Below the pieces are notes generated by a model. It saw nothing but the letters and a program-made list of their open reading frames with translations. It did not search any database and was not told where the DNA came from. Both the position numbers and the translations under genes were made by a program. Source: a virus. Taken from it: 36,083 bases of DNA. The stretch covers positions 1 to 36,083 of IMG/VR virus record IMGVR_UViG_3300009152_000108; one strand, given 5' to 3'. The stretch's first letter is position 1, and each line of letters starts with the position of its first letter. Shown here in pieces: positions 1 through 36,083 of the stretch.

Positions 1-1050
1 CCTATAACAGATTTAAGAGAGCCTGGTTTTGAACTAAGTTGGCTGGCTCAGCAAAGAATTCTCAATAGAAATAAAACATTATCAACTAAAAGAAACCTGC
101 TGGCACAAAACAATGCTATTATTAATGATCCAAAAGCGCCAAAGATTAATCTTGTTCAAGACTCTGATGGAACACTAAACACAAATGCAGTTGCTAATTT
201 TAAATATAATGTAGGAAGTGTTAAAGAATCTTACTTATCCACTAAGTCAAGCTTTTTAAAAGAATTAACTGCTTATAGTAACAGTAATGCACCTAGTGCA
301 GTAACTAATGCTTCTCAATTATGGATAAATGGAACTTCAAATAAAGGCATGATTCAACCTTGGTTAGAAAAAACGTACCAAGAAGCAATTGCTGCGAAGG
401 GGGATTCAGGAGATCTTCCAGGTGGCAATATATCGCTTACACAGCTTATGAATAATGTTTACGCTTTTCAATTTTTATACAATCCAGCGTCTATAGATAT
501 GGTTTATCAAGGTCAACTTGGAGCAAGCATAGATTATCTAGCAAGCGGTAATGACCCGTTTAATGCGCTAGGTGGGCAGAACGTTAACTCTACTATAAGT
601 TTTAACATTCTTATTAATAGAATGCATGATTTTAAATATTATGATAAGGATACTGGTAAAATTGCTAAAGAATATAAAAATTCAAATCTGTATGTTCCAA
701 GACAACCTGAAGAAGATGAACAACTAGAAATATACAGAAAAGGAACAATGTATGATTTAGAGTTTTTATTTAGGGCTGTTTTAAAGCACGGATTCCCATC
801 TTATTTTCATGAAAGAAACTCAAGTGATGGTATAACTTCAGACGTAGGATTTATTATGAGCGGTCCAGTAGAACTTCATTTAGGAACTAGTTTAAGGTAT
901 ATGGGAACTGTTAATCAGATTAACGTTTCTCATGTACTATTTGATGAAAGAATGGTTCCTATATTTACAAATGTTTCATTTGCCTTTGGAAGGTACATTG
1001 ATTCAGCTAAACTTACCATGGATGGTGAAGTAAATCCTAGTGGGCGTTAA
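1..1050 (+). CDS. Baseplate/tail protein, 5' end outside window
   Basis: The frame is open from base 1 to the stop at 1048-1050, so the visible 349 codons are the C-terminal part of a gene that starts upstream. An ATG at 349 exists, but the upstream codons read as ordinary protein and no ribosome site precedes it, so I treat it as internal. A Gln- and Asn-rich linker leads into a compact domain from about residue 150 containing FQFLYNPASIDMVYQG. That phrase recalls the domain that precedes LysM-type baseplate proteins in contractile tails (XkdP-like), which is family knowledge applied by eye. The next genes are clear baseplate genes, so a role where tube and baseplate meet is likely. The exact homologue is not certain. 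Confidence 0.6.
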   Translation, partial: PITDLREPGFELSWLAQQRILNRNKTLSTKRNLLAQNNAIINDPKAPKINLVQDSDGTLNTNAVANFKYNVGSVKESYLSTKSSFLKELTAYSNSNAPSAVTNASQLWINGTSNKGMIQPWLEKTYQEAIAAKGDSGDLPGGNISLTQLMNNVYAFQFLYNPASIDMVYQGQLGASIDYLASGNDPFNALGGQNVNSTISFNILINRMHDFKYYDKDTGKIAKEYKNSNLYVPRQPEEDEQLEIYRKGTMYDLEFLFRAVLKHGFPSYFHERNSSDGITSDVGFIMSGPVELHLGTSLRYMGTVNQINVSHVLFDERMVPIFTNVSFAFGRYIDSAKLTMDGEVNPSGR

Positions 1051-1071
1051 TATAAAAAGGAAAAGTAGTAA

Positions 1072-1347
1072 ATGATTTATACAGATAGTAGATATGCAAC
1101 TGGTCTTATTTCTTACGGAAATGATTCTAGATTAAACCAGTCTAACATTTCTGTTTATAGGAAGTTTCCTTCTGCAAGTCACTCCTTCTTTGCGTATGTA
1201 TGGACTGATTATGACCGTGCTGATCTAGTTGCTTATAAACTTCTTGGGTCTTCTACCCTATGGTGGAAAATTATGGATATAAATCCTGAAATTCTAAATC
1301 CACAAAGCATTGCTCCTGGAACAACAATTAGGGTGCCTAATGCGTAG
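1072..1347 (+). CDS. Baseplate wedge protein, gp53/LysM-like
   Basis: This 91-residue protein starts 21 bases after the previous stop, behind an AAAGGAAAAG ribosome site. The middle (DLVAYKLLGSSTLWWKIMDIN) is the typical signature of T4 gp53-like and LysM-type baseplate proteins: a short helix, a Trp-Trp pair, then a loop naming the 'position'. It ends with PGTTIRVPNA, the usual close of a LysM-like fold. In related phages this protein lies in the baseplate wedge or binds the tail lysozyme region. It overlaps the start of the hub gene by 8 bases, which suggests coupled translation. The family call is good; the precise position in the particle is inferred. Confidence 0.7.
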   Translation: MIYTDSRYATGLISYGNDSRLNQSNISVYRKFPSASHSFFAYVWTDYDRADLVAYKLLGSSTLWWKIMDINPEILNPQSIAPGTTIRVPNA

Positions 1348-2614
1348 CCCTACTCCTTTAAAGCTTAACAAAAGCGCACGTTATCATGTTGAGTTCCCTA
1401 CTATTCCTTCTATAAAAAAAATTCCAAAAGATGTTAAATTAATACAAAAACAAAACAATCATGATATTTTAATTCTTAAATTTTTTAGTTCAAATTCTTT
1501 TTGGTTTGAAAATTTAAAAACAGGTGTTCCTGTAAAATTTTCTTATTCTCAAGGTCACCTATCAAAAGTTTGGTATGGGTATGTTTCGTTTGTTTCTAAC
1601 GTACCTACTACGCCAAAAATAAGACCTATAGAAGTTTACTGCATAGGAAGTTCTTTTGTACTAAAAGAAGGAACAGTAAGAATTTTTACAAATGTAACTA
1701 TTACAGATGTAGTGTCTCAGTTGGCTAAGGAATTTGGGCTGAACTTTATTGGTGAATCGCACTCACGAAAATTTGATCAGTTAATAATAGCCGGGCATTC
1801 TTATTGGGAATGGATAAACGAACATGCCAATAAAATTGGGTATGGGGTATACGTAGAAGGTACTAACTTAATTTTTAGACCTATAGATAGTTTAATAAAC
1901 CAGCTAGTTTCAGAAGCTCCTATTTTAAATTGGTCAAACCCAACTATTTCAGGGTTTACAGATGATCCAAGTAAAACATTAGATTATTTTAAAGTACTAA
2001 ATGGTGAACTTATTGAGGGATCTACAAACTACCGATCTATTAAACACATGGGTGGGGTAGACCCTATAACAGGGTCTACTACAGGCTTTGATAGTAACCC
2101 TAAAGATCTAGGTGAAAAATTACGGTCTAATGTTAGCGATGTTTATTTTTCAGAATTTAGAAGTGATCAGGTAGTTCATAATGATTTAGATTCTAAAACG
2201 GCAGCTGAGGGAGCGGCTCACTTAGCAAGGTTTAACCTACCTGCACATGCAACTGCAAAAGGTGATCCAAGGCTTAAACCTTATAGTATTGTATACATTG
2301 AAAATACAGGCAAATTAACAGATGGGTATTGGGTTGTAAAAGAAGTAACCCATGAGTTTAGTCTTACTGGATTTTACAAAGTAAAGCTAAGTCTTTTAAC
2401 AGACGGTACTGGGACCAATCAAGAGTACTCTTTTAGACAGGCAAAACCTACAGTTACTGGTATTGTTAATTCAGGTCATGTTTTAGAGATTGATGCGCAA
2501 ATATTACAAACAGAGACTACTAAATTACAACAGTCGGAACTTATTATAAGCGAAGCTAACCAGGGATTTAATAGAACCCCTGCTAGGTGGACGACTACAC
2601 TTGGAGGAAATTAA
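1340..2614 (+). CDS. Baseplate hub protein (gpD/gp27/XkdQ-like)
   Basis: I start this 424-residue protein at ATG 1340, which overlaps the previous stop by 8 bases; a TTG 30 bases upstream is in frame but less likely. Its order between the LysM-like gene and the gp25 gene matches XkdQ or phage late control D proteins. These form the ring-shaped hub linking the tail tube to the spike. Features that fit are an early beta-barrel with FSYSQGHLSKVWYGYVSFVS, the middle IIAGHSYWEWINEHANKIGYG (in this fold the mid-domain often carries a W-x-W/Y helix), and a C-terminal region with DGYWVVKEVTHEF typical of hub barrels. The last 45 residues look like a helical, Gln-rich tail. The role follows from synteny and fold signatures, not from catalytic residues. 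Confidence 0.7.
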   Translation: MRSPTPLKLNKSARYHVEFPTIPSIKKIPKDVKLIQKQNNHDILILKFFSSNSFWFENLKTGVPVKFSYSQGHLSKVWYGYVSFVSNVPTTPKIRPIEVYCIGSSFVLKEGTVRIFTNVTITDVVSQLAKEFGLNFIGESHSRKFDQLIIAGHSYWEWINEHANKIGYGVYVEGTNLIFRPIDSLINQLVSEAPILNWSNPTISGFTDDPSKTLDYFKVLNGELIEGSTNYRSIKHMGGVDPITGSTTGFDSNPKDLGEKLRSNVSDVYFSEFRSDQVVHNDLDSKTAAEGAAHLARFNLPAHATAKGDPRLKPYSIVYIENTGKLTDGYWVVKEVTHEFSLTGFYKVKLSLLTDGTGTNQEYSFRQAKPTVTGIVNSGHVLEIDAQILQTETTKLQQSELIISEANQGFNRTPARWTTTLGGN

Positions 2615-2615
2615 C

Positions 2616-3035
2616 ATGATTTTACCAGCTACTTTTACTGAAACTAGCTTATCTTTTCCATTTAAAGTTTCTGCAAATGGAACAATAGCCACTACTGTTG
2701 ACCACAAAAATATTTGGGCAAATAAAGTGCGCTCAGTGCTTAGTACTTCTTTTCAAGAAAGAGTCATGTTTCCACAATTTGGTAATGAATTAACTGAGGT
2801 TTTTTGGAATACTGAGACATTTGCAAAAAGCAGTGTAAATGCATACGTAGCAAGAGCGTTCTCTAATTGGTTACCTACTTTACGTTTAAATGAGGTAATT
2901 GTTTCTGACATAGACACCACAGGACAGCTTACAATTTCAATTTCTTATTTTCTACCAAATGATGAACAAGTTGAGACCTCTATAGGATTTGTAAGAATTT
3001 CAGGAAACCTACCAATTATTCAGGAGACAGCATGA
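2616..3035 (+). CDS. Baseplate wedge subunit, gp25-like (W-like)
   Basis: This is a 139-residue protein. The start is ATG 2616, chosen because a strong GGAGGAAA lies just upstream at 2602-2609; an in-frame start at 2601 sits inside that site. It has the gp25/gpW form: N-terminal beta strands (LSFPFKVSANGTIATT), a central NKVRSVLSTSFQERVMFPQFGNELTEVFW, where R..L.T...ER.M.P.FG is the family core, and strands at the end. The protein is a wedge component that triggers sheath contraction; despite an old 'lysozyme' label it is not enzymatic. It overlaps the following J-like gene by 4 bases (ATGA). Confidence 0.85.
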   Translation: MILPATFTETSLSFPFKVSANGTIATTVDHKNIWANKVRSVLSTSFQERVMFPQFGNELTEVFWNTETFAKSSVNAYVARAFSNWLPTLRLNEVIVSDIDTTGQLTISISYFLPNDEQVETSIGFVRISGNLPIIQETA

Positions 3036-5206
3036 CAGAGGCATCTAGTAATCTACCAATTGCTATTGATTACACTAGTAGAGATTTTTACGCTTTACGT
3101 ACAGACCTTATAGCTAGAGTAAAAGCAAACCTTCCTGCTTGGTCGGGCAATGACCCAGCTGACATTGGAGTTGCTATTATTGAAGCTGTTGCATACATGG
3201 GAGATATTGCAAACTATTATATAGATAGAGTTGCTAATGAATCTTTTTTACAAACCGCTACCCAACGATCAACCTTACTAGGATATGCTAAGAGTAAAGG
3301 GTATTCTGTTTCAGGCTATAAAGCCGCTACAACTACTTTGGTTTTTGGAAATTCAAAAACAAGCAGCCTAACTCTTCCAGCACAAACAGTAGTCTATGTA
3401 GATCTTTCCGTAAATGGAGGAATAAAGAGAGTAAAATTTACTACAGATGAAGCAGTGACTATTCCTGCAAGCACTGCTCTTGGAGATGCAACTGCTGGGT
3501 ATAGTATCTATTCAGTTACTGCAACAGAAGGAATGCCGATTGGTAATGCAGGTGCTGGGTTAACTTTAGCTGAAACAGTAGATGGCATTTCTTATTACCC
3601 TATACGAGTGTCTGATACAACAGGGCAAATTGATCAAACCTATAAACTGGCTGACAATAATGTTATAGATGATTCTTTGCGTGTGTATATAAAATCAGGA
3701 TCTACGTATGTAAAATGGACTAAAGTTTTGGATTTAACTTTATATGGAAAATCAGATAAAGTCTACACAACATTTATTGATGAAAACAACTATATTAATA
3801 TCTCTTTTGGCGATGGTGTATCTGGATTAATTCCTTCATCGTCTAGTACTTTATGGGCGGCTTATAGTGTTGGAGATGGTATTTATGGAAATATGGCAGC
3901 AGGAACAATTCTTTCTACAGGTAGCCCTATTCAATACATTCCTAGTGGAACTCTTTCTGACTACACCCCTTACATAAGTTTAACTAATTCATTTGATTCT
4001 TTAGGCGGAGCTGATCCTGAAAGCAATGATTCTATTAGATACGCTGCTTCGGCTGTTGCTAAGACTTCTTTAAGAGCAGTTACTTTACAGGACTATGAAA
4101 GCATTGCACTAAGAACTTCAAATATTGGTAAAGTAAAAGCGTACTCTTCATCTTCATATTCTTCTGTGACACTTTATGTAGCTCCTAGAAGGCTCTCTAC
4201 TTTACCTAGTGACTACTCTTTTGTAGGATCTGATATATACCCTGGGTATGATCTTTTAAATACATCAATAACAAATGAGATGACTGCTCTTAAATCTGAT
4301 GTAGAAAAGTCATTAGTTGGATTTACTCAAATAGGTGTTACTACAACTGTAACTGAAGTGTTTTATACTCCCGTAAATTTAGCCTATTCGTATATTTTAG
4401 TAGATGGATATACAGATTCTGAAGTTTCAACTAGAATTAAAACCCAATTACTAGAAACTTATTCTTATAATAACTCTAAAATATCAGACTCTATATATTA
4501 TGATGCTATTGTAAAAACAATCGTTTCTGTAGAAGGCGTTGCTTCTGCTAGCGTTACTATTCTTGATAGAAATTCTGGTACTAATAAAACTAATTTAGTT
4601 GGTACTCCTGGAGAAATATTTGTGTTTACTTCTAATAAAATTTCAGGAACAGTGGCTAATAGCTTTAGTCAGAGTGTTCTTGAAGGGCTATGGCTTTTGT
4701 ATCACAGCACTACTATAACTTCTACTAGCTATGCTTTTGCATCAGGTGTTACTACCCTTACAACTACTGCTAACCATGGTTTATCTACTGGTGATAAAGT
4801 ACGTTTAACAGGGTTTGCAAATAATTCTTATAATGCTACCTGGACGGTTGCTTCAGGTTCTGCCACAACGACATTAAAACTAACTACTACTGTTGATCTT
4901 GGAGCAACTGGCACGTTAACTGCTGCTGCTGTTCGTCAGGTAGCCACAGCAACTCCTGTTACTGAGCCTTTTGATTCTGCAGTACGCAGTTATCTATTTG
5001 CCACCAGTGGAGCCTATGGAGTTCTAGCACTGCCCGTATGTAATGATGGTGTAAGCACTATTACATTTGCTGGTGGAACTGTTGCAACAGGTACGCTATC
5101 TGGTCTTAAATCTGTTAATGTTGGTTATAACTATTTCTCATTAGTAGTTACAAACAATAATAGCAATATTAGAACAAACTACGACATAGTTGTAATAAGG
5201 TCGTAG
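3032..5206 (+). CDS. Baseplate J-like protein with extra C-terminal module
   Basis: This 724-residue protein opens with IDYTSRDFYALRTDLIARV and then NDPADIGVAIIEAVAYMGD, the hallmark of the baseplate J/gp6 family. The family forms the wedge arms that surround the hub. A central beta region (about residues 250-440) follows, with FGDGVSGLIPSSSSTLWAAY as another family block. After residue 560 there is an added module with NHGLSTGDKVRLTGF followed by TWTV and Thr-rich strands. This resembles modules in the downstream tail protein and is not a normal part of the J core. The start overlaps the gp25 stop by 4 bases. The J call is strong; the function of the extra domain is unknown. Confidence 0.9.
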   Translation: MTEASSNLPIAIDYTSRDFYALRTDLIARVKANLPAWSGNDPADIGVAIIEAVAYMGDIANYYIDRVANESFLQTATQRSTLLGYAKSKGYSVSGYKAATTTLVFGNSKTSSLTLPAQTVVYVDLSVNGGIKRVKFTTDEAVTIPASTALGDATAGYSIYSVTATEGMPIGNAGAGLTLAETVDGISYYPIRVSDTTGQIDQTYKLADNNVIDDSLRVYIKSGSTYVKWTKVLDLTLYGKSDKVYTTFIDENNYINISFGDGVSGLIPSSSSTLWAAYSVGDGIYGNMAAGTILSTGSPIQYIPSGTLSDYTPYISLTNSFDSLGGADPESNDSIRYAASAVAKTSLRAVTLQDYESIALRTSNIGKVKAYSSSSYSSVTLYVAPRRLSTLPSDYSFVGSDIYPGYDLLNTSITNEMTALKSDVEKSLVGFTQIGVTTTVTEVFYTPVNLAYSYILVDGYTDSEVSTRIKTQLLETYSYNNSKISDSIYYDAIVKTIVSVEGVASASVTILDRNSGTNKTNLVGTPGEIFVFTSNKISGTVANSFSQSVLEGLWLLYHSTTITSTSYAFASGVTTLTTTANHGLSTGDKVRLTGFANNSYNATWTVASGSATTTLKLTTTVDLGATGTLTAAAVRQVATATPVTEPFDSAVRSYLFATSGAYGVLALPVCNDGVSTITFAGGTVATGTLSGLKSVNVGYNYFSLVVTNNNSNIRTNYDIVVIRS

Positions 5207-5209
5207 TAA

Positions 5210-5737
5210 ATGATCCATGATGATTATGGTAATCGTAGGTTTTACGGCATATACAGGGGCACTGTTGTAGACAATAATGATCCTTTAAATCAAGTAAGAT
5301 TGAAAGTAAAAGTTCCACAAATTTTGTTTGATCAAGTAACCGATTGGGCATGGTCGGTTCAGCAGCCTGGTGTAATTAGAAACACTCCTAAAATTGGTGA
5401 TGGAGTATGGGTTTCTTTTGAAGGAGGAGATCCCTCGTATCCTGTTTGGACCGGCTCATTTAAGGCTGCTCCTTATAACATGCAAGCAGGAACTACAACG
5501 GGTGGATCGGTAACAGTTACTTTTGATATACCATTTTCTTCTGGTACTACTCCTATAGTCACTGCTTCAGTACTTTCTACTAATGATAAACCAGAAATAT
5601 TTGTATTAAATAGCGTTACTAATACTGGGTTTACTGGACAAGTCTGGTCATCAAGCGGAACAGTTTCACCTTATAATAACTTTGTTACAGCAACCGGTAG
5701 AACTATTCATTGGACAGCTGTCCAACTAACCCCATAA
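5210..5737 (+). CDS. Baseplate spike protein, OB-fold with lectin-like C-terminus
   Basis: A 175-residue protein that starts 3 bases after the J gene. Residues 1-85 have the gp5/gpV N-terminal OB-fold signature: FYGIYRGTVVDNNDP, then LNQVRLKVKVPQI, then TPKIGDGVWVSFEGGDPSYP. Residues 100-175 do not look like the usual beta-helix spike. The pattern FDIPF, IVTASV, TNTGFTGQVWSS and IHWTAVQ resembles H-type lectin-like domains seen at the ends of phage fibre proteins. Function: the tip that pierces or touches the cell envelope, possibly with sugar binding. The OB-fold call is strong; the lectin-like call is by pattern only. Confidence 0.8.
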   Translation: MIHDDYGNRRFYGIYRGTVVDNNDPLNQVRLKVKVPQILFDQVTDWAWSVQQPGVIRNTPKIGDGVWVSFEGGDPSYPVWTGSFKAAPYNMQAGTTTGGSVTVTFDIPFSSGTTPIVTASVLSTNDKPEIFVLNSVTNTGFTGQVWSSSGTVSPYNNFVTATGRTIHWTAVQLTP

Positions 5738-5786
5738 TCCTTTACAAATTTAACTGTACTTTTTCTATACCCTTTAAGGACTAACA

Positions 5787-8700
5787 ATGGCATCTGTATC
5801 TAAATACAAAAACTCTGCTTTACCAATGACTGGATTAGCGCTGTCTAACTCAACTATTCAGGTTGAGTGGAGTACTCCTTCTACTTATCCTGAAAAAACA
5901 GTTACTTTAACTAGCGGCTCTGGGTCTGGAACTACAATAACAGTTTCTAGTACAACAGATCTTGTAGTAAACCAAAAAGTAGAGGTAGTTAGTGGTACGG
6001 GTACTTTTGTCTTTGGAACTATTGTTACCTCAATTACTAGTTCAACAACATTTACAGTAAGTCAGCCTCCTAGCGTATCTTTAAGTGGAGCTACTATTTA
6101 CGCGTATACTGAACCATACAAGGTTTTACGATTAGTTCGTAATCAGTATGCGTATTCTGAAACTCAGGAAGATGGTCAAATACTTTATGAATTTAATAAC
6201 TCAGCTAATACAGGGTTAGAACCAATAGAAGTTTTTACTGATGGGGTTACTTCTAGTTTAAGTTCTATATCTTTAGTTTCTGGTCAGTATGCGTACTATA
6301 GTGTATGGCTTCTTGTTACTAACACATGGGTTTTGGCAGGAACTTGCACAGTTCTTTTGCCCAAAGATCATGGGTCTTATAATACTGATGGAGACCTTTT
6401 AAAATCTAATCATACTAAAATTATGGAATCTCTTCCTAGATTTTTAACTTCAACATCAAATACTGCTTTTGATGAAATAGACGCTTCATCTGATATTTAC
6501 AAATTTTTTAAAGGAATTTCATTAACTTATGATGAGATTCTTACTTATGCAGATCTTACTATACGTTCATTGCCAGGTAAGTATACTTCTAATAATATGG
6601 TACTAAATGCTTTTAATGATTTAGGAATAAGGGTAACTTCAACATCGCCTACTTTTTATAAAAAAGCTTTAATAGGAAAAATAGAAAGTTTAAAACTTAC
6701 AAAAGGAACTGCAAGTACTTTGGCTAATTTTGTAGAAACTTTTACAGGTTACAATACATCTGTAAGCGATAGTACGCAGCCCTCTAATCCTATAGGGTTA
6801 ACTAACCTTTTACTTACAGCACAAGATAGCAGCTTTCATAAAGGTGGGATTGGTGGCTGGAAAAATGTGAGTGGGACTACTCTTACAGTAGAAGGTGGTA
6901 ACGTTACTTTAACAGGTGTGTATGGATCAGGAACTACTCTTTTAGCAGATGATGTAACTGGACTAGTTGCTGGTCAAACCTTATTTATTGCTAGCGGTAC
7001 AGGTGCTTTTTCCTCTACTACTGCTACTTCTATTTCTAGTATTGATGCTGCATCTAATACGTTTGTAGTTAGCACTGCGCCCACAACTACACTAGTAAAT
7101 GCTACTGTAAGAGCATTATTTTTAGACATTCCAACAGCTGAAGATTACTCTGTAAAATCACCTTATAGACTAAAAGTTACTACTAACGCTACTTCTGGTA
7201 TAAACTACAGACTGGGTCCTACAACTCAAACTACTTCTGTTTATGATTTTCCTAAATATGGAATTCCTATTAGTCCGGGTACTCAATATACTTTTAGTTT
7301 TTATTGTAAAGGCGGATCTTATAACCCTAGTATTCAACCATATATAGTGTGGGGGGATAAATATGGTAACCAAACTGGTACAGATACTGCTACAGCAATA
7401 TCTACTTCATCTTCTTGGGCTAAGTATAGCTACTCTGTTACTTCTTCTGGGTATTACGTAACAGCCACAGACTACACTTTAGGGTCTTCTTCTACGGTAA
7501 TAACTTTACCTGTTGGTCATGGCTTTAATACAACAGCAGGTACAAATAAAATTTGGTTAGAAAGTTTTGCTCTTCCTTTTGTTGGGGGGTACACTATTTC
7601 TGCGTTTACTTCTACAAGTATAACAATACCATTTGGAATAAACCCTGTTACGTTATCTACTGTAAGTAGCTCAGGAAATATATTTACGATTACTAGCGGT
7701 ACTTTAAACGGCGTAACAATTGGTCAAACAATAACTATTTCTTCTGGAACTGGAACTTTAAACGGTACTACAACAGTAACAGGGATTACGGGTGCTAGTA
7801 CATTTACAGTAAGCGCTGTTCCTACTGTTGCTTTAAGTGGGGCTACTATAACCTTTAGTTTCGATAAAAAAGTTACAGACTTTACTGTGTTTAAAGCTAC
7901 TACTGCAGGAGTTAAAGAAGGTGTTGCTCAGTATGCTTTACTTGGGTTTAAACAAACAAGCGCAAGTGCTGTGGCTAATTACTATCTTGATTCTATTCAA
8001 TTTAATGCCGGAGCAGTTAGTAACTTTATTGAGGCTAGAAGCGTGGATATCTACGTAGATCCTAATAAGTATAACTATTTAATTGATCCTACTTTTAACG
8101 CTTCTTCTTCTGGATGGTCTTCTTCTGGAACGTTTACTGCATTAGAGTATACCACTCTAACGGGACTGCCATACTCTAGCACAAGTAAAATGGGTAAAGT
8201 AGTTACAGGATCTTCTACTACAACTTCTTTTAACCCGGATTTAAAAACTGCAGTTCCTACTCCTATTACAATTAACAATACTTACTATACTTTTTCTATA
8301 TACATTAAAGGTGATGCAGAGTATACTTTAAATCTTGCATTGACAGATGGAGTAAACACAAGCACACCTACTGTTATGGCTGTAACTACAGATTGGAAAC
8401 GGTTTTCAACTACTCTTTATGTAACTTCTACTGCCACTGGACTAACCCCATATATCTACGGAACTCGCACTTCTGCCGCTACTTTTAGAGTAGACGATGC
8501 ACAATTAGAAGAAGGTCAAACTCCATCAGATTATTTTGATGGCGGGTTTTACACCCAAGGTGCAAGATGGACAGGAGCTGCGGATGCGTCTAGCTCATAC
8601 TTATACATAAATAAAGAACAAAAACTTTCTGAACTATCAGTTCATCTTGATGATTGGGTTCCTATAAACACTGTTTGGATGCTTCGGAGCCTTACAGGAA

Positions 8701-8801
8701 TTGAAGCTATTGGAATTCCTTCAGCAACTAGTACAGACTCCACTGCCCCATACACTAGTAGCGGCGGTGGCGGGTCTAGAGGCACTACAGTGTTTGCATA
8801 G
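5787..8801 (+). CDS. Large tail protein: gpI-like region, repeated beta modules, carbohydrate-binding-like domains
   Basis: This 1004-residue protein starts behind AAGGA. Residues 200-320 resemble the gpI-type tail protein: DLLKSNHTKIMESLPRFL and later YADLTIRSLPGKY. Three similar beta modules of about 70 residues lie near 39-107, 373-443 and 620-692, each ending like TFTVSxxPxxxLSGATI. Another HGF-type module lies near 558-615. Two jelly-roll carbohydrate-binding-like domains can be seen (near 345-745, interrupted by modules, and 760-905), the second closing with QLEEGQTPSDYFDGG and ARWTGAADASSSYLY. It is the best candidate for the host-binding protein or its adaptor. The C-terminus is Gly-rich (SSGGGGSRGTT). 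No enzymatic motif is seen. Confidence 0.7.
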   Translation: MASVSKYKNSALPMTGLALSNSTIQVEWSTPSTYPEKTVTLTSGSGSGTTITVSSTTDLVVNQKVEVVSGTGTFVFGTIVTSITSSTTFTVSQPPSVSLSGATIYAYTEPYKVLRLVRNQYAYSETQEDGQILYEFNNSANTGLEPIEVFTDGVTSSLSSISLVSGQYAYYSVWLLVTNTWVLAGTCTVLLPKDHGSYNTDGDLLKSNHTKIMESLPRFLTSTSNTAFDEIDASSDIYKFFKGISLTYDEILTYADLTIRSLPGKYTSNNMVLNAFNDLGIRVTSTSPTFYKKALIGKIESLKLTKGTASTLANFVETFTGYNTSVSDSTQPSNPIGLTNLLLTAQDSSFHKGGIGGWKNVSGTTLTVEGGNVTLTGVYGSGTTLLADDVTGLVAGQTLFIASGTGAFSSTTATSISSIDAASNTFVVSTAPTTTLVNATVRALFLDIPTAEDYSVKSPYRLKVTTNATSGINYRLGPTTQTTSVYDFPKYGIPISPGTQYTFSFYCKGGSYNPSIQPYIVWGDKYGNQTGTDTATAISTSSSWAKYSYSVTSSGYYVTATDYTLGSSSTVITLPVGHGFNTTAGTNKIWLESFALPFVGGYTISAFTSTSITIPFGINPVTLSTVSSSGNIFTITSGTLNGVTIGQTITISSGTGTLNGTTTVTGITGASTFTVSAVPTVALSGATITFSFDKKVTDFTVFKATTAGVKEGVAQYALLGFKQTSASAVANYYLDSIQFNAGAVSNFIEARSVDIYVDPNKYNYLIDPTFNASSSGWSSSGTFTALEYTTLTGLPYSSTSKMGKVVTGSSTTTSFNPDLKTAVPTPITINNTYYTFSIYIKGDAEYTLNLALTDGVNTSTPTVMAVTTDWKRFSTTLYVTSTATGLTPYIYGTRTSAATFRVDDAQLEEGQTPSDYFDGGFYTQGARWTGAADASSSYLYINKEQKLSELSVHLDDWVPINTVWMLRSLTGIEAIGIPSATSTDSTAPYTSSGGGGSRGTTVFA

Positions 8802-8810
8802 TGCTATACT
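8802..8810 (+). promoter_or_regulatory. Possible extended -10 promoter
   Basis: TGCTATACT matches an extended -10 element (TG-N-TATAAT with one mismatch). It sits at the junction of the tail and replication modules, 7 bases before the membrane-protein start. No convincing -35 lies at the right distance. The same TGCTATA core occurs in the stronger promoter at 16180-16188. If used, the message would have almost no leader for the gene at 8818, so it may serve the genes from 9098. Confidence 0.3.
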
Positions 8811-8817
8811 ATTATTT

Positions 8818-9084
8818 ATGGATACTTTAATTTATATACTTATTTCAGGAATGGCAGTAGCCTATCTTGTTGAATTAATCACGGCACTTACAGATCGGTT
8901 TATTTCGTCTTGGATTTTAAAAGCGATTTTGCCTTTTCCACTTAGTGTGCTAAGCTTATACGTTCTAGGTATATTTGGATTACCAATAATAATTTATGGG
9001 TTAGCAGCGTCATGCATAGCCCTTGTTGTGGTATTCTTTGTAAACCGCCCAGTAACAAATCAGGTGATACCTGTACGTCGCTAA
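8818..9084 (+). CDS. Small membrane protein, holin-like by topology
   Basis: An 88-residue, strongly hydrophobic protein. The first helix spans about residues 3-22 and one long or two short helices span about 38-78, ending with a short basic tail (VIPVRR). I use ATG 8818 because the first helix begins there; no clear ribosome site precedes it, and ATG 8851 after CAGGA would cut the first helix. An in-frame start at 8701 would overlap the tail gene by 100 bases and is unlikely. Size, topology and position right after the tail genes are compatible with a holin, but no lysin gene is next to it. The function is not established. Confidence 0.6.
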   Translation: MDTLIYILISGMAVAYLVELITALTDRFISSWILKAILPFPLSVLSLYVLGIFGLPIIIYGLAASCIALVVVFFVNRPVTNQVIPVRR

Positions 9085-9097
9085 AATATGGAGCATA

Positions 9098-10045
9098 ATG
9101 AACAAGGAAGAGCAATTCCGTCGTCTGTCTTTAGGACCTTCGGAACTTAAAGTACTATTAACCCTAGAATACTTTGCAGACAGCAAAGGGGTCGCTGACC
9201 CTACAATGAACATCTTAGAAGAAGTTACCGGCTATAGCCGTATGCAGATATCACGCTCGGTCAAAACTTTGATCAAAGAAAACTACATTGAAGTTAAGCG
9301 CTTAAAGCGTCTTGATGGTTTTAACCATCGTAATGTATACCAACTGCTTAGTAACACTAATGTTACAGTCACTTCCGCGTCGCAGAGCCATAGTAACGCC
9401 GATGTTACATCAATTACTAATAAAGCTTTAGTTATTAAGATAGATAAAGCATTAGATACTACGTATCTAATGGGAGAAGAGGAAAAAGTGGTTAATCGTT
9501 GGAAAGACGACGATGATGATCTTGCAGGTGTGGGATTGATCGAAGAACCTAAGACCGTACAAACCAAGAAAGCTTCTAAGCGCGAGCCTAAAACTAGGCA
9601 CAGTCGTCCTATCGAAGAGTGGACTCCAGCCGATATGGCTACAGAGTTTTCGTACAGGGTCTACCAAGCACTGCCTGGCATACCTGGCGTAGTCAACACC
9701 CGTAACCTGTGGGGTGCGCTAGCTAAAAATCGTAAGCAGTTTGGCGTAACTGCCGTGCTTGAGTACGAAGTTCTAGAGAAATACTTCGCTGATAATCGCA
9801 ACCTGACCTCGTTAAAACAGGCTCCAGCCTACGCACACGCTAAGTTTTTAACTTTTTTAACAAACAACATTCAGGCAGTAGCCTCAGACCTTGGTGTTGA
9901 AGATCTGCCAGAAGACATTCCGGTAATTGAGCCAAGGAACAACTACGTTTACGCAACCGATGGTCGCAGGTTTGACAATTCAATGCCCGGTAGGTTAGCA
10001 TTAAAGCAATACGAAAAAAGGAAGGAACAAGCAAATGACGTATGA
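9098..10045 (+). CDS. Winged-helix replication initiator-like protein
   Basis: A 315-residue protein with TATGGAGC upstream. Residues 10-85 form a winged helix: LGPSELKVLLTLEYFADSKG, then NILEEVTGYSRMQISRSVKTL as recognition helices, then a basic wing (EVKRLKRLDGF). An acidic and low-complexity linker (about 90-185) joins it to a helical C-terminal domain with WTPADMATEFSYRVYQ and NLWGALAKNRKQFGV. This two-domain plan is like phage replisome organisers (O-like or DnaD-like). Its neighbour is a DnaC-like loader, with an 11-base overlap, so it probably marks the origin and recruits the loader. Inverted repeats lie in the linker-coding DNA. The initiator role is inferred from plan and position. 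Confidence 0.6.
   Translation: MNKEEQFRRLSLGPSELKVLLTLEYFADSKGVADPTMNILEEVTGYSRMQISRSVKTLIKENYIEVKRLKRLDGFNHRNVYQLLSNTNVTVTSASQSHSNADVTSITNKALVIKIDKALDTTYLMGEEEKVVNRWKDDDDDLAGVGLIEEPKTVQTKKASKREPKTRHSRPIEEWTPADMATEFSYRVYQALPGIPGVVNTRNLWGALAKNRKQFGVTAVLEYEVLEKYFADNRNLTSLKQAPAYAHAKFLTFLTNNIQAVASDLGVEDLPEDIPVIEPRNNYVYATDGRRFDNSMPGRLALKQYEKRKEQANDV
9351..9470 (+). repeat. Cluster of inverted repeats within the initiator gene; candidate origin
   Basis: Two copies of GTAAC-N6-GTTAC lie at 9351-9366 and 9393-9408, 42 bases apart, both preceded by TAG(A) and followed by A. Just after them are the palindrome TAAAGCTTTA (9421-9430) and a larger one, TTAGATAC-TAC-GTATCTAA, at 9452-9470, in AT-rich DNA. 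The region encodes the low-complexity linker of the initiator, where protein constraint is weak. In lambdoid phages the origin iterons lie within the initiator gene in the same way. The repeats are seen directly; origin function is inference. Confidence 0.4.
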
Positions 10046-10760
10046 TGTGTCTAAACTAAGTGGAGATAAGCGCCACACAATCGCAGTAAACTCAAACATT
10101 CCTCGTAGGTTTATAGGAATGGAACCAAATGATATCAAAGATATGATGGGAGCTTTTTCAAATGAAATTGAAGATTGGATTACTAATGTTCTTGAAGGCA
10201 ATGTTATTAAACAACTTGGCGGTATCGGAGTTACTGGCGTTGGGCTGTTATTTGACGGTGGTCCTGGTCTAGGTAAAACTACTCACGCAGTAGTTACACT
10301 TATGGAATTGATCCGTAGGCTACCTGAAGATCCTAAGCAGGTTTCTCGCATATTTGGAACTGGTAACACCGAGGTTGGGCGTAGCTTTAGGTCTATATAT
10401 TATTTGACTTTTCCTGAGTTTGTTGTTAGGAAGAAAGCCGTGATGGAAGCTGACAACGAAACTAAGCGTGAACTGTATGAAGAGATGCAGGGCTTTCACG
10501 GTCGCGCAAAAGATGACAACTTAAACGTACGCATCCTAGTTCTAGATGATCTTGGAAAAGAGTATGGATCTAAGTATGTAGACGCTTCCTTTGACGAGAT
10601 CCTTCGTGCTCGTTATGACAAGGGGCTACCTACAATCATTACTACAAACGTGCTACGTGAAAAGTGGGCTGCTCAGTATGGCGAAGCAATGGGTTCATTT
10701 GCCTATGAAGCATTTACCCGCATTCAGCTAGGTGCTAAAGATCTTAGGAAGAACGGATAA
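10035..10760 (+). CDS. DnaC-like AAA+ helicase loader
   Basis: A 241-residue ATPase. Walker A is GGPGLGKTT at residues 75-83 and Walker B is ILVLDDLGKE at 167-176, followed by the DEILRARYDKGLPTIITTN sensor block at about 184-204, as in DnaC and IstB-type loaders. The N-terminus (about 1-65) is a short helical extension for binding a partner. It would load the DnaB-like helicase encoded at 11486 onto origin DNA using ATP. The start overlaps the initiator gene by 11 bases and the stop overlaps the next ATG by one. The product call is firm; the partner is inferred from gene order. Confidence 0.85.
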   Translation: MTYDVSKLSGDKRHTIAVNSNIPRRFIGMEPNDIKDMMGAFSNEIEDWITNVLEGNVIKQLGGIGVTGVGLLFDGGPGLGKTTHAVVTLMELIRRLPEDPKQVSRIFGTGNTEVGRSFRSIYYLTFPEFVVRKKAVMEADNETKRELYEEMQGFHGRAKDDNLNVRILVLDDLGKEYGSKYVDASFDEILRARYDKGLPTIITTNVLREKWAAQYGEAMGSFAYEAFTRIQLGAKDLRKNG

Positions 10761-11050
10761 TGGATATTAAATGGAGGACTATCCAGTTTTTTATATCCCC
10801 TAATGGAGTGTGTGAAGTTCAATCAGACGACACCTCTACTAAAAAACTCCGTTGCACTTGCAGGGACTTTGCAATCTTAGCTCGTTGTAAGCACGTAAAA
10901 TTTGTTAGGGACCGGATTGGTCAAACAGGGATTTTTACTGTAAAACTTGCTGAAGATACCGACGATGAAAACGTCGTAGCAGCAATGCACGACCCAGAAA
11001 AGTTTCGTAGGTTTTTAATACAACACGCAAAGATAGAGGTAATTGAATGA
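10760..11050 (+). CDS. Small SWIM zinc-finger protein
   Basis: A 96-residue protein. C32-x-C34 with C43-x-H45 (CTCRDFAILARCKH) fits the SWIM zinc-finger pattern CxC...CxH, a fold that binds DNA or protein. The rest is a short beta-rich lead and an acidic helical tail ending VIE. It sits between the helicase loader and the helicase, with 1- and 4-base overlaps, so a role in replication or in regulating it is plausible. No catalytic domain is present, unlike larger SWIM proteins. Confidence 0.65.
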   Translation: MDIKWRTIQFFISPNGVCEVQSDDTSTKKLRCTCRDFAILARCKHVKFVRDRIGQTGIFTVKLAEDTDDENVVAAMHDPEKFRRFLIQHAKIEVIE

Positions 11051-11472
11051 GGGGTGGCGATATTTCCAATGAAACTCCTCCAAAAATTATAGTTTTGGTT
11101 GATGTAGTAGCTACTCTAAAACAAGAAGAGTCAACTTCAAGGTCAGTATTATTTAAGAAAAAGTCTACAAAATCTAGTGTAGATATAAACCTAAAAGAAG
11201 TAGCACATCTATGGACCCTTGGAAACAAATACGGTCTTTCAATAGAGCTAGCGGGGTATGAAGACCAAGGATGGGCTTTAGAAGACCTTGAAAAAGTAAT
11301 GGAAACTTTAGAACGTAAAGTCTCTAACCCGTTTAACTATGCAGAAGTCTACGCAGATGTAGACCAACTAGTTTCTTTGCTTCCATATAGGAGCAGTTTA
11401 AAAGGAGTCGTAGACATGCCGGGACGTGTTGCTAGGTATGGCTCTTATGGTGTAGAATTATCTAATCTTTAA
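11047..11472 (+). CDS. Unknown protein, possible degenerate HAD-like fold
   Basis: A 141-residue protein overlapping the SWIM gene by 4 bases. I do not recognise it firmly. The N-terminal strand IIVLVDVVATL (residues 14-24) resembles HAD motif I (DxDGT) with D19 kept and the second acid replaced by Val. It is followed by a helix-rich middle (HLWTLGNKYGLSIELAGYED). A Lys-Lys-Lys stretch is near residue 38. If it is HAD-like it may bind rather than hydrolyse a phosphate compound. The position just upstream of the helicase gene suggests a replication-linked role. Low certainty beyond being a real gene. Confidence 0.5.
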   Translation: MRGGDISNETPPKIIVLVDVVATLKQEESTSRSVLFKKKSTKSSVDINLKEVAHLWTLGNKYGLSIELAGYEDQGWALEDLEKVMETLERKVSNPFNYAEVYADVDQLVSLLPYRSSLKGVVDMPGRVARYGSYGVELSNL

Positions 11473-11485
11473 GAAGGAATAAGAA

Positions 11486-12736
11486 ATGGCATTTGATAAC
11501 GAGTATCGTTTAGTAAGTAAAGTAATACGTGATCGTCAGATCATACCTGTAATTGAAAAGGGTATAAAAGATGATTGGATTGTAGATGACGATCTACGTC
11601 GCGTATGGAAATTTGTTCGTGAGCACTACGTAAAGTATAGGGAAGTACCTACAGCTACAACTGTACGGGACAACTTTCCTGCATTTAAAGTGCTTGATGT
11701 GCAAGACAGTATTGACTACCTCATTGACCAGATGATTTCTTTTCGTCGTCGCACCCTGACTAAAAATGGTATTGAGGACTCTCTTGCCAAGATGGTTGTA
11801 AATGACCACGAAGGTGCATTAAATGAAATGAGCAGGACAGTCGCTATTGTTAGTGAACAGGGTAACGTAGGTACCACTCACGTAGACTTAGCAAAAGATC
11901 CAGCTGCACGTTTTACAGAGTACGAGAATCTACAGAATTCTGTTTTACTTGGCATACCTACTGGTTTTGCAAAGATTGATGAAGCTACTGCTGGCTTACA
12001 AGGCGGTCAACTAATTACAGTTATTGCTCCGCCTAAAACAGGTAAGTCACAGATTGCTTTGCAGATGGCTGTTAATGTACACAAGGTTGGAAAAATCCCT
12101 ATGTTCCAATCATTTGAGATGAATAACCATGAGCAGTCTCAGCGTCACGATGCTATTCGTGCTAATTTATCAGCAAAGAACTTACGTGTTGGTAAACTAA
12201 ACACACAAGAAGAAGAACGCTACATCGATATGCTAGAAGAAATGAAGACATCACATCCCTTCCATCTGGTTGACGCAGTGAATGGTTTGACCATCGATAC
12301 TCTTGTTGCCAAAGCTGAACAACTAAAGCCAGATATCCTATTTGTAGATGGTGTTTATCTTATGCTTGATCAGATTAGTGGCGACTCTAACACTCCACAG
12401 GCTTTAACAAACATTACTCGTGGACTTAAGCGTGTTGCACAGGTTCTTGATATCCCTGTAGTTATTACAACCCAGACTTTGCTTTGGAAAATGAAAGGTG
12501 GAAAAGTTTCTGCCGATTCTATTGGTTACTCATCCTCATTCTTCCAAGACTCTGATGTTATTCTAGGTCTTGATCAAATTGACAATGATGAAAAAAGGCG
12601 TACTCTACGTGTTGTTCAAGCACGTAACTGTGGTCCTTCAGACGCAACTATTACTTGGGACTGGGATACCGGTTGTTTTCACGATGAATCAAAAGACTCT
12701 AGTTGTGACTTCTGCTCACCTTGGAGTGCTGTTTAA
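11486..12736 (+). CDS. dnaB: DnaB-like replicative DNA helicase
   Basis: A 416-residue protein with AGAAGGAA upstream. Residues 1-120 form the DnaB N-terminal helical domain. The RecA-like motor has LGIPTGFAKIDEATAGLQGG (155-174), Walker A APPKTGKS (181-188), Walker B with D288 in DILFVDG, and the ITTQ sensor region. It would unwind the fork as a hexamer, loaded by the DnaC-like protein. The C-terminus carries an unusual CDFC pair (C407, C410) before the end, not part of DnaB, perhaps for metal or partner binding. The stop overlaps the primase start by one base. Confidence 0.9.
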   Translation: MAFDNEYRLVSKVIRDRQIIPVIEKGIKDDWIVDDDLRRVWKFVREHYVKYREVPTATTVRDNFPAFKVLDVQDSIDYLIDQMISFRRRTLTKNGIEDSLAKMVVNDHEGALNEMSRTVAIVSEQGNVGTTHVDLAKDPAARFTEYENLQNSVLLGIPTGFAKIDEATAGLQGGQLITVIAPPKTGKSQIALQMAVNVHKVGKIPMFQSFEMNNHEQSQRHDAIRANLSAKNLRVGKLNTQEEERYIDMLEEMKTSHPFHLVDAVNGLTIDTLVAKAEQLKPDILFVDGVYLMLDQISGDSNTPQALTNITRGLKRVAQVLDIPVVITTQTLLWKMKGGKVSADSIGYSSSFFQDSDVILGLDQIDNDEKRRTLRVVQARNCGPSDATITWDWDTGCFHDESKDSSCDFCSPWSAV

Positions 12737-13743
12737 TGTTCAATGTTGAAGAGACTCTAAATGTCATAGGCATAGATTATACTGTGCGCAACGAAGAAGC
12801 CAACGCTTTATGCCCTATGCATGAGCGCATGACTGGTCGTCCAGATGGTAACCCTTCTTGGTGGATTAATTTAGAAACAGGTGCACACATATGTTTTTCG
12901 TGTCACTATAAAGGCAATCTGCTACAGCTAGTTTGTGACATCAATGAATTTTACATAAAGCTGCCAGACGCCTCGTATGGGTACGATTATGCAGCAGGCA
13001 AGTCTTGGTTGGCAAATGCTTCTGATACGCCCGTAGAGAGGCTCCTAGAGCATTTAAAGGCTATTCCAAGGTTCATTCAACCCATACCAAAACCTATTCC
13101 AATGTCAGAGGCTAGGCTAGCTGTTTTTGTTGATCCACCCCAAGAGGAATTAGACAAGCGGGGTATTTCTTTACATGATGCTCAGGATCTAGGAATCCTA
13201 TGGGACGCCAATAAAAAGAACTGGATCTTGCCTTTACGCCACCCAGGCACAAATGCGCTGATGGGCTGGCAAGAAAAGGGGACAGTTTCTCGTACTTTTA
13301 TGAATCGCCCTGCAGGCATTGCAAAGTCCACGACTTTATTCGGCATACAAACACTCAAAGATAATGAACCCGTTATTGTTGTAGAGTCCCCTCTAGATGT
13401 AGCACATATTTTGTCATCTGGATGGCGTTTCCCAGTTGTTGCAGTTTGCGGGTCCTCAATGAGCGAAGATCAGGTAAAATTATTAAGGAACTCAGATACA
13501 GTAATTGCCGCATTTGACAACCCAAACATTGATAAAGCAGGTAAAAAAGCGTGTGACGAACTTCAGGTTTTAGCTCGCAAATACGGTCTTATGGTTTATT
13601 ATTTTAACTATGGGAACAGTGCCTCAAAAGACCCAGGTGATTTAAATGCCGAAGAAATACTCTGGGGCATAGAGCACGCTAAACCAGGAATATACGGAGA
13701 ATCAGCATATGTTTATAGGAACACTGAAACCATATCAAGTTGA
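12736..13743 (+). CDS. dnaG: DnaG-like DNA primase
   Basis: A 335-residue protein; the start is ATG 12736 in a TAATG junction with the helicase, as the TTG at 12721 is less likely. A zinc-binding CHC2-type domain has C26, H29, C53 and C56 (CPMH and CFSC). A Toprim region has VVESPLD with E217 and D221, and later FDNPNID with D261 and D266, which match the acidic metal-binding residues. It would make RNA primers for PolA on the lagging strand. It is shorter than host DnaG (about 600 residues) and lacks the helicase-binding C-terminal domain. Its last 35 bases overlap the next gene. Confidence 0.85.
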   Translation: MFNVEETLNVIGIDYTVRNEEANALCPMHERMTGRPDGNPSWWINLETGAHICFSCHYKGNLLQLVCDINEFYIKLPDASYGYDYAAGKSWLANASDTPVERLLEHLKAIPRFIQPIPKPIPMSEARLAVFVDPPQEELDKRGISLHDAQDLGILWDANKKNWILPLRHPGTNALMGWQEKGTVSRTFMNRPAGIAKSTTLFGIQTLKDNEPVIVVESPLDVAHILSSGWRFPVVAVCGSSMSEDQVKLLRNSDTVIAAFDNPNIDKAGKKACDELQVLARKYGLMVYYFNYGNSASKDPGDLNAEEILWGIEHAKPGIYGESAYVYRNTETISS

Positions 13744-15259
13744 AGCCGTTGAAAAAATGGTTGCTAGTAAAAAAATATTGGTTGCTTATGAAATGGGTCT
13801 TGGTAAAACACCTATGACTATTGCAGCAATAGAAAAACTGAGCACTAAACTTACCTTAGTTGTTTGTTTATCCAGCTTAAAATACCAGTGGCAAAAAGAG
13901 ATTACAAAATTCTCTAATAAAAAAGCTCTTGTAATCGATGGCACAGTTGCTCAAAGAGCAACACAGTACAACTCTATGCTAGAGTATGATTATGTAATTA
14001 TGAACTATGAACAAGTTGTAAATGACTGGGATCGTATTAAAACGGTTCCTTTTACGGCTATGGTTTGTGATGAGGCAACTGCCATCAAAGGATTTAGAGC
14101 CAAACGATCTAAAAAGATTAAAGATCTTTCTAAAAATATTCCAATTAGGTTTGCTTTAACAGGAACTCCTATTGAAAATGGTAGACCTGAAGAGATGTAC
14201 TCTATTATGCAGTTTGTAAACAAAGACATTCTAGGGCGGTTTGATATCTTTGATAAAACATTTATTGTTAGAAACCGTTTTGGTGGCGTAGACCGTTACC
14301 GCAATTTGTCACTGCTTCATGATACAGTTAAGAAAGCAACTGTTCGTAAATCTCAAAAAGATGATGATGTAAAACCTTACTTACCAGATGCAGTGTATAG
14401 AGAGCCTTTAAGTGTAAAACTTGATAGGACTTCTCAAAAGCTATATGACCACATATCTAAAGACACAATAGACCTTTTAATTGAGGCTAGTGAAGTATTT
14501 GGAGCAAACTTTAATGTTGCAGTTCATTACGGTCAAATGTACGACCCAGGAGATCCTGCCAATGAAATGCGTGGTCAAATAATGTCTAGAATTTCTGCCT
14601 TAAGAATGCTTTGCTCTAATCCTCAAAGCCTCTTAATAAGTGCCGCTAACTTTGAAAAACATACTGGTAAAGGCAGCGCTTATATCCACTCTTTAATGGA
14701 TAAGATGGATGGTTTGCATAAGAATAACAAGCTAGACACTACAATTTCATACATAAAAGATCATTTAGATATCGATCAGTCTTACAAGATAGTAGTCTTT
14801 TCTTCTTATCTTGATTCAGTTGATATTTTAAGAAAACACCTTGCCTTACATGGAATAGGTGCCGTCTCATACACAGGAGAAATGAATGCCAAAGAAAAAG
14901 AAACATCGAAAGAAGCCTTTCAATCACACCCTGATATACGAATTCTTGTTAGTTCTGATGCTGGTGGTTACGGTGTTGATTTACCTCAAGCCAACCTCTT
15001 AATAAATTATGACCAACCCTGGTCAGCAGGACTAGCTGTTCAAAGAAATGGGCGTATCCAACGTGCTTCTTCCAATTGGACAACAATTACAATTCAAGAT
15101 ATACTAGTACAAGACTCCATTGAAGAACGTCAACACGACATGTTAAAACAAAAATCGAGTGTCGCTAATGCGGTTTTGGATGGAGTTGGTATAAACTCAA
15201 AAGGTGGAGTTGACTTAACCGTAGGTAGTCTGATAAACTTCTTAACTAACAATCTATAA
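13709..15259 (+). CDS. SNF2/DEAD-type helicase (SF2)
   Basis: A 516-residue protein. Motif I is YEMGLGKT (27-34), motif II CDEAT with D121-E122, motif III LTGTPIENG (150-158), motif VI near QRNGRIQRAS (about 443-452), and the block VSSDAGGYGVDLPQANLLIN fits motif V. LKPYQVEAVEKM at the start is the SNF2 Q-motif-like region. Such proteins move along double-stranded DNA, remodel forks or displace bound proteins; many phages carry one next to their primase. It starts 35 bases before the primase stop. No nuclease domain is attached. Confidence 0.85.
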   Translation: MFIGTLKPYQVEAVEKMVASKKILVAYEMGLGKTPMTIAAIEKLSTKLTLVVCLSSLKYQWQKEITKFSNKKALVIDGTVAQRATQYNSMLEYDYVIMNYEQVVNDWDRIKTVPFTAMVCDEATAIKGFRAKRSKKIKDLSKNIPIRFALTGTPIENGRPEEMYSIMQFVNKDILGRFDIFDKTFIVRNRFGGVDRYRNLSLLHDTVKKATVRKSQKDDDVKPYLPDAVYREPLSVKLDRTSQKLYDHISKDTIDLLIEASEVFGANFNVAVHYGQMYDPGDPANEMRGQIMSRISALRMLCSNPQSLLISAANFEKHTGKGSAYIHSLMDKMDGLHKNNKLDTTISYIKDHLDIDQSYKIVVFSSYLDSVDILRKHLALHGIGAVSYTGEMNAKEKETSKEAFQSHPDIRILVSSDAGGYGVDLPQANLLINYDQPWSAGLAVQRNGRIQRASSNWTTITIQDILVQDSIEERQHDMLKQKSSVANAVLDGVGINSKGGVDLTVGSLINFLTNNL

Positions 15260-15269
15260 GGAAAGAAAA

Positions 15270-15713
15270 ATGGCAAAAATTATTGAAGAGGAATCTCGTC
15301 TTCCACAAGATCCGGAAGACTTTCAAGCACAAGCACGTGAGTATGTATTACTAAAGAAAAGCTTAGAGGCTCTTGAAGCTCGCCAAAAAGAACTACGTGA
15401 AAAGCTATTTGAAAAACTAGATCTAGAAGGTCAGGAAGACTCTTCTGGTAACGTGTTCATTGAGTTGTCTAATGAGATTGAAGGCATTCGTGTACTTGAA
15501 AAGCAGCGTCGTACTTCTCGTAAGTTAGATGAAAACATAGCAGAAGCAATGATTATGGAAAAAGGTCTAGAAGAAACACTGTACAAGACCATCCGTGTTA
15601 TTGACGAAGATGCTATTATGGCAGCTCATTACAACGACCAGTTAACTGAAGACGAGATCGATCAGATGTTTCCTTCTAAAGTTACTTGGGCTTTGATGAC
15701 CAAAAAGAAGTAG
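15270..15713 (+). CDS. Unknown coiled-coil protein
   Basis: A 147-residue, highly charged protein with AAGGAAAG upstream. Residues 25-55 form a clear coiled coil (LKKSLEALEARQKELREKLF), followed by a beta part (VFIELSNEIEGIRVLEKQRR), a helix near KLDENIAEAMIMEKG and a basic end TKKK. It resembles small phage proteins found between helicase and SSB genes, whose function I do not know. It contains no Cys pair and no nucleotide-binding motif. Possibly an accessory factor for replication. Confidence 0.6.
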   Translation: MAKIIEEESRLPQDPEDFQAQAREYVLLKKSLEALEARQKELREKLFEKLDLEGQEDSSGNVFIELSNEIEGIRVLEKQRRTSRKLDENIAEAMIMEKGLEETLYKTIRVIDEDAIMAAHYNDQLTEDEIDQMFPSKVTWALMTKKK

Positions 15714-15716
15714 GCT

Positions 15717-16187
15717 ATGTCAGGTATACGTAGTGAAGAAGAACTCTTAAAAGGATTTGAGGGTCTTGATCTCGTACCTGGATCTAAAAAAACACGCCGT
15801 CCAGCTTCATCTGAAGCAGGAAAAAAGCGTGGTAAGCTTTCTAAAGAGCAAAATGGTTGGGATGAAAATCCCACTATTAAACTCTTGAAAGGAATAGAAA
15901 CAGAAGTTTTTCCAATCAGTGCATTAGCCAAAGCATTGGATAAACAGATTGTTACTATTCGTTTATGGGAAAAGAAAGGGTACATCCCAATCGCCCCATA
16001 TCGTTTGCGCTCTAAAAGTCTTAAAGGGAATAAAGTAATGGGTAATCGTGTTTATACACGTGTGCTTATTGAAATTACCATTGAGGAATTTGCAAAGCGC
16101 GGACTACTAGGTTCTGCTCGTGTAGAGTGGAGCTTGCATCCAGACCTTACTGACGTACTTGTCAAAAGGTGGAAAGATGTGCTATAA
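15717..16187 (+). CDS. MerR-like helix-turn-helix protein
   Basis: A 156-residue protein. The segment from about residue 66 (VFPISALAKALDKQIVTIRLWEKKG followed by YIPIAPYRL) is the MerR/excisionase helix-turn-helix with its first wing, and VYTRVLIEITIEEF is the next helical part. The first 50 residues are charged and rich in Lys and Arg (KKTRRP, GKKRGK). The SSB-like gene's promoter overlaps its 3' end, so this protein may control that unit, which is inference. It has no effector-binding domain of classical MerR proteins. Confidence 0.65.
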   Translation: MSGIRSEEELLKGFEGLDLVPGSKKTRRPASSEAGKKRGKLSKEQNGWDENPTIKLLKGIETEVFPISALAKALDKQIVTIRLWEKKGYIPIAPYRLRSKSLKGNKVMGNRVYTRVLIEITIEEFAKRGLLGSARVEWSLHPDLTDVLVKRWKDVL

Positions 16188-16188
16188 T
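16159..16188 (+). promoter_or_regulatory. Strong sigma70-like promoter for the SSB-like gene
   Basis: TTGTCA at 16159-16164, an 18-base spacer, then TATAAT at 16183-16188 preceded by TGC (extended -10). This is close to consensus and lies inside the end of the MerR-like gene. It would start transcription near 16195, giving a leader of about 67 bases before the SSB-like start at 16262. It is the best promoter-like sequence I see in the window. Confidence 0.7.
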
Positions 16189-16261
16189 AACAACTGAGAG
16201 TCAAATGACCTCATTACCAACCGAGACCGCAAGGCTCACTACCAATAAGGAGATAGTCAAT

Positions 16262-16915
16262 ATGACTATTGAAAACCCACAAGTCGATGCAAACTTCTAC
16301 TTAGAAGATGCAGAAGACGCACCCGCAAAGCACGGCACTTCTGTCCAGTCAGGCTGGGCAGCAGCTGAAGGTCTTCTAAAGCCAAAGCGTGCTAATGGCA
16401 ACTATCCAACTGAGTTCCGTTTTAGTGAGGAACTACAGCTTGTTCGTTTCTTGGACAATGAACCATACCTGGTTTACCAGCTACACTGGATTGATCGTTC
16501 TGAAGGCAAGAAGTCTTTTGTTTGTCTAGGTGACGAGTGTCCACTGTGTACAATGCTTGGTGACAAGCCAAAGCCAAAGTTTGCATTTAATATTCTTGTC
16601 CTTAGTGACGAGCAGCCTAACGTGCAAATCCTAACTGCTACAACTCCTCTAGCTCGCCAGTTGCAAGCTGCTAACAGCCACCCAGTTCGTGGTCCACTTA
16701 GCAAGTACTACTGGACCCTTGGACGTCAGGGCACAGGCGCTTCTACACAGTACTCCCTAGAACGTGTAAAAGCTGCTGACCTTGCTGAAGAGTGGGATCT
16801 AGATGCAGAAAATGTTGAGGCAATTGCTTCATCAGCAGTTATGTATGGTCAAGAGGCTATCTACCTCACCCCACGCGCTGAATTAATTCAGATCGCTCGT
16901 TCACTACTGAACTAA
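16262..16915 (+). CDS. Probable ssDNA-binding protein with zinc-binding insertion
   Basis: A 217-residue protein. ATG 16262 is chosen because AAGGAG (16247-16252) lies 9 bases upstream; ATGs at 16169 and 16205 are in frame but would place the first inside the upstream gene, before the promoter's start site. Residues 60-120 look like an OB-fold with a zinc-binding block C88, C93, C96 (FVCLGDECPLC) then PKPKFAFNILVLSD, reminiscent of gp32-type phage SSBs. The end is helical and acidic in part. It has its own promoter and terminator, and its codons seem more GC-ending than its neighbours, fitting a highly expressed protein. Position next to PolA supports the role; identity is not proven. Confidence 0.55.
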   Translation: MTIENPQVDANFYLEDAEDAPAKHGTSVQSGWAAAEGLLKPKRANGNYPTEFRFSEELQLVRFLDNEPYLVYQLHWIDRSEGKKSFVCLGDECPLCTMLGDKPKPKFAFNILVLSDEQPNVQILTATTPLARQLQAANSHPVRGPLSKYYWTLGRQGTGASTQYSLERVKAADLAEEWDLDAENVEAIASSAVMYGQEAIYLTPRAELIQIARSLLN

Positions 16916-16927
16916 CCCACAAAACCA

Positions 16928-16966
16928 AGTAGTTTAAAGGTTCTTCCTTTCTTGCTTTAAACTACT
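16928..16966 (+). other. Perfect 12-bp hairpin downstream of SSB-like gene
   Basis: Arms AGTAGTTTAAAG (16928-16939) and CTTTAAACTACT (16955-16966) pair perfectly around a 15-base pyrimidine-rich loop. It is not followed by a T run, so it is not a full terminator by itself. It lies 7 bases before the terminator stem and could protect the mRNA end or act with it. Confidence 0.65.
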
Positions 16967-16972
16967 ACCTCC

Positions 16973-17020
16973 GATGGGGGCTAAAGTGATCCGCTCCTTT
17001 AGCCCCCATCATTTCTTTCT
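16973..17020 (+). terminator. Intrinsic terminator between SSB-like and polA
   Basis: The arms at 16973-16986 (GATGGGGGCTAAAG) and 16997-17010 pair over 14 bases with a 10-base loop. A T-rich tail, ATTTCTTTCT, follows at 17011-17020. This is a typical rho-independent terminator. PolA starts at 17029, so its message must come from readthrough or from a promoter I cannot see. Confidence 0.8.
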
Positions 17021-17028
17021 AGGGACTT

Positions 17029-19026
17029 ATGAATATTATTACTACTAAAGAGCAGCTTGATGAATTCGTTGCTTATTATATGGGTCAAAACGCCTTTGCG
17101 TTCGATATAGAGACCATTGGAGAGCATAGGCTACACACAGTCATAAATGACGTTTGCTGGCTCTCATTCGCCACTGAAGGACGCGTTGATGTGATTCCTA
17201 TGGGTCACCCTAATGGCGAGTTGATTGATTACACAAAGCCTTTACTTTTGTCAGGAGAAAAGCGTTTAATTGCCGGTAAGCCTCTTCTTGAATCTAGTTA
17301 CTCTTCAGACAAAAGCAAGTGGGTCCCTAACTTTACTGAACCACCTGTACAGTTAACTCGTGCTGAAGTATTTGCTGCTATTAAACCACTTATGTTTAGC
17401 GACAAGTTAAAAATTGGTCATAACATTAAGTTTGATCTAAAGTCTGTTGCTAAATATTTTGGCGGTAAAGTTCCTTCTAAGCCTTATTTTGATACGTTAA
17501 TGGCTACATTTGTTATTGATAGCCAGACAAAAGATTTAGGGTTAGCTGCTTGTGTTAAACGTGAACTAGGTATTGAAGTAGAAAAGGGTGTCGGAACAAA
17601 TATTTCGCTCCATTCTTTTGAGGCAGTAGCCAAGTATTCTGGTATTGACGCTCAAGTAACCTGGGCATTATATAAAGTTCTTAATGCACAACTTGATACT
17701 AAACTACAACGTGTTTGGCGTTTAGAGATGGACGTGCTCTCAGCTTTATGTGACATGGAATTAACAGGTGCTTATATTGATCAAGAAGCACTAGGAGCTC
17801 TTGCATTAGAAATTGAAAAAGGTAAACAAGAAGCAGAAGCATTATGCTACAAACTTGCTGGTAAACCTTTTTCTATTAACTCTGTACAAGCAAAACAAAA
17901 ACTATTGTTTGGTTCTGAAGAGGGTAAAGCTCCACGTTTAAAGCCTAACAAAGCGTTTAAAGCAGGACTTACTCCTAAAGGTCGTGAAGCAGATAAGGCA
18001 GGTATTCCTCTTACTGAAGTTCATTACTCTGTAAGTGCGGATGCGTTAGAAAACCTACGTGGTAAAGACGGGTTAGTAGATGCTCTACTTCAGTACCAAG
18101 ATTTAAATAAACTAATGACTACATATGTAACTCCTTACACAGGTGGTGAAGTTAAGCGCGTAACAAATGGTAAAGAAAAGTTTACTGAGCGTGAAAGCCT
18201 TCTTGTAAATGGTCGTGTACACACTAACTTTAAATCGCATGGTGCAGAAACTGGTAGGTTTAGCTCTTCTGAGCCTAACTTGCAAAACATTCCATCATCA
18301 GGCGAATATGGAAAGATGATTCGTAACTTATTTGTAGCCCCACCAGGGCACAAGCTAATAGTTGCAGACTACTCACAGATCGAACCTCGTATTATTGCTG
18401 CATTTAGTCAGGACCCTATTCTTATGCAAAACTATATGGAAGGTGGCGACATCTATACCACTATTGGTGACACTATGGGAGTAGACCGCAAAGCAGGTAA
18501 AGTACTTGTGCTTGCTATTTCGTATGGAGTAGGACCAGACAAGATTGCTGCTTCTATTGGTTGTGGAGTAAATGAGGCTAAAAAACTTCTTCGTGACTTT
18601 GAATCAAAGTTTTCAAGTATTCCACGTTATAAAGGTCGCGTTGTACGCAAAGCAAAAGAGGTCGAGCCCGTTCCTTACGTAGAAACTCTATTTGGTCGCC
18701 GTCGTTATTTACCAGATCTAAACCACCAAGATTTTGGTTTGAAATCTCGTGCAGAACGTCAAGCGTTTAACACCAAGATCCAGGGTAGTGCTGCTGATTT
18801 AATGAAGTTAGCTTTAATTAGGGCACACTCTTGTTTTGTTAACACACCTGAAGTAAACGTTATTTTGACAGTTCACGATGAACTTGTTACAATTGCACCA
18901 GAGGAATTTGCGGATGAAACAGCAGAAGCAATTCGTATTTCTATGGAAGGCATTAAAATAAAAGAGATAACAATCCCACTTATTGCTGATATACAGATTG
19001 TAGACAAGTGGGGAGAGGCTAAATAA
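17029..19026 (+). CDS. polA: Family A DNA polymerase with 3'-5' exonuclease
   Basis: A 665-residue polymerase. The exonuclease has ExoI FDIETIG (D26, E28), ExoII GHNIKFD (N132, D136) and ExoIII YSGID (Y203, D207). The polymerase has ETGRFSSSEPNLQNIP, motif A DYSQIEPR (D447), motif B RKAGKVLVLAISYG (R487, K491, Y499) and motif C VHDE (D617). There is no 5'-3' exonuclease domain, as in many phage polymerases. At the position equivalent to Phe762 of E. coli Pol I it has Leu495, the type common in aquatic phages. It would be the replicative polymerase, working with the primase, helicase and SSB just upstream. It starts behind AGGGACTT, shortly after the terminator. Confidence 0.95.
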   Translation: MNIITTKEQLDEFVAYYMGQNAFAFDIETIGEHRLHTVINDVCWLSFATEGRVDVIPMGHPNGELIDYTKPLLLSGEKRLIAGKPLLESSYSSDKSKWVPNFTEPPVQLTRAEVFAAIKPLMFSDKLKIGHNIKFDLKSVAKYFGGKVPSKPYFDTLMATFVIDSQTKDLGLAACVKRELGIEVEKGVGTNISLHSFEAVAKYSGIDAQVTWALYKVLNAQLDTKLQRVWRLEMDVLSALCDMELTGAYIDQEALGALALEIEKGKQEAEALCYKLAGKPFSINSVQAKQKLLFGSEEGKAPRLKPNKAFKAGLTPKGREADKAGIPLTEVHYSVSADALENLRGKDGLVDALLQYQDLNKLMTTYVTPYTGGEVKRVTNGKEKFTERESLLVNGRVHTNFKSHGAETGRFSSSEPNLQNIPSSGEYGKMIRNLFVAPPGHKLIVADYSQIEPRIIAAFSQDPILMQNYMEGGDIYTTIGDTMGVDRKAGKVLVLAISYGVGPDKIAASIGCGVNEAKKLLRDFESKFSSIPRYKGRVVRKAKEVEPVPYVETLFGRRRYLPDLNHQDFGLKSRAERQAFNTKIQGSAADLMKLALIRAHSCFVNTPEVNVILTVHDELVTIAPEEFADETAEAIRISMEGIKIKEITIPLIADIQIVDKWGEAK

Positions 19027-19160
19027 TGGATGAAATATTTATTTGCACTGGATGCTACCAAACAGAAGGGTCAGATGATGGAGCAGACTACTGCAATAGG
19101 TGTGAATCATATAAGTACTTTGCCTGGGTAGAGTCAGGCAATGATAATGAAGATTTTTAA
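19026..19160 (+). CDS. 44-residue zinc-ribbon protein
   Basis: A short gene in a TAATG junction with polA. The protein has two Cys pairs, CTGC (residues 7-10) and CNRC (23-26), with a 12-residue spacing, followed by a Tyr/Phe-rich end and the acidic tail NDNEDF. This is a zinc-ribbon plan. Length and spacing suggest a small nucleic acid- or protein-binding factor; the partner is unknown. It overlaps the next gene's chosen start by 20 bases. Confidence 0.6.
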   Translation: MDEIFICTGCYQTEGSDDGADYCNRCESYKYFAWVESGNDNEDF

Positions 19161-19563
19161 AAAGAAAAAGAAAAATCGTGTACCCCCCATGGCTGAAATA
19201 AACAATCGCATTCGTGGATTCATTATGGATTCTCAAATACAAAATAGTCATGAAATTGCGTATATAATGGGTCTTCCAAATCTTAGTGATGAACTAGCAG
19301 AAAAAGAAGAACAAGTTAGCGATGATCGTTTAGAACGCATAGAATACCTTATTCCTATTTTGTATGCACACGCCCACACGTTAGCTGAAGCATCAATTGA
19401 ATACCAAAAAACAAATATAGAAGACTCAAACGTGCTTCCAAAAGAAGTGTGGATCTTTGGGCGTAAGTTACTAGAACAAGTAGCTTTGTCGGCACTAATG
19501 GGGTCTACTTCTCAGTTAGTTGATATGGGTCTATTAGAAATACCAAAAAGGATAAAAAAATGA
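19141..19563 (+). CDS. Unknown helical protein
   Basis: A 140-residue protein. The first 13 residues are Lys-rich (KIFKKKKKNR); ATG 19189 (giving MAEINNRIRG) could also be the start, though no ribosome site precedes either convincingly. The rest is helical: YIMGLPNLSDELAEKEEQ, then DDRLERIEYLIPILYAHAHT, then LLEQVALSALMGSTSQLVD. I do not recognise the family. It lies between the polymerase and RecA regions and overlaps the next gene by 4 bases. Confidence 0.55.
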   Translation: MIMKIFKKKKKNRVPPMAEINNRIRGFIMDSQIQNSHEIAYIMGLPNLSDELAEKEEQVSDDRLERIEYLIPILYAHAHTLAEASIEYQKTNIEDSNVLPKEVWIFGRKLLEQVALSALMGSTSQLVDMGLLEIPKRIKK

Positions 19564-19751
19564 ACACAAGTGAACCAGCTTCTATGACAGATATTGCTTT
19601 TGACACAGGAGTAATTGCAGAACGTAGTCGTATTATTAACTTACTTTTAGATCAAAACATTATTAGGCGGTGTGCTGCTACAGACAAACTTGTGGCATTC
19701 AATACTCACGGCACTGAAGTTGTTTACATCAAAGAATTGGAGACCAAATGA
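19560..19751 (+). CDS. Small unknown protein, 63 residues
   Basis: The start overlaps the previous stop (ATGA). The sequence is helical at first (AERSRIINLLLDQNIIRR) and then beta-like with KLVAFNTHGTEVVYIKELE. No cysteine pair or catalytic motif is visible. It overlaps the next gene by 4 bases. This is one of several small genes of the polA-recA interval. Confidence 0.5.
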   Translation: MNTSEPASMTDIAFDTGVIAERSRIINLLLDQNIIRRCAATDKLVAFNTHGTEVVYIKELETK

Positions 19752-20149
19752 ATAACGCAGATTGGTGGGCTAAAAAGTTAGGTCAACAACCACAAACCCA
19801 ACAGGGTCGTCCCGATCCTACGCCGCAAATGCCTCCTAGCCAACAACCGATGGCTCAGATGCCTGCATTTCAACAGCCGCAAAATGACCTGGCACGTCTT
19901 GCTCCGTCCTCTAAAAGCACTGCTTCGTGTCCTGACTGCGGGTCGGGCAACTTTATGGCTCCTACGCCGCAAATCGCGCCACGCTGCTATGACTGTGGGT
20001 ATCCCGTACAGCAATCCGGTGGGCGTTATGGGGCGCTTGCGGGGGCTAGGGTTGAAGGTTCTGTGCAGGAAGCATCAGGAAACAGTGGAACAAGTGGATT
20101 TAGTGCAATACCAGATGGCTATGGAGCCAACGGACAGAAATTAGGGTAA
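19748..20149 (+). CDS. Pro/Gln-rich protein with zinc ribbon
   Basis: A 133-residue protein. Residues 1-45 begin with MNNADWWAKKLGQQPQ and are rich in Gln, Pro and Met, likely unstructured. A zinc ribbon follows with CPDCGSGNF (about 61-69) and CYDCGYP (about 79-85). The end is Gly- and Ser-rich. This gene is more GC-rich than its neighbours. It may serve as a linker or RNA/DNA-binding factor; the family is unknown. A frame inside it (19884-20144) is a shadow of this gene. Confidence 0.6.
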   Translation: MNNADWWAKKLGQQPQTQQGRPDPTPQMPPSQQPMAQMPAFQQPQNDLARLAPSSKSTASCPDCGSGNFMAPTPQIAPRCYDCGYPVQQSGGRYGALAGARVEGSVQEASGNSGTSGFSAIPDGYGANGQKLG

Positions 20150-20151
20150 TA

Positions 20152-20328
20152 ATGAACTCAGAACAAATACGTGATTTGGTGTTTCTAGAAATACGTGCTA
20201 AACTAAGTCAAGCACTATTAGAACAAGGGCTAATTGAAACTTTAGACGGCAACCTAGGTTGGTGGAAAGATGATTTTAACTTTATTTCTTTTTACGATAT
20301 AATGGAGGCTATTCGTGATCAACGCTGA
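20152..20328 (+). CDS. Small unknown protein upstream of RecA
   Basis: A 58-residue protein from ATG 20152, 2 bases after the previous stop; its stop at 20326-20328 overlaps the recA start by 14 bases. The sequence is helical (EQIRDLVFLEIRAKLSQ) with a WW pair and FYDIMEAIRDQR. It looks like a normal phage small gene and leaves almost no gap. No function can be assigned. Confidence 0.55.
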   Translation: MNSEQIRDLVFLEIRAKLSQALLEQGLIETLDGNLGWWKDDFNFISFYDIMEAIRDQR

Positions 20329-21361
20329 TGTATTAAAGATCATCAACACATTAAATAAAAAATACGGAGAAAACACAATTGTAGTAGGAGACAGTATAAA
20401 GAATGATCTTATTCAGCGTATTACTACTGGTTCAACTACTTTTGATTACGTTTTGGGTGGTGGTTTTCCTGCTAACCAATGGAACGAACTTATTGGTGAG
20501 CCGTCGCACGGTAAGACAGCAATTGCTCTCAAAACCATTGCCGCAAATCAAGCACTAAATCCTGAGCATTTAACTGTGTGGGTAGCTGCTGAGCAGTGGG
20601 TACCTGAGTACGCTCAAATGTGTGGAGTAGATGCTAGCCGCGTTATTGTTATTGAAACTAACGTTATGGAAGAGGCTTACCAAGCAGTAATTGAGTTTGC
20701 AGAAACTAAAGGCGTAGATGCAATTGTAATAGACTCCCTTCCAGCTCTTAGTCCCATGCCTGAACTAGAAAAAAATATGGACGAACTAACGGTTGGTAAA
20801 GGTGCCCTGTTAACCAATAAGTTCTTCCGTGTAGTAGGTCAGGCAATGAAACGCAGCCTAGTAGAAGATGAGCGCCCTATCCTAGGACTGATCATTAACC
20901 AATACCGTATGAAGATCGGTGTAATGCACGGAGACCCTCGTACAACCCCGGGTGGCGAAGGTAAAAACTACGCTTTCTTTACACGCTCAGAAATACGCCG
21001 TGATGAATGGATTGAATCTGGTTCTGGCACTAATAAAGTGCGTGTAGGACAACGTATAAAAATACGTGTAATTAAAAATAAAACCGCACCACCACAACGT
21101 ATCGCTTATATTGACTACTATTTTGCTCCTCATTCCATTTATAAAGCTGGCGATTATGACACTGCTAAAGAAGTTGCTGCAATGTCTATTGTTATGGAGA
21201 TTGTAGACCGTCGTGGTGGATGGATCTACTTAGGTGAGCGTAAATGGCAAGGTCAAGAAGCGTTTTCTAATTCTATTCGTGAAGAAGTAGAGCTATACGA
21301 AGAACTTCGCTCTAAAGTTCTTTCTGCAACTAATACATTTACAGGAGAAGACAATGAGTAA
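20315..21361 (+). CDS. recA: RecA-like recombinase
   Basis: A 348-residue protein with GTG start at 20315 and a good GGAGG at 20304-20308. Walker A is GEPSHGKT (61-68). IVIDSLPALSP fits Walker B, and NQYRMKIGVMHGDPRTTPGG fits the L2/allosteric region of RecA/UvsX proteins. It would catalyse strand exchange for repair and recombination-dependent replication. It is slightly shorter than the about 350-residue host RecA and lacks an obvious acidic C-terminal tail, except the final TGEDNE. The next small gene overlaps by 8 bases. Confidence 0.9.
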   Translation: MINADVLKIINTLNKKYGENTIVVGDSIKNDLIQRITTGSTTFDYVLGGGFPANQWNELIGEPSHGKTAIALKTIAANQALNPEHLTVWVAAEQWVPEYAQMCGVDASRVIVIETNVMEEAYQAVIEFAETKGVDAIVIDSLPALSPMPELEKNMDELTVGKGALLTNKFFRVVGQAMKRSLVEDERPILGLIINQYRMKIGVMHGDPRTTPGGEGKNYAFFTRSEIRRDEWIESGSGTNKVRVGQRIKIRVIKNKTAPPQRIAYIDYYFAPHSIYKAGDYDTAKEVAAMSIVMEIVDRRGGWIYLGERKWQGQEAFSNSIREEVELYEELRSKVLSATNTFTGEDNE

Positions 21362-21548
21362 CCTTTTTCCAGATGATGACAGCTGGTTAGACAACTATAA
21401 CCTACAGATTGAAAAAGAAGAACGTAATAGGATTATTGCGTTTATTAACTCAATCATAATGGACCTTGAAAAGTTTAATGATCCTGCTGAAGATTTAAAG
21501 TCTATTGTAACAATACTAGAATCAGAGGACTGGGCACTTGGATACTAA
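21354..21548 (+). CDS. Small acidic protein, 64 residues
   Basis: It overlaps recA by 8 bases and the next gene by 11. The sequence is acidic and helical (NLFPDDDSWLDNYNLQIEKEE, then FINSIIMDLEKFN). No motif is recognised. The overlap suggests coupled translation with RecA. Confidence 0.5.
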   Translation: MSNLFPDDDSWLDNYNLQIEKEERNRIIAFINSIIMDLEKFNDPAEDLKSIVTILESEDWALGY

Positions 21549-21813
21549 TGATTTTAATATTGTAGACTTTCATTGGTCACAAGAATTAGAGAATGAGTAC
21601 ACCGAGTACATGTCAAAGTGTGAAGCTCAAATTGATCGTGACTTTTATGAAGGAACCGATTTAGAAGTAGAAGATGAGTTTGAAACATTGTCAGGTCAAC
21701 CATTTTGTGGGTGTGGCACTTGTTATGTTCGTGAAGAGCTGTTCTTCTTAGTCCCTCGTATAATTGAAGCCTATAAAAAAGGGCAGATAGTGGTACCTGA
21801 AGATGAAAAGTGA
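21538..21813 (+). CDS. Small acidic zinc-binding protein, TTG start
   Basis: A 91-residue protein. TTG 21538 is used because AGAGGA lies upstream at the right distance; the ATG at 21548 is out of frame. The middle is acidic (GTDLEVEDEFETLSGQPF) and the Cys group CGCGTC (about 58-63) could bind zinc or a metal. It overlaps the next gene by 11 bases. Function unknown. Confidence 0.55.
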   Translation: MDTNDFNIVDFHWSQELENEYTEYMSKCEAQIDRDFYEGTDLEVEDEFETLSGQPFCGCGTCYVREELFFLVPRIIEAYKKGQIVVPEDEK

Positions 21814-22111
21814 AGGTCAAAAACAATCTCAGAAGCATGAAAAGCGTTTAGCCAAAGCTATTGGAGGAGCCACTACAGCTGCTTCAGGAGCATTCTGGTC
21901 ACGTAAAGGCGATGTACGTAGCGATGAGCTACTTATTGAGCACAAATGGACTGGAAAAAAATCTAAAACACTTCAATCTGCGGAGTTGAAAAAGATTACT
22001 AATGAAGCTATAATGGACGGGCGGCTTCCTATTTTTGGCATACATTTAGACGGGCAAGATTATGTGATTTTATTAGAAACAGACTTTTTAGAATTTTGGA
22101 ACTCCAAATGA
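21803..22111 (+). CDS. Small PD-(D/E)XK nuclease-like protein
   Basis: A 102-residue protein. Its core matches the small PD-(D/E)XK nuclease plan: GATTAASGAFWSRKGDVRSD, then LLIEHKWT where D37, E46 and K48 supply the D...ExK set, then strands and a helix (KKITNEAIMDGRLPIFGIHL). This is like phage resolvases or small nicking enzymes. It overlaps both neighbours and lies between recA and the WhiB gene, so a recombination or repair role is reasonable. Catalytic residues are seen; substrate is unknown. Confidence 0.65.
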   Translation: MKSEGQKQSQKHEKRLAKAIGGATTAASGAFWSRKGDVRSDELLIEHKWTGKKSKTLQSAELKKITNEAIMDGRLPIFGIHLDGQDYVILLETDFLEFWNSK

Positions 22112-22473
22112 TAGAAAACTATAGTTCACTAGAAGAACGCTTATCTTGGATGGATAAAGCAAGGTGTAAAGATCGAGACCCAACAACCGAGATCTTTTTC
22201 CCTCCTAGGGATAAAACTAAATACTCAACCCTTGCGACTCAAGCAAAAGCGATGTGTTTAGGACCTAATAATACTAGTCCTTGCCCAGTTCGTAAAGAAT
22301 GTCTGTGGTTTGCAGTAGAATCAGATGAGCAGCATGGCATTTGGGGTGGGATGAGCCACCGTGAACGCAATGCTTTAGTAAGGAAATGGCAACGCAAATT
22401 CAAGGATAAGATGACCTTGAAGGAATACATATTTCAAATAGATAAGAAGGACTACACAAATGGCAGTAAGTAA
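22108..22473 (+). CDS. whiB: WhiB-family Fe-S transcription factor with widened Cys spacing
   Basis: A 121-residue protein starting at ATG 22108 in an ATGA junction. WhiB signatures are C20, C50, C59 and C65 for the [4Fe-4S] cluster, CPVRKECLWFAVE, and HGIWGGMSHRER (turn and helix). WhiB proteins bind sigma factors to change transcription, and phage copies can reprogramme the host. The usual middle pair is CxxC; here C50 and C59 are separated by eight residues (LGPNNTSP), an unusual insertion. The basic end (KWQRKFKDK) fits DNA contact. This gene is the main evidence for an actinobacterial host. Confidence 0.9.
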   Translation: MIENYSSLEERLSWMDKARCKDRDPTTEIFFPPRDKTKYSTLATQAKAMCLGPNNTSPCPVRKECLWFAVESDEQHGIWGGMSHRERNALVRKWQRKFKDKMTLKEYIFQIDKKDYTNGSK

Positions 22474-23314
22474 ATCAGAGCTACAAAAATTCTTGGACGC
22501 TAAAAAAGCGCCAACACGTTTAATTGGTGACATTGAACGCCATCTAATGGCTCGTCCTGTAGGTGACCGTAGCACCACTGTGCTACACCCATCAGAAATG
22601 ATTAAACGTGACTGGTGTAAGCGCGCATCTTACTTCCTATTAAGTGGGCACACTAAGATCGCAGAAAAACCTAACCTACGTCTGCAATCTATTTTTGATG
22701 AAGGACATGCTATTCACGCTAAGTGGCAAACCTGGTTCCAGGAAATGGGAGTTCTTCACGGCAAGTTTAAGTGCGATGTTTGTGACAAGATTACATGGGG
22801 AACTTCTCCTGAACAATGTGAGCACTGCTTTGCACCTGAATCAAAGCTAGTTTATGCAGAGGTAACTCTTCGTGATGATGCCTTGCGTATTGCAGGACAC
22901 ACTGATGGATGGGTTAAAGGTATTGGGGAAGACACTCTAATCGAAATTAAGTCAGTTGGTCCAGGCACTATTCGTTCAGAAGCTCCACAACTAATGGCAG
23001 AAGCTGATGGTGATTTTATGAAAGCCTGGAACGCTATTCGTCGCCCATTTCCTAGCCACATTCTTCAGGGTCAGGTATATCTTGAACTAATGAAACGCAT
23101 GGGTCATGAAGTAAACGAGATCGTATTTCTATACGAACTTAAAGCAGACCAGTCATACAAAGAGTTTAAAGTTAAAGCTGACTATGAAATTGTAGAACAT
23201 GTATTTGAAGGTGCTGAAAAGGTAGTTAAGGCTGTAGAAGCTGGAATTGTACCTGACTGTAATAACAACCCTGGCGGCACCTGCAAGCAGTGCGCCCCAT
23301 ATACGGAGGACTAA
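22460..23314 (+). CDS. Cas4-like PD-(D/E)XK exonuclease with inserted zinc ribbon
   Basis: A 284-residue protein. The RecB/Cas4 nuclease motifs are FDEGHAIHAKWQ, IAGHTDGW (D149), LIEIKSV (E162, K164) and HILQGQVY (Q203, Y207). C53 near the N-terminus and C267, C275, C278 near the C-terminus fit the four-Cys [4Fe-4S] site of Cas4/AddB-type enzymes. An added zinc ribbon, C105-C108 and C120-C123, lies between. It would degrade DNA ends 5'-3' to feed RecA. There is no CRISPR array or other cas gene nearby, so this is a phage recombination nuclease. It overlaps WhiB by 14 bases. Confidence 0.85.
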   Translation: MAVSKSELQKFLDAKKAPTRLIGDIERHLMARPVGDRSTTVLHPSEMIKRDWCKRASYFLLSGHTKIAEKPNLRLQSIFDEGHAIHAKWQTWFQEMGVLHGKFKCDVCDKITWGTSPEQCEHCFAPESKLVYAEVTLRDDALRIAGHTDGWVKGIGEDTLIEIKSVGPGTIRSEAPQLMAEADGDFMKAWNAIRRPFPSHILQGQVYLELMKRMGHEVNEIVFLYELKADQSYKEFKVKADYEIVEHVFEGAEKVVKAVEAGIVPDCNNNPGGTCKQCAPYTED

Positions 23315-23760
23315 TGAGCGCCCTATCTAAATTTGCTGATTGGAATCTTACATTTAATAAGCCAGCAATAGACCAAGTACAGTTACCTAATGACATCACA
23401 GCTATTGACTCTGAAGAACTAGGTAAATTATTTACTGATCTAACTGCTTGGACAGATTACATAGAGTCACAAAATGCTATGGCAGTTTTAGAAGAACGTG
23501 CTGCTTTAAAAGCTAAAGACTACGAAGAAAATCTTATGATGATTAAACGTATGGGTGCATCAGCTAAAGGCGAACGTATTACAATCATCAAAGCTGAAAT
23601 TGCGACACACCCGGATATTGTGGCACTTGACAATACGTACGAAGAGAAGTATGCTTATCGTAAGTTAGTTGAAATGCTACTTACAAACCACGAGCGTGAC
23701 CTATCCCTGGTTAGCCGTGAAATTACACGTCGTTCAAACGATTACAGGAGGAACATCTAA
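23314..23760 (+). CDS. Unknown helical protein after the Cas4-like nuclease
   Basis: A 148-residue protein. ATG 23314 has GGAGGA just upstream and sits in a TAATG junction; an in-frame start at 23290 lies inside the nuclease gene. It is helical and charged: MAVLEERAALKAKDYEENL, then KRMGASAKGERITIIKAEIA and HERDLSLVSREITRRSNDYR. The tight link to the nuclease and the next gene suggests an accessory factor of recombination. I do not recognise the family. Confidence 0.55.
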   Translation: MSALSKFADWNLTFNKPAIDQVQLPNDITAIDSEELGKLFTDLTAWTDYIESQNAMAVLEERAALKAKDYEENLMMIKRMGASAKGERITIIKAEIATHPDIVALDNTYEEKYAYRKLVEMLLTNHERDLSLVSREITRRSNDYRRNI

Positions 23761-24167
23761 TGGGACGTATGAAAGACATCTACACAGAACTACGTACTGA
23801 AGAACTAGAGGAAGAAGATAACATGTCAAAATTTGAAGATCTACCAGAACATATGAAAGAGTTTATTCGTGCAGCTGACGTTCATCGTGAATTTAAAGAA
23901 GCCGTACAACAAAAGTTTCAACACGCCCAGCACATTTTGCTAAGCAAGCACAAAGACTATGGACCTACTAATATTAGTCTAAGTCCAGGTGGACCTCTAA
24001 ATGGTCTACGTGTACGTATGTGGGATAAGTTTGCTCGTATCAACCACCTAATTGACACTGGAGCAAAACCAGAGCATGAAAGTCTAAGGGATTCATTCCT
24101 AGATATGGCTAACTATGCTATCATTGCAATGCTAGTACTCGATGACGAATGGGACAAAGGAAAGTAA
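23760..24167 (+). CDS. Nmad1-like (DUF1599) nucleotide-modification-associated protein
   Basis: A 135-residue protein. The region LSKHKDYGPTNISLSPGG, GLRVRMWDKFARINHLI and ESLRDSFLDMANYAIIAM (residues 60-125) matches the nucleotide modification associated domain 1, also called DUF1599, whose name comes from its links with DNA base modification genes. The exact reaction is unknown to me. ATG 23760 follows AGGAGG; ATG 23823, after GAGGAAGA, could be a second start that drops an acidic leader. The previous gene overlaps by one base. Confidence 0.75.
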   Translation: MGRMKDIYTELRTEELEEEDNMSKFEDLPEHMKEFIRAADVHREFKEAVQQKFQHAQHILLSKHKDYGPTNISLSPGGPLNGLRVRMWDKFARINHLIDTGAKPEHESLRDSFLDMANYAIIAMLVLDDEWDKGK

Positions 24168-24169
24168 TA

Positions 24170-24412
24170 ATGGAATCACTACCAGGATACGATGCATGGA
24201 AGACATCCTATCCTTCTAGCTGGGATGAAGAAGCTTGCGAGCATGACTGCCCAGAATGTGAAGGTCAAGGAACTGCTTGGGATGAAGAAAACCAAGTAGC
24301 AATAGAAGACGAACCTTGCCCAGCCTGTAAAGGCGAAGGCAAGTGTGATGGTGAATGTGGACCAGGGGAACCACCAGAGCCAGACTATGACTGGGAACCA
24401 GAGGAATACTAA
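24170..24412 (+). CDS. DnaJ-type zinc-finger small protein
   Basis: An 80-residue acidic protein. It has CPECEGQG and CPACKGEGKC, matching the CxxCxGxG repeats of the DnaJ zinc finger, plus C23 and CDGEC. The ends are acidic (EPPEPDYDWEPEEY). No J domain is present. It may act as a zinc-bound adaptor or bind a partner. ATG 24170 is used, 2 bases after the previous stop. Confidence 0.65.
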   Translation: MESLPGYDAWKTSYPSSWDEEACEHDCPECEGQGTAWDEENQVAIEDEPCPACKGEGKCDGECGPGEPPEPDYDWEPEEY

Positions 24413-24522
24413 TGACTGAAGCTCAAACAGAACGTATTATTCAACTACTAGGCATTATTGCACGTGGTGCAAACCCAGATTGGGGTAATATTATTAAAGA
24501 GATTGTTGATAATCATGAGTAA
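24412..24522 (+). CDS. 36-residue protein
   Basis: A TAATG-coupled small gene encoding a helical peptide (ERIIQLLGIIARGANPDW then NIIKEIVDNHE). It overlaps the next gene by 8 bases. The sequence looks like a typical phage micro-gene: amphipathic helices, no Cys. Function unknown. Confidence 0.55.
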   Translation: MTEAQTERIIQLLGIIARGANPDWGNIIKEIVDNHE

Positions 24523-24733
24523 AGATGGAAAAATGCTATTTATAACTCTATTTTTGTTTCTTGTAATCTGCGTAATACTGATCTTTAATTCAGAAAAAGA
24601 CTGTTCAACTATTAAATATCAGGATCTACATGGCACTCATTCTCAATATGACTGTCACGATAAAAAGCCAGCAACCTGCTGGGACAAATATGCCACAGAA
24701 GAACTAGCAATACAAATGTGTGAAGGAAAATAA
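24515..24733 (+). CDS. Small membrane-anchored Cys-containing protein
   Basis: A 72-residue protein from ATG 24515. A single hydrophobic helix (MLFITLFLFLVICVILIF, about residues 7-24) follows a short basic start, so it is a membrane anchor or a signal. The rest has C30, C47, C55 and C69, which could form disulfides outside the cytoplasm. It may be an envelope-targeting or superinfection-exclusion factor, but this is a guess from topology. It abuts another small membrane protein at 24734. Confidence 0.6.
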   Translation: MSKDGKMLFITLFLFLVICVILIFNSEKDCSTIKYQDLHGTHSQYDCHDKKPATCWDKYATEELAIQMCEGK

Positions 24734-24838
24734 ATGGAACAAGTATTGTGGATATTAGGTGGTTTTGCTATTGGATATGTGATAGTTAAACTAGCAACGC
24801 TACTAATTGACTGGGCAGAAAAACAAGAAAAGAAATGA
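24734..24838 (+). CDS. 34-residue single-helix membrane protein
   Basis: The sequence starts with MEQVLWILGGFAIGYVIVKL, one transmembrane helix, followed by a charged end (EKQEKK). It begins right after the stop of the previous membrane gene and overlaps the RuvC-like gene by 4 bases (ATGA). A small membrane peptide of unknown role; together with its neighbour it may form a membrane pair. Confidence 0.55.
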   Translation: MEQVLWILGGFAIGYVIVKLATLLIDWAEKQEKK

Positions 24839-25419
24839 CAGAAAAAGTATTTGGCACTGAAATAAACGGTTCAATGACTGTATCTATAGGAATAGACCAG
24901 TCATTAACCGGTTTTGCTTTAACTATACTAGATGTAGACGATCCTAAAAACTACACTACCTGGGTATATAAGTCCCCCTTTAAAGGCGTAAAAAGGCTAG
25001 TAAACATTTCCTCCTGGCTAGTTAATAAATTAGAACTAGTAGAGGACCGATATGTAGTAGATGTAGCTATGGAAGGCTCAGTTTTAGCCAGCCATTCTGC
25101 TTTAGTTCTAGGAGAGCTGGCAGCTGTTGTTAAGATTGTTTTCTGGTCATTTTTTGAAGACTGGGACCATCAAGAACACCTTAGAGTGCCCCTACAAATA
25201 CCCCCAATGACCCTTAAAAAGTATGCCGCAGGCAAGGGTAACGCTAAAAAACAAGAGATGCTAATGCAAATCTACAAGAGGTATGGCATAGAGTTTAATG
25301 ACGACAATGCTGCTGATAGCTATGGACTAGCTAGAATGGCAGGTAAACTGCATATAAACGATGTTGAAGCCCAAATAATTGAACAAATAAAAGACCCTAA
25401 ATACAGAGATTCTTTATAG
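24835..25419 (+). CDS. ruvC: RuvC-like Holliday junction resolvase
   Basis: A 194-residue protein. RNase H-like/RuvC motifs are SIGIDQSLTGFAL (D21), MEGS (E80), KKYAAGKGNAKKQEM, and NDDNAADSYGLA with D157 and D161, the metal-binding acids. It would cut four-way junctions from RecA-mediated recombination or packaging. The length is close to the usual about 170-190. The stop is followed by a 57-base gap that precedes the SpoVS-like gene. Confidence 0.85.
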   Translation: MTEKVFGTEINGSMTVSIGIDQSLTGFALTILDVDDPKNYTTWVYKSPFKGVKRLVNISSWLVNKLELVEDRYVVDVAMEGSVLASHSALVLGELAAVVKIVFWSFFEDWDHQEHLRVPLQIPPMTLKKYAAGKGNAKKQEMLMQIYKRYGIEFNDDNAADSYGLARMAGKLHINDVEAQIIEQIKDPKYRDSL

Positions 25420-25476
25420 TTTTTGTGCCATCATTGATAGGAGGACGGCTCACTATTCCGAAAACTAAGGATCACA

Positions 25477-25770
25477 ATGAATGAAGAAGTCGTCGTTCCA
25501 TCGACAGAAGAGCCCTTTTTAAGGGTATCTAACGGCTCTAACCCACAATCCGTAGCATCAGCAATCGCACACGCTATTTATGAAAATAGACAAGTAAAAC
25601 TACGAGCAGTAGGTGCAGGTGCAGTAAACCAGGCAGTTAAAGCAATAGCAATTGCCAGAGGTTACGTAGCTCCACGTGGGTTTGACCTGACATGCAAGCC
25701 AGGATTTACTACTATTGAATCACGAGATGGCGAAATTTCCGCAATGACTTTTGCGGTAATGGCAAGTTAA
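25477..25770 (+). CDS. spoVS: SpoVS-like protein
   Basis: A 97-residue protein. From about residue 14 it follows the SpoVS pattern closely: LRVSNGSNPQSVASAIAHAI, then KLRAVGAGAVNQAVKAIAIA and RGYVAPRGFDLTC, ending with a beta strand (AMTFAVMAS). SpoVS proteins are small Alba-like proteins first known from sporulating Bacillus, where they affect septation and spore assembly; the biochemical role is not settled. Phage versions are rarely discussed. The protein may bind RNA or DNA. It opens the accessory cluster. The family assignment is strong; the role here is open. Confidence 0.85.
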   Translation: MNEEVVVPSTEEPFLRVSNGSNPQSVASAIAHAIYENRQVKLRAVGAGAVNQAVKAIAIARGYVAPRGFDLTCKPGFTTIESRDGEISAMTFAVMAS

Positions 25771-25780
25771 GGAGCCACTA

Positions 25781-26230
25781 ATGGCAAGAGCAAGTAAGCT
25801 AGGTCACGCCATGCGTCGTCGTATGGGTGTTCCATCAAGTTATTCACAGACAGCAGGTAAAAACATGGACAGAATGCACAAAACATCAGATGAACACTAC
25901 GCAGATCACAGTGCTGCAGGTAGTGCAAGAATTCCTATGGGTTCAGACGTTTATAACGTAGAAGCTGTAGCTCCAGAAATGGGTACTCTAATTCCTAAGA
26001 AGAACGTCCAAGCTGGTGACCCTGTTAATCCAGGAAGCAAAAGCGGTCGTCGTACTCCAGTACTAAACCCTGGTGGTGAAAGACTAGGAGCAGCATACGC
26101 CCCTAAAGCAACCTATGCAACTATCGATCCAGCAGCTGGACTAACCATGCGTAATGCAAGAGTTATTCCATCAGTTGCAGGTCGTGCAACCCCTAACTTT
26201 GGTATGGGAATTCAAACTTCTCAACAGTAA
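25781..26230 (+). CDS. Unknown Gly/Pro-rich basic protein
   Basis: A 149-residue protein behind AAGGAG. It starts with MARASKLGHAMRRRMGVP, a basic helix, and then becomes low-complexity with VNPGSKSGRRTPVLNPGGER and Ala/Pro/Thr-rich text. It looks largely unstructured. No Cys, no membrane helix. Together with the three next genes it forms a run of similar style, possibly virion or DNA-associated proteins. I do not recognise it. Confidence 0.6.
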   Translation: MARASKLGHAMRRRMGVPSSYSQTAGKNMDRMHKTSDEHYADHSAAGSARIPMGSDVYNVEAVAPEMGTLIPKKNVQAGDPVNPGSKSGRRTPVLNPGGERLGAAYAPKATYATIDPAAGLTMRNARVIPSVAGRATPNFGMGIQTSQQ

Positions 26231-26240
26231 AAGGCAGTAA

Positions 26241-26501
26241 ATGCTAAAAGAGTTAAAACAAATCACTCCACCACCTGCAGCTGAAGGTATGCCTAACGTT
26301 GACGCACCCGAACCATTTGCTGAAGCAAACGTGCACAGTAGCAAAACTATGGGTAGTGCAGGAAGACTAAGCTGGTTATCTAAATCTTTATTTGGTAAAG
26401 GAACTCCTGCTGCCTATAGCAAGATCACTAAAGCTAGTACAGTATCATTTCCAGGTGAAGATGAAAACACAGCTCAACTTCCACAGCCAGGACGTATGTA
26501 A
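26241..26501 (+). CDS. Small Pro-rich protein
   Basis: An 86-residue protein. N-terminal LKELKQITPPPAAEG, then a Ser/Gly stretch with SAGRLSWLSKSLFGKGT, and an end rich in Gln and Pro. The composition resembles short linkers of phage structural proteins. It overlaps the next start by one base (TAATG). No family identified. Confidence 0.55.
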   Translation: MLKELKQITPPPAAEGMPNVDAPEPFAEANVHSSKTMGSAGRLSWLSKSLFGKGTPAAYSKITKASTVSFPGEDENTAQLPQPGRM

Positions 26502-27034
26502 TGGCTGGTGCAGTAAATAATTATAGCCCAAGTCAAAACTGGCAATCGCTAGGTGCTAATGGGTTAATGGGTTATAACAACCAAGGTGGACAGGGTCTTC
26601 CTGTAGCACGTGGTGAACTAGATGCTATTCGTATTGGCACAGGTCGTGTTCCAACAGCTGAATATCCTGACGGTTATTTAGGGACAATACGTTCTAGACG
26701 CGATGACCGCCTACTTGACTCCATTAAAAACCGTGTAGGACAAAAGTCTTATCAACGCGGTGTTCACAAAGGTGAACGTATTGAAGCCTCTGCTTATTTT
26801 TGGGATAGAGAATTTAATGACCAAATGGGTATAAAGCGTCAAAGTAAAGCCAAGTATGTTAATAACAATGGTGCGATGATGTACATGACCCCTAAAGGTG
26901 CCCCAGATATCAGACTAACTCCAGCTCCACACCTAGTAAATGATGGTAAATCAAACATGCGTTCAGATCAACCAGGCGTACTAAATGTACAGCGTGCAAA
27001 CGCGTTGTCCTATCTAAAGCCAGTTTGGGCGTAA
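26501..27034 (+). CDS. Unknown 177-residue protein
   Basis: The N-terminal 40 residues are Asn/Gly/Gln-rich (AVNNYSPSQNWQSLGANGLM). A more structured middle follows with TIRSRRDDRLLDSIKNRVGQ and KGERIEASAYFWDREFNDQM. The end (YMTPKGAPDIRLTPAPHLVN, then LKPVWA) has strands and turns. It is a typical unknown of this cluster; a structural role is a guess only. No nucleotide-binding or catalytic motif is seen. Confidence 0.6.
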   Translation: MAGAVNNYSPSQNWQSLGANGLMGYNNQGGQGLPVARGELDAIRIGTGRVPTAEYPDGYLGTIRSRRDDRLLDSIKNRVGQKSYQRGVHKGERIEASAYFWDREFNDQMGIKRQSKAKYVNNNGAMMYMTPKGAPDIRLTPAPHLVNDGKSNMRSDQPGVLNVQRANALSYLKPVWA

Positions 27035-27035
27035 A

Positions 27036-27431
27036 ATGCCATCACCAATAGCTGATAAAGGGTTTGGTTACGGTACCAATGAAGTAGACGGTCGTTATGA
27101 CTATACTAAGCCATGGGTCACTAATACACCAAGTGGTATGGGACCTAAATGGGGTTATCTAGGACCTTGGGCGTCAAATATGGAACGGTTAACTCAACAA
27201 GCATTGATGGTAGCAACAATTCCAGGTGTTCAACTGCAAGATATGGTAAGACCGCCATTACCACAAATTCAACTTTTTCCAGATAGATTTGGTTATGGAG
27301 ACCGCACTCAACCTACAATTGAGGACGTAGTATCTGTAGATCGTGTTTATATGGAGCCACGTACATCCTGGTATTCTGGTAGCCCAGCTGGCTATTCAGG
27401 TACTAGCCGAAATGATTTAGGAAATAACTAA
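27036..27431 (+). CDS. Unknown Gly/Tyr/Trp-rich protein
   Basis: A 131-residue protein with many aromatic and Gly residues: GFGYGTNEVDGRYDYTKPWV, PKWGYLGPWASNMER, DRFGYGD and RTSWYSGSPAGYSGTS. This composition resembles surface-exposed or multimerising parts of structural proteins. It has one longer helix (LTQQALMVATIPGVQLQ). It overlaps the next start by one base. Function unknown. Confidence 0.6.
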   Translation: MPSPIADKGFGYGTNEVDGRYDYTKPWVTNTPSGMGPKWGYLGPWASNMERLTQQALMVATIPGVQLQDMVRPPLPQIQLFPDRFGYGDRTQPTIEDVVSVDRVYMEPRTSWYSGSPAGYSGTSRNDLGNN

Positions 27432-27631
27432 TGGATAATGGCGATGGCGCATACACGCTAGAATTACAAGCAGGACAGTACGTTAAAAACACAATGACAT
27501 ACAAGGGTTCAGCACCATGCCCACAATGTGGAGTTATGATCAATCCTGTAGAATACATGTATAATAATGGTCTATGTTCACCCTGCAAAGAGCGTAGAAT
27601 GCAGGCTAGAATTAAGAATAGAATGGTTTAA
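27431..27631 (+). CDS. Zinc-ribbon protein, 66 residues
   Basis: Two pairs, CPQC (about 31-34) and CSPC (about 50-53), are separated by about 15 residues and followed by a basic helix (KERRMQARIKNRMV). This is a classic zinc-ribbon followed by a nucleic acid-contacting tail. It lies in TAATG contact with the previous gene. Small regulators or polymerase-binding factors in phages have this plan; the true target is unknown. Confidence 0.65.
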   Translation: MDNGDGAYTLELQAGQYVKNTMTYKGSAPCPQCGVMINPVEYMYNNGLCSPCKERRMQARIKNRMV

Positions 27632-27635
27632 ACGC

Positions 27636-27893
27636 ATGACTGATAGCCCAGAAGACAGAGGAACCCACCCTAATCGTAGGGTATTTATTGCTAATGAAAA
27701 TGGCGATTGGTGGGAGCACACTCCTGGTCAAAAAGTCTATGTAGCTACCCTTCAAAATTTAATTGATGCTGGTCATTATGAAGATGAAGAAGATTTTGAC
27801 TCTGCAGACAAGCAAGAGCAAAGTATCCAAGAAGTAGGCACTCCAATTAATATTCCTTATGCCCAATCCGCAAATAAGAAGCAAGGTAAATGA
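27636..27893 (+). CDS. Small acidic unknown protein
   Basis: I use ATG 27636, 4 bases after the previous stop, because an upstream in-frame ATG at 27567 would overlap the zinc-ribbon gene by 65 bases. The 85-residue protein starts with a charged stretch (TDSPEDRGTHPNRRVF), has a short beta part (DWWEHTPGQKVYVA) and an acidic tail. It overlaps the next gene by about one base. No family recognised. Confidence 0.55.
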   Translation: MTDSPEDRGTHPNRRVFIANENGDWWEHTPGQKVYVATLQNLIDAGHYEDEEDFDSADKQEQSIQEVGTPINIPYAQSANKKQGK

Positions 27894-28165
27894 TGTCAGT
27901 ACCAGATCGTAGTAATCACCCAGGTCGTCAAGCCACATTTGAATGTGAAGAATGCGGCAAAACTGCTCCTATTCACGAAGCTGGTGTAGATGCAGTATGT
28001 AATGACTGTTTTGATGCCCGCTACGGACCAAATTTTGAATGCACACACGTTAAAGCTGATGATAGCGGTATGTGTGACTATGTTGCTAAAGGCAAAACTA
28101 AGTCACAACGTCGTAATGATCTAGATCGTCACTTTGATGAAGACCCAGAACACAATGGGGATTAA
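27893..28165 (+). CDS. Zinc-binding protein with two Cys pairs
   Basis: A 90-residue protein. CEEC (residues about 17-20) and CNDC (about 35-38) form a zinc ribbon; two more cysteines (about 49 and 60) follow near FECTHVKADDSGMCDY, with histidines, which could form a second site. ATG 27893 is preferred to ATG 27890: it gives AAGG a better spacing, and its start MSVPDRS matches the start of the gene at 28201 (MAVSDRS). A DNA or RNA role is likely. Confidence 0.6.
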   Translation: MSVPDRSNHPGRQATFECEECGKTAPIHEAGVDAVCNDCFDARYGPNFECTHVKADDSGMCDYVAKGKTKSQRRNDLDRHFDEDPEHNGD

Positions 28166-28200
28166 GAAACAAGACAATCTACAAAGAAAAAAGGTAAATA

Positions 28201-28515
28201 ATGGCAGTATCAGATCGTAGTAGAGGTAGGAACGGGCAAAACATCTATGATGAGTCTGTGCATTTAGCACGTCAAGCTGTATCAGAAGGTAAAATAGGTC
28301 CCCGTGATGTTAAATTTGGTCGTCCTAGGCTAGGTAGTAAGGACAATTGGATCCGAGGAATGTCGACCATTATGCCAAGATCTAACATGTCTGCAGATGA
28401 ATACGAAAAGTGGGTTTCTGACAGAAAAGCAGAAGGTTGGACAGATTGGAAATCTAGTTCACCAATGTCCTCAGAAGATTTAAAGAAAATTAAACAAGCG
28501 CGTAGAAAGAAATAA
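28201..28515 (+). CDS. Small basic unknown protein
   Basis: A 104-residue protein behind AAAAGG. It is basic overall with the start MAVSDRSRGRNGQN, a helix near VHLARQAVSEGKIG, and a C-terminal half with ADEYEKWVSDRKAEGWTDW and a Lys-rich end. The first 7 residues and their codons resemble the previous gene's start. It might bind nucleic acid. Function unknown. Confidence 0.6.
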   Translation: MAVSDRSRGRNGQNIYDESVHLARQAVSEGKIGPRDVKFGRPRLGSKDNWIRGMSTIMPRSNMSADEYEKWVSDRKAEGWTDWKSSSPMSSEDLKKIKQARRKK

Positions 28516-28517
28516 TC

Positions 28518-28730
28518 ATGGCAGTTAACAGTAGTCGTTCAATGAACGCAAGCCTAAATGAAGGTACAACAGACGGAAAATACCGTAAAATTCGCCCAGA
28601 CACCGAAGTATCTGATATACTAGGTAATGAAAAGACTCTAGACAACAGACAAACTCTACACCCATTCTACGGGTATGGATTTGTTACTACTGAGTATCCA
28701 GACTCTGAGAAAGTAAACCCAGGTAAGTAA
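28518..28730 (+). CDS. 70-residue unknown protein
   Basis: It starts 2 bases after the previous stop. Sequence: Ser/Asn-rich start (AVNSSRSMNASLNEG), then polar and turn-rich text with HPFYGYGFVTTEYPDSEKV. Low complexity and short; likely disordered. It is kept as a gene for its tight spacing and intact frame. Function unknown. Confidence 0.5.
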   Translation: MAVNSSRSMNASLNEGTTDGKYRKIRPDTEVSDILGNEKTLDNRQTLHPFYGYGFVTTEYPDSEKVNPGK

Positions 28731-28732
28731 TT

Positions 28733-28984
28733 ATGGCAGTAAAACCTTCAACAGGTAAAAGTAGAGTTAAGCGTCTCAAAGCAGGTGCTCCATTGGCTCA
28801 AGGGGTTAAAGGCAAAGCACAAGCCCTAGGAAACATGACTGCACAGGATCGGGAAGTAGCACAACTGAAAAGTAAGGTACGTGCCATAAACCCAAATAAA
28901 GGCAAACCTGGTGGAAATATAGTAAACAAGACTACTGGTGTAATTACTGGAAGCACTAAAAAAGCCGCTAAATTTACGAAATAA
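28733..28984 (+). CDS. Highly basic small protein
   Basis: An 83-residue protein, very Lys-rich: GKSRVKRLKAGAPLAQGVKG, then QLKSKVRAINPNKGKPGG, ending STKKAAKFTK. There is no Cys. Such histone-like composition would bind DNA or RNA, or fill a capsid role, by charge alone. A 32-base gap follows before the next gene, holding only its ribosome site. Confidence 0.55.
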   Translation: MAVKPSTGKSRVKRLKAGAPLAQGVKGKAQALGNMTAQDREVAQLKSKVRAINPNKGKPGGNIVNKTTGVITGSTKKAAKFTK

Positions 28985-29016
28985 ACACTTTTTAAACTAA
29001 TAATAAGGAACACTAA

Positions 29017-29580
29017 ATGACTGATGCGCCATTAATTGGCTCTCGTGAAATGCAGCACAAAGGACCACTAATCCGGTTACTTCGTTGTATGGTATGTAAC
29101 AGCTGGGAAGAGCTACCAGACTGGGATGGAGCAGTAGAAGAAGATTTTCTACTAGAAGTCATTATTGAAAAACACAAGTTTCCTTCAGGCGAGCCACACA
29201 AGGGTAAACTATTTAAGATTCCAATGTCATATTGGGCAGATCGTGAAAAACGTAAAGCTGTACTAGACCAACTAGGTGGCGGTGGGTCAATAGGTCTAGA
29301 TGCACTAGATCCAGACAAATCTTTTTATGAGAGCAAAATGCAGTTCTCAGAAGATGCAATGACCTGCTGGAAGTCCAAACTAAAGCCAACTGATGGTTGT
29401 GCTGAGTATGGTACCCCAGAAAAGCGTATTCTACCTAAGACAGCAGTAGAGCGTAAAGAACTAGGATTACCTAGTCCTAAAGATGCTCCAGGTCCAAAGA
29501 TTTACATTTGTAATTTTTGCCCTATACACTCAGTAGTTACAACAAAAGCACGTAATAAACAAGGAATGTACGATAAATAA
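29017..29580 (+). CDS. Zinc-binding unknown protein with split Cys pairs
   Basis: A 187-residue protein behind AATAAGGAA. C24-C27 (CMVCNSWEELPDWDG) near the start and C165-C168 (CNFCPIHS) near the end could join in one zinc site, with a long insertion in between that includes a Gly-rich stretch (LDQLGGGGSIGLDALD) and two more cysteines. I do not recognise the family. It overlaps the next gene by one base. Confidence 0.6.
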   Translation: MTDAPLIGSREMQHKGPLIRLLRCMVCNSWEELPDWDGAVEEDFLLEVIIEKHKFPSGEPHKGKLFKIPMSYWADREKRKAVLDQLGGGGSIGLDALDPDKSFYESKMQFSEDAMTCWKSKLKPTDGCAEYGTPEKRILPKTAVERKELGLPSPKDAPGPKIYICNFCPIHSVVTTKARNKQGMYDK

Positions 29581-29693
29581 TGGCAAAACCAAAAGGAACA
29601 CGCAACCCAGACCGTAATAACGGTAAAAAAACAAAAAAGAACCCACAAATATTCGATGCAATTAAGCGTCGTTTAGTAAACAAGGAGAAGTAA
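29580..29693 (+). CDS. 37-residue basic peptide gene
   Basis: A short gene in a TAATG junction. The peptide MAKPKGTRNPDRNNGKKTKK continues with a short helix (IFDAIKRRLVNKEK); about one third of residues are Lys or Arg. The next gene starts directly after its stop. The intact frame and tight spacing support it being real; role probably nucleic acid-binding. Confidence 0.55.
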   Translation: MAKPKGTRNPDRNNGKKTKKNPQIFDAIKRRLVNKEK

Positions 29694-29978
29694 ATGGATA
29701 CCTATTTCGTAGTAACAATCAGTTCTGATGGCACGTTTGAAATGCACTCAGAACTACCAGAAAACCTAGAAAAAAGCCACGAGATCACTATTTCTGAGAT
29801 CTACACCGTAGTCAAGCAAATTGTACAAAATGTAGAAGCACAGATGGTAGCAGATCGTGTTACAAACTCAGTTTTGGCTGCTCTATCACCGCAGGTTGAG
29901 CAGACTGTACCCGACAAGGTAAAAGAAAAGCTAAAAGAACGCGGAATTAAGACCGATTCTACGGAGGAGACAGCGTAG
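29694..29978 (+). CDS. Unknown 94-residue protein
   Basis: N-terminal beta strands (TYFVVTISSDGTFEMHSEL) then a long helix (ISEIYTVVKQIVQNVEAQMV and further) and an acidic/basic end with KVKEKLKERG. ATG follows the previous stop directly and CAAGGAG precedes it. It is helical and may dimerise. Function unknown. Confidence 0.55.
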   Translation: MDTYFVVTISSDGTFEMHSELPENLEKSHEITISEIYTVVKQIVQNVEAQMVADRVTNSVLAALSPQVEQTVPDKVKEKLKERGIKTDSTEETA

Positions 29979-29987
29979 AATAGTCTT

Positions 29988-30875
29988 ATGACTATAAACG
30001 CCAGACCTACTTCGTATTTCAGCGTGCCCAGTCCTACCCTGGACCCTAAACTATTTCAGGGTAGGACTTTGCATTCTGGCGTTAGATCAGAAATTTCAAC
30101 TATTTTAGATAAATATCTAAGTACTAAGTATAACCATCCTGAGATTTGGTCACATGCATGGTTAGCAGGATCAGGTGTTTCACACCAATGGCAGTCAGCT
30201 AGAACCCCAGGCGATTTAGACTGTTTAGTTGGTGTAGATTTTCCACAGTTTAGACGCGCTAATCCATCCTATCAGGGATTGTCAGACAAAGAAATTAGTT
30301 CTGAAATTAATGAAGGGTTTAAATCAGAGTTAGATCTGCAGACCAGTAACTGGAATGGTTATGAGTTAACATTTTATGTAAACCCTACAGGTACAGACAT
30401 TAGAAGTATTCGTCCATATGCAGCGTATGATTTAAAGTATGACGAATGGACAGTTACTCCAGACCCACAGGCACAGCCACCATATAATCCGGAATGGGAA
30501 AAGGTAGTTGCAGAAGACGCCAGTAAAGCTCACCAAATTCATTCAAGAGTAACAGCTGCCGTTAATGAGATCCAAATGTCCACTAATCCTGGAATAAAAA
30601 GAAACGCCGAGCTAAAAGCAATTAGTGCAGGACAGCAAGGGCTAGCATTGTTTAATGAGATCCATTCTAACCGCAGTCAAGCGTTTAGTTCTAGTGGTCA
30701 AGGATACTCAGATTTTAATAACTACCGCTGGCAAGCAGGTAAGCGTGAAGGCACCGTTCAAAAGTTAAAGGGCATCAGTAAATACCTGTCTGGGTTATCA
30801 ACCACCAGTTATGGTGTAGAGTTGCCAGATGCAGCCACACTGATCCGTAGAGCAGCAGTATACAGGAATAATTAA
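29988..30875 (+). CDS. Nucleotidyltransferase-fold protein
   Basis: A 295-residue protein. The motif WLAGSG with G61-S62, followed 14 residues later by D76-L-D78, and then YELTFYV with E126 as the third acid, is the pattern of the nucleotidyltransferase superfamily (hG[GS]...DhD...h[DE]h). The C-terminal half is helical (about 165-295), with QIHSRVTAAVNEIQMSTNPG. The superfamily moves NMPs to RNA, proteins or small molecules; the substrate is unknown here. The only GGAGG is about 20 bases upstream of ATG 29988, and its first 100 bases hold nested inverted repeats. It may be an anti-host or anti-defence enzyme, which is speculation. Confidence 0.6.
   Translation: MTINARPTSYFSVPSPTLDPKLFQGRTLHSGVRSEISTILDKYLSTKYNHPEIWSHAWLAGSGVSHQWQSARTPGDLDCLVGVDFPQFRRANPSYQGLSDKEISSEINEGFKSELDLQTSNWNGYELTFYVNPTGTDIRSIRPYAAYDLKYDEWTVTPDPQAQPPYNPEWEKVVAEDASKAHQIHSRVTAAVNEIQMSTNPGIKRNAELKAISAGQQGLALFNEIHSNRSQAFSSSGQGYSDFNNYRWQAGKREGTVQKLKGISKYLSGLSTTSYGVELPDAATLIRRAAVYRNN
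29997..30083 (+). repeat. Nested perfect inverted repeats in the start of the NTase gene
   Basis: An outer pair AACGCCAGA (29997-30005) with TCTGGCGTT (30075-30083), 9 bases, encloses an inner pair AGTCCTACCCTG (30030-30041) with CAGGGTAGGACT (30057-30068), 12 bases and a 15-base loop. Both pairs are perfect. In mRNA this would make a long hairpin 7 bases after the start codon. It could restrain translation, cause pausing or be a protein-binding site. No T run follows, so it is not a standard terminator. Confidence 0.7.
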
Positions 30876-31285
30876 TGTCCGAAGAAAATATAGGAGAACA
30901 ATTTAAGGGTATTGCTGGGTATGATTTACTTGGAGACATTACCCGCCATGTTGAGGCTGTAAGAAAGATTGTAAAGCCTCATGCAGATAAAGCATGGAAA
31001 GATAGAAGGGAAAATGGGACTATGGATCCTAATCCAGCAATATGGAGTCATGAAGAACTAGGGCACATAGTAAATTGGATGACTGAGGCATGTGACTCTC
31101 ACAGTAAAGGTGACTGGAAAGCAGCCAAGAAAAATCTTTTAGTAGCAGTGCATGGAATAGGAAACGTAAAACAAGTGATACAAGAACACCCATGGTCTGA
31201 TGAAGAGTTTAACACTATAGCTGACCATATAGATGATATAGGTGAAAAAGCGTTAAAATATAATGATTTAAGAAGAGATGTTTAA
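30875..31285 (+). CDS. Unknown helical protein
   Basis: A 136-residue protein overlapping the NTase stop by one base. Helices dominate: RHVEAVRKIVKPHADKAWKD, EELGHIVNWMTEACDSHSKG and NTIADHIDDIGEKALKY. There are several His and Trp residues but no clear metal motif. Translational coupling to the NTase gene makes it a possible partner or antidote; this is inferred from arrangement only. Confidence 0.55.
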   Translation: MSEENIGEQFKGIAGYDLLGDITRHVEAVRKIVKPHADKAWKDRRENGTMDPNPAIWSHEELGHIVNWMTEACDSHSKGDWKAAKKNLLVAVHGIGNVKQVIQEHPWSDEEFNTIADHIDDIGEKALKYNDLRRDV

Positions 31286-31289
31286 TAGC

Positions 31290-31394
31290 ATGTCATTAAA
31301 AGATACATGCCACAAATGTGGGCATGAATTACTAGCAGGAATGTGCGTAGAAGACTATTGTAAGTGTGATTGTTTAGGAGACGATTATGAATGA
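31290..31394 (+). CDS. 34-residue Cys-rich protein
   Basis: A short gene from ATG 31290, 4 bases after the previous stop, and overlapping the next by 8 bases. The peptide has CHKCGHELLAGMC and CKCDC: six cysteines and two histidines in 34 residues. This could bind one or two zinc ions. The gap it fills would otherwise be about 100 bases long. Function unknown. Confidence 0.55.
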   Translation: MSLKDTCHKCGHELLAGMCVEDYCKCDCLGDDYE

Positions 31395-31872
31395 TAAGCC
31401 AGAAGAACAACCAGAAGAGAACCCAAACGTAGGTAAACAGTTTGAGGAAATAATGGGTAAGAACTTTACCCCTGAAGAATCAAACAAAATGGAAATAAAC
31501 GCTAAATATGGCGAATTATTTGGCAATGAGTCAGACAATGCAAATGAAATTGCCAGCGAAACAACCGCCATTTCCAGAATGCATGATTTTCCTGCACATA
31601 TGATCCATTACAATGACACTTATGGATATCACGTTAAAATGACCACGCCACGTGGATGGACACATATTTGGGCAGGTGGTCCATACATTGAGCACCAATC
31701 TAGACCAGGTAACACTGAAGATGTAACAAACATGGAAGATTACTCTAAAAACCACGATGAGCAACCATACTATAAAGGAATTACAATGCCTACATTTTTA
31801 CATCATATAAGTGAATTTGAAGACTACGCAGAAGACAACTTCCCAGACGACCACAAACCACCAAAAAGATAA
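31387..31872 (+). CDS. Unknown acidic protein
   Basis: A 161-residue protein. The first 35 residues are acidic and Pro/Asn-rich (KPEEQPEENPNVGKQFEEIM). Then comes a beta-rich, aromatic middle (HYNDTYGYHVKMTTPRGWTH) and an acidic end. The centre may bind a small ligand; no known motif is found. It may bind the neighbouring zinc protein because of the gene overlap, but this is a guess. Confidence 0.55.
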   Translation: MNDKPEEQPEENPNVGKQFEEIMGKNFTPEESNKMEINAKYGELFGNESDNANEIASETTAISRMHDFPAHMIHYNDTYGYHVKMTTPRGWTHIWAGGPYIEHQSRPGNTEDVTNMEDYSKNHDEQPYYKGITMPTFLHHISEFEDYAEDNFPDDHKPPKR

Positions 31873-31875
31873 CAA

Positions 31876-32361
31876 ATGAGAATATTAGTAGAAATAGACG
31901 GAGTATTAAAGGATAGAAAAGATGGTGTAATAGCCACTGGATTCCTTATGTACGGACCATTAACAGCATACAACCAAATTGTTTTGATGACTGAAATGTC
32001 AACAGCTGAAGCTGAGCGTTGGCTAAATGTAAATAAGATTGTAGACTATGATCTATTAGTAGACAAATCTGTTCATTTAGAAACAGAAAATCTACAAGAG
32101 CGGCAGATACAAGTTGCCCGATCTCGTGGTAATATAGACTTATTCATAACTAGTAATCCTACGTTATGGGTATATGCATTTAATCAAGGAATCCCCAGTA
32201 TAATGTTTGGTGTTCCAGAGTATTTGCGTGTAGAATTTAGACCTGATGCACCAAAAAAGATTAGATCCTGGGATCAAGTACAAGATGCAGTAGAAAAACA
32301 AAACATACTAAAAACAAAAGACGCACGATTACAAAGGACTGAAGGATTAAATTTTGAGTAA
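31876..32361 (+). CDS. HAD-like protein with altered motif I
   Basis: A 161-residue protein. The start MRILVEIDGVLKDRKDG matches the HAD motif I (hDxDGhL), but the nucleophilic first Asp is Glu (E6), with D8 kept. A later strand LFITSNPTLWVYAFNQGIPS fits the second half of a HAD core. The E for D change would probably abolish normal phosphotransfer, so it may be a binding protein or use a different chemistry. It overlaps the next gene by 8 bases. The HAD call is by pattern. Confidence 0.55.
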   Translation: MRILVEIDGVLKDRKDGVIATGFLMYGPLTAYNQIVLMTEMSTAEAERWLNVNKIVDYDLLVDKSVHLETENLQERQIQVARSRGNIDLFITSNPTLWVYAFNQGIPSIMFGVPEYLRVEFRPDAPKKIRSWDQVQDAVEKQNILKTKDARLQRTEGLNFE

Positions 32362-32698
32362 ATTGCCATCTAGTATAAAATTAGGTACTCAAGTTTGGAC
32401 TATTGTAGAACATACCTCTAAAGAAGACGGGATGTTATATGAGGACAATTACGGGTACACTATGGAACGCCGTAATATGATAGTATTAGACAAAGACGCG
32501 TCTGATAGCCGTAAACGCCAAGTATTGATGCACGAGATTTTACACGCCATTAGGTTTACTTTTTTTACAGGTAGTAAGATGGCACCAAAGCTAAACTTTG
32601 AAGATACTGAGCACTATTTTATAGGTATGTATGAAGAAACACTACTAATGGTTTTAAAAGATAACCCTCAATTGTTGGAACATTTAATAGGAGAATAA
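32354..32698 (+). CDS. HExxH metallopeptidase-like protein (ImmA/IrrE-type)
   Basis: A 114-residue protein with TTG start at 32354 behind GAAGGA. VLMHEILHAI holds HEILH (H60, E61, H64), a zinc peptidase motif. The size and the motif position fit small ImmA/IrrE- or SprT-like phage proteins, which can cut a repressor or other regulator. The end is helical (EETLLMVLKDNPQLLEHLI). It follows the HAD-like gene and precedes an HNH gene. Protease activity is inferred from one motif. Confidence 0.65.
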   Translation: MSKLPSSIKLGTQVWTIVEHTSKEDGMLYEDNYGYTMERRNMIVLDKDASDSRKRQVLMHEILHAIRFTFFTGSKMAPKLNFEDTEHYFIGMYEETLLMVLKDNPQLLEHLIGE

Positions 32699-32700
32699 AT

Positions 32701-33159
32701 ATGGATAACTGCGGAACACCAGCTGGATACAAGAAACACTACAGGAAAAAAGAAGAAATTTGTGATGAATGTCGTGTTGCCTACAATGCATACAAAACTG
32801 AACTTAGGAATAAAAACCCTGAGTTAGTTAAAGCTAGTAGGGATAAGCACTACCGTGCTTACCCAGAACGTGCAATTGCCCGTGCAGCAAAACGTGCAGA
32901 AATGCTAAAAGCAGCCGTTACAGACAACCATACTATACAAGATATAATAGGCACATATGGTACCGATTGCCACTTATGCAATGAGCCAATTGATATGGAT
33001 GCCCCAAGGAAAAATGGGTTGCCTAATTGGCAGGTAGGGTTTCAAGTAGATCATATTATACCAATATCTAAAAATGGTCCTAACACGCTAGATAATGTAC
33101 GCCCATCACACTCTCTGTGCAATATAAGGCGTCATAGCAGTCTCGTGGATGTTATTTAA
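32701..33159 (+). CDS. HNH endonuclease
   Basis: A 152-residue protein. The N-terminal CGTPAGYKKHYRKKEEICDEC is a small zinc-binding domain often found with HNH proteins of actinobacterial phages. The nuclease part has C90-x2-C93 (CHLC), VDHIIPISKNGPN with D117-H118, N132, and SLCNIRR with C140. It could be a homing or a packaging-linked nuclease. It is a free-standing gene fitted between two others with 1-2 base spacing, not an insertion in a host gene. Domain call strong, role open. Confidence 0.85.
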   Translation: MDNCGTPAGYKKHYRKKEEICDECRVAYNAYKTELRNKNPELVKASRDKHYRAYPERAIARAAKRAEMLKAAVTDNHTIQDIIGTYGTDCHLCNEPIDMDAPRKNGLPNWQVGFQVDHIIPISKNGPNTLDNVRPSHSLCNIRRHSSLVDVI

Positions 33160-34655
33160 TGATTATTTTTGGTGGGGTAGAAATACCCTCAAATCGTACA
33201 TTATTAGAACGCTCTGGCGTAACAAATGTAATGTTGAACTACTGGGGTTTGCGCAAGCGTGGACTGCCAAAGAACAAAACGTATTTAATAGGTGAGCACT
33301 TTTTTCCCGATATGAAAGTATGGGTAGATTCAGGTGCAACTCAGGCAGATAAATCCAACCTTTCTAGAAGAGAACTAGAAGAATACGCAGCTGAGTATGA
33401 AGAGTTTATTGCCAATAATTACGCCCGTATTGAAGGGTTTACAGAGTTTGATAGCCAAATACTTGGGTTGCCTACAATAAACCAAAATAGAGCTGTATAT
33501 GCTGGTGATCCTAAACTATGGGTAGTGTGGCACGAAAACTACAAAACGTTTGTTTTAGAGGATTGGGCAAAAGAGTACTCTAATATAGCCATCCCAGGTA
33601 CTGAAATTGAGGCTGTGACGTCACTAGCCGCCATTACAAGAAGGTTACAGCAAAACTATCAGGTTTCTTTTCACGCCCTTGCTACGGTCAAACCAGACAA
33701 TTTACGCCAAATCCCTTTTTCTACCACTAGCACATTATCCTGGCTAACTCCAATGAGAAGAGGCGAGACAATTGTCTGGGATGGTAGTAAACTAGTTAGA
33801 TACCCTAAAAATATGAAAGATCAAGCAAGAATACGATACAAGAGTATTGTAGAAAAAGCTGGATTAGATTTTAAAAAGTTTGTAGAAGATGACACACTAG
33901 AAGCCACCAAAGTTGCAATTTGGTCGTATTTACAGTTAGAGAAAATAATGGACAAAGATAAACCGGATTTAAGAGTTATACAGGGTGGTAAAGACTCACT
34001 ACTATCTGATAACAGTGATGATACCCTATACACAGGTTTAATGCAAATGGGTGGGTATGGTTCTAATAACAGTGGTTCTGAAGACCTCAAAAAAGAACGT
34101 ACTGAAATAGTACAAAGAGACCCTTCTGAGGTCAGTTCTATGCCTGTTTTTGGTTATGAATACAAAACTGTAATAGAGACAGAAAACGGTATTGATGTTC
34201 TAAAAGATGTGCCAGTTGTTAGGTCAAATAGCACCAGTTTAAGACAGTGCAACACCTGTTTTGTTGCTGCAAATTGTCCCGCGTTTAAACCAGATAACAC
34301 CTGTGCATTTAATCTACCAGTAGAGGTAAAAACCAAAGATCAACTCAAATCTTTACTAACTGCAATCATAGAGATGCAGGGTCAGAGAGTAGCATTTATG
34401 CGGTTTGCAGAGGAATTGAACGGTGGTTATGCTGATCCAAATGTATCACAAGAAGTAGATCGTTTGATGAAGTTAGTTAAGTCAATGAAAGAACTTGACG
34501 AGAACAAAGAGTTTGTTAGAATTACTGCTGAACGTTCATCTAGTGGAGGTGTTTTGTCAGCCATATTTGGTGACCGTGCACAAGCACTTAGAGAGATGCC
34601 TAACACCCTAAATGCAGATGACACTAATAGAATTATACGCGATTCTATAGAATAG
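33159..34655 (+). CDS. TGT/DpdA-like N-terminus fused to a four-Cys domain
   Basis: A 498-residue protein. Residues 50-205 look like a TIM barrel of the queuine/archaeosine transglycosylase type seen in phage DpdA proteins: KVWVDSGA (D57), FTEFDSQILG, KLWVVWHENY, SNIAIPGTE, then FHALATVKPDNL (H172) and TTSTLSWLTPMRRGE. After a disordered stretch (about 280-330) comes CNTCFVAANCPAFKPDNTC (C364, C367, C373, C382), a possible zinc or Fe-S site, and a helical end. The match is by motif rhythm, and the usual Asp-Ser before the Trp is replaced. If right, it could insert a 7-deazaguanine base into DNA. Alternative: an unrelated TIM barrel. Confidence 0.45.
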   Translation: MIIFGGVEIPSNRTLLERSGVTNVMLNYWGLRKRGLPKNKTYLIGEHFFPDMKVWVDSGATQADKSNLSRRELEEYAAEYEEFIANNYARIEGFTEFDSQILGLPTINQNRAVYAGDPKLWVVWHENYKTFVLEDWAKEYSNIAIPGTEIEAVTSLAAITRRLQQNYQVSFHALATVKPDNLRQIPFSTTSTLSWLTPMRRGETIVWDGSKLVRYPKNMKDQARIRYKSIVEKAGLDFKKFVEDDTLEATKVAIWSYLQLEKIMDKDKPDLRVIQGGKDSLLSDNSDDTLYTGLMQMGGYGSNNSGSEDLKKERTEIVQRDPSEVSSMPVFGYEYKTVIETENGIDVLKDVPVVRSNSTSLRQCNTCFVAANCPAFKPDNTCAFNLPVEVKTKDQLKSLLTAIIEMQGQRVAFMRFAEELNGGYADPNVSQEVDRLMKLVKSMKELDENKEFVRITAERSSSGGVLSAIFGDRAQALREMPNTLNADDTNRIIRDSIE

Positions 34656-34688
34656 CTGTTATCTGATAACAGGGTATTTTAGACCCTG
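34656..34688 (+). other. Two overlapping hairpins upstream of the reductase
   Basis: CTGTTATC-T-GATAACAG at 34656-34672 is a 17-base palindrome directly after the stop of the previous gene. The hairpin CAGGGT-ATTTTAG-ACCCTG at 34670-34688 shares its first three bases, so both cannot form fully at once. No T run follows. They could form an operator or an attenuation-type switch. 13 bases of the palindrome (TATCTGATAACAG) also occur at 34003-34015. Confidence 0.5.
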
Positions 34689-34746
34689 AAATATGGTCCG
34701 CACTATTTTGAGTTAATACATACAAAAAAATAGTTTTATGCGCGAT

Positions 34747-34775
34747 TAGACAATCACACTTTTGTAGTGTACACT
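34747..34775 (+). promoter_or_regulatory. Possible promoter for the ribonucleotide reductase gene
   Basis: TAGACA (34747-34752), a 17-base spacer, and TACACT (34770-34775) preceded by TG. Both boxes are moderate. The start would be near 34782, giving a leader of about 46 bases before ATG 34828. The intergenic space 34656-34827 holds only this and the hairpins; I see no cobalamin riboswitch (no B12 box). Confidence 0.4.
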
Positions 34776-34827
34776 AGTATTCTGTCCAAAAGGCAAATAC
34801 CCCCCTTATTTATGATTGAGAGTCATT

Positions 34828-36083
34828 ATGACCAATTTTTCCTTTAAATTATCCGAAGATTTTGTAGCTGGATACAAAACTAAGAAAGCACCTTTTGGCT
34901 ACACAGATGTTGCAGGCAACTCAGTAGGTGAAATCACATTCTTACGTACCTATTCTCGTAAGAAAGAAGATGGAACTAAAGAAACTTGGGTAGATGTATG
35001 TGAACGTGTTATCAATGGCATGTACTCTCTTCAGAAAGACCACGCTAAACAGAACCGTTTGCCTTGGTCTGATGCTAAAGCTGCTGCCAGTGCAAAAGAA
35101 GCCTTTGATCGCCTATTTAATCTAAAGTGGACACCTCCTGGTCGTGGACTATGGGTTATGGGTACTCCACTAGTAAATGAGCAGCGTAACTCGGCTGCAC
35201 TACAAAACTGTGCTTTTGTATCCACTAACGAAATGACTAAGCAAAACCCTGGCAAGCCATTTGCCTTTCTAATGGAAGCGTCAATGCTAGGTGTAGGCGT
35301 TGGTTTTGATGATAAAGGCGCAGATAAGGGTTTTGAGATTTTTTCTCCAATTCAAGGAGAAGTGCAGTATGTTATTCCTGATACTCGTGAAGGATGGCAG
35401 GAAAGCACTGTTGCACTAATTAACTCCTACCTAAAACCAGATCAGTCTAAACTAAACTTTGATTACTCAGAGATCCGTCCATACGGTGCTTCTATTGCCA
35501 CATTTGGAGGAACCGCATCTGGTCCAGAGCCACTAATTAAACTACACGATCACATTCGTACATTGTTTGACACTCGTGCTTACGAACTATTAACACGTAA
35601 AGACATTGCGGACATCGGTAATATGATTGGTGTGTGTGTTGTTTCTGGAAATGTTCGCCGTTCAGCAGAGCTACTAATTGGGCGTATTGATGACCAAGAC
35701 TTCCTTAACCTAAAAAATCCTGAAGTAAACCCTGAGCGTATGGCTAACTGGGGTTGGATGTCAAATAACTCAGTAGAAGTGTCTGTTGGCACAGATTTTA
35801 CTCCAATTGTAGAAGGTATTGCCTTAAATGGCGAGCCAGGAGTTATTTGGATGGATACATCACGTAAGTATGGTCGTTTGGCAGACAAAGCAAACAACAA
35901 AGACTGGCGTATTGCTGGGTACAACCCTTGTGCAGAGCAAAGCCTAGAAAGTTTTGAAATGTGTACTTTGGTTGAAACTTACCTTAATCGCCACGATAGT
36001 CTAGAAGACTACAAACGTACTTTAAAGTTTGCGTATCTATACGCTAAGACAGTAACTCTCCTACCTACACACTGGGAAGAGAC
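34828..36083 (+). CDS. nrdJ: Class II (B12-dependent) ribonucleoside-triphosphate reductase, 3' end outside window
   Basis: 418 codons are visible and the frame stays open to the window end. Landmarks are NCAFVST with redox C128, GVGVGFDD, VVSGNVRRSAELL, NPCAEQ with thiyl-radical C368 and E370, and FEMCTLVE with C379. The 11-residue spacing of the last two Cys and the order match the Lactobacillus adenosylcobalamin-dependent RTPR. It would turn NTPs into dNTPs for replication without needing oxygen or a small subunit. ATG 34828 follows GAGAG; ATG 34812 is out of frame. The enzyme depends on host or scavenged B12. Confidence 0.9.
   Translation, partial: MTNFSFKLSEDFVAGYKTKKAPFGYTDVAGNSVGEITFLRTYSRKKEDGTKETWVDVCERVINGMYSLQKDHAKQNRLPWSDAKAAASAKEAFDRLFNLKWTPPGRGLWVMGTPLVNEQRNSAALQNCAFVSTNEMTKQNPGKPFAFLMEASMLGVGVGFDDKGADKGFEIFSPIQGEVQYVIPDTREGWQESTVALINSYLKPDQSKLNFDYSEIRPYGASIATFGGTASGPEPLIKLHDHIRTLFDTRAYELLTRKDIADIGNMIGVCVVSGNVRRSAELLIGRIDDQDFLNLKNPEVNPERMANWGWMSNNSVEVSVGTDFTPIVEGIALNGEPGVIWMDTSRKYGRLADKANNKDWRIAGYNPCAEQSLESFEMCTLVETYLNRHDSLEDYKRTLKFAYLYAKTVTLLPTHWEE

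Follow-up and report, generated by a model that had tools for sequence, protein, structure and literature searches.

The window, as we call the 36,083 bases of the virus record analysed here (G000), probably covers about one-third of a genome, because relatives of its initiator gene sit on contigs of up to ~95 kb and six of the eight contigs of 90–95 kb examined carry end repeats of 123–127 nt. An initiator gene of 315 codons occupies positions 9098–10045 of the plus strand, and the genes that follow on the same strand encode a DnaC-like helicase loader adjoining it downstream (10035–10760; phrog_50, E 1.9e-20), a DnaB-like replicative helicase (11486–12736; PF03796, E 4.9e-28; phrog_19, E 9e-53) and a DNA primase (12721–13743; phrog_47, E 1.5e-32; Toprim_2, E 8.5e-9). 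A small ORF between the loader and helicase genes (10760–11050) gave a weak SWIM zinc-finger match below the cut-off (E 0.021). Every one of the 11 matches of the loader comes from Streptomyces, Mycobacterium or Gordonia phages, and Streptomyces phages, among many others, give the best matches of the polymerase. Inside the initiator gene lie two dyads, an AT-rich segment and a hairpin.

As judged from its ORF, its PHROG matches and an AlphaFold model built from the sequences of 50 relatives, the initiator combines a winged helix, a disordered linker and a helical C-terminal domain. In the model, the winged helix covers residues 1–87 and includes a recognition helix at residues 48–60 (9239–9277, plus strand), residues 88–144 have a pLDDT below 50, and a helical domain follows (9587–10042, plus strand), which in three relatives (L095, L282 and L283) stands alone, with neither winged helix nor hairpin. 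The PHROG matches, to replication initiation or O-like initiators (PHROG 270, 678 and 391), are weak (best phrog_270, E 7.5e-8). Among Pfam families, DnaD_N and HTH_36 match below their curated cut-offs, the DnaD N-terminal domain PF21984 with 23.4 bits against a gathering score of 27, and the C-terminal domain has no Pfam match at E 0.1 or better. Foldseek searches with the model returned winged-helix proteins as top matches, with the DnaD N-domain at rank 2 and MarR-family regulators among the matches, none of them reaching E 0.001. By its weak family matches and the rank of the DnaD fold, the protein resembles the DnaD/O-like winged-helix phage initiators, from which it differs in its sub-threshold Pfam matches and its unmatched C-terminal domain.

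Two GTAAC-N6-GTTAC repeats 42 bases apart, reported in the initial annotation, are present as described and are the sole copies in the window, compared with 0.04 expected from dinucleotide shuffles, none of which had two. They form the dyads GTAACA-CTAA-TGTTAC (dyad 1, 9351–9366), which is conserved in relatives, and GTAACG-CCGA-TGTTAC (dyad 2, 9393–9408), 42 bp or 4 helical turns from dyad 1, within a direct repeat of 19 nt with 84% identity (9349–9367 and 9391–9409), and both are proposed as initiator sites. The same annotation had assigned this DNA to the linker of a winged-helix protein, in agreement with the AlphaFold model, in which the dyads fall in the DNA for the predicted disordered linker (pLDDT below 50, residues 88–144).

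Relatives of the initiator were gathered in six scans of viral contigs, one by protein and five by alignment. Four of the alignment scans contributed the best 80 of 368, 356, 92 and 92 relatives, and the 117 distinct listed genes to which the relatives collapse, equivalent to 61 clusters at 80% identity, are thus part of the family. All of them come from metagenome assemblies, and the family is uncultivated. Among isolated phages, a tblastn search with the initiator of the window gave a single weak match over 26% of the protein, lambda not being among the matches, and searches with the family members L019, L138 and L160 found no relatives. Plasmids searched with P0001 yielded no initiator relatives, and among genome contigs 38 stretches fitted a pattern, none of which was confirmed as an initiator relative.

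The initial annotation had named loss or randomisation of the repeats in close relatives as grounds for abandoning the idea of an origin; instead, dyads are retained, and their half-site differs by lineage, following the recognition helix. In the close relatives L003–L011 the dyad arms are invariant while the spacer codons vary, and L009 has a third copy. The 93-kb contig with L007 again contains two GTAAC-N6-GTTAC sites only, and the 60-kb contig with L009 contains three at the locus and one elsewhere. Other clades keep the geometry of two arms of 5–6 within 16 bp with a half-site that differs by lineage, and across 59 of the 61 cluster representatives, in which half-sites were displayed, these include GTAAC, GTTTC, GTGTC, CCCAC/TCCAC, GCCTC, CCCTC, TGGAC, TGGTA, GCCAA and more, the dyad copies within one genome matching each other. 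An automatic filter found two or more 16-bp dyads of matching sequence shortly past the wing in 26 of 55 full-length cluster representatives versus 157 of 5500 codon shuffles, and no repeated dyad in the other 29; six of the 61 representatives, shorter than 240 aa and including the split loci, were dropped from the codon-shuffle tests, and the filter found none in the four split-locus representatives. Where dyads recur there are mostly two, spaced 24–54 bp apart with peaks at 33, 42 and 54 (n = 31), and the spacings are helically phased (R 0.81 at 10.5 bp), a value that none of 5000 random sets of multiples of three reached.

The half-site varies together with the recognition helix. In a chosen subset of 31 sequences with half-sites assigned by hand, the recognition-helix tetrapeptide SRTT or GRTT accompanies GTTTC, SRSS/SRST accompanies GTGTC, SRMQ accompanies GTAAC, SEES/STES accompanies CCCAC/TCCAC and GREA accompanies GCCTC. 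For 28 representatives, likewise chosen and assigned by hand, the Mantel correlation between half-site and recognition helix was r 0.57, and the partial correlation given overall identity was r 0.457, with 0 of 5000 permutations as high for each, although homologues share ancestry and neither these permutation figures nor the shuffle figures are exact probabilities. A scan of 297 four-residue windows placed the best tracking of the half-site outside the linker at residues 47–51, where the recognition helix begins, the linker being left aside because it encodes the dyads and so correlates trivially. This co-variation with residues 47–51 points to the initiator's own winged helix as the putative reader of the dyads.

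Beside the dyads lies an AT-rich segment (9409–9449), the proposed unwinding region, which contains an inverted repeat (9418–9437, TAATAA-N8-TTATTA) and the first of two 18-nt repeats (9420–9437 and 9444–9461). The stretch 9409–9472 is 76.6% AT versus 56.5% for the gene, and in 45 of 45 clusters the AT content of the 50 nt preceding the hairpin exceeds that of the gene. A TCAACA(GC) box occurs within 130 nt before the hairpin, TCAACA being present in 37 of 45 clusters versus 1.7 expected, and also in the gap of all five split loci; the window has the variant TCAATTACT. After the hairpin, a second inverted repeat, often GC-rich, was found in 42 of 45 clusters (arms of at least 5) versus 15.9% of random stretches, has lineage-dependent arms and loops (for example, L012:3266–3281 and L042:3364–3387), and is absent in the clade of the window. 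The linkers of L025, L027, L033, L079 and L244 have repeated CTACTA/ACTACTAA runs between the dyads and the C-terminal domain, which we take to be reminiscent of DnaA-trio unwinding elements.

The second of the two palindromes noted in the initial annotation, both of which are present (9418–9437 and 9450–9472), ends two bases past the limit drawn there and was mentioned only in passing, yet proved more informative than any other part of the locus. It is a perfect 10-3-10 inverted repeat, CATTAGATAC-TAC-GTATCTAATG, whose minus strand presents a C-GTA-G loop of the GNA type, and both of its strands fold as DNA (z -8.6 and -12.1). Of the 117 listed genes, 76 contain a C-TNC-G triloop hairpin with a stem of at least 9 bp, with the loops TTC (39), TAC (35), TGC (1) and TCC (1), so that all four middle bases occur in a loop that reads C-GNA-G on the opposite strand. 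These genes contain 78 triloop hairpins with stems of at least 9 bp; 76 of them have the C-TNC-G loop, with the closing pair and the G and A of N4-type hairpins, and the two exceptions are second hairpins with other loops in L143 and L070. An RNA UNCG tetraloop, which needs a G after the loop stretch, was rejected, the base there being T in 44 of 45 clusters and C in one.

Triloop stems of at least 9 bp with any loop were present in 41 of the 55 representatives versus 24 of 5500 codon shuffles (0.4%), and 581 kb of flanking DNA contained three triloop hairpins of at least 9 bp, none with a C-TNC-G loop. The 45 hairpin-bearing clusters have 20 different 9-bp arms, a diversity that is an independent measure, whereas pairing is not, because loci were counted by a perfect stem; the arms covary, with shape rather than sequence apparently preserved across distant relatives. 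All seven contigs of 91–95 kb that encode the winged helix have exactly one such hairpin, within the initiator or, in G013, between its parts. A search with two hairpin sequences found 45 contigs, 40 of which carry the hairpin in or at an initiator relative, and the remaining five have the hairpin sequence in three unrelated contexts, two of which look like terminators with T-runs. These are the same hairpin sequences in unrelated phages (L335, L336/L341 and L368/L369), followed by T-runs in L335 and L336.

The hairpin is not universal: 41 of the 117 listed genes and 16 of the 61 clusters, fragments included, lack any triloop hairpin with a stem of 9 bp or more, which amounts to a quarter to a third of the sample. 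One group (L025, L027, L028, L033 and L244) has only C-TNC-G stems of 6–7 bp, further downstream, and in the stretch searched, L146 and its kin, L216 and its kin, L041, L046, L078, L080, L086, L122 and L160 have no C-TNC-G stem above 3–4 bp. Among better-known phages, the fetched stretches of lambda, MW202692 and Streptomyces phage LuckySocke contain no triloop hairpin of at least 7 bp, and those of Gordonia phage Skog and Mycobacterium phage Phrappuccino contain such hairpins only with other loops.

Five relatives (L065, L077, L081, L082 and L087) have a split initiator, in which the winged-helix ORF ends and is separated by a gap from a C-terminal ORF that begins with ATG at the usual VN-W motif. 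The gap between the ORFs holds the hairpin, with stems of 11–14 bp, together with the box ATCAACAGC. In four of the five, a stop lies between the hairpin and the C-terminal frame, and in L087 the hairpin lies in the open C-terminal frame, yet upstream of the ATG and in another phase. By this comparison, the hairpin appears to be under selection at the nucleic-acid level, also where it stands outside both reading frames. In L095, L282 and L283, which have the C-terminal ORF alone and of which the initiator search recovers that part only, no C-TNC-G stem above 4 bp was found near this ORF, and the 90.7-kb contig of L095 has no C-TNC-G hairpin of at least 9 bp anywhere. Contig G017 is among related phages that keep just the C-terminal part of the initiator, lacking the winged helix and the hairpin.

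GC skew, proposed in the initial annotation as a check, gave no support for an origin. In the window, GC and AT skew change near 9 kb (1–9000 versus 9000–36083), a change unmatched in eight relatives' contigs of 90–95 kb, where GC skew is weak or follows gene orientation without a switch at the element; the 93-kb relative G002 has no switch there. Skew was rejected as an origin marker, as it is weak or tracks the coding strand in these eight contigs.

The hairpins of the N4 virion RNA polymerase promoters have stems of 5–7 bp. They serve as promoters, whereas the hairpin described here lies in a replication initiator gene and has stems mostly of 9–10 bp and up to 14. Both share the C-G closing pair and the G and A of the loop, which, according to PMC4496689, are needed for extrusion of the N4 hairpins, shown at sub-physiological superhelical density, while the loop of the partner strand is reactive. 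The title of Yoshizawa 1997 (cited in PMC6479982) reports extraordinarily stable DNA minihairpins for GNA loops. The DNA energy model applied here does not discriminate between the strands, the plus strand being favoured by 0.2–0.4 kcal/mol, so the GNA argument depends on the conserved letters together with the N4 and GNA literature. With C-GNA-G on the minus strand, we therefore favour a DNA role on that strand and regard an RNA role as its chief competitor. We give a little less than even weight to the hairpin functioning as an extruded DNA structure.

The initial annotation had likened the locus to lambda, and the analogy fits by layout. According to its sequence record, the lambda origin in gene O also comprises iterons with dyad symmetry in the initiator gene, followed by AT-rich DNA and, after that, a palindrome. 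Lambda differs in having four iterons 20–24 bp apart, against mostly two dyads 24–54 bp apart here, and an imperfect palindrome (12 of 14 pairs, with a 4-nt loop TGGC) in place of a C-GNA-G triloop. SPP1 oriL in gene 38, as described in PMC6316719, likewise has direct repeats bound by the SPP1 initiator and an AT-rich unwinding element inside the initiator gene, along with a loader and a DnaB-type helicase; this likeness of layout is drawn from that description (PMC6316719) and excludes the palindrome. Repeated sites inside the initiator gene, AT-rich DNA next to these sites, and a helicase loader and DnaB-type helicase nearby, as in theta origins of the lambda/SPP1 kind, were all found at the candidate origin.

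The principal competing explanation takes the hairpin for an RNA element in the initiator mRNA that tunes translation or decay, with the dyads alone serving as origin or operator. The hairpin does lie in the mRNA sense in fused and split loci alike, with the same sequence present in the mRNA, and in split loci it stands upstream of the C-terminal ORF, followed by the second, GC-rich inverted repeat before the ATG. Fused genes, however, have no start codon there for regulation, no T-tract follows the hairpin in the window, and it is in the complement of the mRNA that the invariant loop letters, with all four middle bases seen, obey the GNA rule; we regard an RNA role as unlikely. The dyads might also serve the winged-helix protein as an operator for repressing or autoregulating the operon it belongs to, with no origin at the locus. 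The position of the dyads, ~250 bp inside the gene rather than upstream, speaks against such a site, as do the AT-rich stretch and conserved hairpin that follow them, the loader, helicase and primase genes downstream and the replication-initiator names of the matching PHROGs; even so, palindromic sites of a MarR/DnaD-like winged helix are typical of repressors, MarR-family regulators are among the fold matches, and the half-site co-varies with the recognition helix. We judge it quite improbable that the locus is an operator only.

Selection on the protein would offer a different account, in which SNxxVT-like peptide repeats in the linker are maintained and the DNA dyads are a by-product. In the clade of the window, the dyads do fall in a single frame and yield one and the same peptide repeat, but protein repeats leave the palindromic symmetry unexplained, codons change in the spacers and stay fixed in the arms, and split loci, which no longer encode the linker, retain both the hairpin and the ATCAACAGC box. 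Codon shuffles, which retain the peptide yet mostly lose the dyads and the hairpin, led us to reject both this account, which we hold to be very improbable, and chance. As for an assembly artefact, every relative comes from metagenome assemblies, but many independent contigs agree and the counts lie one to two orders of magnitude above those of codon shuffles, leaving chance or artefact a negligible probability.

Taking these observations together, we favour a replication origin, and the proposal of the initial annotation that a candidate origin lies in the initiator gene is supported by the persisting dyads and by the tracking between half-site and recognition helix. Dyad conservation, recognition-helix co-variation, helical phasing and AT-richness are features read from the comparison of relatives; initiator binding, opening, hairpin extrusion, helicase loading and origin activity are inferred. 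The region is, very probably, an origin with the dyads as initiator sites, and it is probable that 9351–9472 is the core of a phage replication origin inside the initiator gene, complete with a GNA-loop hairpin.

In the mechanism we propose, the winged helix of the initiator would bind the 16-bp dyads, set on one helix face, and the AT-rich stretch beside them would open. The C-GNA-G loop on the minus strand would give the hairpin at 9450–9472 an unusually stable fold, extrudable under negative supercoiling, and the extruded hairpin may hold the region open or mark where the loader or primase engages. The DnaC-like loader encoded by the neighbouring gene would place the DnaB-like helicase on the exposed strand. 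More tentatively, and with clear reserve, we speculate that such loci represent a class of origin whose opening has as an essential part a GNA-loop DNA hairpin of the N4 kind, which extrudes on one strand under supercoiling as a structured landmark for helicase loading or priming, while the winged helix and dyads co-evolve as a swappable specificity module. Among the matches listed in a search of literature titles, whose coverage mostly lies outside subscription papers, none links a GNA hairpin with the theta origin of a phage.

Lambda and SPP1 belong to the handful of studied phages with a known origin in the initiator gene, and the candidate arrangement described here is documented across dozens of lineages, which makes the parts of an origin readable from evolution. 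The series of half-sites and recognition helices would provide a natural specificity table for a winged-helix initiator, testable by swapping. The hairpin, kept by structure both within and outside coding sequence, suggests that DNA shape helps these origins to open.
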